DNA of 64,000 nt from Methylobacter sp. S3L5C (lineage in GTDB: Bacteria > Pseudomonadota > Gammaproteobacteria > Methylococcales > Methylomonadaceae), in the NCBI RefSeq assembly GCF_022788635.1, contig NZ_CP076024.1, positions 1,364,001 through 1,428,000 on the forward strand, in the 5' to 3' direction. This document shows, piece by piece, positions 1 to 64,000 of the stretch; the stretch's first letter is position 1, and each line of letters starts with the position of its first letter. The position numbers and the translations under genes were made by a program. The notes below the pieces were generated by a model, which saw nothing but the letters and a program-made list of their open reading frames with translations, searched no databases and was not told where the DNA came from.

Positions 1-225
1 ATGAGGGTAAGCGGCGACTATGGCATGGATGATATCGGCATTAACGGGTTTGCCCGCAAAGGCGCCATCCAAATCGACCAAATGAATTCTTTTGGCGCCA
101 GCGGCAACCCATCGACCGGCAACAGCCACGGGATCATCAGAAAAAACCGTATTATCGTCCATACGTCCCTGACGTAAACGGACACATTTGCCTTCTTTCA
201 AATCAATAGCGGGAATTAACAACAT
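1..225 (-). CDS. hisA: HisA, phosphoribosylformimino-5-aminoimidazole carboxamide ribotide isomerase (partial)
   Basis: This is the first 75 codons of HisA; the gene runs off the left edge. HisA opens the ribose ring of ProFAR in the fourth step of histidine synthesis, in the cytoplasm. The protein begins [17 protein letters not shown] and continues with QGRMDD and HLVDLDGAF, the first two beta strands of the HisA/HisF TIM barrel; the Asp in the first strand (AIDL) is the expected catalytic acid. The ATG lies 29 bases after the hisH stop, so it is probably co-transcribed with hisB and hisH. What follows beyond the edge is not visible; hisF would be the usual next gene. Confidence 0.93.
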
Positions 226-254
226 AGATACTGAATCCTTAACGACGGGTAATT

Positions 255-896
255 TTAAACTTGGCCATTCCAATGCAAAAAGTTGTTAAGCAGTTGTAAA
301 CCAACCGCTTGACTTTTTTCCGGGTGAAATTGTACGGCAAAAACATTATCTTTAGCCAAAGCACAGGCAAAAGCATCGGGATATTCGGTAGTCGCCGCAA
401 TCTCTGCGCTGTCATCAGGTATTGCATAATAACTATGCACAAAATAAAAACGACTGTTTTGCGGGATATTGTCCCATAACGGGTGAGGCAGAAAATGTAC
501 CTGATTCCAGCCCATGTGGGGGATTTTTAGCTTATTTGCTTGGCTATCCTGTAACCCCTCTGAAAAACGCACGACATGCCCGGGAAGAATATCCAGGCAT
601 TTCGTGTTACCGTTTTCTTCGTTATCGGTCAATAACGCCTGCATGCCCAAGCAAATGCCCAGAAACGGTTTCGTTTTGGCGACGCTTTGGATAACTGCAG
701 ATAAGCCGGATTGATTAAGCGCTTGCATACAATCGCGTATTGCCCCGACACCAGGAAAAACTACGCGATCGGCTTGTAAAATTAGCTCTGGATCGGCAAC
801 AATTTGTACGTCCACATCCGGTGCGGCGTGTTGAAGGGCTTTTGCAATTGAATGCAAATTACCCATTCCATAATCAATAACAGCGACAGAAGACAT
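255..896 (-). CDS. hisH: HisH, glutamine amidotransferase subunit of imidazole glycerol phosphate synthase
   Basis: HisH hydrolyses glutamine and channels ammonia to HisF, which forms imidazole glycerol phosphate and AICAR. The 213-residue protein has the usual length. It starts with [13 protein letters not shown], the class I amidotransferase opening of HisH, and carries the nucleophile Cys82 in LGICLGMQ and the His191/Glu193 pair in QFHPEKSQ, so the catalytic triad is complete. It lies between hisB and hisA on the same strand with short gaps of about 29 bases on both sides, consistent with one operon. Confidence 0.96.
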
Positions 897-925
897 AAGA
901 CAAATTCAAGTTTCAGGATTTAAGG

Positions 926-1519
926 CTAAAGACTGCCTTTGGTGGATGGCATTATACCTGCCATTCGCGTATCGGCGGTAATCGCCATGCGTATGGCTCG
1001 GCCCAGAGCTTTAAATATGGTTTCTGCAACATGATGCGCATTGGCACCTTTCAAGTTGTCAATGTGCAAAGTAACGCCGGCATGATTGACAAAACCCTGA
1101 AAAAATTCTCTGAACAAATCCACGTCAAAACGGCCTATCATGGCTTTTGGGTATTTAACGTCATAGAACAGGCCGGGGCGACCGGAAAAATCAATAACCA
1201 CTCTGGACAAGGCTTCATCCAAAGGAACATATGCATGTCCATAACGATAAATACCTTTTTTATCGCCAATTGCCAGAGCAAATGCCTGACCTAAGGTAAT
1301 GCCGATATCTTCAACCGTGTGATGGGCATCAATTTCCAAATCGCCTTTGGCATTAATGTCCATATCAATCAAACCATGCCGGGCGACTTGATCAAGCATG
1401 TGATCAAGGAATGGTACGCCAGTTACAAATGAGGCTTTACCCGTTCCATCCAGATTGATGCTAATTTTAATTTGAGTTTCGAGCGTATTGCGCTCGACTT
1501 CAGCGATTCTTTGAGTCAT
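926..1519 (-). CDS. hisB: HisB, imidazoleglycerol-phosphate dehydratase
   Basis: This enzyme dehydrates imidazole glycerol phosphate to imidazole acetol phosphate. At 197 residues it is the single-domain form, without the N-terminal histidinol phosphatase domain found in enterobacterial HisB. The two metal-binding motifs are present: [11 protein letters not shown] near residue 65 and [11 protein letters not shown] near residue 165, together with the phosphate-contacting [10 protein letters not shown] region. It is the first his gene visible in this leftward operon (hisB-hisH-hisA), and about 380 bases separate it from typA upstream, so the operon promoter should be in that gap or the gene starts the unit. 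Confidence 0.96.
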
Positions 1520-1774
1520 GGATTTTCAATTATAGGGGAGAGTATATAGCCATTTTTTGCTTATCAATGGTTGATAAAACAGCTGGCAGAAAAGAGTTGC
1601 ACTGGGTATCCATTCTACCTGTTAACGGGGTAAAAAAGTATCCATAAGTTGAAAGGAATTTCAGGAAAAATTGCCTGGAAAAGCATTGATGTCTTGGCTT
1701 TTTTGTTCGTTCTGCTCTAAAAGTCTTTTTGATAATTGCTTATTATTTCGTCTCTCTATAAAAGACTCATCGAC

Positions 1775-1821
1775 TTATGCTGATGCTAACGTGATACTTG
1801 GTCATATCAGCATCAGCATAA
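1775..1821. repeat. Inverted repeat, 13-bp perfect arms
   Basis: The arms TTATGCTGATGCT (1775-1787) and AGCATCAGCATAA (1809-1821) are exactly complementary and separated by 21 bases. There is no T tract on either side, so it is not an obvious terminator. It could be a protein-binding palindrome, or a processed RNA hairpin downstream of typA. Confidence 0.6.
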
Positions 1822-1840
1822 ATGGACACATCAAAAGTAT

Positions 1841-1878
1841 TGCAGGTTGGATTACACTAGCATGTAACCCAACCTACA
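1841..1878 (-). repeat. REP-like palindrome of the GTAGGTTGGGTTACA type, downstream of typA
   Basis: The arms TGCAGGTTGGATTACA (1841-1856) and TGTAACCCAACCTACA (1863-1878) pair at 14 of 16 positions around a 6-base loop. Sequences of the form GTAGGTTGGGTTAC...GTAACCCAACCTAC are known as dispersed extragenic palindromes in many bacteria. It sits 20 bases after the typA stop codon, where it may also serve as a 3' stabilising or terminating hairpin. Confidence 0.65.
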
Positions 1879-1897
1879 AAAGATAAGCGCTACAAAA

Positions 1898-3709
1898 TTA
1901 GTTCTTGCCGGCTCTTTTACGTTCGTTTTCAGTCAACAATTTTTTGCGTAAGCGAATGGACTTGGGCGTAACTTCAACCAGTTCATCTTCAGCAATAAAT
2001 TCCAGCGCTTGTTCCAGTGTCATTTTCTGAATCCGGGCCAATACCAAACTTTCATCAGTACCTGAAGCACGAACGTTGGTTAATTGCTTCGGTTTGCAAG
2101 GATTAACACATAAATCATTGCTACGTGAATGTAAGCCTACCAACATGCCTTCATAGATTTCATCGCCATTAACCAATAACAATTCACCACGTTCCTGTAA
2201 CGGATGTAATGAATAAGTTACCGCTTTACCGGCAACCATTGAAATCATAACGCCACGTTGACGATTACCAACTTCACCAGGTTTCATCGGGCCGTAATGG
2301 TCAAATACATGATAAAGCAGACCGGACCCTGAAGTTGCTGTCATAAATTCGGTTTGGAAGCCAATCAGGCCACGTGAGGGCATCATATATTCCAAACGAA
2401 TACGACCTTTGCCATCGGGCACCATATTGGTTAAATCGCCTTTACGCTCGCCCAGTTTTTCCATGATGGAACCTTGGTGCTCTTCTTCAACTTCAATGGT
2501 AACCATTTCGAATGGTTCGCATTTTTTACCATCAATTTCTTTAATGATAACTTCCGGACGCGACACGCCCATTTCAAAACCTTCGCGGCGCATGTTCTCA
2601 ATCAGAACAGACAAATGCAATTCACCACGGCCTGATACTTTAAATTTATCAGGGTCGGCTGTATCTTCAACTTTTAAGGCAACGTTATGTTGTAATTCCT
2701 TGTCCAGTCGGTCACGAATTTGACGGGTAGTAACAAATTTACCTTCTTTACCGGCAAAAGGTGAGTTGTTAACCTGAAATGTCATGGTTACGGTAGGTTC
2801 ATCAACCGTTAACGGAGTCATCGCTTCTACCAAATCAGGATGGCAGACAGTGTCAGATATTTCCAGTTTTTCAATACCGGCAAAGGCAATAATGTCGCCA
2901 GCACGAGCTTCAGCCACTTCAACACGTTCCAGACCATGAAAGCCGAAAATTTGCAACATGCGACCTTTACGCTCAACACCTTCGCGATTAACAATAATCA
3001 AGGGTTGATTGGGTTTAATACTGCCGCGTTGGATACGACCAATACCAATAACACCGACATAGGTATTGTAATCCAGACTGGAAACCTGCATTTGGAAAGG
3101 ACCATCCATGTCAACTGGCGGCGGACTTACTTTTGCCACGATTGTTTCAAATAACGGAGTCATATCGCCACCCGTTATTGTGTGTTCCAGACCCGCATAG
3201 CCGTTAATGGCTGAGGCATAAACAATAGGGAAATCCAGTTGTTCATCAGTTGCACCCAAACGATCAAACAAATCAAATGTTTGATCGACAACCCAATCAG
3301 GGCGTGCACCAGGACGGTCAATTTTATTGATAACAACAATCGGCTTCAAACCTAAAGCAAAGGCTTTTTGAGTAACAAAACGGGTTTGTGGCATCGGGCC
3401 ATCAACCGCATCAACCAGCAGAAGAACGGAGTCAACCATTGATAAAACACGTTCTACTTCGCCACCAAAGTCAGCATGGCCTGGTGTGTCAACGATATTG
3501 ATATGGTAACCGTTCCAATCCAAGGCCGTGTTTTTTGCCAGAATGGTAATGCCACGTTCTTTTTCAATATCGTTGGAATCCATCATCCGTTCGGTCACTT
3601 TGGTATGTGCCGCAAACGTGCCTGACTGTTGTAGTAATTTATCAACAAGGGTAGTTTTACCATGGTCAACGTGGGCAATAATGGCGATGTTTCTTAATTT
3701 CTCGATCAC
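1898..3709 (-). CDS. typA: TypA/BipA, ribosome-associated translational GTPase
   Basis: BipA is an EF-G-like GTPase that binds 70S ribosomes and assists 50S assembly, particularly in the cold or under stress. The 603-residue protein has normal length. The G domain motifs are visible: P-loop [10 protein letters not shown] (residues 11-20), the switch [14 protein letters not shown] and [10 protein letters not shown]-Tu-like domain 2, two EF-G-like domains ([17 protein letters not shown]) and the BipA-specific C-terminal part ([21 protein letters not shown]) follow. The start is a GTG giving the family-typical [17 protein letters not shown]; no strong Shine-Dalgarno precedes it. The gene stands alone between the his operon and the rhodanese gene. 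Confidence 0.97.
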
Positions 3710-3837
3710 TTTTTGTGTACTCTAATGGGTTTAATAAAATAAGTGTTGGGTAGATTTTACGTACCCTGTGTAGCATGGTGTGTTTATGGGTTGAAACCTA
3801 CCTGGCCGGTTTTTTAGCCTGTGCAAAAGGGTAGAGG

Positions 3838-4230
3838 TTAACTCTGTACCCACGGCAAATTGTTGAAACGCCAGCCACCCAAGTTACCTCGATGATTATG
3901 TTGATCCAGTGGACCTTCAAAACCATCGATTATATTGATAAGATGCTGATATCCGGTTTCTTCAAGTGCTTTTGCTGCATCCAGTGAGCGCTGCCCGCTT
4001 CGACACATCAATAAAACAGGTCTGCTTTTATCAGGAACAAGCTTTTCGACTTCAGCAACAAACGTTAAGTTAACCTGCCAGTCAGGAGCTTCTTTCCAGG
4101 CAATATGAATGGCATCCAAAGGATGACCGACAAAAGCATGTTCAACTTTTGTTCGCACATCCACCAATACGGCATCCATATCTTGTTGCAACAAATCCCA
4201 TGACTGTTGCGGAGTTAAATTTTCTATCAT
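3838..4230 (-). CDS. Rhodanese-like sulfurtransferase domain protein
   Basis: A 130-residue single-domain rhodanese, probably cytoplasmic. The active-site loop CRSGQRS with nucleophile Cys76 and the VLVDVRT strand are intact, so it could carry a persulfide; the donor and acceptor are unknown. I start it at the ATG at 4230 (MIENLTPQQ). A longer reading from a TTG at 4263 would overlap the upstream methyltransferase by 23 bases and add 11 residues that are not rhodanese-like. It lies 10 bases after the methyltransferase stop and is probably the last gene of a LysR-methyltransferase-rhodanese group. Confidence 0.85.
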   Translation of the reverse strand: MIENLTPQQSWDLLQQDMDAVLVDVRTKVEHAFVGHPLDAIHIAWKEAPDWQVNLTFVAEVEKLVPDKSRPVLLMCRSGQRSLDAAKALEETGYQHLINIIDGFEGPLDQHNHRGNLGGWRFNNLPWVQS

Positions 4231-4240
4231 GGCATTCCAA

Positions 4241-4819
4241 TTATTTGCGTTTTTGGCCGACAAACTGGGCCTCGTTTCTTAATCCCCGAAGTTGTTGGCC
4301 GATTAAAGCATTTTCTCGGTAAAAAACGACCTTTAACGGTGAAAATAGTTTCAATAGCTCACTACAGCCAAGAAGATAATCGGGATTGTTGGGAGGGTTT
4401 TGACTGGTTTTTTCTCGTGTAAAAGTCTGATAAAAAAGCAACCCATCCGGTTTAAGTGCCCCTATTATCGCATCACTTAGAGTACGGTCAAGAAATCGGC
4501 TCACAACAATGACATCAAAAGAGCATTCTGTAAGGCTATTGGTGACGATTTTTTCTTGGCATGCATTGATATTTAGCCCTTGTTGGGCTGCATAAGTCGT
4601 TAATTTTTCTATGGCGACAAAAGAAATATCCCAGGCAGTCACCGCCAAGCCATTTTGTGCCAAAAAAATGGCGTTAGCCCCCAAACCACAAGCCAAATCC
4701 AGAGCTGTCCCGGTTATTGGCAGCAAAAAATCATTTTCAGTCAGTATCTGTGTTGGCTTATAACTCGGCTGCCCGGGCTGGCTATAAAGATGATTCGATT
4801 TGTTAATTACAGCGTCCAT
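4241..4819 (-). CDS. Class I SAM-dependent methyltransferase (TehB-like)
   Basis: A 192-residue Rossmann-fold methyltransferase. Motif I reads ALDLACGLGANAIFLA (about residues 38-53), followed by the acidic end of strand 2 in VTAWDIS and the motif IV region CSFDVIVVSRFLD. The fold and size resemble TehB/UbiE-type enzymes that methylate small molecules such as tellurite or thiols, but the substrate cannot be read from sequence. The ATG overlaps the stop of the LysR gene (TAATG), so translation is probably coupled to it. The rhodanese gene follows after 10 bases. Confidence 0.8.
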   Translation of the reverse strand: MDAVINKSNHLYSQPGQPSYKPTQILTENDFLLPITGTALDLACGLGANAIFLAQNGLAVTAWDISFVAIEKLTTYAAQQGLNINACQEKIVTNSLTECSFDVIVVSRFLDRTLSDAIIGALKPDGLLFYQTFTREKTSQNPPNNPDYLLGCSELLKLFSPLKVVFYRENALIGQQLRGLRNEAQFVGQKRK

Positions 4820-5727
4820 TATTCGGTTCCCGGCATGCTCACGCGATGCTCAAGCCAGTCCTGTAAAAAGTCCATAAAACTTTTAACTTTAGCAGATAAA
4901 TATTTTCTATGCGGATAAACTGCATGTATATCTAAAGGGGGTAAAGGGTAGTTTCCCAAGACTATTTTTAGTGTGCCATTTTCAATATCCTTGCCGACAA
5001 TATAAGTAGGCAACATTACCAAACCCAAGCCATTAATTGCCGCAATACGGATCGGATGAGCTGCATTAGCCTGCATTCTTCCTGTAACAGTCACTACTTT
5101 AAATCCTGTTTCACATCTAAATTGCCATTTATTCCGTGGCGAAATAGCCCAATTAACCAGGCAGCTATGACCTGCCAAATCTTCCGGTGTTTGTGGAATG
5201 CCGTAACGCTCCAAATAATCAGGTGACCCGCAAACAACCAACGATGAACTAGCTAATTTTCTGGCCACCATACTTGTATCATCCAGTGCACCAAGAAAAA
5301 TGGCAACATCAATACCTTCATCAATCAAATCCCCAGGACTGCCCTGTAAAATCATCTCAACTGTTAAATCGGTATGTATTTTTAAAAACTCAGCTACTGC
5401 TCGGGCAATATGAGTCGCACCAATAGCCGGTGGCGCACTAATTTTTAATACTCCCCGGGGCTCTGTCTGTAAATGCGTTACTGCAGATTCCATTTCTTCT
5501 ACATCCAGCAGCACTTGCTGACAGCGTTCAAGATAAGACATGCCGACCTCGGTCAGGCTTAAACTTCGGGTAGTACGATTAATTAATCGCGTTCCCAGAC
5601 TCCCTTCAAGTTGCATAATATGCTTGGTTGCCATCGCCCTGGAAATTCCCAGATCTCGAGCGCCACCCGCAAAACTTCCGGCTTTGGCGACACGAACGAA
5701 AACAGTCATGCTCGTTAATTTATCCAA
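4819..5727 (-). CDS. LysR-family transcriptional regulator
   Basis: A 302-residue LysR-type regulator. An N-terminal winged helix-turn-helix (SMTVFVRVAKAGSFAGGARDLGISRAMATKHI as read across residues 6-38, then LEGSLGTRLINRTTRSLSLT) is followed by a periplasmic-binding-like effector domain (ISAPPAIGATHIARAV onward). It belongs to the large MDKLTSM-type subgroup. The start is TTG at 5727, preceded by GAGG at a good distance, and gives the usual N-terminus. It is first in a group with the methyltransferase and rhodanese genes and is divergent from the small membrane-protein gene at 5974, whose promoter region it could control. The effector is unknown. Confidence 0.9.
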   Translation of the reverse strand: MDKLTSMTVFVRVAKAGSFAGGARDLGISRAMATKHIMQLEGSLGTRLINRTTRSLSLTEVGMSYLERCQQVLLDVEEMESAVTHLQTEPRGVLKISAPPAIGATHIARAVAEFLKIHTDLTVEMILQGSPGDLIDEGIDVAIFLGALDDTSMVARKLASSSLVVCGSPDYLERYGIPQTPEDLAGHSCLVNWAISPRNKWQFRCETGFKVVTVTGRMQANAAHPIRIAAINGLGLVMLPTYIVGKDIENGTLKIVLGNYPLPPLDIHAVYPHRKYLSAKVKSFMDFLQDWLEHRVSMPGTE

Positions 5728-5866
5728 TTAAACCTCGTTAATAAGGCGCGGGCTGTTATCTGCAGTTTTTAGATTGCAAATGGCCTCCCGCGCTTTTTAC
5801 ATCAATAAAAGTCTTGACATTACACACTATTTCTAAACAAGAAACAATCAATTTATTATTTAGCAT

Positions 5867-5895
5867 ATTGTATACAATAAATATCTCTGTATAGT
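5867..5895 (+). promoter_or_regulatory. Candidate promoter with an ATTGTATACAAT palindrome
   Basis: TTGTAT (5868-5873) and TATAGT (5890-5895) are 16 bases apart and resemble a sigma-70 promoter pointing to the small gene at 5974. The -35 box lies inside a perfect 12-bp palindrome ATTGTATACAAT (5867-5878), a plausible operator; the TTGTATACAA core is like GntR-type sites in other bacteria. A second good -35 hexamer, TTGACA, is at 5814-5819 but without a clear -10. Confidence 0.45.
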
Positions 5896-5973
5896 AGTAA
5901 CCAAGTAACAAGATTTGTAAAACAGCAACAAAGCTGAATAAAAAATTTTTTAAACTTTCAAAGGATCAATCTA

Positions 5974-6126
5974 ATGAGCAACGTTAACAAAGACATAATT
6001 ATTGGCTTAATTTTTATTGCCGGTATCTGGAGCTTTATTTCCGGTCAATTCATTATTTCGACCGTACTTTTCGCCAGCGCCGCTATTTATAGCAATATTG
6101 TAATGAGAACAAAACTAAGCAATTAA
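5974..6126 (+). CDS. Small two-helix membrane protein, 50 residues
   Basis: A short gene not resembling any family I know. It is supported by AAGGA nine bases before the ATG, a candidate promoter at 5868-5895 and a strong intrinsic terminator at 6201-6237. The product starts MSNVNKDIIIGLIFIAGIW, with two hydrophobic stretches at about residues 8-20 and 23-41 joined by SFISGQ, and ends in the basic RTKLSN. It should sit in the inner membrane. It is divergent from the LysR gene, which suggests but does not prove regulation by it. Confidence 0.7.
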   Translation: MSNVNKDIIIGLIFIAGIWSFISGQFIISTVLFASAAIYSNIVMRTKLSN

Positions 6127-6200
6127 GCGCTAACAATTTAACTACCTCCTGGTGTTATACCTCCAAGCAGTCCTCCTCATAACGCTCTGCTTGAATTTCC

Positions 6201-6237
6201 ACCTCCCTTTGCGGTAACGCATTGGGAGGTTTTTTTT
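6201..6237 (+). terminator. Rho-independent terminator of the 50-residue gene
   Basis: ACCTCCC (6201-6207) pairs with GGGAGGT (6224-6230), with an inner TGCG/CGCA stem and a GTAA loop, and is followed by seven further T residues (6231-6237). It ends the plus-strand unit before the convergent glycan cluster. Confidence 0.85.
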
Positions 6238-6248
6238 GCCTGTAGTTT

Positions 6249-8258
6249 TTAATTAGCGATTTTATTAATGGCGTCGCCAGGTTGTTTTGATAGCAAATCC
6301 TCAATTTTGCATTGCGGCACAAAACCGCAAACAGCCAGCTTAAATATTTCTCTGGCACGCTCAAAATCATCATCCTTGGATGCCTGTTCCAGGATGTTCA
6401 GCATTTTTTCAAGTTCAGTCCAGGGAATAATCTGCTCTTTGGCACGCATAATTCTTGGGTGACTGGTTTCCGAGACGTTGTTGCCAATTAATAGCTCTTC
6501 ATAGAGCTTTTCCCCATGTCTCAATCCGGTAAAACTAATTTCTATGTCACCCAACGGATAATCTTCATCTTTTATTTCCAGGCCGCTCAAATGAATCATC
6601 CTTTTTGCCAAATCAAGAATGCGGATAGGTGCGCCCATATCCAGCACAAATACATCGCCCCCTTTCGCTAAAGCTCCTGCCTGAATAACCAACTGTGACG
6701 CTTCGGGTATCGTCATAAAATAACGAATAATTCTTGCATCAGTAACGGTTACCGGGCCACCCCTGGCTATTTGTTCTCTAAACAACGGAACCACAGACCC
6801 GGACGAACCTAAAACATTACCAAATCTGACCATTGTAAAACGGGTTTTTGCAATCGCTTCCGTTATGGTTCCTTCTTTTGCATCCCTACTGATCTGATGC
6901 TCCGCTTCCAGGCTCAGTGCCTGCAAAATCAGCTCGGCAAAACGCTTGGTTGCCCCCATTGTATTGGTTGGTCTTACCGCTTTGTCTGTTGAAATTAACA
7001 CAAATAGTTCAACTTCTGAATTTATTGCTGCCTGGGCCGCATATAATGTTCCAAAAATATTATTCCGGATAGCTTCGCCAGGATTTTTCTCTACCATCGG
7101 CACATGCTTATAAGCTGCGGCATGATAAATTGTTTGAATCTTAAAAGTCTTACAAACTTTTTCAATGCGCTGAGCGTTGGTTACTGAGCCAAGAATGGTA
7201 ATAATTTCTATGGATTTGGAAGCTTTGGTTTTGGTTAGCAGGTGATGAAGTTCTTTCTCTATGGCATAAAGAGCGAATTCACTAACCTCAAAAAGAATCA
7301 GTACAAGTGGCTGTAACTGAATGATTTGCCGACATAGCTCTGATCCTATAGACCCTCCCGCACCAGTCACCATAACTACTTTATCAGTAATTGGGGCCTT
7401 AAGCAGTGCTTGATCAGGGACTACTGGAGGGCGGCCTAAAAGATCGGCAATATCAACTTCCTGAAGGGCATCAACAGTGACTCTGCCTTGGGCAATATCA
7501 GATAATCCCGGCATTGACATCACATGAATCGCATAAGGCTCCAGTAAACGGATAAGTTCACTGATACGTGCCCGTTTTGCTGAAGGCATGGCCAATAAAA
7601 CATCTGAAACCTGATAGCGCTCTATTAAATAACCCAAAGAACTTAGCGGATATATTCGTAAGCCATTTACTTTTCTTTTGTGTAGTGATTTATCATCATC
7701 GATAAAAGCGACCGATTTAAAATCACGTCCGTAGGCAAGCGCAGAAGCCAGTTGTACGCCTGCACTGCCGGCACCATAAATCACCACATTTTTTTTAGTC
7801 GATTCAGTTGTACGTCGACTACCTCCCAAGCGAAAATAAGTTTCTCCTAACCACCAGTGGGCAAAAAAACGACTACTACCTACCAACATCATAATAAGTA
7901 GCCAATTTAGCGGCGATACTGTTCGGGGGATTACCTGGATACCTGATTCATACAAGATAAATGCAAAAACAAGTGCATAAAGTGTCGTTGCCTGAATGAT
8001 GGTCCATAAGGCGCTAATTTCAATATAGCGAATAATCGTACGGTATAAACCTAGTTTGGCAAAAACAGGTATGGCAATAACTGGTGCAGCAGCAAACAAA
8101 TACCACTCATCGCCTTTAGGAATATACAACTCGCCCCAACGTAAAGAAAAAGCTGACCACAGTGCAATCACGACAAAAAACACATCAGTGCTGATTAGAA
8201 TAATTGCTTTATTTTGCCGTGAAAGATCAATAAGCCAGTGTGCTAATCGTGACATCAT
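6249..8258 (-). CDS. CapD/WbpM-type membrane nucleotide-sugar 4,6-dehydratase
   Basis: A 669-residue polysaccharide biosynthesis enzyme, probably a UDP-GlcNAc 4,6-dehydratase (inverting or not cannot be told). The N-terminal part has four membrane segments (residues about 20-130), then a CoA-binding-like Rossmann domain (NVVIYGAGSAGVQLA) and the catalytic extended SDR domain with VTGAGGSIGSEL near residue 297. The active site reads STDKAVRPTNTMGATKR: the usual Tyr of YxxxK is Met, as is typical of the long WbpM/PglF/CapD enzymes. It is the last gene of the leftward glycan cluster and would supply a 4-keto-6-deoxy intermediate, possibly reduced by the product of the gene at 9465-10430. Confidence 0.92.
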   Translation of the reverse strand: MMSRLAHWLIDLSRQNKAIILISTDVFFVVIALWSAFSLRWGELYIPKGDEWYLFAAAPVIAIPVFAKLGLYRTIIRYIEISALWTIIQATTLYALVFAFILYESGIQVIPRTVSPLNWLLIMMLVGSSRFFAHWWLGETYFRLGGSRRTTESTKKNVVIYGAGSAGVQLASALAYGRDFKSVAFIDDDKSLHKRKVNGLRIYPLSSLGYLIERYQVSDVLLAMPSAKRARISELIRLLEPYAIHVMSMPGLSDIAQGRVTVDALQEVDIADLLGRPPVVPDQALLKAPITDKVVMVTGAGGSIGSELCRQIIQLQPLVLILFEVSEFALYAIEKELHHLLTKTKASKSIEIITILGSVTNAQRIEKVCKTFKIQTIYHAAAYKHVPMVEKNPGEAIRNNIFGTLYAAQAAINSEVELFVLISTDKAVRPTNTMGATKRFAELILQALSLEAEHQISRDAKEGTITEAIAKTRFTMVRFGNVLGSSGSVVPLFREQIARGGPVTVTDARIIRYFMTIPEASQLVIQAGALAKGGDVFVLDMGAPIRILDLAKRMIHLSGLEIKDEDYPLGDIEISFTGLRHGEKLYEELLIGNNVSETSHPRIMRAKEQIIPWTELEKMLNILEQASKDDDFERAREIFKLAVCGFVPQCKIEDLLSKQPGDAINKIAN

Positions 8259-8337
8259 AAATTATCCCTGATTTTTCTATCCTGACTCTTAATTAATAAC
8301 TGAATATATTATACGCGATTCAAAAACTACATCGGCG

Positions 8338-9363
8338 CTATCTGTCTTGGGCTTGCCGATCCCCCGCTTTATAATGATACGCCAATAAAAATAACGGTAA
8401 ATAAGACACTGCCATACCTGCCATACCATCCAGTTTTTCTAATGCAACCAGTGAGGCAACAGGCAGTAACCAGAAAATATTAATAGCACAGACAGCCAGT
8501 GTAACGGAGCGATGAGTACCCAGAATACGAGAGGCAAACTGATAGGCATGACTACAATGGGCTTTATAAAACTTTTCACCACGGTATACACGGCGGCATA
8601 AAGTAATGGTTGCATCAACAATAAATACACCTAACAAAATCAGCCAGACCCAGATTAACTGAGGCGTAAGCCATGCCGCTTGTATTGAAAGCAGCGCCAA
8701 GGTTATACCTAAAAATCCGCTACCCGCGTCTCCCATAAAAATACGTGCAGGAGGAAAGTTCCATAAAAGAAAGCCAAACACCGATGTAGCCAGCAGGGCA
8801 GGCAACATCCAGGCCGTTAAATCCGGCCTTACAAGCCATATCATCAACGCACCCCCTGCACAGACTGTAACCGCTTCAATGCTTGCCAGGCCATCAATAC
8901 CATCCATAAAATTATATAAATTAAGTAGCCAGACTATATAAATAACAGCAAGCACATAACCAAGCCAGCCTAATTCGATCAAATATCCAAAAACGGTAAG
9001 TGCAGGAAAACCGCCCAGCCAATAAAGCCCCCAAACCGCTGCGCCAAAATGCACCAATAAGCGCCAGCGTGCGGCAATATGTCCGTGATCATCCAGAAAG
9101 CCGGTTACTGCAACAGCGAATCCAGCGCCCCATAAGGCTATCAATACATTAGTAGCCAGTAAATCAAGCCCGTTTAAAATAGGTAGGGCAGTCAGCAATG
9201 ATATTACAATGGCAACGCCTCCGCCTCTAGGTGTAGGTATCGAGTGTGAGCTGCGCTCATTAGGAATATCGATTAAGTTCTGTGCCAAAGCATACTGGCG
9301 TAAAAATCCGGTAAGCGCCCAAGATATTGCACTGGTTAGCAAAAGAAACCACCCAAAAATCAT
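8338..9363 (-). CDS. WecA/WbpL-type undecaprenyl-phosphate sugar-1-phosphate transferase
   Basis: A polytopic GT4-type phosphotransferase of the MraY/WecA/WbpL superfamily, 341 residues with about ten membrane segments. It transfers a HexNAc-1-phosphate from a UDP-sugar to undecaprenyl phosphate and so starts O-unit synthesis at the inner membrane. Recognisable motifs: GFLDDHGH near residue 90, NLYNFMDGIDG near 150 and ARIFMGDAGSGFLG near 210, all acidic metal/substrate sites of the family; PTPRGGGVAI near the N-terminus is also typical. The cytoplasmic HIxxH-like substrate region reads HCSHAYQF. Its neighbours (CapD-type dehydratase and epimerase) mirror WbpM-WbpL-WbpV arrangements in Pseudomonas O-antigen clusters. 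Confidence 0.9.
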   Translation of the reverse strand: MIFGWFLLLTSAISWALTGFLRQYALAQNLIDIPNERSSHSIPTPRGGGVAIVISLLTALPILNGLDLLATNVLIALWGAGFAVAVTGFLDDHGHIAARWRLLVHFGAAVWGLYWLGGFPALTVFGYLIELGWLGYVLAVIYIVWLLNLYNFMDGIDGLASIEAVTVCAGGALMIWLVRPDLTAWMLPALLATSVFGFLLWNFPPARIFMGDAGSGFLGITLALLSIQAAWLTPQLIWVWLILLGVFIVDATITLCRRVYRGEKFYKAHCSHAYQFASRILGTHRSVTLAVCAINIFWLLPVASLVALEKLDGMAGMAVSYLPLFLLAYHYKAGDRQAQDR

Positions 9364-9464
9364 CTCTACCTCGTTAATTAATTGTTGGTTAAGTATTGAT
9401 CTGAAAAACAGGGTCAGTATGGCAAGTCTTAAAACCGGATTCTGCGAAGCTTGGATTAAACGGC

Positions 9465-10430
9465 TTATAGTTTTTGTAAAAAATCGGCGGCTGTTTTCTT
9501 TAAAGCATCATCTACGCTCACCGGCGGTTGCCAATCTAAAAGTTTACATGTTTTGCCAGTGTCGACCTGAAGTGAATTACACAAACGCTGCGCCATATTA
9601 GGCTTGCCTAATAATATAGCGGCAGTATTTAAGAGCCATACCGGTATTGGCATTAATCTCGCCGGCTTGCCCAAGGCCTTGCCGAGGCGTTGTAACAATT
9701 CGGTTGTTGACAGATCTTCACCATCTGCGGCCAGAAATGTTTGGTTGGCTGCTGAGGGGTGAGTTGTGCAAGTGACGATTAAATCAACCAGGTTATCCAG
9801 GGCAATAAAACTGCGTTTATTATTAATCGCACCCAGAGGTAACGGAATACCTTTCTCCAGCCAGCGCATCATACTGTGAAAATTGGCTTTAACACCGGGC
9901 CCATAAACTAATGGTGGGCGAATGATCACAATTTCCAGTCCGGTTTCCTTGGCTAATTGTTGTAATTCTTGTTCTGCTTCACACTTGGAAATACCGTAAG
10001 AGTCAATTGGTGCGGACTGATCTTCAGCTGTATAAGGATGGCCAAAGCGGGTATTTTCTCCGTTCACTTTAATTGAGCTTATGAAGATAAATCGCTTTAC
10101 ACCAGCGGCAATTGCCTGCCTGGCCAGATTTAAAGTACCCTCAACATTTACTTTGCGAAATTCGAATAAAGCATCAATACTATCGTCTTTCATCACATGT
10201 ACCCGGGCAGCGAGATGAATGACTACCTTGACGTGAGACAAGGCATCCGTCCAATCCGTTTCACGGTTTATCTCTCCGATTGATACGGTCTCGCTATTTG
10301 CAACAGGAATATTTGCACTGCGCACAGCAGTACGAACAGCTTGTCCTTGCCGAAGTAACTCAATACACAGCGATTTGCCAACAAAACCGTTAGCTCCGCT
10401 AACAAGTATTATTTTTGGCATTGAGCTCAT
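9465..10430 (-). CDS. NAD(P)-dependent sugar epimerase/reductase (extended SDR, WbpV/WbpK-like)
   Basis: A 321-residue extended short-chain dehydrogenase. It has the cofactor motif SGANGFVGKSL at residues 10-20, HLAARVHV, the SSIKVNGE strand and the catalytic YGISKCEAE (YxxxK). The C-terminal half is typical for nucleotide-sugar epimerases or 4-ketoreductases. Next to a CapD/WbpM-type dehydratase and a WbpL-type transferase it most likely reduces or epimerises a UDP-4-keto-6-deoxy-HexNAc (for example towards QuiNAc or FucNAc), but the exact sugar is inference. Its ATG overlaps the stop of the upstream GT4 gene by four bases (ATGA). Confidence 0.85.
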   Translation of the reverse strand: MSSMPKIILVSGANGFVGKSLCIELLRQGQAVRTAVRSANIPVANSETVSIGEINRETDWTDALSHVKVVIHLAARVHVMKDDSIDALFEFRKVNVEGTLNLARQAIAAGVKRFIFISSIKVNGENTRFGHPYTAEDQSAPIDSYGISKCEAEQELQQLAKETGLEIVIIRPPLVYGPGVKANFHSMMRWLEKGIPLPLGAINNKRSFIALDNLVDLIVTCTTHPSAANQTFLAADGEDLSTTELLQRLGKALGKPARLMPIPVWLLNTAAILLGKPNMAQRLCNSLQVDTGKTCKLLDWQPPVSVDDALKKTAADFLQKL

Positions 10431-11572
10431 GATTTACTACAGCGCTGTGCCAAGAGCTCGTTATAAAGAGCAAGTATTCTCTCAGTAATTTTGTGGCTTG
10501 CAAATAATAGTAGCGCACGTACTCGCGCAGCCTCACCCATTTCGTACCGTAAATGCTGATTATCTATCAACGTTAGCAACGATTGCGTAAGAGCTTTGAT
10601 ATCTCCAGCTGAGAACAATAATCCTGTCTTGCCATCTTCTACTGCATCGGTAATACCATAAATACAGGATGCCACGGCAGGTAAGCCACAGGCAGCTGCT
10701 TCAAGTATAGTCATCGGAAGCCCTTCACGGTAACTTGGCAGACAAAAAATATCTGCTGCCATCATGTAATGTTCTGGTGCAGCTGTAAAACTGACATAGT
10801 GTAGACGATTACGTTCGGCATGGCAGATTTCGTGAATTCGATTGAATGGAATGTCTTCTTCTGCACCGACCAGCAATAGGACTACATTCTTTTGATATCT
10901 GGCAATTTCATTGAAAGCGAAAGCCAAATCCAGTATCCCCTTATCATGGGTTAATCGTCCAACAAATAAAATCACCTTAGCATTTTGAGCAATTTTTAAG
11001 TGGTCCCGAATTTTCCATCTGGTACTTAAGTTGGGATGAAAGCGTAATGGATCGACACCACAAATAGAGCCTGCGCCAATTACTTTTGCTTTGCCATAGG
11101 GTAATACCCCTTCACTCACCAAAAAATCTTGCTGGGAAGGGCTAACTGCTAAAACATCTGTTGCCAGTAATCCAACTAATTGATCAACTAATTTAAGTGC
11201 TTTTCGATGCAAACCACTTCGTGTTGCCCATACCTCTCCATGAAATGTGTGGATTCGTATAGGTATACGAACCAACCAAGCTGCCAGCATTCCTAAAAGC
11301 CCGGTTTTTGGCATGTGGGAATGAGCAATATCAAATTGCTCATGGCGAAATAGTTTGATTAGTTTAATTAGAGTGAGTATATCTTTCCATGGTGATGGCT
11401 TGCGTTCAATAGGCACCAGAACAAGATGTGCATTAAGACCATCAAGAAAAAATTTATCTTCAGAGTTACAGACAACAGTTACTTCATAATTTTCCGATGC
11501 AGCCTGGATGTGGTCACGTAAAAAGGAATTGATAACGGCGGGAATAGTCGCAATGAAGCAGATTTTCTTCAT
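10427..11572 (-). CDS. Glycosyltransferase family 4
   Basis: A 381-residue retaining GT-B glycosyltransferase. The N-terminal domain contains HSHMPKTG and TFHGE, common in lipid-linked-oligosaccharide GT4 enzymes. The C-terminal nucleotide-binding domain has VGRLTHDKGILDL and the E-x7-E motif in YREGLPMTILEAAACG (around residue 280). It acts at the cytoplasmic face of the inner membrane; donor and acceptor are unknown. Both ends overlap neighbours by four bases (ATGA), so it is translationally coupled to the GT2 upstream and the epimerase downstream. Confidence 0.88.
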   Translation of the reverse strand: MKKICFIATIPAVINSFLRDHIQAASENYEVTVVCNSEDKFFLDGLNAHLVLVPIERKPSPWKDILTLIKLIKLFRHEQFDIAHSHMPKTGLLGMLAAWLVRIPIRIHTFHGEVWATRSGLHRKALKLVDQLVGLLATDVLAVSPSQQDFLVSEGVLPYGKAKVIGAGSICGVDPLRFHPNLSTRWKIRDHLKIAQNAKVILFVGRLTHDKGILDLAFAFNEIARYQKNVVLLLVGAEEDIPFNRIHEICHAERNRLHYVSFTAAPEHYMMAADIFCLPSYREGLPMTILEAAACGLPAVASCIYGITDAVEDGKTGLLFSAGDIKALTQSLLTLIDNQHLRYEMGEAARVRALLLFASHKITERILALYNELLAQRCSKS

Positions 11573-12474
11573 GGCACTTTAACGGTCATTATAAGTTCGC
11601 CGAAAATTTTATTCCATTTGAATATTACAGCATCGTCAGAGAAGTAATGTTTTGATTGAAAAGTACCTGCACTTATTCTGCTCAAAAAATCGTTAGTCAT
11701 CTTACCAATAAAAGCCACTGTTGACAGTAACAAGCAATGCCATAGGTGCAATTTGGAAAAATGTTGTAACTGGGTAATAAAAACAGTGCTCCGGGTTCTC
11801 GCCAATTTTTTCCAGTCTGTTTTACTCCTGATGCGATAGGCGAACAGGATTTCATCCAAGGTAACCAATCTACTATCATGATAACTTCTTAACAATAACT
11901 CTTGATCTTCACAACAGAAGGGACTGGGGACAGTGTAACGATAGTTGCGAAACCATTTTGTTTTACCCATCCAGGTAGGATGTGGAAAATGGAACCCCCG
12001 CCAAGGTCGCGCGCATATTTCGTTATGAGAAATTGCAAACGGAAATAATCCTGTTGCTTTATTACTCTCATCAATCGTAAGAGCACGAGTAGCAACCAAA
12101 TCAAGCTCAGGATCATTTTGTAAAGTGGTGATTTGCCGCGCAAAGCGCTCGGGATAGGAGATATCATCCCCATCCATACGCGCAAAATATTGGCCTCTGG
12201 CCATATCGGCTGATTCGTTGAGACGGGCGGCTAAACCGCGATTCATACCATCGCGGAAAATTTTAATTCGCACATCTTTGATATCTGCAATATCCTGCAA
12301 CGCATTGTCCGTTGACCCATCGTCAATAATCAATAGCTCCCAATTGGTAAAGGTCTGATTGACGATAGAAAGTACAGCAAATCTTAAATATTTGCCTGCA
12401 TTATATATGGGCATGGCGACTGTTATTAAGGGTAACTCATTTTCCTGAGATTTATCCGACAATCGCTCAGCCAT
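11569..12474 (-). CDS. Glycosyltransferase family 2
   Basis: A 301-residue GT-A inverting glycosyltransferase. VAMPIYNAGKYL near residue 20, IIDDGSTDNA near 50 and the DxD region ARMDGDDISYPERF near 98 are the nucleotide-sugar and metal sites. A C-terminal hydrophobic stretch (LLLSTVAFIG) may touch the membrane. The donor sugar cannot be predicted. It starts with ATG at 12474 after a weak ribosome-binding region and overlaps the next gene by ATGA. The 317 bases upstream break the otherwise tight cluster. Confidence 0.88.
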   Translation of the reverse strand: MAERLSDKSQENELPLITVAMPIYNAGKYLRFAVLSIVNQTFTNWELLIIDDGSTDNALQDIADIKDVRIKIFRDGMNRGLAARLNESADMARGQYFARMDGDDISYPERFARQITTLQNDPELDLVATRALTIDESNKATGLFPFAISHNEICARPWRGFHFPHPTWMGKTKWFRNYRYTVPSPFCCEDQELLLRSYHDSRLVTLDEILFAYRIRSKTDWKKLARTRSTVFITQLQHFSKLHLWHCLLLSTVAFIGKMTNDFLSRISAGTFQSKHYFSDDAVIFKWNKIFGELIMTVKVP

Positions 12475-12791
12475 CTTGGTTTGTTTGACCAGTGTGGTAT
12501 CTCTTTATTAAAAGTGGCATAAAATTAAACTATAGACTTTCAGATAAATGATTTCTTAAGCAAAAAAACGTTTTTGATGATGGATTTATTTCTGCGGAAA
12601 AAACCTTCGAAGGTGTACAAGAATGATAACACTTAAGTTTTCAAAATCAATCCTGAAAAACTGAAAGACTGCTTACCAAGCACCTTAAGGTTAAGTAATA
12701 TATGATTATGTCGATTAGCAATCGCTTTAATCAACTACGCTGAAGGTGGTGACCTGGAAATTATTGATCCAGGAAGCTACATTCAAAAAAG
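12475..12791. other. Gap in the glycan cluster with a possible gene relic
   Basis: No intact gene is seen. A short plus-strand open stretch near 12715-12795 reads ALINYAEGGDLEIIDPGSY and ends at TAG; it has no start or ribosome-binding site and may be the worn tail of a lost gene in the opposite orientation. It may also be chance. A promoter for the downstream GT2 could lie here, but none is clear. Confidence 0.35.
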
Positions 12792-13919
12792 CTAGTTTGT
12801 TAGGCCTAATATAGATGACAATTTATGAGTAATCGCTTTCCAATTGTATTGCATGCTCACTTCATCTATACCTAATTGAGAATATCGCACATACTGACTT
12901 TTGTCTTTCAATAAATTAGTAATAGCTTGTGCCATTTCACTTTCATTATGAATGATTTTACCACCTTTTAAGTTTTTAACGTTGCCGACATTAGTACAAA
13001 CAAAAGGCGTGCCAGTCGCCATAGCCTCAAGAATAACAATTGGAAAAGCTTCCAGTTTACTGCCGTGTAAAAATAAAGCAGATGCTTTTAAGTAATCCTC
13101 AGTCTCTTTACGAGATATTCCATAAAGAAACTCAACATCTTTCCAACCGTATTGTTTATCCAGTGACTGCTTAAGTGCCTTCAATTGAGCCAAGTAATCA
13201 TGAAGCTGAGCTGCACCGATGAAAATCAATTTTGCAGACACATCGGACTGGTAATAAGCTCTCAATACGAACTCCTGATTCTTCATCGGATAATAATTGG
13301 ATATCGACAATAAATAAGGCTTGTCTCCAATTATTTTAGATGATTTCGCAATTAAATGTTCAGGTACTCCATTAGGCAAAATATCGTAATTTATAAATTG
13401 TTGTCTTTTAAAAAAAGGTAATTCGGAAGCATTGTTACTTAATATTAATACATGGTTATATTTTTTTAAATATTTAGTGAGAGAGCCGTAGTAAATCTTT
13501 GCTTTGAGATTCGCCCATGGATTTCGACTTTCAAATGCCAGAAGTGAAAAACCGTGAGAATGTAAAACTTTGACTGCATGAATCTGATCCAAATACGGCA
13601 ATAGCAAGTCAGTATTCCATGTTTGCGTACATTCATTAATAATGACATCAGCATCAGAACTTAATACAAAATCAATATACGCTTTAGTCTCACCACGATA
13701 AAACGATCCAAAATTACCTTGGATATTGAATTCCACAATCCTTATATTTGAGCTGGCAACAGATTCACGACCTGTTATCTTTTTGGTTGCGATAGTGATC
13801 GAATGGCCTTGTCGTGATAAAGCATTGGCAAGCTCTGATACCACTGTCGCGACACCCGATAAAATTGGCGGGTATTGCTCAGTAGTAATAAGTATCTTCA
13901 GCGGGTTCATCCTTTCCAT
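12792..13919 (-). CDS. Glycosyltransferase family 4
   Basis: A 375-residue GT-B glycosyltransferase. It opens with ILITTEQYPPILSGVATVVSEL, the usual donor/acceptor cleft start, and has the second-domain features YLLSISNYYPMKNQEF and the E-x7-E motif in SKLEAFPIVILEAMATG. The start is uncertain: ATG at 13919 (MERMNPLK) or at 13910 (MNPLKILI); GGAAAGG lies immediately before the second ATG, too close for ideal use, and nothing like it precedes the first. It follows the GT2 at 13925 by five bases. Local AT content is higher than in the housekeeping genes, as is common in O-antigen clusters. Confidence 0.86.
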   Translation of the reverse strand: MERMNPLKILITTEQYPPILSGVATVVSELANALSRQGHSITIATKKITGRESVASSNIRIVEFNIQGNFGSFYRGETKAYIDFVLSSDADVIINECTQTWNTDLLLPYLDQIHAVKVLHSHGFSLLAFESRNPWANLKAKIYYGSLTKYLKKYNHVLILSNNASELPFFKRQQFINYDILPNGVPEHLIAKSSKIIGDKPYLLSISNYYPMKNQEFVLRAYYQSDVSAKLIFIGAAQLHDYLAQLKALKQSLDKQYGWKDVEFLYGISRKETEDYLKASALFLHGSKLEAFPIVILEAMATGTPFVCTNVGNVKNLKGGKIIHNESEMAQAITNLLKDKSQYVRYSQLGIDEVSMQYNWKAITHKLSSILGLTN

Positions 13920-13924
13920 GTTAT

Positions 13925-14911
13925 TTAGTGCGCACGCGACTTGGCGATCCAGGATCGAATATTACGGAGTAAAGGCTTGGCCCATAAAGTATGGGTGCGA
14001 AACATTAAAAATTTATACCGCAGCATAGCGGCACGCTTTTCTGCCAAATGAACAACATATGGCGCATTATTATCTTTGGCAATTCTGTTGCCGGCCAAAA
14101 TAACGGTTTCGCAAATTTGTTTGATGCTTGGTTGATGCGACAAGCGATGAAAAGCTGAATGATGAATCGCTGCAACATCAAAACATAGCTTGTCTGGCTG
14201 ACTCAAGCCGATAGCATACGCCAGGTTTTCAGCCGCTATGGTGACTACATTTTCCAAGATACGACTATGCTGGCTACGCGATATACTTTGTGCTACTTCC
14301 CTATAAATAACCAATCGTTCTGGAAGATTTGCCACTCTATAGTGTCGTGCCAACCGTGACCATAGTTCATAATCCTCTGGGGGATAGCGTAACGTGTCAG
14401 AACTATAACCGCCAACACAATTTATATTATGGCGACGCATCATGATTGAGCTATGTACAAATGGATTGTCGAAAAGCAACGCAAAAAGAATAGGGCCATA
14501 TTCTGTAGGGTGATCATGCATTCTGTTCTGTTTTATGTCACTCGTCCGAATCTCTGCGCAAGTGCCAAGTAAAGCGCAATCCGGATTGTTTTCCATATAT
14601 TCCCATTGTTTTTCCAATCGGGTAGGGAGTGACAGATCATCGTGATCCTGGCGGGCAATATAGTGTCCTTGAGATAAACTAATGCCATAATTTAATGTTG
14701 TGGCCAAGCCCATATTCTCTTGATGTACCAACCGGATTCTAGGGTCATGACATCGTGCCAGAATCTCTGCTGTGTTATCTGTAGAACCATCATTAATAAC
14801 AAGTAATTCAAAATCTGTAAATGTCTGCGCCAGAATAGATAAGATTGCTTGCTCAACAAATTCTGCACCGTTATATACGGGTAAAAGTACGGTGATTTTA
14901 GGTGAACTCAC
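13925..14911 (-). CDS. Glycosyltransferase family 2
   Basis: A 328-residue GT-A enzyme. VLLPVYNGAEFVEQAI, LLVINDGSTDNT and the DxD-type ARQDHDDLSLPTRLEKQ mark the catalytic domain in the first 110 residues; the rest is a helical C-terminal part of unknown role. The start codon is GTG, overlapping the fucosyltransferase stop as GTGA, so translation is coupled. It presumably adds a sugar to the lipid-linked repeat unit made by this cluster. Confidence 0.88.
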   Translation of the reverse strand: MSSPKITVLLPVYNGAEFVEQAILSILAQTFTDFELLVINDGSTDNTAEILARCHDPRIRLVHQENMGLATTLNYGISLSQGHYIARQDHDDLSLPTRLEKQWEYMENNPDCALLGTCAEIRTSDIKQNRMHDHPTEYGPILFALLFDNPFVHSSIMMRRHNINCVGGYSSDTLRYPPEDYELWSRLARHYRVANLPERLVIYREVAQSISRSQHSRILENVVTIAAENLAYAIGLSQPDKLCFDVAAIHHSAFHRLSHQPSIKQICETVILAGNRIAKDNNAPYVVHLAEKRAAMLRYKFLMFRTHTLWAKPLLRNIRSWIAKSRAH

Positions 14912-15795
14912 AGTTTAATCCAACTATCCGGCAATAAATCACGGGTGTCATATAACGGTTGATTAAACCAACGCTTGGGTGCGATAACCATTTTTTCAGG
15001 ATACTGGTTTAACCAGGCTCCCCACCAACTAAAGGAGCTGTTCGCAATAATATTATGCTTGCACAAGCTCATGAGTCGCATATCTTCAAAGGCATCTTTA
15101 CCCTGATTATGGTTAATAAACAGGGTTGGATAAGTGATATCAAGATTTCGCTTCGCCCACTCTATATCATCAGAAAATACATAAACCCGTAAATTGTCCT
15201 GTCTTGAACTGATTTTTGCCAAGCCTTTGTAGTAATAATCAAGACTACATGACTCATAGAAATTAATGTTTTTGGTATTATTGACATAGTCACCTCGACG
15301 AATATGAAGACTCACGGAATTATGTTCAAGCATTTCTTCGGCAATACGTTTATTTTCCCCAGTCAATGGCTGGTTAAACGTAAAGTCATGACGCAATGTA
15401 TTGGTAAAGTCAGAAAAATATTTTGCACTATGCCAATAGCCGCTTAAATAAGCATCATGTTTGATAGATAAAATCGTTAGATCAAAATGAAAATATTTTT
15501 CTTGAATATGTGATTGCCATGACGTGGGTATCAACCGACTTACAATAGGTCGAAGTTTTTTGACAATCCTGTGTTCATAACCTTTTAATTGCTTTAGCTC
15601 TTTAAGCGTTGCGATATTTTCAATAACAGCAAAATGAGGCAATTCATAAGGTCTGCTAATTTCACCATACGTTTCACTGGCAAACCAACTTAAATCAAGT
15701 TTTAGCTCTGTATTTGTTCGTAATGAGAGCGCACGTGCCATTGCATATTGAAACATTTGGTTGCCCAAACCACCCATTAACTTAACGATAACCAT
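14908..15795 (-). CDS. GT11 fucosyltransferase (alpha-1,2-fucosyltransferase family)
   Basis: A 295-residue member of family GT11, which transfers fucose from GDP-fucose to galactose or similar residues. Three family motifs are clear: MGGLGNQMFQYAMARAL at the N-terminus (GDP-sugar binding), HIRRGDYV near residue 165 and NSSFSWWGAWLN near 250. I start the gene at the ATG at 15795 (MVIVKLMGG), which leaves a 10-base gap to the flippase; a longer frame back to 15876 would overlap that gene by 71 bases and adds a tail not seen in the family. No GDP-fucose synthesis genes (gmd, fcl) are in the window. Confidence 0.9.
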   Translation of the reverse strand: MVIVKLMGGLGNQMFQYAMARALSLRTNTELKLDLSWFASETYGEISRPYELPHFAVIENIATLKELKQLKGYEHRIVKKLRPIVSRLIPTSWQSHIQEKYFHFDLTILSIKHDAYLSGYWHSAKYFSDFTNTLRHDFTFNQPLTGENKRIAEEMLEHNSVSLHIRRGDYVNNTKNINFYESCSLDYYYKGLAKISSRQDNLRVYVFSDDIEWAKRNLDITYPTLFINHNQGKDAFEDMRLMSLCKHNIIANSSFSWWGAWLNQYPEKMVIAPKRWFNQPLYDTRDLLPDSWIKL

Positions 15796-15805
15796 TTTCT
15801 GTCGT

Positions 15806-17101
15806 TTATAAAAAATTATTATTATGCTGCATGGCAAAACGGGTTTTTGCAATAAAAACCAGTCCCATATAAACAAATCCCGTAAATATTAAACTAATAA
15901 CGGCTCCAATAATATTCCATTGGGGTATCAATAGGTAACTTAATAATAACGTTATTAAGGACGGTGCAATATTAGCCACCAGTAATTTTTTTGTTTGATG
16001 ATAAGCAAATAGTTCAAGCGTCCAAAGCTGACCAATTCCCAAAAATACCGCTCCCAGAAAAGCATAAGGCAAAAGCCAGCTACTGGAAACATACTGTGCA
16101 CTGGTAAGCAGTAACATAATACGATCATGAAATAAAAATAACATCACTAAAGCTAATAAAAAAGCCAATCCCAGATATCTGATTACCTGATTAATTGTTG
16201 CTTTGGCATAGCCGGGTTGTTCCGGTTCTTTTTGGTAAATAATAGGCGCAATATACATGCTAATAACACCGACTAGTTGAGCAGGAATCAATGCTCCTAT
16301 GGTATTAAGCATGGCAAAGTGACCAACCAGATATGTCGAAGTATCTGCGCTATAGAATTTAAGAAACCAAACAGGCAAAAAAGACTGGCACCAGCCAAAT
16401 CCGGACCAAATGAGCAGTGGTGCAGAGAATTTAATATAGCATGCAAGATTCTTTTTAGTTGTTGATAAGCTTATGCCTGTCAAAGTCAATGCTAATCTAT
16501 TTCTGTAAAGCAAATAAATGATGTTTAGAATAAAGACAATCGCTGTTAAATAGAGTAAATCTGCTGCATTAGGCGTCGCGTAATAATGAATTATCAGTAA
16601 TAATAAAATAATGCGGGCACTACCTTCAAAAATCTTTGAGCCCGCAAATACATGACGATTTCTAGTAGAGTTTTCAATATTTAGTAAGGTAATACGTATT
16701 GTGTTAAATACCGTATATAAAATTAAAGCCCAAAAAATAGTTAATATATCGCGGGGAATAGCGGTCTGAATAAAATCTTTTACGGAAATGATAAATAATA
16801 AATAAATAACAATTAAGCTGATATATATCAACAAGATATTGGTGTAATTCTTTGCATATTGATTTTCTGATTGGTAAACAGGAATATATCGACTGACAGC
16901 TTGATCAAATACAGAAAAAGGAAACAAGCCTATAAACCCGGCTATGGTAAGTGCAAGTGCATAAAGTCCATATTCAGCGACTGATGCATAATGACTGACC
17001 AACTTGAGAAATATAAAACTACTCAATACAGAAAAAAATTGCCCAAAACCAACAAGCATCAATTCTTTATTTTTTGATAACGATAACAATAATTGGATCA
17101 C
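15806..17101 (-). CDS. Wzx-type polysaccharide flippase (MOP superfamily)
   Basis: A 431-residue protein with about twelve hydrophobic helices spread over its whole length, the pattern of Wzx/RfbX lipid-linked O-unit flippases. It starts with GTG at 17101. The first helix pair (GFGQFFSVLSSFIFLKL) and ADTSTYLVGHFAMLNTIGAL are typical of oligosaccharide flippases. It is the first gene of the leftward glycan cluster and would move the undecaprenyl-linked unit across the inner membrane. No Wzy polymerase is seen in the window. An IS66-like element lies directly upstream and may have separated the cluster from earlier genes or its promoter. Confidence 0.85.
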   Translation of the reverse strand: MIQLLLSLSKNKELMLVGFGQFFSVLSSFIFLKLVSHYASVAEYGLYALALTIAGFIGLFPFSVFDQAVSRYIPVYQSENQYAKNYTNILLIYISLIVIYLLFIISVKDFIQTAIPRDILTIFWALILYTVFNTIRITLLNIENSTRNRHVFAGSKIFEGSARIILLLLIIHYYATPNAADLLYLTAIVFILNIIYLLYRNRLALTLTGISLSTTKKNLACYIKFSAPLLIWSGFGWCQSFLPVWFLKFYSADTSTYLVGHFAMLNTIGALIPAQLVGVISMYIAPIIYQKEPEQPGYAKATINQVIRYLGLAFLLALVMLFLFHDRIMLLLTSAQYVSSSWLLPYAFLGAVFLGIGQLWTLELFAYHQTKKLLVANIAPSLITLLLSYLLIPQWNIIGAVISLIFTGFVYMGLVFIAKTRFAMQHNNNFL

Positions 17102-17156
17102 GGCTTTTCTATAAATATTGGCATTATTAATTCATGGCTCTTTAGCTGTCCAATAC

Positions 17157-18801
17157 GTAACATCACATTAGTTACAGGTAGCCGCAGTCCGAATTAAATC
17201 AGGTAGCAGTGAAATATTGTTTAGGCCTAGCAGCCTAACTTTAAGATAATGCCAAAACGAAATTTTATGCCTCAGGCAAGTCTTTTTTAACCTAGCAAAA
17301 ATATCTCGACACCTTCGTCCTGCTTCACTGCGTGTGCTGCCGTTTATTTTTCGTTTTTTGATGTAATCCCGAATATCGCGTTCACTCAGATTGTTGCCCA
17401 TACGTTTTAAGGCAAGATTCAGTGTCAGGTAAGCTGTTTTGGTGCTGCACATCGATTGGAATTGAGGTTTGATGTCTTCCGTTGAGCCCAGCTTGTAGGC
17501 TTTCAAATCTGGGTAAATTTGCCAAAGTTGTTCGCGCGTATCGGCAACGGCTTTAACATGCTCGGAATTTAAGGGGATCAGACGATTGATGATGCGTTCG
17601 GCATGAATCCAACACAACGCATGGTCAAAAACATTAAACTGTCCGGCATCATCGCTGACAATACTCAGGCTAGAATAGATGCCCTGGGCTAACAGGCCCT
17701 CCATTAAAGCCCCCTCGCTGATAATTCTCCGATGCTGCTGGTTCTTGATGCCCTGCTGATCCAGCCATTTCTGCCAATTGAGAGCGGTTTCAACACGCAC
17801 TACCTTATCGGCAGGATCGGCTAATGGCAGGCTACAGACCACTTCACTCGCAAATTCAAGCTCAAGACGTGCTAACAGAGCACGCGGTAATCCTTGTTGC
17901 TCCATATACACGAAGCCGCCGGCATTCAGCACATAGAAAGAGTCGCTGCCTTGGCCTAAACAGCTTAGAAAATTAATGCGGTTTTTGCTTGCCGTGCTAC
18001 TAAACCAGGCAAACAGCTCATTGCCGATATGGGTGCAATAGCCATTTTTACCATCATGACGCGGCCCGGTATCATCGGTATGGATATACTGCGATACGGA
18101 CAGTCCCGCTTGGAGTAATTGGTCTTTTTCATCCTGGAATAGATCGAAATCAACGGTGATAAACTGGCTTAACCGACCGCTGGAGATATCAATTCCCAAA
18201 TCCAGTAACTGCTTCAACAGCAGCGGTTGGGTGACATGTTGATGATGGTATTGATAGAGGATGAAGCTGATCAAATTGTTGCCAAAGTGGCAACCGTTGA
18301 GATCCTCGGGTAGTTGTCCTGAAACATAGCTACCATCAAGCGTTTGATATTCAGCTAAACGATAGCAGGTGTTGAAGGTCTCGAATTTAATATCTTGAAT
18401 GACTACTTTCCGATACCCCTTAAAAATTGAACCTTCTGGAATGTTATCGGGTTGGGTATCAATAGTGGCATCAATTTTAAGGTGCTCGGTTTTACTGCGT
18501 TTCGGCCCTTTGTTCTTTTTTGACTTGTCGCTGTCGTTACCATTCTCATCTTTACCCTTGGCTGGATCGTCGTCCATCTTACTGGGTTTTATTTTTGGCT
18601 TGATCGTTTCGCCCTTGAGCTTGAGTATTTTTTGCTCCAGTCCGTCGATCTGTTTTTGCTGCCACTCAAGCAATTCCAACAACACATCGACTAGCGGCGT
18701 GCGATCTTCTTCGCTTATTTTAGGTAATTGTGACTTGAGTGAATCCATGCGCCTATTTTAACCTGAATCTTAGGTTTTACTTGTAACTAATGAGAAGTTA
18801 T
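17157..18801 (-). mobile_element. IS66-like insertion sequence
   Basis: The element is bounded by imperfect inverted repeats of about 24 bp; the inner, best-matched part is CATTAGTTACAGGTA at 17166-17180 and TACTTGTAACTAATG at 18778-18792 (14 of 15 pairs). It holds one transposase gene whose stop codon lies in the left repeat. CCAATA occurs just outside both ends (17150-17155 and 18803-18808), but I cannot define a clean target duplication. Confidence 0.65.
17168..18748 (-). CDS. IS66-like (TnpC-like) transposase
   Basis: A 526-residue transposase. The N-terminal region (about residues 25-45) is a predicted coiled coil (LLEWQQKQIDGLEQKILKL), followed by a Lys/Asp-rich linker, then a DDE-type core. 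Candidate catalytic acids are in YIHTDDTGPRH (about residue 225) and VSDDAGQF (about 363), followed by LCWIHAERIINRL, which matches the C-W-x-H-x-x-R pattern of IS66 TnpC. No tnpA/tnpB partners are present, so it is a single-gene relative. It appears intact. It reads leftward, the same way as the glycan cluster. Confidence 0.7.
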   Translation of the reverse strand: MDSLKSQLPKISEEDRTPLVDVLLELLEWQQKQIDGLEQKILKLKGETIKPKIKPSKMDDDPAKGKDENGNDSDKSKKNKGPKRSKTEHLKIDATIDTQPDNIPEGSIFKGYRKVVIQDIKFETFNTCYRLAEYQTLDGSYVSGQLPEDLNGCHFGNNLISFILYQYHHQHVTQPLLLKQLLDLGIDISSGRLSQFITVDFDLFQDEKDQLLQAGLSVSQYIHTDDTGPRHDGKNGYCTHIGNELFAWFSSTASKNRINFLSCLGQGSDSFYVLNAGGFVYMEQQGLPRALLARLELEFASEVVCSLPLADPADKVVRVETALNWQKWLDQQGIKNQQHRRIISEGALMEGLLAQGIYSSLSIVSDDAGQFNVFDHALCWIHAERIINRLIPLNSEHVKAVADTREQLWQIYPDLKAYKLGSTEDIKPQFQSMCSTKTAYLTLNLALKRMGNNLSERDIRDYIKKRKINGSTRSEAGRRCRDIFARLKKTCLRHKISFWHYLKVRLLGLNNISLLPDLIRTAATCN

Positions 18802-18802
18802 T

Positions 18803-18958
18803 CCAATATTTCGGATAGTTTTGATTTGATTAAAAATAGTCTGGAAGCATCCCGCGTATGAAGATGTGGCCAACGACGATAACAGTCTGCCATCCTAAAG
18901 GCTCCATGCCTTAACAGGACTCATCCTATAACAAATGTCCAGCGTGGCGAAGACGTAC
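18803..18958 (+). mobile_element. Left-end fragment of an IS4-like element
   Basis: These bases match the left end of the intact IS4-family copy at 22590 onward: the terminal repeat (here CCAATATTTCGGATAGTTTT), the leader TTGATTAAAAATAGTCTGGAAG and the first 15 or so codons of the transposase. The copy stops near 18958 and has small indels, so it is a dead fragment. Confidence 0.75.
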
Positions 18959-18989
18959 TATCAACTTAAACAGGGGCAATTGAATTGTT

Positions 18990-19205
18990 ACAATATTTCG
19001 GACAGTTTATGCGGCGATAGCGCAATAATTACAGAGGGCTGCAAAGCCCGGGCTGGATTTTATGGCAGCAAAGTCCAGCCCTAAGTGGCAAGAAAACCTT
19101 TCCAATAAATGCACATTGAATTTACGGGTTTTCCAACTGGCGATGGAAATGACGTCGCGGCCCGCAGCTTCCAAAGCTTGCTGCTGAAGTCGCTTGGCAA
19201 CCACA
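18990..19205 (-). pseudogene. C-terminal fragment of an IS4-like transposase with right terminal repeat
   Basis: The minus-strand reading ISIASWKTRKFN and LLERFSCHLGLDF is nearly identical to the last 55 residues of the transposase at 22694-23992, and the terminal repeat CAATATTTCGGACAGTTT (18991-19008) follows its stop. Only the end of the element remains, in the opposite orientation to the neighbouring left-end fragment. Confidence 0.8.
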
Positions 19206-19283
19206 CTAGTACTTAGTCAGCGTTGATATGTCGGATGATAACCCCCAAATATAATGCCTTTACATTGACATGAATAAACACCA

Positions 19284-20222
19284 TTGAAAAAGAAATACAT
19301 AGTACGACTAACGGAAGATGAACGCGCTTATTTGGGAAGTTTGATTCATACCGGAAAAGTGGCCGCTCATAAAAGGCTACACGCTGAAATACTGCTCAAA
19401 GCGGATATTAGCGAGTTAGGAGAAAAATGGCTGGAAAAGCCGTACTATTGATGGAGAGAATGAAGCCCGTTTGATCGCGTTAAGTTGTGGCGATGCACCT
19501 GAAGGGCTTAGCCGCTGGACATTACGTTTACTTGGACAGAAGATGGTTGAGCTGGGTTATATTGAAAGTGTATCGCATGAAACTATCAGGCTAACTTTAA
19601 AAAAAACGAGTTAAAATCTTGGCAAAATAAAGAGTGGTGTATTCCGGCTAAAAAAAATGCTGAGTTTGTTTGCGCTATGGAAGATACCCTTGAGGTTTAC
19701 AAGCGACCTTATAATGAAGCGCAACCACTGATTTGCATGGATGAAAGCAGTAAGCAACAGATTAAAGACACGCGAACACCAATACCTGCAAAGCCGGGTA
19801 CTATCGCTCGGTACGACACCGAATATGAACGTAATGGCGTAAGTAATGTTTTTATGTTTTTTGACCTCTTGCAGGGCAAACGAATTGTTGAAGTAACCGA
19901 TCAAAGAACGGCTATTGGTTGGGCGCATCAAATTCGTAACCTGTTTGATGTCCGTTACCGGCAGGCTAAACGTATTACCCTGGTTATGGATGATCTGAAT
20001 ACCCATACTGGTGCCTCTTAATATAAGGCATTTGAGCCAAAAAAAGCGAGAAGGATTCTTGAAAAACTGGAAATACACTACACGCCCAAGCATGGCAGTT
20101 GGTTAAATATGGCCGAGATAGAATTAAGCATTCTGTCGCGGCAATCTATGGATCGCCGCATTCCAGATCAAGAAACTTTAAAAACAGAAATTTCCGCGTG
20201 GCAAGAAAAAAGAAATACTATT
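19284..20222 (+). pseudogene. Decayed IS630-family transposase
   Basis: The reading frame can be followed through several breaks. KKKYIVRLTEDERAYLG starts near 19284 and stops at TGA after WLEKPYY (about 19452). The helix-turn-helix segment normally found next is missing. The frame resumes with ENEARLIALSCGDAPEGLSR, shifts near 19605, runs through MEDTLEVYKRPYN and ICMDESSKQQ, is stopped again after VMDDLNTHTGAS (TAA at 20019), and continues to NMAEIELSILSRQSMDRR before losing similarity near 20222. The three DDE acids (MDES, MDDLN, AEIEL) are still recognisable, which identifies the IS630 family. It cannot make an active protein. Confidence 0.85.
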
Positions 20223-20639
20223 GCTTGCCCTTATATCTTGATTCTGATCCCTCAAAAGACCAGAATCTCCGATTGATCACTGGGAGAGTGGCGAGGAAGT
20301 CTTGCCCATCCTTAGGCTTAGAGCCTGTATTTATAAGGTTGAAGTCTCAATAGAAATCGGTCTGCCATTTTAAGTGATTAACGTCATAATGAGAATTGCT
20401 GTGTCACGTTTCGGTTTTATGATACTTATTATGCATGTGATAGTATTGAAGACAATAAAAACTGACCTCCTCCATTCCATTTTACTCCATCGAGGCTACT
20501 TGCTGGTGTTGCGTTTTTTTATTTGAGGAGTGCTTAACTATGGTTTGTTGTGTAGATTTATTCATGAAAAACAAATCGCTGTGAAAAGCTTCTTTATCTT
20601 CGTTTCATCATTCACAGATATACCTACCAAATAATTGCT
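20223..20639. other. Intergenic region upstream of the MFS transporter
   Basis: About 400 bases without a gene I can support. Short open frames here have no ribosome-binding sites. The region is AT-rich towards 20640 and probably carries the transporter promoter, but no clear -35/-10 pair stands out. Confidence 0.5.
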
Positions 20640-21845
20640 ATGAAAAAAAATTTACATGCAGAACTAAGACAAAATAATCCTTTGTTTATAACTATTATTT
20701 GTATCGTGCTTGTTGCTTTGAACCTTAGGCCCAGTATGGCCTCTTTCGGGCCACTACTGACGCAGATTACTAATTCTATCGGCATCACTTACACACAAAC
20801 TTCATTACTGACAATGTTACCTGTGATTGCCATGGGTATTGGAATGTTTTTTGGCGGAAAAATTAAGTCGACGATTGGCTTGGTTCCCGCAATATTTATC
20901 GCCTTGATTCTGATTGGAGTAGCAACGGCAGCCAGGTATTTTTACTTTGATGTCACTAGCCTGATTACGACGGCTATCATTTCAGGACTCGGAATTGCGA
21001 TCATCCAAGCCCTTATGCCAGCTTTTATCAAGAGTAATTTTACGAATACGCCGCTGTTAATGGGCTTTTATGCAACGGCAATTATGGGTGGTGCGGCTAT
21101 TTCAGCCTCTTTATCGGCATTGCTGGCAAATAAACTAAATAGTTGGCAGCTATCTTTAGCAATTTGGGCTATTTTTGCACTTGTTGGTTTAATTGCATGG
21201 AGAAAGATTAGTCTTATTACCAAAAATCTTGTTAACCAACCGACGAAGAGTGAGAAAACTCAGGATAATTTTTTTACGAACCGAAGAGCTTGGCTATTAG
21301 CATTGTTCTTTGGTTTTGGCACCGCGACTTACACTTGTGTTTTGGCTTGGCTAGCTCCTTTTTATCTGGACCTTGGTTTTACGGATCAAGAGGCAGGGAT
21401 GATATTGGGTTTATTAACGCTATTCGAAGTTGTTTCCGGACTGATTATTCCTATGCTATCCGCAAAAAAGATTGATCGAAGAGGGTATTTATTATTACTT
21501 TTGTTGTTCGTAGCTATAGGTTTTATTGGCCTTGCATTCTCCCCGCTAAAATTAGTAATTCTTTGGCCTGCGTTGCTAGGTATTGGCATTGGCGGGTTAT
21601 TTCCTATGAGCCTTATTGTGTCTATGGACCACATTCACAGCCCTAAACGAAGCGGTAATCTGACAGCCTTTACTCAAGGTGTTGGTTACATCATCGCCGG
21701 CCTTTCACCGCTGATTGCGGGCTTTATTCGTAGTGAAACTAATAGTTTTCAGTATTCATGGTTATTATTAGCGCTCGTTATGGTCATAATGATACCTATG
21801 GCGCTGAGTTTCAATCCGACTGGATATAGTGAAAAATTTGATTGA
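20640..21845 (+). CDS. MFS transporter, CynX/NimT-like
   Basis: A 401-residue transporter with twelve predicted membrane helices. The N-terminal segment VALNLRPSMASFGPLLTQI matches the NLRP-x(3)-S-x-GPLL signature of the CynX/NimT (cyanate / 2-nitroimidazole) branch of the major facilitator superfamily. The substrate is not predictable; no cynase gene is near. The ATG at 20640 lacks a good Shine-Dalgarno sequence. It sits between the decayed IS630 gene and a VanY-type gene, in a zone of insertion sequences, and may be an acquired single gene. Confidence 0.82.
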   Translation: MKKNLHAELRQNNPLFITIICIVLVALNLRPSMASFGPLLTQITNSIGITYTQTSLLTMLPVIAMGIGMFFGGKIKSTIGLVPAIFIALILIGVATAARYFYFDVTSLITTAIISGLGIAIIQALMPAFIKSNFTNTPLLMGFYATAIMGGAAISASLSALLANKLNSWQLSLAIWAIFALVGLIAWRKISLITKNLVNQPTKSEKTQDNFFTNRRAWLLALFFGFGTATYTCVLAWLAPFYLDLGFTDQEAGMILGLLTLFEVVSGLIIPMLSAKKIDRRGYLLLLLLFVAIGFIGLAFSPLKLVILWPALLGIGIGGLFPMSLIVSMDHIHSPKRSGNLTAFTQGVGYIIAGLSPLIAGFIRSETNSFQYSWLLLALVMVIMIPMALSFNPTGYSEKFD

Positions 21846-21866
21846 AAATAACTGCTGTCAGATTAA

Positions 21867-21903
21867 AGCCCTAACCCCGCTTTTTCAAAGCGGGGTTAGG
21901 GCT
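21867..21903. terminator. Strong hairpin between convergent genes
   Basis: AGCCCTAACCCCGCTTT (21867-21883) pairs perfectly with AAAGCGGGGTTAGGGCT (21887-21903) around a 3-base loop. Neither side has a long T tract, but its place 22 bases after the MFS stop and before the end of the convergent VanY-type gene suggests a bidirectional terminator. Confidence 0.65.
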
Positions 21904-21990
21904 AATTGCATAAAATTTAATGCAGTACCTTCAATACACTCTAATTTTTGGCGCAATGAATGGGTGCCTTACTAATTAGGTAAATTAAAA

Positions 21991-22548
21991 CTAAGGGGGT
22001 GGCGTAGCGAGCCCCTCTTGAGCGAAAGGCTGAACATCGTTAAAACACCAATGCCATGGTTCATATTGGTAACCGCAGTGGTTGCCAATGGGATAAGAAA
22101 GATAATAGCCAAATTTAACGGCATGTGCATTAAGCCAAGCAAATGCAGCTGTTTGTTCGAATTCGACTTCAAGCGGACGACTACCTGGAGTTGTTATATC
22201 TACAGCGCGTCCGGTATGGTGCTCGCTGAAACCAGGTGGAGCAGATACGGTGAGAATTTCTTCAACAGCCATTCCAGCTGCGATCTTTCGACGAATAATC
22301 TCGGTTTGGCGGTTTACACTACGGAAAGCCGAGACAATGAAAAGTTCGATTCCGTCATTGTGGGCCGCGATCTTGAGATTGCGCCAAGTCTCTGCAGCGG
22401 CGGCGACAAGCAGATGATATCTTCCATCGGCTCCGATTTCTGCAACTTCGAAGCTGCTGGCTTCTTCGTAAACATGCAGGCCACGCGCCACTATCAATTC
22501 ACTTTTAATTCCAAGTGCTGTGTTTAGAGAGGCGAGATGTGGATTCAT
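21991..22548 (-). CDS. VanY-type D-alanyl-D-alanine carboxypeptidase (peptidase M15B)
   Basis: A 185-residue zinc peptidase of the M15B/VanY type that trims the terminal D-Ala of peptidoglycan stem peptides. Motifs: SAFRSVNRQ, the zinc site SEHHTGRAVDI (His and Asp ligands) and EPWHW with the last His. No signal peptide is visible, so it may act in the cytoplasm or be exported in another way. The ATG at 22548 is used; a TTG two codons upstream is also possible. It is convergent with the MFS gene, and an IS4 element starts 42 bases upstream of its start, so its promoter may have been displaced. Confidence 0.85.
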   Translation of the reverse strand: MNPHLASLNTALGIKSELIVARGLHVYEEASSFEVAEIGADGRYHLLVAAAAETWRNLKIAAHNDGIELFIVSAFRSVNRQTEIIRRKIAAGMAVEEILTVSAPPGFSEHHTGRAVDITTPGSRPLEVEFEQTAAFAWLNAHAVKFGYYLSYPIGNHCGYQYEPWHWCFNDVQPFAQEGLATPPP

Positions 22549-22589
22549 GATCAAGTAAGATACTCAACGATAAGTAGACGTCTATTAAA

Positions 22590-24009
22590 CCAATACTTCG
22601 GACAGTTTTGCTTTGATTAAAAATAGTCTGGAAGCCTGCAGCGTGGGAAGATGTAGTCAACGACGATAACAGCCCAACACGCCAAAGGCTTCCATGTACT
22701 TAATAGAACCCATTCTGCAGCAAATGTCCAGTGTAGCAAAACCGCAACGTAAGTTTATGTTCATCTTGCTAACAACCCTGACGTATCTGCCGGGACGGGT
22801 AAATTTCCGAAACCTTGGCCGTTATAGTCCTCTGAATGAAAAAACCTTTTCGAGATGGTTTCGTCGCTCGTTCGATTTTGTTACCTTCAATTTATTGAGC
22901 TTGAAGGATTTAACAGATAAGGGTGAATGGTTAGCAGCAATTGATGCCAGCTTTTTACCTAAAAGCGGTCGCAGCAGTTACGGCCTGGACTGGTTTTGGA
23001 ACGGTTCACAGGGACAGGCTGAACGCGGACTGGAAATTTCACTACTGGCCTTGGTGGATGTGACACACAACACAGCCTATACGCTGTCGGCTTATCAAAC
23101 GCCCGCTTTGCCCAAAGCACCGAAGGTACCTGAAGTCGTCAAAGAGTCGACCTTAAATAGCGAAACCAAGGTGGCTCAAGATGTCGAGAAGACACCGAAG
23201 AGCAAAGCCGAGAAAACGCCCAAAGAAACCCGGATCACCCGGGTAGATAGCTACCTTGATCACGTCAAACGCGATACCAAGGGACTGTTAGGGAAAATCC
23301 GTTATCTGGTCGCGGACAGCTTTTACGCGAAGACCAAGTTTATTAATGGCGTGGTGGAACATGGCCTGTACGTGGCCAGTAAGTTACGGCATGATGCCGA
23401 TCTGCTCTGGTTATATACCGGTGAACAAAAAGCCAAAGGTCGACCTCGCAAGTTTGCAGGCAAAGTGTGTTTTGATGATTTATCACGCTTTGAACTGGCC
23501 GGAGAAATCGATGGCCAGCACGTCTATACCGCTATCGTCAATTCGCCAACGTTCAAACGTACTCTGCGGATTGTCTATATCGTGCGAGAAGAAAAAGGCA
23601 AAACCTATACGGCATTATTATTTTGCACTGACACTGACTGTGCGGCGCTGGACATCCTGCGCTATTACAAAGCAAGATTTCAGATTGAGTTCGTGTTTCG
23701 CGATGCCAAGCAATACACTGGACTATGCGATTGCCAAGCGACTTCCGAAGCAAAGTTGGACTTCCATTTCAATGCTTCACTGGCCGCACTGAATTTGCTG
23801 CGTCTGGAAGACCGGCAACAGGCCGTGGAAGGCTCAGGTCGCCATGTTATTTCGATCGCCAGTTGGAAGACCCGTAAATTCAACGCCCATTTATTGGAAA
23901 GGTTTTCTTGCCACTTAGGGATCGACTTTACTGCCATAAAATCCAGTCAAGGCTTTACAGACCTCTGTAACTATGGGGCTATCGCCGCGTAAACTGTCCG
24001 AAGTATTGG
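22590..24009 (+). mobile_element. IS4-family insertion sequence, complete copy
   Basis: The element is bounded by perfect 19-bp inverted repeats, CCAATACTTCGGACAGTTT at 22590-22608 and its complement at 23991-24009. One transposase gene fills it. Fragments of the same element lie at 18803-19205 and as short end-pieces near 29489 and 29670. A target duplication is not obvious from the flanks. Confidence 0.9.
22694..23992 (+). CDS. IS4-family transposase
   Basis: A 432-residue DDE transposase. The first Asp is in AAIDASFLPKSGR (about residue 92), the second in LVADSFYAKTKF, and the YREK signature (Y-x2-R-x3-E-x6-K) is exact in YKARFQIEFVFRDAK (about residues 325-340), placing it in family IS4. 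A Lys/Glu/Pro-rich insertion lies between the first two acidic positions. The frame is intact and the stop codon touches the right inverted repeat, so the copy may be active. Confidence 0.9.
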   Translation: MYLIEPILQQMSSVAKPQRKFMFILLTTLTYLPGRVNFRNLGRYSPLNEKTFSRWFRRSFDFVTFNLLSLKDLTDKGEWLAAIDASFLPKSGRSSYGLDWFWNGSQGQAERGLEISLLALVDVTHNTAYTLSAYQTPALPKAPKVPEVVKESTLNSETKVAQDVEKTPKSKAEKTPKETRITRVDSYLDHVKRDTKGLLGKIRYLVADSFYAKTKFINGVVEHGLYVASKLRHDADLLWLYTGEQKAKGRPRKFAGKVCFDDLSRFELAGEIDGQHVYTAIVNSPTFKRTLRIVYIVREEKGKTYTALLFCTDTDCAALDILRYYKARFQIEFVFRDAKQYTGLCDCQATSEAKLDFHFNASLAALNLLRLEDRQQAVEGSGRHVISIASWKTRKFNAHLLERFSCHLGIDFTAIKSSQGFTDLCNYGAIAA

Positions 24010-24083
24010 GGTATATTCATGGTTTGATAGCCCCTGATGCTATAATTCTAACATTATTCTTTGATGAAACAGGATTGATAGCA

Positions 24084-24881
24084 ATGAGTTGGTTTGGCAC
24101 AGTTGTAGGTGGAGCATTCGGATTTTTGCTTGGTGGACCTTTAGGTGCCATTTTAGGTGCCTCCGTTGGCCATCAGTTTAGCAAAGGCTTAACCGGTATA
24201 GAAACCGGTGAAACGCTCAACTCCGGCGATCAACACCGAGTCCAAACGGCTTTTTTTACGGCCACTTTTTCAGTGATGGGCCACATTGCCAAAGCAGATG
24301 GCCATGTCTCTCCAGAAGAAATTTCGCTCGCCAACCACGTCATGAGCGAAATGGCTCTGACCAGCGATATGCGGGTAACCGCGATCAACCTTTTTCAACA
24401 GGGTAAACAAGCAGATTTTCCACTGGATGAAGTGTTGGCTCAATTTTATAAAGAATGTCATCGCCGTACCGATTTACTACGCATGTTTCTGGAAATCCAG
24501 TTACAAGAAGCTTTTGCCGATGGTACCTTGGCGGTTAGCGAAGAAAAACTGCTTTTACATATTTGTAGTCACTTAAGAATTTCCCGGTTTGACTATGAAC
24601 GCTTGAAAATACAACTACTAGCTCAACAGCGCTTCCAGGGTAGCAGCTCTTATAGCCCAAAAATGCCATCAAAAAGCAGCCTGCAAGATGCTTATGGGGT
24701 TTTAGGCTTAACACCTCACGCCAGTAAGGTCGAAGTCAAAAAAGCCTATCGCCGCTTAATGAACCAAAATCATCCGGATAAATTGGTCGCGAAAGGATTA
24801 CCTGAAGAAATGATGCGCCTGGCTAAAGAAAAAACCCAAAAAATCAGCAAAGCCTACCAAATTATTCAAAAAATTGGTTAA
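24084..24881 (+). CDS. djlA: DjlA-like co-chaperone (TerB-like + J domain)
   Basis: A 265-residue protein. A short glycine-rich hydrophobic N-terminus (GTVVGGAFGFLLGGPLGAILGASVG, split around residues 4-28) could anchor it in the inner membrane; a TerB-like helical domain follows (about 55-165, with KADGHVSPEE); the C-terminus is a J domain (about 200-265) with the HPD motif in NQNHPDKLVAKG. This is the layout of DjlA, which stimulates DnaK. I start at the ATG at 24084, preceded by AGGA. A frame beginning at 23973 would start inside the IS4 element. The IS4 end lies 74 bases upstream, so the native promoter may be lost or altered. Confidence 0.85.
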   Translation: MSWFGTVVGGAFGFLLGGPLGAILGASVGHQFSKGLTGIETGETLNSGDQHRVQTAFFTATFSVMGHIAKADGHVSPEEISLANHVMSEMALTSDMRVTAINLFQQGKQADFPLDEVLAQFYKECHRRTDLLRMFLEIQLQEAFADGTLAVSEEKLLLHICSHLRISRFDYERLKIQLLAQQRFQGSSSYSPKMPSKSSLQDAYGVLGLTPHASKVEVKKAYRRLMNQNHPDKLVAKGLPEEMMRLAKEKTQKISKAYQIIQKIG

Positions 24882-25046
24882 TAACCCTAAATTATCTGAC
24901 ACGAGCCTAATCGTCTAAATCACAACTATCCCGTTATTGGGTGTTAGAATATGTGACGATATTTCTACTGAACTTAGATACCTATTGACTCATTAAAATG
25001 AAGACAACCCCATCATCGTTAATAATACTATCTATTTGAGGACACT

Positions 25047-27698
25047 ATGCGGAACCTGAAGCTTTTAACCGCGATAATTGGTACGACACTGGCCATCGCT
25101 ATTGTTTTATTTGTCACCTTCCACTTTATATTTCTTGATCTGTTTGTGGATTTATGGTGGTACCAATCAATAAAACTTGAAGCTTACTTCTGGCTAAGAC
25201 TGCTCTACAAATTCTTTCTTTCCGGTGGAGTAACGCTGGCATTTTTTACCATTTTCTTTTTCCATTTCTGGATTGCCTCGCGTTATCTGGGTTTAAATCC
25301 GCCCGATGAAATTTTTAATAATATAGATAAACGCAAACGTTTCCAGCGCTTTGCCGGCACTTTTATGAGCGGTTCGGCAAAGATATACACCCCTATATCG
25401 CTGATACTGGCTATATTTGTAGCTATTCCGTTTTATAATCAATGGGAAACGACACTGCTATACTTTTTTGGCAGTAATTCGGGCGTAAATGAAACCGTTT
25501 ACGGCAATGATGTCAGCTTTTATATGCTGTTCTATCCGACTTACATGTTGATTCAGCAAGAACTCCTGGAAACTGCCGCACTGATTTTCTGCATGGTTGG
25601 TATTTTATATTGGCTGGAACATGTTTTTATACCCAATCAAAGCCTCGAATTTCCGGTAGGGGCCAAGATTCACCTAAGTATTTTAATCAGCTTTGTTGTT
25701 GGTTTTGTCATCTGGGGTTTCATGCTGGATCGTTTTACCCTGCTTTTTACAGATATTCACGAACCCATATTTTATGGCCCCGGTTTTGTAGAAATGCGCT
25801 ATTTATTACCACTCATCTGGCTGGAAATTTTTACTTTCCTGGTAATGGCAATAGCGGCAGGCCTGTTTATTTTTTCAGAAAAACACCGGGTTAAAGCACC
25901 ATTTTTAATATCTCTGACTATTTTTCTCTGCGTCGCAGGCTTACCAAAAATTCAATTTATCCCCAATTTAATCCAAAAGTATATCGTCGATCCGAATCCC
26001 GTTAAAACCAATAAATCGCTTATCCAGCACAATATTGATTCGACACTGGCAGCTTACGATTTAAATAATATCAAAATCGTTAATACAACTATTAAGCTTA
26101 ATGCTACAGAAGATATAGATACTTGGGGCACTCAAAAACGCTTTGAAAATATTCCGGTATGGGATAGAGAATTTATTATTGACAGCTACAAGCAACTACA
26201 GGAAATCAGGCCTTATTACAATATACTATCTGTTGATGAAGATCGTTATTTTGCCCTTGGTCATACCCGACAGGTTAATCTGGCCGCCAGAGAAGTTAAT
26301 ACCTCCAAATTGCCACCTGAGGCGCAAAACTGGGAAAACATCCACTTGCGCTACACGCATGGCTACGGTGCTGTAGTTACCCCGGCAGCGCAGGACGCCG
26401 ATAAACCTCTGGATTGGTATTTACGTGATTTAAACATGAGCTCCAATGTCGGATTTAATGTCGAACACCCGGACATTTACTATGGCGAGGAACAGTATGA
26501 CTATGCCATCGTTCCCAATAAACTTGATATTGTTGGAATTGCCGGCACTGATCCAGGTGTAGCATTAACTTATCACGGTGACGGCGGAATTCCGATTGCC
26601 TCCCTGTTCAGAAAAGCCTTGTTTTCTTTTTATCTTAAGGATGAAAAAATATTTTTTTCATCCAATATATCTACAGAAAGTAAAGTCAAAATACGCAGAA
26701 ATATAACCGAGCGCATTAGTCGACTAACTCCTTTCCTGCACCTGGATAAAGACCCTTATCTGGTTATCAATAAAGATCGGTTTTACTGGATACAGGATGC
26801 CTATACCTTATCCGATAAATATCCGGTTTCACAACCGGCAGCTGATGACTTTCTGGGAGGTAAACAGAATTTTAACTACATCCGTAATTCCGTCAAGATT
26901 GTTGTCGATGCCTATGATGGCGATGTGGATTTTTATATTTCAGATCCCTCTGATGCTATTATTAAGGCATACAGCAATGCGTATCCGGGATTATTTAAAC
27001 ATCTGGACGAAATGCCTGTCGAATTAAAGAAACATTTACGCTATCCTCGTGATCTTTATTATATGCAGATGAAAGTGTATGCCAAATATCATCAGCTAAG
27101 TCCTGAATTATTCTACGAGCAGGCCGAAACCTGGGCGCAAGCGAATGTCCGTGGAGAACCGGTACAACCTTATTATCAGACCATGGACTTTGGAAACTGT
27201 AAAGATATTGAAGAATTTGTCTTAATTGAACCAATGACACCAGTCAATAGAACCAACCTCAGTATGATTGGCGTTGCCGGGATACTGGATAAAGCCAACT
27301 GTAATCAAAATTACAAGCCAGGCATTACCATTTACAAATTTGAAAAAGATGTTCAGGTTAATGGCCCGGCTCAAATTGAAGCATTGACTCAGCAGAAACC
27401 TGAAATTTCGGAACAATTTACCCTATGGAATCAGGGCGGTTCACGGATTGAAATGGGCCGCATGATTATTCTGCCAATGGGAAATACCGTGCTTTATGTT
27501 CAACCCATCTATATAGCCTCACTCAAAGATAAAATGCCCCAACTAACCCGAGTGATTGTTTCCATTGGCAACGAAACGATTATGGATACAACCTTATCGT
27601 CAGCCTTTAACCGCTTAAAACAAATTTTCATTAAAAATGCCTCGGAAAGTGAGCAAACAGCGACTTTTAACAACATTCTGGGACAGATGGAAAAGTAA
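25047..27698 (+). CDS. UPF0182 family membrane protein
   Basis: An 883-residue protein of the UPF0182 family (COG1615), function unknown. The N-terminal third has about seven membrane helices beginning at residue 5; the large remainder looks exported or periplasmic. Family-typical passages include NYIRNSVKIVVDAYDGDVDFY and AYSNAYPGLFKHLDEMP near residue 630. The ATG is preceded by TTGAGGA. It is a single-gene unit followed by a good terminator. Why the family is present in this organism cannot be inferred from neighbours. Confidence 0.88.
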   Translation: MRNLKLLTAIIGTTLAIAIVLFVTFHFIFLDLFVDLWWYQSIKLEAYFWLRLLYKFFLSGGVTLAFFTIFFFHFWIASRYLGLNPPDEIFNNIDKRKRFQRFAGTFMSGSAKIYTPISLILAIFVAIPFYNQWETTLLYFFGSNSGVNETVYGNDVSFYMLFYPTYMLIQQELLETAALIFCMVGILYWLEHVFIPNQSLEFPVGAKIHLSILISFVVGFVIWGFMLDRFTLLFTDIHEPIFYGPGFVEMRYLLPLIWLEIFTFLVMAIAAGLFIFSEKHRVKAPFLISLTIFLCVAGLPKIQFIPNLIQKYIVDPNPVKTNKSLIQHNIDSTLAAYDLNNIKIVNTTIKLNATEDIDTWGTQKRFENIPVWDREFIIDSYKQLQEIRPYYNILSVDEDRYFALGHTRQVNLAAREVNTSKLPPEAQNWENIHLRYTHGYGAVVTPAAQDADKPLDWYLRDLNMSSNVGFNVEHPDIYYGEEQYDYAIVPNKLDIVGIAGTDPGVALTYHGDGGIPIASLFRKALFSFYLKDEKIFFSSNISTESKVKIRRNITERISRLTPFLHLDKDPYLVINKDRFYWIQDAYTLSDKYPVSQPAADDFLGGKQNFNYIRNSVKIVVDAYDGDVDFYISDPSDAIIKAYSNAYPGLFKHLDEMPVELKKHLRYPRDLYYMQMKVYAKYHQLSPELFYEQAETWAQANVRGEPVQPYYQTMDFGNCKDIEEFVLIEPMTPVNRTNLSMIGVAGILDKANCNQNYKPGITIYKFEKDVQVNGPAQIEALTQQKPEISEQFTLWNQGGSRIEMGRMIILPMGNTVLYVQPIYIASLKDKMPQLTRVIVSIGNETIMDTTLSSAFNRLKQIFIKNASESEQTATFNNILGQMEK

Positions 27699-27705
27699 GT
27701 AATAA

Positions 27706-27735
27706 AGCCGGCGGACTCATTTCGCCGGCTATTTT
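27706..27735 (+). terminator. Rho-independent terminator of the UPF0182 gene
   Basis: AGCCGGCG (27706-27713) pairs with CGCCGGCT (27723-27730), followed by ATTTTAG. It begins eight bases after the stop codon. Confidence 0.72.
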
Positions 27736-27913
27736 AGTGCACAGAATAGCTCGCAATAAATAATCTGCCAAAAAGTCATACCATAAACCCTGTTTATAAT
27801 GGGAATCCATGGCACTTTTGCAGCGGATATTTTTACGAATTACTCGGCATCAAACTTCCCGGTTAACACACCAACTCAACAAGCCGGTCTTCCCATCTAA
27901 TTAAGGTGCTTTT

Positions 27914-28747
27914 ATAAATATTTCAGTTATTATTCCCACCTACAATCGCTGTGAGTTATTAAAACGAGCATTGCTGTCAGTCCTTTCCCAAACCTTACTT
28001 CCCACTGAGGTAATGGTGATTGATGATGGCTCTACCGACGAGACCAGCGTCATGATTGACAAAGAATTTCCAGCGGTAAATTATTACTATCAGGAAAATC
28101 GGGGCGTTAGCAGTGCACGAAATTTGGGAATACAGCAATCAACAGGGGACTGGCTTGCCTTTCTGGACTCCGATGATGAATGGTTGCCTGACAAACTAAG
28201 CCTGCAAGCAGGCGCTTTATTGGCTGATCCGGCAAGCAAAATTTGTCACACTGAAGAGCAATGGATACGTAACGGCATCCGTGTCAATCCGCCAAAAAAA
28301 TACGCCAAAAAGAGCGGCTGGATATTTACCGAGTGTTTGCCACATTGTGCGATATCACCGTCTACCACTCTGATACATCGCTCCATATTTGAAAACGTAG
28401 GGTTATTTGATATCACGCTGCCAGCCTGTGAGGACTATGATTTGTGGCTTAGAATTACCGCAAACTATCCCGTTTTATTGATAGAAGAGCCACAAATCAA
28501 AAAATACGGTGGACATGAAGATCAACTATCACAAAAGTTTTGGGGCATGGACAGGTTTCGAATCAACGCACTGGAAAAAATTCTTGCTACCGGTCAATTA
28601 TCTAACGATAACCGGTATGCAGCAATCGATATGCTATTAAAAAAAGCCGAAATTCACTTTAATGGTGTCACAAAACGCGGAAAAAAAGAGGATATCTATT
28701 ACTACCAGCAGCTTATTAAACACTACCAGGAAGCTGTCAGAGATTAG
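27914..28747 (+). CDS. Glycosyltransferase family 2, apparent ATA start
   Basis: A GT-A family 2 enzyme. The frame that contains VMVIDDGSTDET, LAFLDSDDEWLP (DxD) and ACEDYDLWLRI also encodes the indispensable first strand ISVIIPTYNRCELL upstream of the first in-frame TTG (27971). The only place for a start is the short stretch after TAA at 27902-27904, and the natural position (x-N-I-S-V-I-I-P) is the codon ATA at 27914, with AAGGTG five bases before it. I therefore annotate 277 residues from ATA. It could be a true rare start, an ATG to ATA mutation that lowers expression, or a sequence error. The gene ends inside the 3' end of the convergent TetR gene (11-base overlap). Confidence 0.7.
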   Translation: MNISVIIPTYNRCELLKRALLSVLSQTLLPTEVMVIDDGSTDETSVMIDKEFPAVNYYYQENRGVSSARNLGIQQSTGDWLAFLDSDDEWLPDKLSLQAGALLADPASKICHTEEQWIRNGIRVNPPKKYAKKSGWIFTECLPHCAISPSTTLIHRSIFENVGLFDITLPACEDYDLWLRITANYPVLLIEEPQIKKYGGHEDQLSQKFWGMDRFRINALEKILATGQLSNDNRYAAIDMLLKKAEIHFNGVTKRGKKEDIYYYQQLIKHYQEAVRD

Positions 28748-29408
28748 CAACCGCAGTCTGTTTTCTATTCTCGGACAGCCCCTTGTCTGCCAAACACCCA
28801 TATAAGAACAACGAAGCTGCTTGCCGTACCCAAGTATCAATTTCAGCCTCGTCGGGAGCTTGCTCCAAGCCGAGTTGCAACTTCTGAAAGCGTTCACTGC
28901 GTATAACACTTAAGAATTGATCAGCAAGTACACCCGGGTCTATTGCAATAAAATAACCGGCTTGCTGCTGTCTGGCGAAAAACTGTGCCAGATAGAACGA
29001 ATTGCGCTGTGGACCTTGCTCATAAAATTGCAGCGCAAGATCAGGGAATCGTATCGATTCGCCAATTAATATGGCACGTATACGTACCGCATCCGGATGG
29101 ATAATTCCTCTTAGAAACTGCTTTGCAAAAGCGATCAACGCCTCCTCCGGCCGACCTTCCAACGTACTGTCCTCGGATAAACCAGTAACAAACGAATCCG
29201 TATAACGCTTTATAACCGCACCAAACAGTCCGGCTTTACCGCCAAACTCATTATAAATAGTACGCATTGACACGCGCGCATCCTTGGCAATAATTTCCAG
29301 ACTCAGGTTGCCGTAACCATTTTCAAGAAAAAGCTGGAGAGCAGCATCCAGTAATCTGTCACGACTTAAAGACTCCTGACCCTTACGTGGTCGTCCACAT
29401 TTAATCAT
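28737..29408 (-). CDS. TetR/AcrR-family regulator, probable repressor of the RND pump
   Basis: A 223-residue TetR-type regulator. The N-terminal helix-turn-helix is clear: RLLDAALQLFLENGYGNLSL, IAKDARVSMRTIYNEFGGKAGLF. The C-terminal part (IHPDAVRIRAILIGESIRFPDLA) is of the AefR-like type often found beside RND efflux operons. I start at the ATG at 29408 (MIKCGRPRKG); a longer frame to 29474 adds an atypical N-terminus. It is divergent from the adaptor-pump-outer-membrane operon and an inverted repeat lies just upstream of its start, so autoregulation and repression of the pump are likely. Confidence 0.88.
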   Translation of the reverse strand: MIKCGRPRKGQESLSRDRLLDAALQLFLENGYGNLSLEIIAKDARVSMRTIYNEFGGKAGLFGAVIKRYTDSFVTGLSEDSTLEGRPEEALIAFAKQFLRGIIHPDAVRIRAILIGESIRFPDLALQFYEQGPQRNSFYLAQFFARQQQAGYFIAIDPGVLADQFLSVIRSERFQKLQLGLEQAPDEAEIDTWVRQAASLFLYGCLADKGLSENRKQTAVANL

Positions 29409-29422
29409 AGATATACTTATAA

Positions 29423-29459
29423 AATTTAGTTGACTTAGGCCTATATCATAGACTAAATT
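29423..29459. promoter_or_regulatory. Candidate TetR operator
   Basis: AATTTAGT (29423-29430) and ACTAAATT (29452-29459) form a perfect 8-bp inverted repeat with a nested TAGGCCTA palindrome (29436-29443). It lies 15 bases upstream of the tetR start, inside the tetR-RND intergenic region, where an operator would be expected. Confidence 0.45.
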
Positions 29460-29488
29460 AAACGGTAAGATCAATTACCATTTAACGG

Positions 29489-29691
29489 TGCTTCGAACAG
29501 TTTTACTTTAATTAAAATCAATTATCGTAATGTAAATCAGGAACTAATTCCTAATCTGTTCGTTATCGCACAGACCAAGTTCGGTCTCGTTTGTAAAATC
29601 TGCAAAAAATGATCGAAAATAGTATTCCTTAGCTTACTCATGACTAACTTATCAGGATATTCTCATGAACAATACTTCGGACAGTTTTGAT
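29489..29691. repeat. Two solo ends of the IS4-like element
   Basis: At 29489-29520 the sequence CTTCGAACAGTTTTACTTTA and the following ATTAAAA copy the first 35 bases of the IS4 element at 22590, with scattered changes. At 29670-29691 CAATACTTCGGACAGTTTTG is an unchanged end. Both point the same way. The remaining bases of the 513-base tetR-RND gap hold no gene I can support. Confidence 0.7.
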
Positions 29692-29921
29692 AATTGGTAC
29701 TTCACGACTAACAAGCCTTATGGCGATTTGTGAGTGATTAAATCAAACTTATGCAAGATACAGAGTCACATAAAACGCTAACTAATTAAAAATTAAAGAG
29801 TTATTTGTCAGCATTACAATCAGATTTTTGAGATTATTTGTTAAAAAAAATATCATTTCAATAGATTAAAACTGACCAAAGTATTGATTTTATTTATAAA
29901 AAAAACAAAGGTATAAAAGGA

Positions 29922-31148
29922 ATGATAAAAAACACACGCATGCCAGTGCAACCTCTCCATCGCTCAAGTCAACGCCGGGGATTATTGCAACACATGCAGC
30001 CAAGTCTGTTGGCATTTATCACCCTGATAGCGATGAGTGGCTGTGCAAACAAAACCGAACCTGATGCTAAAGCGGCTCAAGCTAAATTGCCCGGCGTCAA
30101 AGTTGCCCAAGCCTTAATACAAGACGTCACTGAATGGGATGAATACATCGGTCGTATTGAAGCGATAAGCTCAGTAGACGTAAGAGCCAGGGTCGGCGGC
30201 TATTTGGAAAAAGTAAATTTCAAAGCCGGAGAAATGGTAAAAAAAGACGATCTTTTATTCTTGATTGATCCCAAACCGTTCAAGGCCCAACTGAATTACG
30301 CAGAAGCGGAACTTGAACAAGCCAAAGCCAAACGTGAATTAGCCAAAAATGATATGGCCCGAGCCGAAGGCCTGTTCCGTGGTAAAGCCATTTCAGCAGA
30401 AGAATACGATGCCCGCAGTAAAGGCTTGCGCGAGACTGCTGCTGCGGTTCAATCGGGAGAAGCTAATGTTGCCACCGCCAAACTAAATCTGGATTTTACC
30501 AACATACGCGCACCAATAACCGGACGAATTGGCCGCGAGCTGATCACTGAGGGTAATTTGGTCGGTGGCGGTGGCGCTGATGCAACCCGACTGACTTTTA
30601 TTGTCTCTACCGATCCGGTCTATGTCTATGTCGATGCCGATGAACGATCAGTATTGAAATACCGGCGTCAATCCCAGCAAGATGGCAGTGATAATATCGG
30701 CGCGAGAAAAACTCCTGCCCAACTGGCTCTAACTGACGAGACTGACTTCCCTCATCCGGGCACTCTCGATTACATATCGCCACGTGAAGATGCAGGCACT
30801 GGCACAGTATCATTAAGAGGTGTATTTGCCAATCCTGACGGCTTGTTAAGCCCCGGATTTTTCGCTCGTATGCGCGTTGGCGGTATTGCACCTTATCCGG
30901 GTATTCTTTTACCTGATCAGGCCATAGCAACGGATCAGTCACAACGGTTTGTGTGGGTAGTTAATCAGGACAACCAGGTCGAATATCGGAAGGTTGTTTT
31001 GGGTGCTCATATTGGCCAGTCACGTGTCATCACAGAAGGCTTAAAGCCTGAAGAATGGATCGTTATTGAAGGTCTGCAAAAACTCAAACCAGGCATTAAG
31101 GTTGAGCCGGAACGGATTTCGCTCACCGAACCTCATAACGAGAAATAA
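29922..31148 (+). CDS. RND efflux periplasmic adaptor (membrane fusion protein, lipoprotein)
   Basis: A 408-residue MexE/AcrA-type adaptor that links the inner-membrane pump to the outer-membrane channel. A lipobox AMSGC gives a lipidated Cys41 after an unusually long N-terminus (about 20 residues before the hydrophobic part), so a later start is possible; however the ATG at 29922 has AAAAGGA close by. The lipoyl/barrel-sandwich halves (VRARVGGYLEKVNFKAGEMV and ITGRIGRELITEGNLVGGG) flank a coiled-coil hairpin (EAELEQAKAKRELAKNDM). It is first of a three-gene operon; the pump gene starts three bases after its stop. Confidence 0.93.
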   Translation: MIKNTRMPVQPLHRSSQRRGLLQHMQPSLLAFITLIAMSGCANKTEPDAKAAQAKLPGVKVAQALIQDVTEWDEYIGRIEAISSVDVRARVGGYLEKVNFKAGEMVKKDDLLFLIDPKPFKAQLNYAEAELEQAKAKRELAKNDMARAEGLFRGKAISAEEYDARSKGLRETAAAVQSGEANVATAKLNLDFTNIRAPITGRIGRELITEGNLVGGGGADATRLTFIVSTDPVYVYVDADERSVLKYRRQSQQDGSDNIGARKTPAQLALTDETDFPHPGTLDYISPREDAGTGTVSLRGVFANPDGLLSPGFFARMRVGGIAPYPGILLPDQAIATDQSQRFVWVVNQDNQVEYRKVVLGAHIGQSRVITEGLKPEEWIVIEGLQKLKPGIKVEPERISLTEPHNEK

Positions 31149-31151
31149 GCC

Positions 31152-34100
31152 ATGAATAAATTTGCCCATTTTTTCATTGACCGGCCAATTTTCGCGTCAG
31201 TATTATCTATTCTGATCGTTTTAATTGGCGGCATTGCACTAATTACCCTGCCTATCGCCCAATACCCGGAAATTGCACCGCCCACAGTTACTATCAGCGC
31301 AACCTATTCGGGTGCCAATGCCCAAATTGTTGCCGACACAGTAGCAACACCAATCGAGCAGGAGGTTAACGGTGTCGAAGATATGCTGTACATGTCTTCC
31401 CAGTCAACCAATAGCGGCACCATGACGCTCACCATTACCTTTAAGCCCGGGACTGATCTGGACAAGGCTCAGGTGCTGGTACAAAATCGGGTCGCACTGG
31501 CCGAACCCAAGCTACCTGAAGAAGTCAGGAAACAGGGTATCAGCGTCAGAAAACGCAGTCCGGATCTGAGTCTGATCGTTAGTTTAAACTCACCCGATAA
31601 ACGTTACGACAGCATTTATATGAGTAACTATGCGCTACTACAAATAAAAGATACCTTGGCTCGACTGCCCGGTGTCGGTGAAATTGTGGTTTTTGGTGCC
31701 CGTGACTACAGTATGCGTCTCTGGCTTAATCCTGAACAAATTGCCTCGCGTAATATGACCGCCAGCGACATCGTCAAGGCCATCCAGGAACAAAATATCC
31801 AGGTAGCAGCTGGTGTAGTCGGCCAACAACCCACAAAAGAAAACACTGATTTTCAATACACTATCAGTACACTGGGGCGGCTTATGAATGCCGATCAATT
31901 TGCCGAGATTGTTATCAAACAAGGTGCGGATGGTCAGGTGACCCGACTCAAGGATGTAGCCCGCATCGAACTAGGTGCCAAAGATTATAATTCTGACCTG
32001 GTTCTGGACGGAGAACCCTCTGTCGGCCTCGCTGTCTTTCAGTTACCCGGCTCCAACGCGATAGACACCAAGAAGGCTGTCGTCGAGACTATGCTAAAGC
32101 TAAAGCCCAGTTTTCCGGACGGCCTTGATTACAACATGATTTATGATACCGTTGTATTCGTACAACAATCTATTGATGCGGTAGTCAAGACGTTGTTCGA
32201 AGCCATATTATTGGTCGTGATAGTCGTGATGTTATTCCTGCAAAACTGGCGGGCCACCATCATTCCAGTGCTCGCAGTGCCCGTCTCGTTGGTTGGCACT
32301 TTCGCGGTAATGTCAGCCATGGGCTTGTCACTTAATACCTTATCTTTATTTGGTCTGGTACTGGCTATCGGTATTGTTGTGGATGATGCCATCGTTGTCG
32401 TGGAAAATGTAGAACGTCATATGGCCTTGGGATTATCCGCCAGGGATGCAACCCGAAAAGCCATGGACGAAGTTATAGGCCCTATCATAGCCACAACGTT
32501 GGTTTTGATCGCTGTATTTATACCTACCGCTTTTATCCCGGGCGTCTCGGGTGCCTTTTACAAACAGTTTGCACTGACTATCGCTGTTTCCACCCTGATT
32601 TCTACCTTCAATTCGTTAACTCTGAGCCCTGCATTATGTGCATTACTGTTGGATCGGGCACATCATGACAAAGATAAATTTACGCGGGTTGTAGATCGTC
32701 TGTTTGGCTGGTTCTTTAATGCCTTTAACCGGTTTTTTGACCGATTTAGTGAAGGCTACGCACGTCTGATCGGCAGACTTATCCGCATGACCGTAGTGGT
32801 AGTCATATTCTATGTCGGACTTAACGGCCTTAACTTCCTGGCTTTTGAAAAAGTTCCCACCGGCTTTATTCCCCAGCAAGATCAGGGCTATCTGATTATG
32901 TATGCGCAACTACCTGATGCTGCCTCACTGGGACGTTCTCAGGCTGTAGTCCAGGAAGCAACACGGCTGATTTTGGAAACAAAAGGCGTAGCACATGTGA
33001 ACGCCTACGCCGGATATTCGGTTTTGAGCGGGGCTAACCAGTCTAACGTTTCGACTCTTTTTGCAACACTTGAGAGTTTCGACAAACGTGCCGGCCACCC
33101 GGAATTGCACGCCAACGCTATTATTACCGAGCTTCAGAAGAAACTGGGCCAGGTCGGTGATGCCAAAATTGCCGTGTTTGCACCGCCGCCTATCCGTGGC
33201 ATGAGCTCGGTCGGCGGCTTTAAACTACTCATACAAGATCGAACCAACACCGGTATTAACGCACTGGAAAAAACCAATGCTGAAATGATTGATTTAGGCA
33301 ACAAGCAACCCGGCCTGACAGGCTTATTCACGACTTTGCGGACTGGCGTACCTCAACTGTTCCTGGATGTCGATCGTACCCGTGTCAAATCTATGGACGT
33401 CCCGTTAAAAGAAGTATTCGATACCTTGCAGATCTATTTGGGATCGCTCTATATCAACGACTTTAATATCTTCGGGCGGACTTATCAGGTTGTGGCACAG
33501 GCAGATTCTCAATTTCGCATGAAGCCTGCGGATATTGCCAAGTTAAAAACGCGTAATCTTCAAGGCGGTATGGTGCCTCTCGGCTCGCTTGTCGATGTAC
33601 AGGAAATTACCGGACCAGACAAAATTACCCGCTACAACATGTATCCGGCGGCTGAAATCAATGGCAGCACGCTTCCCGGAATCAGTTCCGGTCAGGCCAT
33701 TAATACCATGACTGATCTGCTGCATAAGGAGTTACCACGAGGCTTTGGCTTTGAATGGACCGAACTTAGCCTGCAACAAGTTCTGGCCGGAAATGTAGCC
33801 ATGCTGGTTTTCCCGTTAAGTGTTATTTTCGTGTTTTTGGCGCTGGCAGCTCAATATGAGAGCTGGTCATTACCGTTTGCGATAATCCTGATCGTACCGA
33901 TGTGTATTCTGTCCTCAATGACCGGAGTTTGGTTAAGTAATATGGATAATAATATCTTCACACAGATCGGCTTTATCGTACTGGTGGGCTTGGCCAGCAA
34001 AAATGCCATTCTGATCGTGGAATTTGCGAAGCAGCGGGAAGAAAGCGGCCTTAACCGCTTCGATGCTGCCATAGAGGCATGTCGAATCCGGTTACGTCCC

Positions 34101-34352
34101 ATTTTAATGACCTCGCTTGCTTTTATTTTTGGTGTTTTTCCACTGGTTATCGCAGAAGGTGCCGGTGCAGAATCACGGCAAATATTAGGTACAGCCGTGT
34201 TCAGCGGCATGCTGGGCGTAACCTTTTTTGGTCTGCTGTTAACGCCGGTCTTTTATGTAATCGTACAGGGATTTTCGCAACGCTTGCGGCCGCAAGGGCC
34301 CAAGACCGGTAAATTATCACCTCAAGAATCTGCTACCGGCAAAGACCTATGA
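31152..34352 (+). CDS. RND efflux pump, HAE-1 family (MexF/AcrB-like)
   Basis: A 1066-residue inner-membrane proton-driven multidrug transporter. It begins FAHFFIDRPIFASVLSIL, has two sets of six helices with large periplasmic loops, and carries the proton-relay Asp pair D411/D412 in GIVVDDAIVVVENVERHM. The first-loop sequence and overall layout are closest to MexF-type pumps rather than AcrB proper; substrates cannot be told. It follows the adaptor by three bases and overlaps the outer-membrane factor gene by ATGA. Confidence 0.95.
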   Translation: MNKFAHFFIDRPIFASVLSILIVLIGGIALITLPIAQYPEIAPPTVTISATYSGANAQIVADTVATPIEQEVNGVEDMLYMSSQSTNSGTMTLTITFKPGTDLDKAQVLVQNRVALAEPKLPEEVRKQGISVRKRSPDLSLIVSLNSPDKRYDSIYMSNYALLQIKDTLARLPGVGEIVVFGARDYSMRLWLNPEQIASRNMTASDIVKAIQEQNIQVAAGVVGQQPTKENTDFQYTISTLGRLMNADQFAEIVIKQGADGQVTRLKDVARIELGAKDYNSDLVLDGEPSVGLAVFQLPGSNAIDTKKAVVETMLKLKPSFPDGLDYNMIYDTVVFVQQSIDAVVKTLFEAILLVVIVVMLFLQNWRATIIPVLAVPVSLVGTFAVMSAMGLSLNTLSLFGLVLAIGIVVDDAIVVVENVERHMALGLSARDATRKAMDEVIGPIIATTLVLIAVFIPTAFIPGVSGAFYKQFALTIAVSTLISTFNSLTLSPALCALLLDRAHHDKDKFTRVVDRLFGWFFNAFNRFFDRFSEGYARLIGRLIRMTVVVVIFYVGLNGLNFLAFEKVPTGFIPQQDQGYLIMYAQLPDAASLGRSQAVVQEATRLILETKGVAHVNAYAGYSVLSGANQSNVSTLFATLESFDKRAGHPELHANAIITELQKKLGQVGDAKIAVFAPPPIRGMSSVGGFKLLIQDRTNTGINALEKTNAEMIDLGNKQPGLTGLFTTLRTGVPQLFLDVDRTRVKSMDVPLKEVFDTLQIYLGSLYINDFNIFGRTYQVVAQADSQFRMKPADIAKLKTRNLQGGMVPLGSLVDVQEITGPDKITRYNMYPAAEINGSTLPGISSGQAINTMTDLLHKELPRGFGFEWTELSLQQVLAGNVAMLVFPLSVIFVFLALAAQYESWSLPFAIILIVPMCILSSMTGVWLSNMDNNIFTQIGFIVLVGLASKNAILIVEFAKQREESGLNRFDAAIEACRIRLRPILMTSLAFIFGVFPLVIAEGAGAESRQILGTAVFSGMLGVTFFGLLLTPVFYVIVQGFSQRLRPQGPKTGKLSPQESATGKDL

Positions 34353-35815
34353 TCCAGTACAAAATAAAAGCCAATAAAGTCATAACGTTTCTGAGCGCTA
34401 CACTACTAGGTGCCTGTGCGGTAGGTCCAGACTACAAGTTGCCTGCAACCGAGACGCCTAAAGCGTTCACCCATGAAGTTAACCCTGAGTTCTCGACAAA
34501 AGGCATAGAAGTGGCTTGGTGGAAGCTTTTTAAAGATAAAGAATTGACTGTTTTGGTTGATCAGACTGTGCAGCATAATTATGATCTTCAGACCGCACGG
34601 GCCAATCTCAAAGAAGCCAGAGCTCTGTATATGGAGGCCGGGCTGAATATGGCTCCGATTGTCAGCTCACATGCCAATTACACCGACCAGCAACGCAGCC
34701 TTGGTGCCATGAATAATCTGACCTTTGCGCCACGTCCTCTGAAACTTTACAATGCCGGTTTTGATGCAGCGTGGGAAATTGATTTGTTTGGTCGCGTGCG
34801 CCGTAATGTGGAAGCAAGTAGTGATGAGGTTGAGGCGCAAGAAGCCAGTCTTCGCGACCTCAGCGTCAGTCTAATTGCCGAGGTCGCCAGAAATTACTTT
34901 GAATTGCGTGGCCTTCAAAATCAGTTGTCGGTAGCCCAAAAGAACGCCAAGAATCAAACCCAAACATTAAACATAACTAATGTCAGGCTTGAAAATGGAC
35001 GTGGTACAGAACTTGATACCTCAAGAGCCATAGCGCAACTTGACTCTACAAAAGCCACCATTCCGCTCATACAGGGTAGTATTTACCGGGCCATTCATCG
35101 ACTCGGCATTCTGACCGGACAACTACCGGGCGCCCTGATTAAAAAACTGGAGCAGTCTGCCCCGCTACCCATCATTGTCGAGACCATCAATATCGGTAAT
35201 CCTGCAGATCTACTGCGCCGCCGCTCCGATATACGTATGGCCGAGCGCACGCTGGCTGCTGCTACGGCCCGTATCGGCGTTGCTACTGCCGACCTTTTTC
35301 CTCGGGTTAATTTTGTCGGCACGCTCTCCATGGAAGCCAGCACCCTTACAGGACTGGGCGCTACCGGCTCACAAGCCTATGCTTTCGGCCCAAAAATCAG
35401 TTGGGCATTCCTCGATTTGGGCCGTGTATACGCCCGTATTAAGGCTGCTGATGCGAGTACCGAAGCCAGTTTGGCTCAGTACCAGCAAACGGTGCTCAAT
35501 GCGTTGGAAGAAACTGAAAACGCTCTGGTCAACTACAATCAAGAGCGAGCACGACAAGTATTACTGGCCTCTGCCGCTCAAGCCAGTATAAAAGCCGATG
35601 AATTGGCTCACCTGCGCTTCAATGAGGGTGTCAGCGATTTTCTGACCGTTCTGGATACTGAGTTACGCCTGTTGCAAGACGAGGAACGTCTTGCGCAAAG
35701 CGAAACTGCCACGGCGACATCACTGGCAGCACTTTATAAGGCACTAGGTGGTGGCTGGGAAGTCACGGTACCCATCAAGCACTACTCATTATTAGAAAAT
35801 ATGGTAAATCAATAG
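34349..35815 (+). CDS. Outer-membrane efflux lipoprotein, NodT/OprM family
   Basis: A 488-residue outer-membrane channel of the TolC superfamily. Lipobox LGAC gives lipidated Cys23, followed by AVGPDYKLP, the standard start of NodT-type factors. Two outer-membrane-efflux repeats are seen (EIDLFGRVRRNVEASSDEV and ISWAFLDLGRVYARIKAAD) with long helical stretches. It completes the adaptor-pump-channel operon. A 12-bp inverted repeat about 50 bases downstream may terminate transcription. Confidence 0.94.
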   Translation: MIQYKIKANKVITFLSATLLGACAVGPDYKLPATETPKAFTHEVNPEFSTKGIEVAWWKLFKDKELTVLVDQTVQHNYDLQTARANLKEARALYMEAGLNMAPIVSSHANYTDQQRSLGAMNNLTFAPRPLKLYNAGFDAAWEIDLFGRVRRNVEASSDEVEAQEASLRDLSVSLIAEVARNYFELRGLQNQLSVAQKNAKNQTQTLNITNVRLENGRGTELDTSRAIAQLDSTKATIPLIQGSIYRAIHRLGILTGQLPGALIKKLEQSAPLPIIVETINIGNPADLLRRRSDIRMAERTLAAATARIGVATADLFPRVNFVGTLSMEASTLTGLGATGSQAYAFGPKISWAFLDLGRVYARIKAADASTEASLAQYQQTVLNALEETENALVNYNQERARQVLLASAAQASIKADELAHLRFNEGVSDFLTVLDTELRLLQDEERLAQSETATATSLAALYKALGGGWEVTVPIKHYSLLENMVNQ

Positions 35816-35867
35816 GCTATAGAAATATCTTCTCTTTATAGATTCTCGGATAAATAAATTCGACGCT

Positions 35868-35902
35868 AACGGATACCATCTCTAGAAGCTATGGTATCCG
35901 TT
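35868..35902 (+). terminator. Inverted repeat after the RND operon
   Basis: AACGGATACCAT (35868-35879) pairs perfectly with ATGGTATCCGTT (35891-35902) around an 11-base loop. No T tract follows, so it is a weak terminator candidate or an RNA-stabilising hairpin. The remaining bases to the IS3 element show no gene. Confidence 0.45.
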
Positions 35903-36118
35903 CGAGCATGTGCGACGTAAATTGAAAATTTAATTTCTGAAAGACTATAACGCTTATAATTGATACCTATTGAATTAACCCTGCCTGCTTTCCTGCTCTT
36001 GATAATATCGGAAAGTTATTTTTAGCACCATCTTGGCCAAGGCGTTAAAAATAGTGTACCTGTATTGTGAATATCCTCTTGGCGAACTTGTAATGGTCAA
36101 GTAAAACCGGACACTTTC

Positions 36119-36940
36119 TTAAGCAGTCTTCTTGTAAAATTCCCGTTCAAATTCCAGCGGGGATTGGTAGCCTAATGTTGAATGCAATCGTTTGCCATTA
36201 TAAAACGCCAAATAATCAATAATACTCAGCTTTGCCGCCTCTTTAGCTTTGAATTTTTCGTAGTTTAGTTGCTCATGTTTTAAGCTTCGAAAAAATCGCT
36301 CGGTCGGCGCATTATCCCAATAATCACCTTTACGGCTCATGCTCTGCTGCATCTTCATTATTCCTAAATGACTTCGGTATTCATGGCTAGCATACTGGCT
36401 ACCCCGATCCGAATGATGCACCAAGCCTGGTTCAGGTTTTCGCCGCCAAAACGCCATTTGTAAGGCATTAACACACAGTGAGGTACGCATGTTATTGGCA
36501 ATGGACCAGCCCACTACTTGCCTGGAAAATAAATCAACGACAATCGCGACGTACAGCCAGCCTTCAAGAGTCCAGACGTAAGTAATATCGGTCGTCCAAA
36601 CCTTATTGGGCGCAGCAACATCAAATTGCCTGTTTAACAGATTGGGAGCAATCGTCTCATTATGATCGCTATCTGTAGTCACTTGGAAACGTTTTGGGGA
36701 GCGTGGTTTTAAGCCCCATTTTTTCATCAATTGCCTTGCTTTATAGCGCCCGACCTGAATATCTTCTTTTATAAAAGCTTCCGATAAACGGCGAGAACCG
36801 TAAACGTTCTTGTTTTCTCCAAATAGCTCAATCGCCTTAGCTTCAAGCTGTTTTTGCCGTATTTTTTTGTCAGTATCTTTAGGCCTTTTCGCCCACGCAT
36901 AAAAGGCGCTGGTACTAACCTGCATTACTTTACATAGCAC
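36119..36940 (-). CDS. IS3-family transposase OrfB
   Basis: A 273-residue integrase-core protein. An N-terminal HTH_21-like region (NVYGSRRLSEAF) precedes the DDE core: first Asp in WTTDITYV, second in HHSDRGSQYAS, Glu in DNAPTERFFRSLKHE. The frame continues upstream of the GTG at 36940 (IKYGFIREQQKTFPVTV) to the TAG that ends orfA, so in the parent element OrfB would have been made by fusion to OrfA through -1 frameshifting. Independent initiation at GTG is possible but unproven. Confidence 0.88.
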   Translation of the reverse strand: MLCKVMQVSTSAFYAWAKRPKDTDKKIRQKQLEAKAIELFGENKNVYGSRRLSEAFIKEDIQVGRYKARQLMKKWGLKPRSPKRFQVTTDSDHNETIAPNLLNRQFDVAAPNKVWTTDITYVWTLEGWLYVAIVVDLFSRQVVGWSIANNMRTSLCVNALQMAFWRRKPEPGLVHHSDRGSQYASHEYRSHLGIMKMQQSMSRKGDYWDNAPTERFFRSLKHEQLNYEKFKAKEAAKLSIIDYLAFYNGKRLHSTLGYQSPLEFEREFYKKTA

Positions 36941-37027
36941 GGTAACTGGAAAAGTCTTCTGTTGCTCTCGAATAAAACCGTATTTTATTGGAGTTCTTTC
37001 GCAAAGAAGACTGCGGCCTTTTTCACC

Positions 37028-37333
37028 CTAAAGGGCACCTTGTAATATCTCGCGCTCCATTCGCAATTGTTCAACTTCTTTGCGTAAGCGCGTTAACTCA
37101 TCTTGATCGATTAAGTTCAAAACGCTTTTCTTGATCGCCGATGGTGACGGCGATCCTTGTTCGGCTCTCACCCATCGCCCAATGGCGCTAAGGGAAATAC
37201 CTAGATTATCGGCTGCTTGCTTTTGTGTATAGCCTTTTTCATTAACTAACTTGGCCGCATCTTGTTTAAATTCAATCGTGTAATTGGGTCGTTTTTGCTT
37301 AGTTTTATTACTCATATTCACCTCTGTTGACAT
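37028..37333 (-). CDS. IS3-family OrfA, prematurely ended
   Basis: A 101-residue HTH protein (NYTIEFKQDAAKLVNEKGYT, then QAADNLGISLSAIGRWV) with a leucine-zipper C-terminal region (LRKEVEQLRMEREIL). The usual OrfA tail KKAAVFFAKE is encoded just downstream but in another frame, because 19 bases (37024-37042 on the plus strand) separate it and bring in a TAG stop. Confidence 0.82.
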   Translation of the reverse strand: MSTEVNMSNKTKQKRPNYTIEFKQDAAKLVNEKGYTQKQAADNLGISLSAIGRWVRAEQGSPSPSAIKKSVLNLIDQDELTRLRKEVEQLRMEREILQGAL

Positions 37334-37440
37334 TATAAAGCTGTCTTTAGAAGTGTCCTGTTTAATTAAACCATTTCAGATTAAAAAGTTTAAAGGTCGA
37401 GTATTAGCAATTTTGTGGGCCAACAAAAGCCATCAGGCAC

Positions 37441-37466
37441 AAAAAAGCCTCAATTTATGAGGCTTT
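37441..37466 (-). terminator. Rho-independent terminator of yicC
   Basis: Read on the minus strand, AAAGCCTCA and TGAGGCTTT form a hairpin around ATAAATT-type loop bases and run into a T6 tract. It lies about 38 bases after the yicC stop codon. Confidence 0.75.
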
Positions 37467-37503
37467 AAACGTGGAGCAATATTTGGAGTGACAGTTTTAA
37501 AAT

Positions 37504-38370
37504 CTATTCAATATTTTGAATCTGCTCGCGCATTTGTTCAATCAGCACTTTAAGCTCAATGGCGATTTGGGTCATTTCCTTGTCGGTTGATTTAGAGCCT
37601 AAGGTGTTGGCTTCACGATTGAGTTCCTGCATTAAAAAATCCAGGCGTCTGCCAACGGGGTCTTTTTCTTTTAATACGCGCAACACTTCAGTGATATGAG
37701 TATCCAGTCGATCCAGTTCTTCGGTAATATCCAGTTTTTGCGCCATAAAAACCAGTTCCTGTTCCAGACGATCAAAGTCGGGTTGTGCAACCAGTTCGTT
37801 AATTTTGTCGGTTAATTTATTGCGGATCAGTAATAGGACTACAGGTATTCGTTTGCTGGCCAAGACCACAAACCCCTGCATTTTTATACAGCGCTCTTCG
37901 ATCAAGACTTTAAGTTGAGCGCCTTCGCGTTCCCGTACTTCCAGAAATTTTGCCAGTGTTTGCTTGACCAGATGGGTTATTTCTTCATTAAGGTGGGTTT
38001 TGTCAGTAGCAGGTTCTTGCTGAATGCCGGGGAAAGCCAAAATATCCAGCGCTGAAAATGATAAAGGTGCGAGCATGTGCTCTTCAATGGCATCGGTGGC
38101 GGCAAGTAAGGCGCGCACCGCATCGCTATTAACGTTAAAGCTTTGTCCGTCTTTGGCCTGTTTTTTAATACTCAATGAACATTCAACCTTGCCCCGATTA
38201 ACTTTTGCAGCAATAAGTGTGCGCAAATCCGTTTCAATAAAGCGTAAGTTATCAGGGAGTTTTAAGGTGATATCACAGTAACGGTGGTTGACCGAACGTA
38301 ATTCACAATGTAGGGTTGAGTCTCCAATACGCGCCTCATTCCCGGCATAAGCGGTCATACTTCTAATCAT
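37504..38370 (-). CDS. yicC: YicC/YloC-family endoribonuclease
   Basis: A 288-residue YicC-family protein, normal length. The N-terminal YicC domain begins MIRSMTAYAG and contains ELRSVNHRYCDITLKLPD; the C-terminal DUF1732 region has FLMQELNREANTLGSKS near residue 240, the most conserved segment. E. coli YicC is an RNase that takes part in small-RNA turnover. The gene is divergent from rph, the common gammaproteobacterial arrangement. Confidence 0.92.
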   Translation of the reverse strand: MIRSMTAYAGNEARIGDSTLHCELRSVNHRYCDITLKLPDNLRFIETDLRTLIAAKVNRGKVECSLSIKKQAKDGQSFNVNSDAVRALLAATDAIEEHMLAPLSFSALDILAFPGIQQEPATDKTHLNEEITHLVKQTLAKFLEVREREGAQLKVLIEERCIKMQGFVVLASKRIPVVLLLIRNKLTDKINELVAQPDFDRLEQELVFMAQKLDITEELDRLDTHITEVLRVLKEKDPVGRRLDFLMQELNREANTLGSKSTDKEMTQIAIELKVLIEQMREQIQNIE

Positions 38371-38535
38371 TAATCACCTGTGAAAGTTAAAGAGTCAAAA
38401 ATGTAAGTATAGCATTCTAATACCCTGATATTTGAGTCTTGCTTATTGCCACTCTTTGGCAAGAATTTATAAATTGAAAACTTAACGGCTTACAGATCAG
38501 GTATACTTGGCAGTTTTAATTTTATCGGAACAGAC

Positions 38536-39264
38536 ATGAGACCTAGCGGACGTAATCCAGATCAACTCAGAGAAATAAAATTTACCTGCGGTTATACCAA
38601 ACATGCAGAAGGCTCTGTGCTGGTTGAGTTTGGCGATACCCGAGTGCTTTGTACTGCCAGCGTTGACAGAAGTGTCCCGCGTTTTCTTAAAGGCAAAGGT
38701 GAAGGCTGGGTTACCGCTGAATATGGTATGTTACCCCGTTCAACACATAGCCGGATGAGTCGTGAAGCGGCTTATGGTAAACAGGGTGGTCGCACTTTGG
38801 AAATTCAGCGCTTAATCGGTCGCTCTTTAAGAGCAGCGGTTGATTTGAAAGCGTTGGGTGAGCATAGTGTTACTATTGATTGCGATGTTTTGCAGGCCGA
38901 TGGTGGTACGCGTACAGCGGCAATTACCGGTGGTTTTGTTGCCTTGTCGATTGCGATAGAAAAAATGCTTAAACGCAAACAGATTAAAACCAACCCGCTA
39001 CATGGACAAGTGGCATCAGTATCGGTGGGTATTTTTAATGGTATACCGGTGCTGGATTTGGATTATGCCGAAGATAGCAATGCCGAAACCGATATGAATG
39101 TGGTGATGAATGATGCCGGTGCATTTATTGAGATTCAGGGGACTGCCGAAGGTCATGCCTTTAGAAAAGAAGAGCTGGATGCGATGCTTGAGTTGGCAGG
39201 TCTTGGTATTAAGCAATTGTTGGAAAAGCAACAGGAAGCTTTGGAACAATATTTATTAAAATAA
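38536..39264 (+). CDS. rph: RNase PH
   Basis: A 242-residue 3'-5' phosphorolytic exoribonuclease that trims tRNA 3' ends. It begins [14 protein letters not shown] and contains the phosphate-binding [17 protein letters not shown] and the conserved [18 protein letters not shown] with catalytic Asp residues. The ORF is full length, unlike the truncated K-12 gene. It heads a rightward group with rdgB and three further genes. Confidence 0.96.
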
Positions 39265-39283
39265 GACTTTCAGCTTAAAACAT

Positions 39284-39346
39284 CACCACGAAGACACGAA
39301 GGACACGAAGAAAAAGCCAAGAGTAAAAATTCGTGTCTTCCTGGTG
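39284..39346. repeat. CACGAAG-type dispersed hairpin repeat
   Basis: CACCACGAAGACACGAA (39284-39300) pairs with TTCGTGTCTTCCTGGTG (39330-39346) at 16 of 17 positions, with a further GGACACGAAG copy in the loop. Sequences of this type recur in intergenic regions of many proteobacteria. It lies between rph and rdgB and explains the false N-terminal extension of the rdgB frame. Confidence 0.6.
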
Positions 39347-39395
39347 CTTGCTGTTTTTAAGATTTTTTACTTGCATCTTGACCTTTGAAATCTCT

Positions 39396-40004
39396 ATGAC
39401 TTTTCTCTCATCACAACAGATCGTTCTGGCCAGCAGCAATCCCGGTAAAATTAAAGAAATCCAGACGATTCTTGCCAATCACCTCATTGTCCCACAGTCA
39501 GCGTTTAAGGTGACAGACGCCGAGGAAACCGGTTCGACTTTTATAGAAAATGCCATTATCAAAGCCAGAAATGCCGCTCTGCATTGCAATTTGCCGTCTA
39601 TAGCCGATGATTCCGGACTGGTTGTCGATGCTTTAAACGGTGCGCCGGGTGTTATTTCGGCGCGTTATGCGGGTGTTGGTGCCAGTGATCAGGATAATGT
39701 ACTTAAATTACTACAGGAACTGGAAGGTGTTCCTGATGAGCAGCGTAGCGCACGTTTTATTTGCGTGATGGTATTTATGGAGCACGCCAATGATCCTTTT
39801 CCGGTTATTGCTCAAGGCGTTTGGGAAGGCAGAATTTTAGACCATGCTATCGGTGCCAATGGTTTTGGCTATGATCCGGTGTTTTGGGTGCCGGAACATC
39901 ATTGCGCCTCGGCTGAATTATCGGCTGACGTTAAAAATTCAATAAGCCACAGAGGTCAGGCATTGCAAAGTTTAACGGCTTTAATTAAGGCGAGGGAGCT
40001 CTAG
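39396..40004 (+). CDS. rdgB: XTP/dITP diphosphatase (RdgB/HAM1)
   Basis: A 202-residue house-cleaning nucleotide pyrophosphatase that removes dITP and XTP. Motifs: IVLASSNPGKIKEIQ, ADDSGLVVDALNGAPGVISARYAG and GYDPVFWVPE, then SHRGQALQ near the end. The ATG at 39396 (MTFLSSQQ) gives the usual length; the frame open from 39333 runs through a repeat. It is part of the rph-rdgB unit. Confidence 0.95.
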   Translation: MTFLSSQQIVLASSNPGKIKEIQTILANHLIVPQSAFKVTDAEETGSTFIENAIIKARNAALHCNLPSIADDSGLVVDALNGAPGVISARYAGVGASDQDNVLKLLQELEGVPDEQRSARFICVMVFMEHANDPFPVIAQGVWEGRILDHAIGANGFGYDPVFWVPEHHCASAELSADVKNSISHRGQALQSLTALIKAREL

Positions 40005-40042
40005 ATGCGACCAATTGGCATTTGCTATTAATTCGATAAAGT

Positions 40043-41098
40043 ATGAATACACTGTTTGCCATCGCTCACCAGTTTGCCAATGATGTTACCGCGTTATCTC
40101 CGTTAGGCAACGGCCTGATTAATGATACGTTTCTGGTGACTACGCAATCAGCACCATTTGTTCTGCAACGTATTAATCGCAGTGTTTTTCCTGCACCGGA
40201 TCAGATTATGGCTAACCTGATCCGGCTTAACCGGCATCTTGAGCAAAAATCCGCTACTGACGTAAAACTGAAAATTCCGGGTTTGGTAAAAACTATCGCT
40301 AACGAGGACTTTTATCAGGATGAACAGGGTGATTACTGGCGTGCACTGTCCTTTATAGCGAATACAGAAAGTCTGGAGACTCTGACTAATTTAAATCAGG
40401 CGCAACAGACAGGCTTTGCATTGGGGCATTTTCATCGTTTAGTGAGTGATCTTGAGCCTTTGCTACTGTACGATACGTTGCCCGGATTTCATATTTCCCC
40501 TGATTACTTACGCCATTATCATCAGGTTTTAACCCAATCGACCCGGCAACTTGAGCCTGAAAGTCTTTATTGCACAGAGTTTATTGCCAACAATCAGCAT
40601 TTTGCTAATGATCTGGAAGCCGCCAAACAGCAAGGCTTGCTGGTCTTGCGGATTATTCATGGCGACCCTAAATTAAATAATTTTCTTTTTGATAAGGATA
40701 GTAAAAAAGTCGTCAGTATTATTGATCTCGATACCGTTAAGCCGGGCCTGGTGCATTATGATATTGGTGATTGTTTGCGATCTTGCTGTCATGATTTGGC
40801 AACTAATACTTTTGATCTGACTATTTCCACGGCCATATTAACAAGCTACTTAGCCGAAGCGGGTGCATTTTTTACCGATGATGATTACCGGCTTTTGTAC
40901 GCGGCTATCCGCTTAATTCCGTTTGAACTGGGGCTGCGTTTTTATACGGATTATCTGCAGGGTAACCGTTATTTTAAAGTCACTGAGCATAAACAAAACC
41001 TGAAGCGTGCAGCTGACCAATTCCGGTTGTGTGAGAACATCATGGCGCAGGAATTTGCCATTAAGGCATTAATAGAGCAGTTAAAAAACCATGAATAA
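40043..41098 (+). CDS. Phosphotransferase of the aminoglycoside/choline-kinase fold (NahK-like)
   Basis: A 351-residue kinase-like protein. The catalytic loop IHGDPKLNNFLFD (about residues 212-224) and the metal-binding SIIDLDTVKPGLVHYDIGD match N-acetylhexosamine 1-kinase (NahK) more closely than antibiotic kinases. It probably phosphorylates a sugar at O1, but the substrate is inference. No good Shine-Dalgarno precedes the ATG. It overlaps the MOSC gene by eight bases and is probably in the same operon as rdgB. Confidence 0.8.
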   Translation: MNTLFAIAHQFANDVTALSPLGNGLINDTFLVTTQSAPFVLQRINRSVFPAPDQIMANLIRLNRHLEQKSATDVKLKIPGLVKTIANEDFYQDEQGDYWRALSFIANTESLETLTNLNQAQQTGFALGHFHRLVSDLEPLLLYDTLPGFHISPDYLRHYHQVLTQSTRQLEPESLYCTEFIANNQHFANDLEAAKQQGLLVLRIIHGDPKLNNFLFDKDSKKVVSIIDLDTVKPGLVHYDIGDCLRSCCHDLATNTFDLTISTAILTSYLAEAGAFFTDDDYRLLYAAIRLIPFELGLRFYTDYLQGNRYFKVTEHKQNLKRAADQFRLCENIMAQEFAIKALIEQLKNHE

Positions 41099-41606
41099 TT
41101 TAAGCCTCGCCGAGTTAATGCAGCTATTTCCACAATCCGGAGAACTGGTGTGGATAGGCGTAAGACCTGCGCGAGGTGAGCCCATGATTACCGTGAACAA
41201 AGTGCTGGCCGATCAACGTTCGGGTTTGATAGGCGATCGTTATAACGGCAGTAGCGGTAAACGGCAGGTGACGTTAATGCAGTGGGAACATTTATCGGTG
41301 CTTGAATCGATTATGGGCAAAGCCATTGTTCCTGAATTATTGCGCCGTAATCTGGTGATTAAAGGTATTAACTTGCTGGCGTTAAAAAATCAGCAATTTC
41401 GTATCGGCGAGGTTGTTTTTCAAACAAGCGGATATTGCCACCCCTGTTCAAAAATGGAAAAATTATTAGGTTTCGGCGGCTATAACGCCATGCGCGGACA
41501 TGGCGGATTAACGGCTCAAGTGTTAAGCGGTGGTGTACTGCGAGTTGGTGATGATTTGACAGTCTTGCCGCATAGAGAGATACCTTGCGTAAACAATATT
41601 CTGTAG
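41091..41606 (+). CDS. MOSC-domain protein
   Basis: A 171-residue MOSC-domain protein, the domain found at the C-terminus of molybdenum-cofactor sulfurases. The conserved Cys is in SGYCHPCSKMEKLLG (about residue 119), followed by MRGHGGLTAQVLSGG. Stand-alone MOSC proteins of this type resemble YiiM/YcbX, which handle N-hydroxylated substrates or sulfur transfer; the role is inferred only. The start overlaps the kinase gene and its 3' end overlaps the transporter gene. Confidence 0.85.
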   Translation: MNNLSLAELMQLFPQSGELVWIGVRPARGEPMITVNKVLADQRSGLIGDRYNGSSGKRQVTLMQWEHLSVLESIMGKAIVPELLRRNLVIKGINLLALKNQQFRIGEVVFQTSGYCHPCSKMEKLLGFGGYNAMRGHGGLTAQVLSGGVLRVGDDLTVLPHREIPCVNNIL

Positions 41607-42535
41607 AACAACGCAATCTTGTTATAGGTTATGCTCTGGTAATGCTTGGTGCCTTGGGTTTTTCAGCCAAAGCCATTTTGGTAAAGCTGGCTTATGCCGC
41701 CAATCCTGAAGTTGATGCCATTTCCCTGATGGCTTTGCGTATGTTGTTTGCGTTGCCGTTTTTTTTGCTGGTTGCCGTTTGGCACAATAAAAAAACACAG
41801 GCATTGCCGCTGGATAAAAAACAATGGGCAGTGGTGATTGTTTTGGGCTTAATGGGTTATTACCTGGCAAGCTATCTGGATTTTATCGGGCTGCAATACA
41901 TATCAGCGGGACTGGAGCGGGTTATTATTTTCTTGTATCCTACCTTTGTCGTTTTGTTTTCTGCGCTTGTTTACCGGCGGAAAATTACCGCTCGTGTTGG
42001 TATCGCGCTGGGTTTGAGCTATATCGGCACTCTGCTGGTTTTTATGGAACATTTATCGGTAGCTTCATCCGGGCTTTTGTTGGGTTCAGGTTTTGTGCTT
42101 AGTAGTGCCGTTATTTTTGCCTGGTTTGTTATGGGCAGTGGCGTTATGACGTTACGCATAGGTTCAGCACGTTTTACCGTTTATACGATGACCGTTGCCA
42201 GCATCGCAACCTTGGTACATTTTGCTGTTCAGCATGGCGATAATTTTAGTCGATTGCTCTCGCTGCCTTATAGCGAATGGCAGCGTGTTTATTATCTGGC
42301 ATTACTCATGGCAATTTTTTCTACCGTGTTGCCGGCATTTTTCATGAATGCCGGTATACGTAGAATTGGTGCAGGATCAGCAGCCATTATCAGCACAACC
42401 GGTCCGATAGTGACTCTGGTTTTGGCTTATTTGCTATTGGATGAGGCGATTACTTGGCTTCAGTTGATGGGGACTTTGTTTGTGTTGGCTGGAGTTTATG
42501 TGGTCGGTCGGGTTAAGGTGCTTTCCTCCAAATAA
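41585..42535 (+). CDS. EamA/DMT-family transporter
   Basis: A 316-residue inner-membrane protein with ten helices arranged as two EamA repeats (MLGALGFSAKAILVKLAY and the second half from LGSGFVLSSAVIFAWFV, with YLLLDEAITWLQLMGTLFVLAG). Metabolite substrate unknown. The start is TTG at 41585, preceded by GAGAGA and overlapping the MOSC gene by 22 bases; the next ATG would cut into the first helix. Confidence 0.85.
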   Translation: MRKQYSVEQRNLVIGYALVMLGALGFSAKAILVKLAYAANPEVDAISLMALRMLFALPFFLLVAVWHNKKTQALPLDKKQWAVVIVLGLMGYYLASYLDFIGLQYISAGLERVIIFLYPTFVVLFSALVYRRKITARVGIALGLSYIGTLLVFMEHLSVASSGLLLGSGFVLSSAVIFAWFVMGSGVMTLRIGSARFTVYTMTVASIATLVHFAVQHGDNFSRLLSLPYSEWQRVYYLALLMAIFSTVLPAFFMNAGIRRIGAGSAAIISTTGPIVTLVLAYLLLDEAITWLQLMGTLFVLAGVYVVGRVKVLSSK

Positions 42536-42655
42536 TAGTCCCGACTTGCTGGCCTTTTTATGCATTTACTGCGCTAATCCTGCTTGTCTTTCTGGACAAT
42601 AACCAAAAAGTAGACTAGATTCACCTCTCATCACCCCATTACACAGCCAGGAATT

Positions 42656-43117
42656 ATGAAAAAACTAATCAGCCTTTATATTTTATTATCGGTAATCTGT
42701 GGTTCGGCAATTGCACAGCCGCAAAGCATCGATAAAACCGGTCCGGGCTTTATATTATTGGATGTTTTGCTTTATCGGCCGGTGGGTTTGGTTGCAACTG
42801 TCATTGGTTCGGTAGTATTTGTCGGGGTAAGTCCATTGATTGGACTGGCATCCATACCTGAACCACATGATGCGTTTGCTAAAATGAGTGAAATTTTGGT
42901 TCTCGCACCTGCCGGCTATACTTTTGTTCGGCCTATAGGTGACCGTGATTTTCCTTATCATGCCTCACCGAATAAGCATCATTTGATGGTAGCACCCAAT
43001 AAGGCCGAAGTGCAGAAGGATGCCGTGTTACCAAAGCCAGTCCCAGTCGAGGCGCCAGAAGTATTACCTGAAATACCCCCCCAGCAGAGCTATCCTGACG
43101 TTGGTAAAGGTTTGTAG
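42656..43117 (+). CDS. Exported hypothetical protein with a hydrophobic core and Pro-rich tail
   Basis: A 153-residue protein I do not recognise. It has a good signal peptide (MKKLISLYILLSVICGSAIA, cut after AIA), a second hydrophobic segment (VGLVATVIGSVVFVGVSPLIGLA, split at about residues 43-65) and a proline-rich C-terminus (PKPVPVEAPEVLPEIPPQQ). AGGA lies just before the ATG. It stands alone, convergent with yggX. Confidence 0.72.
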   Translation: MKKLISLYILLSVICGSAIAQPQSIDKTGPGFILLDVLLYRPVGLVATVIGSVVFVGVSPLIGLASIPEPHDAFAKMSEILVLAPAGYTFVRPIGDRDFPYHASPNKHHLMVAPNKAEVQKDAVLPKPVPVEAPEVLPEIPPQQSYPDVGKGL

Positions 43118-43126
43118 CAATATATG

Positions 43127-43161
43127 TTGAGCGTTTAGCGACCTTTGCCGCTAGCGCTCAA
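43127..43161. terminator. Bidirectional hairpin between convergent genes
   Basis: TTGAGCG (43127-43133) pairs with CGCTCAA (43155-43161), extended by TAGCG/CGCTA inside. It separates the exported-protein gene from the convergent yggX. T tracts are weak. Confidence 0.55.
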
Positions 43162-43195
43162 AATGTCTTATTTACAGTATTATTAAAATACAGTT

Positions 43196-43468
43196 TCAGG
43201 CTTTGGGTGGAACATAACCTTCAGGCATCTCGTTACTTCCTTCAAACAGGAATTTGGTTCTTTCTTCTGCCAAATAAGCACGAGCTTTCGGATCAAAACT
43301 GGCCAATTTATTTTCATTAATTAGCATGGTTTGCCTTGTTAACCATTCTTTCCAGGCAGTTTTAGATATTTTTTCATATATTTCTTGGCCTTTAGGTCCC
43401 GGAAATGGCGGTTCGTCAAAGCCTTCAGCTTCTATACCCAATTTTACGCACTTAACCATTCTAGTCAT
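43196..43468 (-). CDS. yggX: YggX, probable Fe(II)-trafficking / oxidative damage protection protein
   Basis: A 90-residue protein of the YggX family. It starts MTRMVKCVKLGIEAEGFDEPPFPGPKG and has the conserved AWKEWLTRQTMLINENKL. The ATG at 43468, with AAGAG seven bases before it, gives the family length; an ATG two codons earlier is too close to that site. YggX protects Fe-S proteins such as MutY, the gene directly upstream, with which it overlaps; the mutY-yggX pair is conserved in gammaproteobacteria. Confidence 0.95.
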   Translation of the reverse strand: MTRMVKCVKLGIEAEGFDEPPFPGPKGQEIYEKISKTAWKEWLTRQTMLINENKLASFDPKARAYLAEERTKFLFEGSNEMPEGYVPPKA

Positions 43469-43470
43469 TA

Positions 43471-44514
43471 TCATTCTCTTGTATGTTGCTGCAACAGCAG
43501 TTTAATAGGTGCCGGTAATCCCAGCAGGTTAATTTGTTTAGCGTTATACCAGACAGTTTGATTGGCTTCCATCACAAAATTTATAAGGTTATCTGTTTGG
43601 ATAAGTACCGGTGTGTAATCCAAATGGTAATGGGAAAAGGTATGCCGGCGGGTTGCCAGTGTTTCAGAATCGATAACAGGCCGGTTATTTGTTAAGCACC
43701 AGTTATGCGCAGATTCAATACTGTCAAATTCCGGCAGACTCCATAAGCCCCCCCAGATGCCGGTCGGCGGTCTTTTTTCCAGTAATGTCTGCTTGTTGTT
43801 ATTACTCAGTAACAAGAACACAAGTTGTTTAACCGGCAAAATTTTAGAAGGTTTACGGGTTGGCAACAGGGATACCGTTTCGGTACTTCTGGCCAAACAA
43901 TGCTTTTCAAGAGGACAGTCAGCGCATTTTGGTTTACTGCGGGTACAAACGGTCGCACCTAAATCCATCATTGCCTGAGTGTAATCAGCAACGCGATCTA
44001 TGGGAGTTAAATGGGTGCTGATAGCCCATAATTCTTTATTAACCAGACTGGTGCCGGGCCAGCCGGAAACGGCTTTAAATCGTGCCAAGACTCTTTTTAC
44101 ATTGCCATCGAGTATGGGATGGCTTTTTTGAAAGGCAATACTTAAGATAGCTCCGGCGGTGGATAATCCTATACCGGGTAATGCGTTAAGCTCCGCCAAT
44201 GTATCAGGAAAATAACCTTGTTCTGCTATAAGTTGTGCAGTTTTATGTAAGTTGCGGGCGCGAGCGTAATATCCCAAACCGGACCAACGATGTAAAATTT
44301 CATCAGCAGGTGCTTGCGCCAAAGACTCCAGAGTAGGGAATTGTTCGATGAAGGCATTAAAGTACGGAATAACCGTACTAACCTGGGTTTGTTGCAGCAT
44401 TGTTTCAGAAAGCCATACCCGATAAGGACTAATGTCTTTTTGCCAGGGCAGATCTTTTCGACCTTTTTGATCGAACCAAGCGAGGATATGTTGTTGGAAA
44501 TCTGATGGATTCAT
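43471..44514 (-). CDS. mutY: MutY, A/G-specific adenine glycosylase
   Basis: A 347-residue base-excision repair enzyme that removes A opposite 8-oxoG. The helix-hairpin-helix LNALPGIGLSTAGAIL (about residue 110), catalytic Glu in LSETMLQQTQV and Asp in HPILDGNVKRVLARF, and the 4Fe-4S motif CTRSKPKCADCPLEKHC (C-x6-C-x2-C-x5-C, about residues 193-209) are complete. A NUDIX-like C-terminal domain follows. It is downstream of asmA and overlaps yggX. Confidence 0.96.
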   Translation of the reverse strand: MNPSDFQQHILAWFDQKGRKDLPWQKDISPYRVWLSETMLQQTQVSTVIPYFNAFIEQFPTLESLAQAPADEILHRWSGLGYYARARNLHKTAQLIAEQGYFPDTLAELNALPGIGLSTAGAILSIAFQKSHPILDGNVKRVLARFKAVSGWPGTSLVNKELWAISTHLTPIDRVADYTQAMMDLGATVCTRSKPKCADCPLEKHCLARSTETVSLLPTRKPSKILPVKQLVFLLLSNNNKQTLLEKRPPTGIWGGLWSLPEFDSIESAHNWCLTNNRPVIDSETLATRRHTFSHYHLDYTPVLIQTDNLINFVMEANQTVWYNAKQINLLGLPAPIKLLLQQHTRE

Positions 44515-44600
44515 AAAAGCGTTATCATGTTGCGGGGGGGCGGCTGAAGTTATCCCTCACCAAGTTAAGGATTAAAGTCCTGTTTATTGACATTAAGTTG

Positions 44601-46751
44601 TTAGTGTTTTTTGAACAGACCTTTTAATAAATTACCAATGCCGGGGCCTACTTTCTTGTCAATTTTATCTGCGATGTTGTCTATTTTTTCCTGGTTTTTA
44701 TCGATAAATTTTTCTATTTTGGCTTTGTTTTTATCAGTTAACAGTGCGGCTACATCAAGTGTATAAGTCGGTTTACTAAAGGTGCCGGCAATAGCGATAT
44801 TGATAGGCGTATCATGAAGCTGTTCCGGTTCCGTTGCCGTCGCCCCGGTTTTAATGAGTCGGGTATTAAGCTTGTAATCGAGTTTTTCTGTGTTCAGATC
44901 GGCGTTACCTTTGCCATTGATACGCATTTTGGCAGAGGAGGCAACCAAATCGTTATTTTGGAGCAGGCCCTTATTAATGGTTGCAGTTCCTGTAATGTTG
45001 GTAAACAGCGTTTGATCATTTTTATTATTGACGGTTACCGCAGGTTCTTTAATTAAGGCTTTGGCATCATCAATAATTTTTTGCAGATTAAAACCTTTGA
45101 TTACGCTATCTTTAAACAAAAAACTGATGTTGCCATTGAGTGATGATTTAAGCTCATGAGTATTGTTACCTTGTCCTTGTAATTGTGCCGAGGCGTCAAC
45201 GATTCCACTCATTTTGGCTTCGCCTTTAAAGTCCTTAAGTAAGGGCTCTATTTGTACGCGGGTTATTTTCTCGTTTAAAGTCAAGGCTGGGATTTTGTTG
45301 CGCATATCGATAGCAAGGCTGCCGTTATAGGAACCTTGATAAAACGTTTTAGCAGACTGTTCAGTGCTAATAAGGCCATTTTTCGCCTGTAGGTTTAATT
45401 GAATGTCTTGCATAACCAAGCCGTTAATTTTAAGTTTACCCAGAGATAATTGACCATCAATATTCAATTTTCTTAAAGTTTCTACAGGTAAAGCAGAAGC
45501 GCCAGTTGCCAAGGCAACTGCGGGGCTGGTGACCGGTCTGGACGATTTGTCGGTAACCGGTGGTAAATAACGATCAACATCGCAAGCATCGGCTATCAGG
45601 TTAAAAGTGATAGCGGGTTGGGTAAAGTCGCTAAAACGGGTTGAGCCTTTAATTTGCGTCTCATCCAGAGTCATTATTAAATTTTGCAAATCGACCGAGT
45701 TTTCCGTTGCCACCAGAGTAAAAGTTGCTGCTGAATTGGTCAAGGCCTTGGGATCTTGCATAACCGGAATGGCGATGCCCAGTTGCTTTAATACCTCTGA
45801 TGGATTAAAGGCAGCAATGCTGACAGGGCCCTGAAAAGAAGGCTTGTCATCAAGTGAACTGCCGGTAATTTCCGCAGCGAGGGTGACATCCTTGGATTTA
45901 AGTACCAAGCCGGATACATTAATGGTCTGCTTCGCCAGGTCAAGCGCAGTTGCTGTGACGTTAAGCGTAGCCGTTAGGGATTTTCCGGGTATGCTTTCTC
46001 CTGTCAGGATTATTTGTAAATCACTATGACTTAATATCAATGTATCGAGTCTTTCATTAATCGTGAACCCCGTAGTTAATTTGATAGACTCGGTGAGTTT
46101 TGTTTCAGGATTTAAAACGACCAAAGAAAGATCAATGGCAACAGGCTGGTCATAGCTAAACTGATCGCTATTAAGGTTAACATCTTTTATAAGCAGGTGT
46201 TTTTCCGAGTGCTGATCATCCCAGTTAATTTGGGCACTTTCTACGGCAATACCACCGATAGTTAAAGCTAACGAAGTATTGCTGTCGTCAGTTTTTGCGC
46301 CATTATTGATAGTGTTTATAGTGGGTGAGGTGGTTTTTATCGTAGCTGATGTGCTTAAATCACTCCAGTTGTTCACGCCTTGTGAATTTTTTGTAAGATT
46401 CAGTACCAAGCCTTTGACGATGATCCGGCTGATTTCAATTTTCTTCGCTAATAAAGGTAATAATTTAACCTTGATAGTGCTTTCTTCGAGAGTCGCGAAG
46501 GGACGTTCCTGAAAGCCTGCGGCATTGCCCAAGACCATTTGGCCGGTTGAAATGCCTAGCCATGGGAAAATTGACAGTGTTAATTCGCCTGTCAAGGTCA
46601 GGTCGCGGCCGATCTTTTCTTTAACAGCGGCGGTAATCTCGGGTTTAAAGTTATTTGGATCAATGACAAAAGGCAAGGTAATGAGCGTAATCGCTACCAC
46701 AAAGAACATTGCCGCAATGATTGATAGTATGATTTTAAACGGTTTTCCCAC
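44601..46751 (-). CDS. asmA: AsmA-family protein
   Basis: A 716-residue AsmA-type protein anchored by one N-terminal helix (KIILSIIAAMFFVVAITLITLPFVI, about residues 5-29, given in part) with a large periplasmic beta-rich body. IGRDLTLTGELTLSIFPWLGIS is the family hallmark; the C-terminus (NINGKGNADLNTEKLDYKL-type repeats, then IGNLLKGLFKKH) is also typical. AsmA-like proteins are thought to help phospholipid transport to the outer membrane. The start is GTG at 46751 with AGGAAAG upstream. It precedes mutY-yggX. Confidence 0.9.
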   Translation of the reverse strand: MGKPFKIILSIIAAMFFVVAITLITLPFVIDPNNFKPEITAAVKEKIGRDLTLTGELTLSIFPWLGISTGQMVLGNAAGFQERPFATLEESTIKVKLLPLLAKKIEISRIIVKGLVLNLTKNSQGVNNWSDLSTSATIKTTSPTINTINNGAKTDDSNTSLALTIGGIAVESAQINWDDQHSEKHLLIKDVNLNSDQFSYDQPVAIDLSLVVLNPETKLTESIKLTTGFTINERLDTLILSHSDLQIILTGESIPGKSLTATLNVTATALDLAKQTINVSGLVLKSKDVTLAAEITGSSLDDKPSFQGPVSIAAFNPSEVLKQLGIAIPVMQDPKALTNSAATFTLVATENSVDLQNLIMTLDETQIKGSTRFSDFTQPAITFNLIADACDVDRYLPPVTDKSSRPVTSPAVALATGASALPVETLRKLNIDGQLSLGKLKINGLVMQDIQLNLQAKNGLISTEQSAKTFYQGSYNGSLAIDMRNKIPALTLNEKITRVQIEPLLKDFKGEAKMSGIVDASAQLQGQGNNTHELKSSLNGNISFLFKDSVIKGFNLQKIIDDAKALIKEPAVTVNNKNDQTLFTNITGTATINKGLLQNNDLVASSAKMRINGKGNADLNTEKLDYKLNTRLIKTGATATEPEQLHDTPINIAIAGTFSKPTYTLDVAALLTDKNKAKIEKFIDKNQEKIDNIADKIDKKVGPGIGNLLKGLFKKH

Positions 46752-46884
46752 AATACTTTCCTGGTTTTAAATAAAGTGTAATGATTGTCTATTATGGAAT
46801 ATCATGCAGCACTGACGCCAGTTAAATTCTGGCGGGAATCAATGATGTTGTATTGCATATAATAATTAAGAAGGAAGTGAAAAG

Positions 46885-47178
46885 ATGTCGATTTTAGCTG
46901 TATTTGCAGGAATTGCTGTGCTGGTGTGGTTTTATTTAACGGCAAAAGAGAAAGGTGAGGAGCGATTTAAATGGGCTATTACAGGAATAATAGGCTATTG
47001 GCTTGCCTGGGGAGGAGTTAAGCTGGCTATAGCAGCTGTCTTATCCGGATTTGTTGCCAAAAGTACGATACTTGCACTTATACTTAACCAGATTCCGGTT
47101 CTTTGTGCCATTGGAGCCGCTTTTTTGATCAGAAAGAAATTGTTGGCAGATGCGGCCAAAAACAATAATCAAGGCTAA
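46885..47178 (+). CDS. Small membrane protein, 97 residues
   Basis: Not a family I recognise. Three hydrophobic helices are seen: residues 2-18 (ILAVFAGIAVLVWFYL), about 32-56 and about 62-82, with a charged KEKGEERFKW loop and a basic tail. AAGGAAG precedes the ATG at a good distance. It is divergent from asmA and convergent with the peroxiredoxin gene. Confidence 0.72.
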   Translation: MSILAVFAGIAVLVWFYLTAKEKGEERFKWAITGIIGYWLAWGGVKLAIAAVLSGFVAKSTILALILNQIPVLCAIGAAFLIRKKLLADAAKNNNQG

Positions 47179-47183
47179 TTCAA

Positions 47184-47233
47184 AAGGCCCAAGCTTCAAG
47201 CGTTAAATGTCTTAACCTTAAATCTCGGGCCTT
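47184..47233. terminator. Possible hairpin between convergent genes
   Basis: AAGGCCC (47184-47190) pairs with GGGCCTT (47227-47233); the loop is long (36 bases) and T tracts are short, so this is only a weak terminator candidate for the two converging genes. Confidence 0.3.
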
Positions 47234-47242
47234 AACTTTTAA

Positions 47243-47845
47243 TTACAGTTTATCTGCATTTTTATCCAGGTATTCTGCAACGCCCGCAGGACTTGCATTC
47301 ATACCGGTATCGCCTTTATTCCAGCCAGCCGGGCAAACTTCGCCATGCTCTTCGAAAAATTGTAACGCATCAATCATGCGCAACAATTCATCCATATTAC
47401 GACCTAAAGGCAGGTCGTTAACAACTTGGTGACGGACAAGACCGCTACGGTCTATCAGGAAAGTTCCACGATACGCAACGCCGCCATCTGCCTCAACATC
47501 ATAATCTTTAACGATAGAATGTGTTAAATCAGCAGCCATTGTATAATGAACCGGGCCGATACCACCTTTGTTGATTGGCGTGTTGCGCCATGCATTGTGG
47601 GTGAAATGAGAGTCTATAGATACTGCAATAACTTCAACGCCACGGCTTTTAAATTCATCCATACGATGATCCAAAGCGATCAGTTCACTGGGGCATACAA
47701 ACGTAAAGTCTAAAGGGTAGAAAAATACGACTGCATATTTACCGCTAGTGGTATCAGAAAAGCTGAATGAATCAACTATTTGACCATCGCCTAAGACGGC
47801 AGGAACTGTAAAATCAGGGGCTTGTTTACCGACTAATACGCTCAT
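47243..47845 (-). CDS. 2-Cys peroxiredoxin (AhpC/Prx1 type)
   Basis: A 200-residue typical 2-Cys peroxiredoxin that reduces H2O2 and organic peroxides. The peroxidatic Cys51 is in DFTFVCPSEL and the resolving Cys in HGEVCPAGWNKG (about residue 172). The C-terminal sequence EYLDKNADKL resembles the YF-less, robust bacterial forms. No dedicated reductase gene is adjacent. ATG with a GGAGATAAT-type upstream region. Confidence 0.95.
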   Translation of the reverse strand: MSVLVGKQAPDFTVPAVLGDGQIVDSFSFSDTTSGKYAVVFFYPLDFTFVCPSELIALDHRMDEFKSRGVEVIAVSIDSHFTHNAWRNTPINKGGIGPVHYTMAADLTHSIVKDYDVEADGGVAYRGTFLIDRSGLVRHQVVNDLPLGRNMDELLRMIDALQFFEEHGEVCPAGWNKGDTGMNASPAGVAEYLDKNADKL

Positions 47846-48118
47846 TAATTATCTCCAAAATGTTGAAAAGGCAAAAGGTTATAGACTTATTATCAGCCAC
47901 TATCTCAGTGGTATGTTCCTATTCTACACCGTACTAGTAGGTAATTGTCCAGTGTTGAAATTTATAACTTGCTTTTACGCCAGCTTGAGGGATAATTTGT
48001 AGCTAATAGACTACAGTCATTCCTGTTTTAGATTTTCAAAGCGGTTCTAAAATATTGGCGATATAGCCTTTCTGTTAAATCCAAATAATATATAGTTCTT
48101 GTCGAGGGAGATTATTCT

Positions 48119-48631
48119 GTGGCAAAAAATAAGCATATAACCGAGCCGGATGTATTTGGCTTTCAAGTTCGTATCGTAAGACGCGGCAAAGAGAGTAGCC
48201 GTTATTTCTCTCACAAATTGTGGGGTAACAAAAATAAATCTTTGAATGCGGCAATTACCTGGCGAGACCAGATGCTGGTCGTTTTAAAAGGTAGTAAAAC
48301 ACGCTTTCTCAAGCCACCCAAAAATAAAACCACTACCGGTGTTACGGGTGTATCGAGAACCATTAAGTATGATCATAGAAAAGATAAAAATTATCTGTGT
48401 TATACGGTTTTTTGGGTCAGCAATGGCAAATCCAGAAATAAAACCTTTCAGGTTGGTAATGTAGACAAAGTCACTGCTGATGATGAGTTGCATGCGTTTC
48501 GGACAGCCAAGTTATTCAGGATTTGTTATGAGGTTTCAATAGATAACGATATTGAATTTTATGATGACAAATTTGTTGGCTGGAAGAAAACCCGGCTTTA
48601 TGATGATGAGAATTTAAACGCTGTATTATAA
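48119..48631 (+). CDS. Tandem AP2-like DNA-binding-fold protein
   Basis: A 170-residue basic protein starting with GTG at 48119; GAGGGAG lies eight bases upstream. It shows two similar units: residues 13-55 (FGFQVRIVRRGKESSRYFS, AITWRDQML) and 74-137 (TGVTGVSRTIKYDHR, NYLCYTVFWV, AFRTAKLFRICYE). Each has the three-strand plus helix order and spacing of AP2 domains known from bacterial, phage and homing-endonuclease-linked proteins. No nuclease domain is present. It stands alone between the peroxiredoxin gene and parB; its role is unknown, a small DNA-binding protein being the best guess. Confidence 0.6.
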   Translation: MAKNKHITEPDVFGFQVRIVRRGKESSRYFSHKLWGNKNKSLNAAITWRDQMLVVLKGSKTRFLKPPKNKTTTGVTGVSRTIKYDHRKDKNYLCYTVFWVSNGKSRNKTFQVGNVDKVTADDELHAFRTAKLFRICYEVSIDNDIEFYDDKFVGWKKTRLYDDENLNAVL

Positions 48632-48732
48632 GCGGCTTTTATTGATGTCTTTAAGCGGGTCAACTGATTTGGGGAAATAGTGTCGAAGACTGACTGTGAA
48701 TGCGAGTGAAATATCCCTGGAGAATTTTATTT

Positions 48733-49587
48733 TCATTCATGCACGCCAAGTTGCCCAATAATACCATCCAGTTCATCCAGACTGGAATAGGCAATAACCA
48801 GTTTTCCTGAGCCATTTTCTTTATGGTCAATGACAACTTTTGCGCCCAATTTAGCCGTTAAATTGTCCTGTAATCGTAAGGTGTCGTTATCGACAACCTT
48901 AATTTTTTGAATCTTTGGTTCGGCGTGGCTTTCTTTAACCAAACGTTCTGTTGCCCTTACCGTTAAACCGTCTTTAACTACTTTATTGGCTATGGCGACT
49001 TGTTTAGACCCATCTAATGACAACAGAGCGCGCGCATGCCCCATTTCCAGTTGATTATTAAGTAATAATATTTTTACCTCGGGTTGCAAGTCTATCAGTC
49101 TCAATAAATTAGTAACCGTAGTTCGCGACTTGCCAATAGCTTCTGCTATGTGTTGATGAGTCATCTCAAACTCATCCAGTAACCGTTTTAACGCTTCGGC
49201 TTCCTCCAAAGCATTAAGGTCTTCCCGTTGGATATTTTCAATCAGCGCTATAGCCATTGCGGCGCGATCATCTATTTCTTTTATAACTACAGGTACTTGT
49301 GTCAAGCCGGCTATTTGTGCGGCACGCCAGCGACGCTCTCCAGCCACTATTTCATATTTTTCATAAGCAAGTTGGCGCACAACGATAGGCTGAATTATGC
49401 CTTGCGCCTTGATGGAGTCTGCCAGTTCCTGAAGTTTTTCCGGATTGATATCTTTGCGTGGCTGATACTTGCCTCGTTGCAAATATTCTATGGGCAGCGT
49501 GTGCAAGTGGTGCTGCTCATCTTTAACAGAAATATCGCCTAATAAGGCATCAAGACCCCGACCTAATCCGCGTTTATTTAAAGACAT
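48733..49587 (-). CDS. parB: ParB, chromosome partitioning protein
   Basis: A 284-residue full ParB/Spo0J. It has the ParA-contacting N-terminus NKRGLGRGLDALLG, the CTP-binding box VAGERRWRAAQIAG, the HTH region HIAEAIGKSRTTVTNLLRL and a C-terminal dimerisation part (GSGKLVIAYSSLDELDGII). It binds parS and loads onto DNA as a CTP-dependent clamp. Unlike the usual layout it is separated from parA by a short ParB-like gene and a parA relic. No parS consensus was noticed in the window. Confidence 0.95.
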   Translation of the reverse strand: MSLNKRGLGRGLDALLGDISVKDEQHHLHTLPIEYLQRGKYQPRKDINPEKLQELADSIKAQGIIQPIVVRQLAYEKYEIVAGERRWRAAQIAGLTQVPVVIKEIDDRAAMAIALIENIQREDLNALEEAEALKRLLDEFEMTHQHIAEAIGKSRTTVTNLLRLIDLQPEVKILLLNNQLEMGHARALLSLDGSKQVAIANKVVKDGLTVRATERLVKESHAEPKIQKIKVVDNDTLRLQDNLTAKLGAKVVIDHKENGSGKLVIAYSSLDELDGIIGQLGVHE

Positions 49588-49687
49588 TTTTTCTCTTTAT
49601 TAATCATTGTATCCGCCAGTGCAATAGTGCTGTAATCCCGCAATGTTTTATTGTAATAATACGGTCTGTTAGACAAATCAGTTTAAT
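49588..49687 (-). pseudogene. Relic of a second ParA C-terminus
   Basis: On the minus strand, the frame directly before the parB ATG reads YYNKTLRDYS and IALADTMINKEKK. This aligns with the intact ParA C-terminus YDKSSRGTLAYLALADEMIKKDQ with one gap, at the same position relative to a ParB start codon. It is what remains of a duplicated parA 3' end. Confidence 0.75.
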
Positions 49688-50065
49688 TTAAAGATGGCGA
49701 ACCATCGCTTCAAACTCATCAATCAACTTTCTTAAGTCTTCGGTTTCTTGCAAAAGATGACGGTTTTCTTGTTGGATAATTTCGATTAATGCCGATGCCA
49801 TCGCTTCCCGCTCATCTATTGCCTTGTTGATTATCGGTACTTCCGGTAATCTTGGGGCTATTTCAGCGTTGTTTTCGGCAATTTTTTGGACAACAACCGG
49901 TTCAGCTATTAATTCATCTGAATTGATATCGTCTGGTGATGGATGACGGTTTTTATGAGGGCTGTTAAGCGGTGAAGTTTGCGGCCGAGTTATTGCCTCT
50001 TTAGCAGAAACATTTGCCAATAAAGCTTCAAGACCCCTACCCAAGCCACGTTTTTTTATAGTCAT
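49688..50065 (-). CDS. Mini-ParB: ParB-like protein lacking CTPase box and HTH
   Basis: A 125-residue protein. The first 17 residues (MTIKKRGLGRGLEALLA) copy the ParA-interacting tip of ParB, and residues about 78-122 (INKAIDEREAMASALIE, LRKLIDEFE) align with the ParB stretch IKEIDDRAAMAIALIE, LKRLLDEFE. The middle is reduced to a Pro/Asn-rich linker and the GERRWRA box is missing; the protein ends where the HTH would begin. It overlaps parA by ATGA, so it is translated with it. It is either a decaying duplicate or a ParA-stimulating peptide that cannot bind parS. Confidence 0.8.
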   Translation of the reverse strand: MTIKKRGLGRGLEALLANVSAKEAITRPQTSPLNSPHKNRHPSPDDINSDELIAEPVVVQKIAENNAEIAPRLPEVPIINKAIDEREAMASALIEIIQQENRHLLQETEDLRKLIDEFEAMVRHL

Positions 50066-50829
50066 GCCTGGTCTTTTTTGATCATTTCATCTGCCAGAGC
50101 CAGATATGCCAAGGTTCCCCGTGATGATTTATCATAACTTAGTGCCGGCAAACCATGGCTTGGTGCTTCGGCCAAGCGAATATTTCTTGGAATACAGGTT
50201 CTAAATACTTTATCGCCAAAATACCGGATCAACTGCTCGGAAACATCTTTGGTCAGGCGATTTCTATCGTCATACATCGTCCTTAAAATACCTTCCAGAT
50301 GTAAATCCGGATTGACGGAGCTTTGGATATTATGCAGTGTACCCATTAATGCTGATAAGCCTTCCAGGGCGTAGTACTCGCATTGCATGGGGATTAATAA
50401 ACTATTTGCCGCCACCATTGCATTTAACGTCAGCATGTTTAAAGACGGTGGACAATCTATCAGAATGTAATCGTAGTCGGATTTTATCGGACTTAATGCA
50501 TCAGCCAGTCGCAGTTCTTTGCGGTCAGCATGAATTAATTTTACTTCAGCAGCAGTCAGGTCAGCATTTCCGGGAATCACCGAGAAGCCGATGTTGGGGC
50601 GATAAATAACGGCTTCTGCGGCAGGCACATCCTCCATTAATAAATCATAACTGGAATATTTTACTTCCTGTTTATCTACGCCACAGCCCATCGCTGCATT
50701 GCCTTGTGGATCAAGATCTACCAGCAATACTCGCTGTTTAGCGGCTGCCAAGGAAGCTGCCAGATTAACACTGGTTGTCGTTTTTCCTACGCCGCCCTTT
50801 TGATTGGATATGGCAATTATTTTTCCCAC
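50062..50829 (-). CDS. parA: ParA/Soj, chromosome partitioning ATPase
   Basis: A 255-residue ParA ATPase that binds DNA non-specifically and positions ParB-parS complexes. Deviant Walker A KGGVGKTTTSVNLA (residues 11-24), LLVDLDPQGNAAMG and LIDCPPSLNMLTLNA are intact. The start is GTG at 50829 with GAGGT six bases upstream; it overlaps the rsmG stop. It belongs to the mnmG-rsmG-parA-parB cluster found near replication origins. Confidence 0.96.
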   Translation of the reverse strand: MGKIIAISNQKGGVGKTTTSVNLAASLAAAKQRVLLVDLDPQGNAAMGCGVDKQEVKYSSYDLLMEDVPAAEAVIYRPNIGFSVIPGNADLTAAEVKLIHADRKELRLADALSPIKSDYDYILIDCPPSLNMLTLNAMVAANSLLIPMQCEYYALEGLSALMGTLHNIQSSVNPDLHLEGILRTMYDDRNRLTKDVSEQLIRYFGDKVFRTCIPRNIRLAEAPSHGLPALSYDKSSRGTLAYLALADEMIKKDQA

Positions 50830-51461
50830 TAACTTACCTCGGATTCTTTAGTCAATTGTATTCTAACCAGACATCTTTCTGCGGTTATTCCTGGAACGTT
50901 GACAGGGATCAGGGTAGTTATTGCTGATTCCAGTTCCGAAACATCAGGTGCTTGTCCTTTCATTGCCAACAGTACGCCATTCTTGTTGAGTAAATGCGCC
51001 GTTAATTTCACTATATCAGATAAACTGGCAAACGCTCGGGTAATGGCTGTATCAAAACTTGTTTCGGGATGATATTGTTCAACACGATTATGACAGACAG
51101 TGACATTTTTCAGTTTTAACTCAAGGATTGCCTGTTGCACAAACCGTGTTTTTTTGGCATTACTATCCAATAAAGTAAACTCGATATCGGGTAAATAAAT
51201 CGCCAGCGGAATACCCGGCAGGCCGGCTCCCGTACCGATATCAATAACCCGTTTACCTTCAATAAAGGGCAAAATGGCCAGGCTATCCAGCAAATGCAGG
51301 CGCACCATCTCTTCCTTGTCCCGTATGGCGGTCAGATTATAAGCTTTATTCCATTTTTCAAGCAGCTTTATAAAGCCTAGCAATTGCTCAACTTTATCTT
51401 CAGCAGTCGATAAATTTAGGGATTCAAGACCGGAAATCAGAATTTTTTTACACGTTTCCAT
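50829..51461 (-). CDS. rsmG: RsmG, 16S rRNA m7G527 methyltransferase
   Basis: A 210-residue SAM methyltransferase that modifies G527 of 16S rRNA. YNLTAIRDKEEMVRLHLLDSLA and the motif I VIDIGTGAGLPGIPLAIYLPD, then LLDSNAKKTRF, are family hallmarks. The ATG overlaps the mnmG stop (TAATG). Known also as gidB. Confidence 0.96.
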   Translation of the reverse strand: METCKKILISGLESLNLSTAEDKVEQLLGFIKLLEKWNKAYNLTAIRDKEEMVRLHLLDSLAILPFIEGKRVIDIGTGAGLPGIPLAIYLPDIEFTLLDSNAKKTRFVQQAILELKLKNVTVCHNRVEQYHPETSFDTAITRAFASLSDIVKLTAHLLNKNGVLLAMKGQAPDVSELESAITTLIPVNVPGITAERCLVRIQLTKESEVS

Positions 51462-53332
51462 TAGGCACTTTTCTTTTTTAAATAAACTAACAGCAGGGAA
51501 ATGGCGGCGGGAGTCATACCGGGTATTCGTGATGCCTGACCTAACGTTTCTGGCCGCTGCGCTTTAAGTTTTTGGCTTACTTCGTTGGACAGCCCTGATA
51601 CGCCGTTATAATCAAGGGCATCTGGAAGTCGTAAATGATCGTAGCGCAGTGCTTTGTCAATTTCAGTTTGCTGCCTGACAATATAGCCTGCATATTTAGC
51701 CTGAATTTCAACTTGCTCGCCCACCTGTTCAGTAACCGCTTCGCCGCCCTCCATAAATGACAGTAAACGTTCTATATCCACCTCGGGTCGTCGCAGTAAC
51801 TCCATCAAATTAGCTTCTTTTAGCAAGGGCTTGCCCCAGATTTCTGCCACCTGAAGTGCTTCTTCTGTATCTGCCCTGACCCATTTTTTTTTCAAATCAT
51901 CCTGCAATCCGGAAATCGCGGCACGTTTAATCTCAAAAGCTTGCCAGCGTTCATCATCAACCAAGCCCAATTCACGACCTTTTTCTGTTAAGCGCAAATC
52001 GGCATTATCTTCTCTTAACAATAAACGATATTCAGCACGACTGGTAAACATACGATACGGCTCTTGTGTGCCGCGGGTAATCAGGTCGTCAATCATCACG
52101 CCCATATAAGCTTCATCACGGCCAGGGCACCAGCTTTCAAGGCCCATAACCAAACGTGCCGCGTTTAGCCCTGCAATCAAACCTTGTGCGGCAGCTTCTT
52201 CATAACCAGTGGTGCCATTAACTTGTCCTGCAAAAAACAAAGCGTCCATATGCTTGGTTTCCAACGACATTTTTAAATCTCTGGGATCAAAAAAATCATA
52301 TTCAATGGCATAGCCAGGACGGATTATTTCGGCATTTTCAAAGCCCAGCATTGAGCGTACAAACTCATACTGCACATCAAACGGTAAGCTCGTGGAAATG
52401 CCATTGGGATAAATTTCATTGGTATCCAGACCTTCAGGCTCGACAAAAATCTGGTGGGTATCTTTATCGGCAAAACGGACGATTTTATCTTCAATAGACG
52501 GACAATAACGTGGCCCTATGCCCTCAATAATCCCTGAATACAGCGGCGATCTATCCAGTCCGGCACGGATAATATCGTGAGTTTTACTATTAGTGCGGGT
52601 GATATGGCAAGGGATTTGGCGGGGATGCTGTTCGCGTTTACCCATAAAAGAAAACACGGGTACAGGACTATCGCCGTGTTGCTCTTCCAACTTACTGAAA
52701 TCGATGGTTCTGCCGTCAATACGCGGCGGTGTTCCGGTTTTTAAGCGGTCAATGCGAAACGGCAATTCGCGTAATCGGTCAGCCAAGGCAATAGAGGCAG
52801 AGTCACCGGCTCGGCCACCGCTATAATTTTCCAGGCCGATATGGATTTTTCCACCCAAAAAGGTACCGGTTGTTAATACCACGGCTTTCGCCATGAAATT
52901 TAAGCCCATTTGGGTTTTAACACCGACGACTTTATTGCCGACGACGATTAAATCAGCAACTGTTTGCTGAAATAGCGCCAGATTAGGTTGGTTTTCCAGT
53001 GTACTTCTGACCGCCTGCTTATACAGCATTCGATCTGCCTGCGCGCGAGTTGCCCTGACCGCAGGACCCTTGCTGGCATTTAATATACGAAACTGAATGC
53101 CGCCCAGATCAATAGCTTTGGCCATAATTCCGCCCAAGGCATCAATCTCTTTAACCAAGTGACCTTTGCCAATTCCGCCAATCGCAGGATTACAGCTCAT
53201 TTGCCCCAAGGTCTCTATGTTTTGCGTTAACAATAATGTTTTCGCTCCACAACGAGCGGATGCCAGAGCGGCTTCAGTACCTGCATGGCCGCCGCCGACC
53301 ACAATTACGTCAAAATCTTTTTTAAATTTCAC
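51461..53332 (-). CDS. mnmG: MnmG/GidA, tRNA uridine-5-carboxymethylaminomethyl synthase subunit
   Basis: A 623-residue FAD protein that with MnmE modifies wobble U34 of tRNAs. The N-terminal [21 protein letters not shown] is the dinucleotide-binding motif; [23 protein letters not shown] is family-defining; the C-terminal helical domain ends [15 protein letters not shown]. The start is GTG at 53332 with a weak ribosome-binding region. It is first in the mnmG-rsmG-parA-parB cluster and divergent from the small ArfA-like gene. Confidence 0.96.
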
Positions 53333-53408
53333 AAGCTTTTTTTACTCAGAGTCGCTATATTAATGTGTGTCAATTAGACATACTTTTTACTATTATAAGA
53401 GGTAAACC

Positions 53409-53633
53409 ATGAAAAAACGTAACAATCCTGACAAAATAGATTGTGTTCCTGTTCAAAACCCGGTTGCAAAGTTCGCACACCAGTTTAATAAGGCACATGT
53501 CTTTGAAGATAAAAACAAATATCATCGCAATGCAAAGCACAGGAAGCAGGAGGCTTCACTAATAACTCTGGTTAGAATTATTAGCGAAGCCTCCTGCTTC
53601 TTTCAACCTCTGCATTCCACCAGAAGTCTTTAG
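53409..53633 (+). CDS. Small basic protein with in-gene hairpin; candidate ArfA-like ribosome-rescue factor
   Basis: A 74-codon gene with AGAGGT seven bases before its ATG. The N-terminal 45 residues are polar and very basic (NPVAKFAHQFNKAHVF, then DKNKYHRNAKHRKQE); the Y-x-R-x-x-K-H ending resembles the SYMRKGKH segment of E. coli ArfA. The last 30 codons, which encode a hydrophobic tail (LITLVRII, CFF), coincide with a long hairpin at 53543-53600. In E. coli arfA, RNase III cutting or termination at such an internal hairpin gives a stop-less mRNA whose product is tagged by tmRNA unless tmRNA fails. Family assignment is inferred from this architecture and partial similarity. Divergent from mnmG. 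Confidence 0.6.
   Translation: MKKRNNPDKIDCVPVQNPVAKFAHQFNKAHVFEDKNKYHRNAKHRKQEASLITLVRIISEASCFFQPLHSTRSL
53543..53600 (+). promoter_or_regulatory. Long hairpin inside the ArfA-like coding region
   Basis: GAAGCAGGAGGCTTC (53543-53557) pairs perfectly with GAAGCCTCCTGCTTC (53586-53600). After one A-C mismatch the stem continues C-G, then TAATAA/TTATTA, then TCT/AGA around a GGTT loop: about 25 pairs in all. No proper T tract follows, so a double-strand-specific RNase target is more likely than a plain terminator. Confidence 0.85.
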
Positions 53634-53809
53634 TAAAATTATTATCTGCGCTTATCGCTGCGGACTTGTTGTCGCTCTTTTATCTTAGCGACCCAAGACT
53701 GCGATGCTTGTCAACATTCCCGACAGAACTTTTTAAAGGTGTCTCATAGAGCTGATTCTGGTAGAGTTTTACCGATTTAATAGCAGGTAAGCATTCTTGA
53801 ATGATTGCT

Positions 53810-54484
53810 TTACAGCAAACCATGCTCCGCAAAGGAGTAAGGGTTGCCATCACCAATAATAAAATGATCGAGTACGCGGATATCGAATAAGGTTAACGCT
53901 TGTTTGAGCTTATCGGTGATTTGTTTGTCAGCCTGGCTGGGTTCGGTAATGCCGGAAGGATGATTGTGGGCAAAAATGACTGCCGCTGCATTGTGATATA
54001 GCGCCTGTTTGACAACCTCTCGAGGATAAACGCTGGCACCGTCTATGGTTCCCCTGAATAATTCCTCCAGTTTGATAACCCGGTGTTGGTTATCAAGAAA
54101 TAAACAGGCAAATACTTCGTAACTATAACCGCGTAATTGTGCGCTGAGATAGGCTTGGGTAGTTTCCGGACTGGTTAAGGCGCTGCCCCGTTCGAGTATC
54201 TCTTTAAAATGGCGCTTGGCCATTTCCAGTACCGCCTGGAGTTGGGCATATTTGGCGCCTCCCAAGCCGTAACCCATGCAAAAGCGCTGTTGGTCTGCAT
54301 TGAGTAAGCCTTTTAAAGAGCCAAATTCTGCGAGCAAGTCACGGGCTAAATCCACTGCCGACTTGCCGCGTGTGCCGGTTCGTAAAAAAATAGCCAGCAG
54401 CTCGATATCGGTTAAGGCGGCCGAGCCCCGTTGTAGCAGTTTTTCTCTGGGCCTGTCTTCTGCGGGCCAATCTTTAATAGCCAT
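53810..54484 (-). CDS. radC: RadC-family JAB-domain protein
   Basis: A 224-residue RadC protein. An N-terminal helix-hairpin-helix-like UPF0758 region ([22 protein letters not shown]) is followed by the JAMM metalloprotease-like motif [19 protein letters not shown]. Despite the name its role in repair is doubtful. The ATG at 54484 ([12 protein letters not shown]) has AAGGA seven bases upstream and gives the family length; a start 11 codons earlier is possible but has no support. Confidence 0.93.
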
Positions 54485-54567
54485 GAGACATTCCTTAAAG
54501 CAAGTTAAGATGGCCAATCATAAAATAATTTTGCTGCTCTTGCCATAAAAACGCCTGATTTTAGCGC

Positions 54568-55047
54568 TTAAAGCCCCAGGTCGCTTAAGTTTGGATGATC
54601 ATCAGGACGCGGGCCTTGTGGCCAGTGGAATTTGCGGTCGGCTTCTTTAATGGGTAAATCATTGATGCTTGCGTAGCGACGTTGCATTAAACCATATTGA
54701 TCAAACTCCCAGTTTTCATTGCCATAAGAACGAAACCATTGATCGCTATCATTACGCCACTCGTAAGCAAAGCGAACTGCGATCTGGTTGCCGTTAAAGG
54801 CCCAGAGTTCTTTTATTAAACGGTATTCCCGCTCTTTTGCCCATTTGTGTGTAAGAAACGCTATGATTTGTTCACGACCTACGGGAAATTCAGCACGGTT
54901 TCGCCATTGACTGTCAATGGTATAGGCCAGGGCAACGCGTTGTGGATCCTGATTATTCCAGGCATCTTCAGCCAAGCGAACTTTTTGGATTGCCGTTTCA
55001 AGGGTGAAGGGCGGAAAAGGCGGGCGTGCTTCCTGGATTGCGTTCAT
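54568..55047 (-). CDS. DUF1348 / NTF2-fold (SnoaL-like) protein
   Basis: A 159-residue member of the DUF1348 group of NTF2-like proteins, function unknown. Typical passages are [37 protein letters not shown] and [16 protein letters not shown], ending in [10 protein letters not shown] and the [12 protein letters not shown] tail. The ATG at 55047 has AAGAG at good spacing; the longer frame from 55122 adds a non-homologous N-terminus. It follows the NuoM-like gene at 55135 by 88 bases and may be the last member of the dab operon. Confidence 0.85.
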
Positions 55048-55134
55048 TGAATACTCTTGGGTTAGTGATGCAAAATTAGGTGGTCGACAAAAAATCTTAA
55101 AAGATTGTCGGCTTTTGGTCATGAGAAGTTACTT

Positions 55135-56679
55135 TTAACGTTTTACCACTCCCGCAAGTCTGCTGTTTCCCTGCATGGATTGATCCAGTAAATGCGATAA
55201 CCACGCTTCTGCAGCGACCTGATTGGTTTTAAGGATACTATTTGGCAAAAAACCAAATCCTAAAATTAACAGCGCGGGTACGCATAACAGCGCCAATTCA
55301 CGCGGACGTAAATCCTGTATCTGACTAACGGCGGATTGAGTGATGGGACCTAAAAATGCCTTACGGGTGAAAGACAGCATATAAGCGGCGCTGAGTACTG
55401 CACCCGCCAATGCGGTAATGCCCAATCCGGGGTGAGCAATTAAGGCACCAAAAATCAATAATAATTCAGCGGGAAAACCGCTGGTGCCGGGTATTCCGAT
55501 ACTGGCCAATACAAACAAAAAATAAAAGCCGGTTAAGCGTGGCATTACTTTAGCCAAGCCGCCGAGGTGGATAACTTCAGTACTCGCCAGTCGATGTTGA
55601 ATAAAACCGGCAATGAGCATTAAAGAACTGGCAATTAGCGTAAAATTAAACAACTGAAAAATGGCACCTTGAACACCCTGTATCGTTAAGGAGGCTATAC
55701 CAATTATTACCAGACCAACATGACTGATACTGGCATAAGCCAGTAAGCGTCGTAAATTGGTTTGTTGCAGTGCAATCAGTGCGCCATAAATAAGTGTGAT
55801 TGCACCTAATATACCTAATACCCAACTGTATTCAACAGCGGCAGAAGGCGCTAAAGGCATGGTAAAGCGCAGTATGCCGTAGACGCCCAGTTTCAGGCCG
55901 ATTAATAACGCAGTTATTTGCGTTGGCCCTTCCATGGCGGCAGTTGGTAGCCAGGTATGAAAAGGTATTAACGGCGCTTTAACGGCAAAACCTGCCAGGA
56001 GTAATAAAAAAACAATAGTCTGTAAGTTATCGGGTAATGGCGTGTCCAGAAGTACCGGCAAGCTGAAGGAGAGATCTTGAGGAATAAGACCCTTCACAGC
56101 AGTCGCGTGATTAATGGCCAGGATGATAATGGCAAACAATAACGGAACGCCGCCAAACAGCATAAACAGTGTATATTTTAGCGCTGCACTACGCCGCTGT
56201 GGGCCTATGCCCCATAAGCCGATTAAAAAGAAGATCGGCGGTAAAGTCAGTTCCCAAAATAAAAAGAACAGCACCATATCCAGTGCTGAAAATACACCGA
56301 TAGTGATACCTTCCAGCGCCATTAATAATGCAAAATGAAAGGGTTGCAGGTGTTGTACCGAATTCCATGAAGCAATAATTGCCATCAGCGTTAACAGGGC
56401 TGACATGGGTAAAAATAATACCGAAATGCCATCAATACCGATCAGGAATTCAATCTTCAGGCTGGGTATCCAGGCATATTGTTCAACGAGTTGAAAATCT
56501 CCACCTTTATCCGCATTAAACAACAGCATCACAGCAATAGTCAGCATCAGTTCGAGACTTGCAATAACCAGTGCGATTTTTTTAGCCAGTTTTATATTGC
56601 CGGTAATGCCGGTTGCAACAGCTCCCAGTAACGGCAACAGAATAATAAGGCTTAGTAGCGGGAAATCAGCTTCACTCAT
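55135..56679 (-). CDS. NuoM-like proton-translocating antiporter-type subunit
   Basis: A 514-residue membrane protein of the complex I / Mrp antiporter superfamily (PF00361), about fourteen helices. FLFWELTLPPIFFLIGLWG carries the conserved Glu, KYTLFMLFGGVPLL the first Lys, and APLIPFHTWLPTAAMEGPTQ with IGLKLGVYGILRF the second Lys of the proton channel. It overlaps the next NuoM-like gene by eight bases. It is one of three extra antiporter-type subunits in the dab operon; on its own it would be called a NADH dehydrogenase subunit, but no other nuo genes are present. Confidence 0.9.
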   Translation of the reverse strand: MSEADFPLLSLIILLPLLGAVATGITGNIKLAKKIALVIASLELMLTIAVMLLFNADKGGDFQLVEQYAWIPSLKIEFLIGIDGISVLFLPMSALLTLMAIIASWNSVQHLQPFHFALLMALEGITIGVFSALDMVLFFLFWELTLPPIFFLIGLWGIGPQRRSAALKYTLFMLFGGVPLLFAIIILAINHATAVKGLIPQDLSFSLPVLLDTPLPDNLQTIVFLLLLAGFAVKAPLIPFHTWLPTAAMEGPTQITALLIGLKLGVYGILRFTMPLAPSAAVEYSWVLGILGAITLIYGALIALQQTNLRRLLAYASISHVGLVIIGIASLTIQGVQGAIFQLFNFTLIASSLMLIAGFIQHRLASTEVIHLGGLAKVMPRLTGFYFLFVLASIGIPGTSGFPAELLLIFGALIAHPGLGITALAGAVLSAAYMLSFTRKAFLGPITQSAVSQIQDLRPRELALLCVPALLILGFGFLPNSILKTNQVAAEAWLSHLLDQSMQGNSRLAGVVKR

Positions 56680-58237
56680 GTTGCTTGTCCTCTGAGGGCC
56701 AGATCATCCGTTCAGTTTTCTGGGAGCCGTGCATAGGGTAATGCGCGCCTATATCGGTGGCTTCCTGATCTATAAAGTTTAGCCATGGTGTTGTGTAAAA
56801 GCCGGTAACAATCAGTAATAAGCTAATCACTACAGTGATAATACGCTCTGTTCTGACGGGGTGATGAGTACTGCTATAGGGTTGGTGAACCCGCCTGGGA
56901 GTTGCTATAAATATCTGTTGAAAAGCCCGAAGTAAAAAAGCCGCAGCAAGCACATTACCCAGTAATATTGCAATCGCCAGTAACCAACCATCTTCTTCAA
57001 TAACGCCTTCAATGAGTAAATGAGCGGCATCATATCCGGGGGTACCTGGCATGACCATCGTACTGAGTGCCGAGATTAAAAACAGCAATGCCATGGCCGA
57101 ATTGGTATCAAACAGCCCACCCAGACGCGGGATAAAAGCCGTGCGAGTGCGCTCATAAATCAAACCGACACTATATAACATGCCGGCTGTCGCAAGGCCG
57201 TAAGCAATGGAAAGCAAAAGACTACCTTCCAGACCGTATTCGTTAAAGCAAAAAATACCTATTACCAGCATTCCGGTATGGCTAACGACGGCAAAAGCCA
57301 GTAATCTGCGAATATTAATTTGTATCAGGGCGAGTAGCGCACCATAAAAAATACTGAATAGACTTAATGTTAAGACAAATTCTGACCATTGTTCGGCGAC
57401 GCCTGGAACCAGGGGTAAAACAAAACGAATCATGGCATAAATACCCAGTTTTAAACCGACTATAAAGATAGTGCCGCTGGCGACCGTGCCTTGTTCCGCG
57501 AGTAATGGCAGCCAGCCATGAAACGGAAACAAGGGCATACGAATGGCAAAACCAAAAAACAGGAGTACAAAAACCAATACTTCGTCATGTAAATAAGCGT
57601 TATTTTGTTTTAGCGTCAGCCAGTCAAATGTTAGTGCATGCTCTGAATCGATTAAGCCAAAAGCAAGAAACATAAAACCGGCCAAGGTTAGCAGTAAGCC
57701 GCTACCCCAGTATTGCAGTAGCAATGTGACCACCCAGCGCCGGTTTAGCCCGGTTCCGGCATGAAGCGTTAACACCACTACAGGGATAAGTTCGAGCATA
57801 CACCACAGCCAGAACTGCATCAGGTTAAGCGCTGCAAAAGCACCGATCAATATGCCTTCATAACCCAGCAAACAGGCCATGAACAGCCGATCCATGGCAT
57901 GCCGGGTAATTAAGGCATAGGTCAGTGTTAGTAGTGTTAAAATAGCAGTCAATGGAATAAATAAAATATTTGCGCCATCAACGCCGACACTATAACTAAA
58001 CCACCCAAAATGAACTTGTTCGGCCAGATGAATGCCAGGATTGCCGGAATCGAAAATAGCCAACAGGTAGGTGCCGAGTAAAGCTGTCAACAGGGTTCCC
58101 AAAAAACCCAAACGCAGGGCAACAGTCGATGAGCGTGAACACAGGATAGCGACCATGGTCGCAAGTGGAGTCAGTGTCAGCGTCGTGAGTAGTGGAAAGG
58201 CAGCAGATTCTGACCAAAAAGTAATAAGCGTATCCAT
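56672..58237 (-). CDS. NuoM-like proton-translocating antiporter-type subunit (second copy)
   Basis: A 521-residue PF00361 protein. The equivalent channel residues are in LWCMLELIPVVVLTLHAG (Glu), VVTLLLQYWGSG (the usual Lys is not in this position) and MPLFPFHGWLPLLAEQGTVAS with VGLKLGIYAMIRF (Lys). I start at the ATG at 58237, seven bases after the upstream stop; a TTG at 58255 would overlap that gene. The lack of a Lys where its paralogues have one hints at a different role or a lost proton path. Part of the dab operon. Confidence 0.85.
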   Translation of the reverse strand: MDTLITFWSESAAFPLLTTLTLTPLATMVAILCSRSSTVALRLGFLGTLLTALLGTYLLAIFDSGNPGIHLAEQVHFGWFSYSVGVDGANILFIPLTAILTLLTLTYALITRHAMDRLFMACLLGYEGILIGAFAALNLMQFWLWCMLELIPVVVLTLHAGTGLNRRWVVTLLLQYWGSGLLLTLAGFMFLAFGLIDSEHALTFDWLTLKQNNAYLHDEVLVFVLLFFGFAIRMPLFPFHGWLPLLAEQGTVASGTIFIVGLKLGIYAMIRFVLPLVPGVAEQWSEFVLTLSLFSIFYGALLALIQINIRRLLAFAVVSHTGMLVIGIFCFNEYGLEGSLLLSIAYGLATAGMLYSVGLIYERTRTAFIPRLGGLFDTNSAMALLFLISALSTMVMPGTPGYDAAHLLIEGVIEEDGWLLAIAILLGNVLAAAFLLRAFQQIFIATPRRVHQPYSSTHHPVRTERIITVVISLLLIVTGFYTTPWLNFIDQEATDIGAHYPMHGSQKTERMIWPSEDKQHE

Positions 58238-58244
58238 CAGCGTC

Positions 58245-59807
58245 TCAAAATACAACCAACAATGTTATAAAGACAAACAGTACCAGATAACGTGGTCTTA
58301 GTATTAATTGCTCAAATTTATTGGCAGCGTGTCCCAGTTTTCGGCCATAGCGGTTGGTGTCCTTACCTATGCTGCGTAAAACGAAGCGGGCTTCAAACCA
58401 GTGCATCAGGGCAGCAAACCATTCAGTGAGTTTACCTGCCAGGCCGCTACCGTGAGCAAATTCATCCGTCTCATTATCGAGTCGTGCGCCAAGTATTTTT
58501 TCTTCCAGTTGCGCCAGTGACGATATGGTGTGGATGGCCGGAGCAGGGGCACCCATAACCTGGTCAATAATATGATCATCAAAATAGTTAAGGTCGTGTG
58601 CCAGTCGGCGAATCGGTCTTACCAATGTCCAGTCCGTTATTTGATCCAGCCAGAAGCGCTGTACTGAAGCAACGTAAGCCCAGCGAAGTTTCGCGATTGC
58701 AGGAGTTACTAATCTTACGGGATTATCCTGTACATTGTGCATCAGTGAGGGCGCTGTTAAAAACAGATAGCCGCGCACGACAGCATGAGAGCAAAGATGC
58801 CAACTGACCAGTTCCCAAAAGCCCAGGCCACATTCCATAAACATCAGGCCGAGTTGGCCCGAGGTGGAAAAAATCAACGAACTTTTCACATCCGTCTGGG
58901 TTAAGCCAACGATAAAACTATAGATTGCCGTAGCGCAACCTGCTATTGCCAGTACTACCATAGCGAACGGTGCCTGTTCAAAAACGGGTTTTAACAAACA
59001 GACCAGATAAACACCGGCATGTACCATAACCGCGCCATAAAATACCGCACTTGATGGTGTTGGCCCTTCCAGTGCGCGCGCCAACCAAGGGGTAAAAGGC
59101 AGTTGCGCTGATTTTGCGAACGCCGCTACAGTAAAACACAAGGCAATTCCGGTGGCTTCACTGGTGCTCAGTTGTGCCAAGGCGGCATTTAAATCGTTCC
59201 AGAGAATACTATCTGCCCAGGCGTAACTTAATCCTGTTCCCAGAATAAATCCGGCATCGCCGATACGGTTAGTAACAAACACCCGTGTTGCATTAATGGC
59301 GGCAATCGGGCGATTATAGGCATAGGCTATCAACAAATAAGAACAGAGTCCGGCAATTTCCCAGCCAAAAAACGTACCCACGGCATTACCTGATAACACT
59401 AGTAACAACATACCTGAAGCAAACAGGCTTAAGATAAAGAAAAAGCGATGGAAGCCGGCTTCCCTATGCATATAATTAACGGAAAAATGCATGATAATAA
59501 CTAACAGCAAGGAAAACAGGGTTGCCAATACGACGCTAAAACCTGTCGTGATAAAGTTCACTGAAATATGTAAAGTATCACTGTCCAGCCATTGACCTAT
59601 ATTTAACGCGCCGGTATTTTTTCCCAGTAAATCAGCGCCCAGTAATGCCAAGGCAAGTAGACAGGACATACTGATAGCCCAGGTAGCGATAATTGCCGTG
59701 GTGCTTTCGCCGGCTTCGCCACTTAGAAGCTGCGCTATCTGACCGACGCCAATCAGAACGGCGGCAATAAAGGGCAGTAAAGGAATCAGAACTACTAATG
59801 CATCCAT
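58245..59807 (-). CDS. dabB: DabB-like (NuoL-type) membrane subunit
   Basis: A 520-residue PF00361 protein directly downstream of dabA (one base apart). Helices begin at residue 4. HFSVNYMHREAGFHRFFFIL and GWEIAGLCSYLLIAYAYNRP match NuoL, FAKSAQLPFTPWLARALEGPTPSSAVFYGAVMVHAG (split across the TM7-8 region) the HTWLP-type motif. It lacks the long NuoL piston helix and has a soluble C-terminal tail. In DAB systems this subunit couples the proton gradient to the carbonic-anhydrase-like DabA. Confidence 0.88.
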   Translation of the reverse strand: MDALVVLIPLLPFIAAVLIGVGQIAQLLSGEAGESTTAIIATWAISMSCLLALALLGADLLGKNTGALNIGQWLDSDTLHISVNFITTGFSVVLATLFSLLLVIIMHFSVNYMHREAGFHRFFFILSLFASGMLLLVLSGNAVGTFFGWEIAGLCSYLLIAYAYNRPIAAINATRVFVTNRIGDAGFILGTGLSYAWADSILWNDLNAALAQLSTSEATGIALCFTVAAFAKSAQLPFTPWLARALEGPTPSSAVFYGAVMVHAGVYLVCLLKPVFEQAPFAMVVLAIAGCATAIYSFIVGLTQTDVKSSLIFSTSGQLGLMFMECGLGFWELVSWHLCSHAVVRGYLFLTAPSLMHNVQDNPVRLVTPAIAKLRWAYVASVQRFWLDQITDWTLVRPIRRLAHDLNYFDDHIIDQVMGAPAPAIHTISSLAQLEEKILGARLDNETDEFAHGSGLAGKLTEWFAALMHWFEARFVLRSIGKDTNRYGRKLGHAANKFEQLILRPRYLVLFVFITLLVVF

Positions 59808-59808
59808 T

Positions 59809-62800
59809 TTAAGATCCCGAGAGTTCAGGCCTGTCCTGAGCCTGTCGAAGTGGCTGTTTAATCAGCGCAGGTGGAACGGGGAGGGTTTGGTCGCGATAGC
59901 AATCCGCTGAATTGTCGTAGAGTGCCAAAGCTTTTACTTCTGCTTGCCAAAGCACAAATCCTGTATCGGGCTCAAAAATAAAAATTTCACCGCTGTCAGG
60001 ATCTTTTGCGCTCAAATGAATCCAGCCACCCCCAATTAATTCGCGTAGATCTTTCTGGTCGGCGTAAATACGTTCTAGCACCGATGTTTTTGCTTCTACC
60101 AGAAGCTGTAAACGCATTGCTTCGTGAATTTCAATCATTTGCTGCGGCAGACCAGTGCGTAAGTCACCGCTGGTGCCTTCCATGACACCAAAAAAACCGG
60201 TGACATTATGGGGTACTTTGGAACCGCAACCTAAGCGCTCGTTATTAACGGTGGAAAAGTAATACTCAAGATTGATGCCTGCACCTACTGGCCCAACCGC
60301 CAGCAAAATGCCTTCAAGTAATTTTCCGTCAGGATCTTGAGTGGGATCATAAGAAATTAGAAATACACGACGGTCAAAAAATACACCTTGTGTCAATGAG
60401 CGGCGACCCACTACAGCAGAGGCATTAGTGGCATGGCCCAATTCAGGTCTGGTCTGGGAAAAATCAGTCGCACGTTCCTGTATATGCGCCAAGGCTTCTT
60501 TACGCGTCGGTTTGCGCGGTGCAGAAGCAAGACGGCGGCAGCGTTCGTGTGCCGACATCTGTTGGGCATGGCTCAAGGCCAGTTGTAATGTGTTTAAACT
60601 GGCCAGTTGTTCGGCAGGGACGTCAGCCAGATCGTGCCAAATGATGGATTCATTGCAGGTATTGTGTTCAGCACCGATAAACCAGGTATCAGAAGGAATG
60701 GTAATGCCACGATCAAGCAATAGTTTGCGTATTTCAGGGCGGTTCGCCATTGCTGCGAATACTCGTCCATTAGGTCCGCCATGACGTCCACTACAAGCAC
60801 CACAATCATAAGCTGCCAGATGCGGATTGTTTTGACTGATAGAGCCGTGTCCCATCAGAACAATCAGTTCCGAAAATCCGTAAGTTAAGCCGGTATTACG
60901 CAGTAAGCCGGCAACACGATCTGCCTGTTCGCCGTCAGTAAATCCGGATTTTGGCTGATTGGATGAGGCAACGGTTATGTTATCGGTTGAGGTGAAATTT
61001 AATTGAGTCTTAACGGATGGCGATATCCACTGTGCCATACTTGCCAGTAAGCCGTATTGAGTTTTTGGCAGCAGTGATTTTGCCAGCAACGCCATTAGAG
61101 TCAGCGGTGCAATTGCATCAATAATCGGGTGGGACAACAACAGATTGCGACGCAGACTATGATGCAGGCAATTGGCAAGCCACTGATTGAATTTTCGTCC
61201 CCGGTTATGGCAAGCTAAAGCCTTATCGTTGGCGGTACGCGGCACTTCCTGAACTTCATGGGCAGGTGTCACGACCACTGGACATAAAGGTGTCACTTTG
61301 CGGTCATCAAGACCTTTGTAATTCATGGCGACCCCGAAAAATCCGGCGGTACCCAAGGTTTCAATTGCTGGGTTAAATTCTTCAAGGTGGCGGCGAAAAG
61401 CTTCTTCGCGGTCATCCATGCAGAATATAAGTTGTGAGTCAGGACGGCTTTCGCGATTAGCCCAGCGACCCCGATGATGATTGGCACGCAACGCCTGAAA
61501 AAAGCTTTCCCGGTAATTATTTTCGTAAGCGTACAGCCAGATTTTACTGCGTTGAGTGATGGTGAATTCATCCACTAAAGCCAACATTGCCAGCAGGTCT
61601 GTGCTTTGTAGCGCCTCAATATCCGTAGCATTGAGTCCCAAATGTTGACATAACCGAAACAAGCGCCAGCCGCTATTGTGCAGGGTATGCTGGGTGCTGT
61701 TTTCAGCTAACGGGCTACACTGCCAGGTCCGGATTAGATCCGCAAGTTGTTGCCAATCATCGCGATTGTGGCGATCGGGATCTGTTTGGATAAGTAGTGC
61801 TTCGGCTCGTTGAGTCAGATATTCCGGCAAGTCGCCCTGATAAACCGATTTGCGTACTGTGAATTCTGACAGATTTTTGCGAAAATGGGCACGAAGCGTG
61901 CTGATTTTTGCTGCACATTTCCAAGTGTCCCGACAGACTTGATTTAGCCAAAGTCTATCCAATGTTAGCCGAATGGCAAGGTAATCGGCAAGTTGGGGGA
62001 GCGTATCATTTGGTGTCTGGTAGTTAGGGTGGTGTTGGCGCCAGTTAATAAGTCCTGACCAGCCGGGTAATTCAAGTGCCAGTCTGCGCAAATAACCGTG
62101 CCACTGTTTTGATGGTATTTCTAACTGAGTCAGTTGCAGGATAATGGTATCGACTGCATCCTCAGGTAATTCTGACATTATCTGTTGCCAGTCAGGCAGC
62201 TCATGTAAAAAAGGGTTGGCATCATAAATGACGGTTGCCCGCCAGGCAGCATAAAGCCCTAAATGACACCGTTCAGGGGTTTGCCAGGATGCAACACCTT
62301 CGTCCATCGCTGATGCACAGATGCGGATCAGTTGTGGATGCACGTCATCAAGGATATCTACTCCACTTAATGCAAGAATAAAACCGCGTAAAGTGATGCT
62401 CTCGCCTATTTGGGATAATAATTCATCCAGTGGGGTAAAGTCGTTACGATGCAGCGTTTCCAAAGGTTTTTTTGCGCTCTGGTAGGCTATCAGCCATTCT
62501 TCAGCGTGCTCCAGTGACAAATCAAGGAGTGCTTCCGGGTGCAAGGTGGCTTGTTGTAAATGAAGTTTGTTTAAAATACTTTCCCAAAGCGTTTTTATAA
62601 TGCTGCCTTGATGGCCGTCATCGGTAAATAACCGACTACGAATTGGCGGCGGTACATCTATTTGTACCGTATTCAAAGCCCCTAATTCTTCTATCTGCCA
62701 ATTTAACTGACTAACGGTAATGCCGGTTAAATCAAATAATAGCGCGATGCGGTAAATATCTTTTCTCGTGATGACACGATTTTTTAACGTGCAAACAATT

Positions 62801-63108
62801 TGCTCGGTCTTTAAGTCAGGACTCTTTGCCAATGCGGTGGTCAAGTCACTGTCGTTAATACGTCCTTGCTGATAAAAAAGGCGACTTTGTGCTTCAGGAA
62901 GGTAAGCGCTAATGCCGGTTAATGTTGTAAATGTTGCCAGTGCGTCTTCAAACGGTAAATGTTGAAAGCCATGTAAGGTATTGTGATGAACAAAATCAAT
63001 AATCGGTGCCTGTCCGGGCAGGACATGATCCAAATCATTCAGCGCGGCTATGATCTGTTCTCGAGAGTTGGCAGAGTTTAAAGATGATTCGTGCATGGTC
63101 AACGTCAT
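59809..63108 (-). CDS. dabA: DabA, DUF2309/UPF0753 inorganic-carbon accumulation protein
   Basis: A 1099-residue member of the DabA family, the carbonic-anhydrase-like part of DAB inorganic-carbon pumps. The zinc ligands fit the described pattern: Cys563 and Asp565 in LIFCMDDREEAF, His754 in LMGHGSISQNNP and Cys769 in AAYDCGACSGRHGG; H and C are 15 residues apart as in the Halothiobacillus protein. No membrane helices are predicted; it should sit on the cytoplasmic face with DabB. The last 12 residues (RQAQDRPELS...) come from a dispersed repeat in the 3' end. It overlaps the upstream NuoM-like gene by ATGA. Confidence 0.93.
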   Translation of the reverse strand: MTLTMHESSLNSANSREQIIAALNDLDHVLPGQAPIIDFVHHNTLHGFQHLPFEDALATFTTLTGISAYLPEAQSRLFYQQGRINDSDLTTALAKSPDLKTEQIVCTLKNRVITRKDIYRIALLFDLTGITVSQLNWQIEELGALNTVQIDVPPPIRSRLFTDDGHQGSIIKTLWESILNKLHLQQATLHPEALLDLSLEHAEEWLIAYQSAKKPLETLHRNDFTPLDELLSQIGESITLRGFILALSGVDILDDVHPQLIRICASAMDEGVASWQTPERCHLGLYAAWRATVIYDANPFLHELPDWQQIMSELPEDAVDTIILQLTQLEIPSKQWHGYLRRLALELPGWSGLINWRQHHPNYQTPNDTLPQLADYLAIRLTLDRLWLNQVCRDTWKCAAKISTLRAHFRKNLSEFTVRKSVYQGDLPEYLTQRAEALLIQTDPDRHNRDDWQQLADLIRTWQCSPLAENSTQHTLHNSGWRLFRLCQHLGLNATDIEALQSTDLLAMLALVDEFTITQRSKIWLYAYENNYRESFFQALRANHHRGRWANRESRPDSQLIFCMDDREEAFRRHLEEFNPAIETLGTAGFFGVAMNYKGLDDRKVTPLCPVVVTPAHEVQEVPRTANDKALACHNRGRKFNQWLANCLHHSLRRNLLLSHPIIDAIAPLTLMALLAKSLLPKTQYGLLASMAQWISPSVKTQLNFTSTDNITVASSNQPKSGFTDGEQADRVAGLLRNTGLTYGFSELIVLMGHGSISQNNPHLAAYDCGACSGRHGGPNGRVFAAMANRPEIRKLLLDRGITIPSDTWFIGAEHNTCNESIIWHDLADVPAEQLASLNTLQLALSHAQQMSAHERCRRLASAPRKPTRKEALAHIQERATDFSQTRPELGHATNASAVVGRRSLTQGVFFDRRVFLISYDPTQDPDGKLLEGILLAVGPVGAGINLEYYFSTVNNERLGCGSKVPHNVTGFFGVMEGTSGDLRTGLPQQMIEIHEAMRLQLLVEAKTSVLERIYADQKDLRELIGGGWIHLSAKDPDSGEIFIFEPDTGFVLWQAEVKALALYDNSADCYRDQTLPVPPALIKQPLRQAQDRPELSGS
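59824..59850. repeat. Dispersed repeat of the TTCGACAGGCTCAGGACAGG type
   Basis: The minus strand reads CTTCGACAGGCTCAGGACAG followed by GCCTGAA, the core of a repeat common to many bacterial genomes, here lying within the last codons of dabA. It contains a CAGGCCTG palindrome. In other genomes it is mostly intergenic. Confidence 0.65.
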
Positions 63109-64000
63109 AAAAGCCGCAGACTGATTTGTTGGTTTATCTGCGCAATGGTTGCCGCTGACAGCTCAATCAATGGCGCAGGGAGCAAGCCGAACAGGACAAT
63201 ACCGGCAACCAATAATCCTGCAGCCAATATTTCGGAGGTATTAAGGTCGGCAATTTGTTGCATTTGCGGTTTGACCGGGCCGGTAAACAAAAGCCCGATA
63301 GTACGCATGGCATAAGCTGCACTAATCAAAATGCTGATGCTGAAAAATATCATTAAGCCACCCCATTGCTGAAAGCCTGCGATAAGTGCATGCAACTCGG
63401 CAATAAAGCCAACTGAGCCGGGCAAGCCCATCGCAGCAAGTAACGTTAAGGTCATGAATAAGGTAAAGCGTGGCATTACCTGAACCAGAGAGCTGTAATC
63501 CTGAATGTTACGGGTATGAGTACGTTCATAAAGTAGTCCCACCAGCAGAAACATGGCAGCGGCAATCAGGCCGTGAGCGGTCATTTGCAAGACTGCACCG
63601 GTCATTCCGACTTCATTTAAGGTCGCAATGCCTAATAAAACAATACCCATATGACTCACTGAAGAATAAGCGACCATGGCTTTAAGATCACTTTGCCGCC
63701 AAGCCAGCAAGCCGCCATAAAGCATTCCGAACAGCGCCAGAAAAACCAGAAATGGCTGCAAGATATGCGCCGCCTCAGGGAGCATGGTTACCGCTCTTAT
63801 CAAGCCATAAGCGCCCATTTTTAGTAAAATTCCTGATAGCAAAATACTTACCGGGCTGGGTGCTTCAACATGGGCCAGGGGCAGCCAGCCGTGCAGTGGG
63901 AAAATCGGCATTTTAACGCCAAAACCGATTAAAAAGCCAAGCAGTACCAAAATTTGCTCATAGCGGGGCATGTCTTGTGCAGCCTGATGCATCGTCGTCA
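63105..64000 (-). CDS. NuoM-like antiporter-type subunit (partial)
   Basis: The C-terminal 298 or so codons of another PF00361 protein; the start lies beyond the right edge. The visible part carries PIFPLHGWLPLAHVEAPSPVS with ILLKMGAYGLIRA, then VAYSSVSHMGIVLLGIATLN and MTAHGLIAAAMFLLVGLLYERTHTR (in parts), all close to NuoM of complex I. The final codons overlap the dabA start (ATGA), so it is translated with dabA. It is the upstream-most visible gene of the dab operon. Confidence 0.9.
   Translation of the reverse strand, partial: TTMHQAAQDMPRYEQILVLLGFLIGFGVKMPIFPLHGWLPLAHVEAPSPVSILLSGILLKMGAYGLIRAVTMLPEAAHILQPFLVFLALFGMLYGGLLAWRQSDLKAMVAYSSVSHMGIVLLGIATLNEVGMTGAVLQMTAHGLIAAAMFLLVGLLYERTHTRNIQDYSSLVQVMPRFTLFMTLTLLAAMGLPGSVGFIAELHALIAGFQQWGGLMIFFSISILISAAYAMRTIGLLFTGPVKPQMQQIADLNTSEILAAGLLVAGIVLFGLLPAPLIELSAATIAQINQQISLRLL

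Follow-up and report, generated by a model that had tools for sequence, protein, structure and literature searches.

The small gene at positions 53409..53633 of the forward strand, which runs for 74 codons from ATG to TAG and belongs to the family DUF7230 (PF23876), probably encodes an ArfA-like, release-factor-dependent backup rescue factor that is controlled by trans-translation. We propose it as an alternative ribosome-rescue factor based on the logic that the gene has a self-truncating design, that its peptide carries a motif placed like the tail motif of ArfA, and that one further sequence (L157) bridges the two families. For the self-truncating design, the support is close to the most that sequence can give. 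The initial annotation of the window (the whole 64-kb stretch of DNA that was analyzed) had recognized this reading frame, described the peptide ahead of an internal hairpin as basic and containing Y-x-R-x-x-K-H, and judged the protein to be divergent from ArfA of Escherichia coli, all of which held. It had also named the ArfA profile PF03889 for a search: hmmscan against Pfam-A gave no match of the protein to PF03889 at E <= 10 and placed it instead in DUF7230 (E 8.1e-19; 67.9 bits versus a cut-off of 27), and no NCBIfam model was matched by it at E <= 10.

The conserved core of the protein, NPVAK..N...DK..Y.R..KH, is encoded by codons 17-44 (53457..53540, forward strand). In an alignment of 62 DUF7230 sequences (A1), A20, A23, D34, Y38 and R40 are invariant, and N17, V19, K21, F26, N27, K43 and H44 are conserved in at least 90%. 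The core ends in Y-x-R-x-x-K-H (YHRNAKH; 53520..53540, forward strand), whose position and spacing are common to the ArfA tail (SYMRKGKH in E. coli). In ArfA, this basic tail is known to enter the mRNA channel. The tail that follows had been called hydrophobic, which is correct relative to the core (GRAVY of 0.10 versus -1.36) and overstated in absolute terms, as it is only mildly so. The closest named relative in our scan was that of Methylobacter psychrophilus, with 95% identity over 74 residues. The gene lies between two genes on the reverse strand that were named from their translations: mnmG (51461-53332), divergent and upstream, and radC (53810-54517), convergent and downstream. A start resembling that of mnmG was found divergently within ~600 nt upstream at 63 of 104 loci in a simple motif test, and the position of the gene seems often to be kept. 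Upstream of the gene, at 53367..53396 on the forward strand, is a weak sigma-70-like promoter match (9/12), which is a match to the consensus only; two such matches were found in the region versus 1.3 expected.

Immediately behind the YHRNAKH codons, the message can fold into a long hairpin made up of a 5' arm (53541..53569; codons 45-54), a GGTT loop (53570..53573) and a 3' arm (53574..53602), all on the forward strand. In the arms, 27 of 29 positions are paired and the two exceptions are single A/C mismatches, and the minimum free energy structure of the RNA has 16+7+3 = 26 pairs at -40.5 kcal/mol. The near-perfect hairpin with a GGTT loop noted in the initial annotation is thus present, and it is beyond chance, given that folding of 53380-53660 yielded a z score of -5.45 with none of 200 shuffles as good. 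The earlier count of 15+1+6+3 pairs was slightly low, and the earlier statement that the hairpin takes up the last 30 codons was loose: it spans codons 45-65, and nine more sense codons precede the stop. The 28 nt between the 3' arm and the stop codon, together with the TAG itself (53603..53633, forward strand), form a coding tail that is unconserved in homologues and has no U-tract. In a scan of the window allowing loops of 3-12 nt, the hairpin had the top score, 57.8, and the runner-up scored 44.0. Nothing in the window matched Rfam at gathering scores. The window also holds other long imperfect inverted repeats of 22-26 pairs, at 5743-5796, 1770-1826 and 35999-36071.

The hairpin was then compared across the family in 128 DUF7230 loci (36 from genome searches, 20 from the scan of named genomes, and 72 stretches), some of which share one species. 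Omission of L132, which is cut by a contig end, left 127 measurable loci, 121 of them distinct; L156 and L157 were found later and are outside the 121. The 130 nt past the core were scored with a threshold of 30, overlapping windows taken from the sequence flanking each locus served as the control, and the aligned core end was used as the anchor for three divergent loci without the motif (L006, L007 and L113). A score of at least 30 was reached by 114 of the 121 distinct loci versus 41 of 3917 flanking windows, and a score of at least 40 by 100 of the 121 versus none of the 3917. In the 114 loci, the stem begins 0-9 nt past the core (median 3.5) and has a median of 23.5 pairs. Three loci that scored below 30 (L034, L123 and L126) have a stem that is visible by eye, with a bulge or a longer loop than was allowed. 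L129 has a short hairpin only, and L005, L006, L128 and L156 have no comparable hairpin, so the design is not universal in DUF7230 as Pfam defines it. In these four hairpin-less loci, among them L005 from a 1.2 Mb genome (G158), Y-x-R-x-x-K-H is lost or altered, but the converse fails, as L086 (YCRKAKY) and L097 (YSRKGRQ) have an altered motif and retain the hairpin. Two DUF7230 matches were found in each of three genomes (L128 and L017 in G354, L100 and L064 in G325, and L127 and L132 in G306), and L128, the second copy in G354, is divergent. For the analyses that follow, 71 representatives were used, chosen after ten divergent or problematic loci (L006, L007, L113, L120, L123 and L127-L131) had been set aside; A1 covers 62 of the 71.

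Between the KH codons and the end of the 5' arm, no in-frame stop was present in any of 68 representatives (the 71 minus L005, L034 and L126), whereas a stop occurs there in 24 and in 8 of them when the two alternative frames are read; in the window, likewise, the message upstream of the 3' arm has no in-frame stop. Among the 114 loci with a hairpin, the stop codon lies after the hairpin in 86, touches the 3' arm in 26 and lies in the loop in two, and at no locus is it ahead of the loop; a device in which cleavage of the stem strips the message of its stop codon would need this arrangement. An intrinsic terminator was rejected as the main device, given that T past the stem is on average at background level (2.17 in the 8 nt past the stem versus 2.10 over the 114 loci, six of which have at least five T there). 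Stems that are nearly perfect, exceed 20 bp and lack a U-tract suit RNase III. Since the stem here is of that kind and a U-tract is not general, RNase III is the likelier agent than termination. For E. coli arfA, the available part of PMC3989581 documents cleavage within the stem by RNase III and also termination, whereas DUF7230 genes have no general U-tract. The long hairpin is the type found in the great majority of the DUF7230 members seen; three divergent members (L007, L113 and L157) have an in-frame hairpin that ends in a T-run and is terminator-like. L113 and L007 read NLVAKHAR..., have no Y-x-R-x-x-K-H, and carry this hairpin upstream of the stop.

Covariation was assessed in an alignment of 70 of the 71 representatives (A3); L005, which is hairpin-less, was excluded, and the figures therefore hold for hairpin-bearing members. 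RNAalifold predicted 21 pairs on A3, each with at least one two-sided change. In a 20-pair helix, 90.2% of cells pair, versus 38.6-51.1% when the helix is slid by 1-3 columns; A3 was built from sequence and not fitted to structure, and the helix was taken from its first row, which gives the helix some advantage over its slid versions. Two-sided cells numbered 306 versus 78.8 +/- 7.7 in shuffled alignments, and none of 500 shuffles, which ignore the relatedness of the sequences, reached 306. A coarser measure is weak: 19 of the 20 pairs have a two-sided change, and 12 of 500 shuffles reached this number (mean 15.9). The peptide encoded over the same region drifts. Mean pairwise identity is 0.67 for the 28 residues up to KH, 0.36 for the 5' arm, 0.11 for the loop, 0.17 for the 3' arm and 0.07 past the hairpin, the tail values being based on the 51 (of 68) representatives whose stop is 60 nt or more past KH, and on 32 of them for the part past the hairpin.

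The stop codon leaves 10 nt or more of the 3' arm untranslated at 28 of the 114 loci. Seventeen of these are in A3, and in them 241 of the 271 pairs with a 3' base past the stop are retained; counted over the entire helix, 295 of 338 cells pair in those 17 rows versus 966 of 1060 in the other 53. Compensatory changes, a drifting tail peptide and pairing past the stop together argue that the RNA is the target of selection, as it is in arfA. Selection on the tail at the level of the protein was rejected as the cause of the palindrome, as the tail drifts and the 3' arm still pairs where it is untranslated. The initial annotation had looked to related genomes for a hairpin that covaries while the tail sequence changes, which is the pattern we found, and had named a tail that is kept while the hairpin is lost as evidence against its reading; the opposite was seen, also where the 3' arm is untranslated.

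ArfA (YhdL) is known from E. coli and further beta- and gammaproteobacteria, and proteobacterial ArfA is reportedly the subject of Schaub et al. 2012. Compared side by side, both families encode a short basic peptide whose core ends in Y-x-R-x-x-K-H, both have a hairpin downstream of the motif and ahead of or around the stop codon, and in both the tail exceeds the core in hydrophobicity, although the tail value in DUF7230 is low (GRAVY of 0.10, versus 0.42 for the last 18 residues of E. coli ArfA). Among 21 ArfA control loci (L133-L153), 17 have a hairpin scoring at least 30 past the motif (L140 and L144-L146 are below 30), and some, for example L136, L147, L148 and L151-L153, have the stop inside the hairpin. 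E. coli arfA (L166), folded alike, has SYMRKGKH, then the hairpin, then the stop; its hairpin begins 17 nt past the core, however, rather than 0-9 nt as in DUF7230. The Y and R of the motif are invariant in the 62 DUF7230 sequences of A1, as they are in an alignment of 17 of the 21 ArfA loci (A2, which leaves out L142, L146, L151 and L153). The remainder of the core differs, with NALKALV..PLF..RV and KGKGS in ArfA where DUF7230 has NPVAK...N...D. K-G-K-G is invariant in the 17 ArfA sequences, whereas the DUF7230 consensus has D-K-x-x-Y there, and KGKG(S/A)Y is absent from the consensus of the 62 sequences. The ArfA tail is likewise poorly conserved, according to the accessible portion of PMC8012679.

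Direct profile comparison of the two families gave a short match. With hhalign, DUF7230 and ArfA aligned over 13 columns, those of the tail motif, with a probability of 30 and an E of 5.5e-4 for one comparison; E. coli ArfA scored 13.1 bits with the DUF7230 model, under the cut-off of 27; and HMM cross-scores exceeded 99% of shuffles for 9 of 18 ArfA and 3 of 62 DUF7230 sequences, none of which beat the highest shuffle. Neither the window's own genome nor any of 151 genomes of the order had a PF03889 match at E <= 0.001; the E. coli control was positive. The bridge is L157, a locus from another class of the phylum (genome G776, C5:253057-253161), which scores 33.1 bits with Pfam DUF7230, above the cut-off, gives alignments of 44 columns to ArfA (probability 92) and 33 columns to DUF7230 (probability 83), and outscores every one of 2000 shuffles with either HMM (14.3 and 15.8 bits). 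Within its reading frame, just ahead of the stop, lies a terminator-like hairpin. Plasmid searches with L157 and L156 as queries gave no match and E >= 0.7, respectively. Judged by its sequence, L157 is possibly an ArfA-like gene outside the classes from which ArfA has been reported in a survey (described below).

The initial annotation had offered an unrecognised ArfA branch or a convergent system, which was the right pair of alternatives, and since L157 scores with both profiles, the balance leans towards a distant branch. Common descent of DUF7230 and ArfA, with a single sequence as the bridge, is accordingly the reading that we favor, and it is not proven. As the protein does not match PF03889 and KGKG is missing, we assign it to DUF7230 and regard this family as a probable distant branch of ArfA. 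The chances are about even that DUF7230 and ArfA are branches of one self-truncating rescue superfamily that is wider in Pseudomonadota than known, whose members would make a non-stop message in at least two ways, by a long RNase III hairpin or by an in-frame terminator.

In the mechanism that we propose, the message would normally lose its stop codon and the gene would be expressed from truncated mRNA. The mRNA would fold into the ~27 bp hairpin right after the Y-x-R-x-x-K-H codons, a step that both the sequence and the covariation support. RNase III would then cut within the hairpin, and the message that remains would contain no in-frame stop. Ribosomes would stall at its 3' end, and tmRNA-SmpB would tag a product of ~45-55 residues, which would be degraded so that little accumulates.

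Other small rescue systems resemble this one to varying degrees. BrfA (YqkK) of Bacillus subtilis has the same layout: it is small, depends on RF2, is translated from a non-stop message and is repressed by trans-translation, and its KH motif sits in the mRNA channel, according to the available parts of PMC6881298 and PMC8012679. It differs in the truncation of its message, which the accessible part of PMC6881298 ascribes to an intrinsic terminator, a device that the terminator-like hairpins of L007, L113 and L157 resemble; PMC11633108 mentions an RNase III site. It is also limited to a subset of Bacillaceae, and we likened it to DUF7230 by description only. Compatibility between species is low for ArfA and BrfA alike. 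ArfT of Francisella is also small and recruits release factors, and has a stretch similar to KGKGS; by contrast, it has 40 residues and neither a terminator nor an RNase III site ahead of the stop, as far as the available portion of PMC6299226 describes it. The broad ArfT family in the excerpted part of PMC6514570 was set against DUF7230 by description only, and the two may overlap. ArfB (YaeJ) shares the role of a backup in rescue but has a catalytic peptidyl-hydrolase domain in a model of 140 positions (NF006718), which the product of the 74-codon DUF7230 gene does not match. A tblastn search with the window protein gave weak matches in 105 phage records, 103 of them from Pseudomonas phages; among the ten listed, which are hypothetical proteins or a predicted ORF, the best E was 0.09, and these matches may reflect chance or phage-borne relatives.

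Three other explanations of the locus were weighed. A mobile palindromic repeat (REP/MITE-like), or a chance inverted repeat at the end of a gene, is suggested by the near-perfect palindrome and short loop of the hairpin, yet the probability of this is negligible: homologues with differing sequences have the hairpin at the same place and are linked by covariation, and it is the strongest hairpin of the window. A mobile repeat was rejected, as the 15-nt arm sequence has no occurrence in the 64-kb window outside its own two arms, also when two mismatches are allowed. An ordinary small autoregulated gene, in which an RNase III or terminator hairpin sets the level or the 3' end of the mRNA and its overlap with the frame is incidental, is very improbable. 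Hairpins are common at the 3' ends of genes, the stop is within the loop or 3' arm in 28 of the 114 loci, and the six loci with at least five T past the stem would suit a terminator. However, stops in such places would also be removed by a cut in the stem, the stem always begins within 9 nt of the core in the 114, a U-tract is not general, and the avoidance of stops in or ahead of the 5' arm is confined to the coding frame.

It is somewhat less improbable, though still unlikely, that the design is real and restrained by tmRNA, and the peptide acts otherwise, for example as a hibernation or RNA-binding peptide when trans-translation is overloaded. Rescue is indicated by the layout of the gene and a short motif, and the peptide is basic with a low-confidence AlphaFold model (mean pLDDT 63.6, pTM 0.22) and no PDB chain at E <= 10 in a sequence search with the family profile, all of which leaves room for such a role. 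Against it, ArfA and BrfA, which both have this layout, are rescue factors as described in the available parts of their literature, Y-x-R-x-x-K-H is placed as the tail motif of ArfA, and L157 matches ArfA over 44 columns. A rescue factor of the ArfA kind is thus the reading we retain.

DUF7230 was found in 100 of 151 genomes of the order, 7 of 232 of the class and 3 of 397 of the phylum, each draw being a sample that includes the window's own genome. That genome has a tmRNA (214 bits), and tmRNA was above the gathering score in 136 of the 151 order genomes; a looser count of 151 of 151 includes tRNA-like matches, and archaeal controls were also positive by it. ArfB was above its model cut-off in 51 of the 151, including the window's own genome, where it is at a separate locus, and DUF7230 is consequently not the sole possible backup there. 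Both DUF7230 and ArfB were present in 25 order genomes, DUF7230 only in 75, ArfB only in 26 and neither in 25 (Fisher p 0.002), a negative association that we do not rely on because whole clades share one state and phylogeny thus confounds it.

In 2024, nucleotide profiles were used to survey 15,259 genomes, and ArfA was reported from no groups other than Gammaproteobacteria, some Betaproteobacteria and ten species of the Bacillus subtilis group, according to the available part of PMC11633108. It has been suggested, in the accessible portions of PMC6881298 and PMC8012679, that further factors of this kind may exist, perhaps invisible to sequence similarity and needing other strategies to be found. 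Our literature search, which was poor in subscription papers, found no mention of DUF7230 or PF23876, and within the same scope, a broader search included, nothing on point for Methylobacter and ribosome rescue.

The family considered here is an unnamed Pfam family that was caught by the design of its gene, whose coding sequence holds a conserved hairpin that would truncate its own message. If our reading is correct, DUF7230 would gain a function, and many genomes of the order that have neither ArfA nor ArfB by those models would gain an alternative factor. Should the superfamily also be real, DUF7230 would be the only model-recognised backup of tmRNA in 75 of the 151 order genomes, those with no ArfA and no ArfB above the cut-off. 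The same reading would imply a possible evolutionary link from ArfA to another family, and would provide a recipe for finding more such genes: a small basic ORF with a KH motif and a covarying hairpin or a terminator ahead of the stop.
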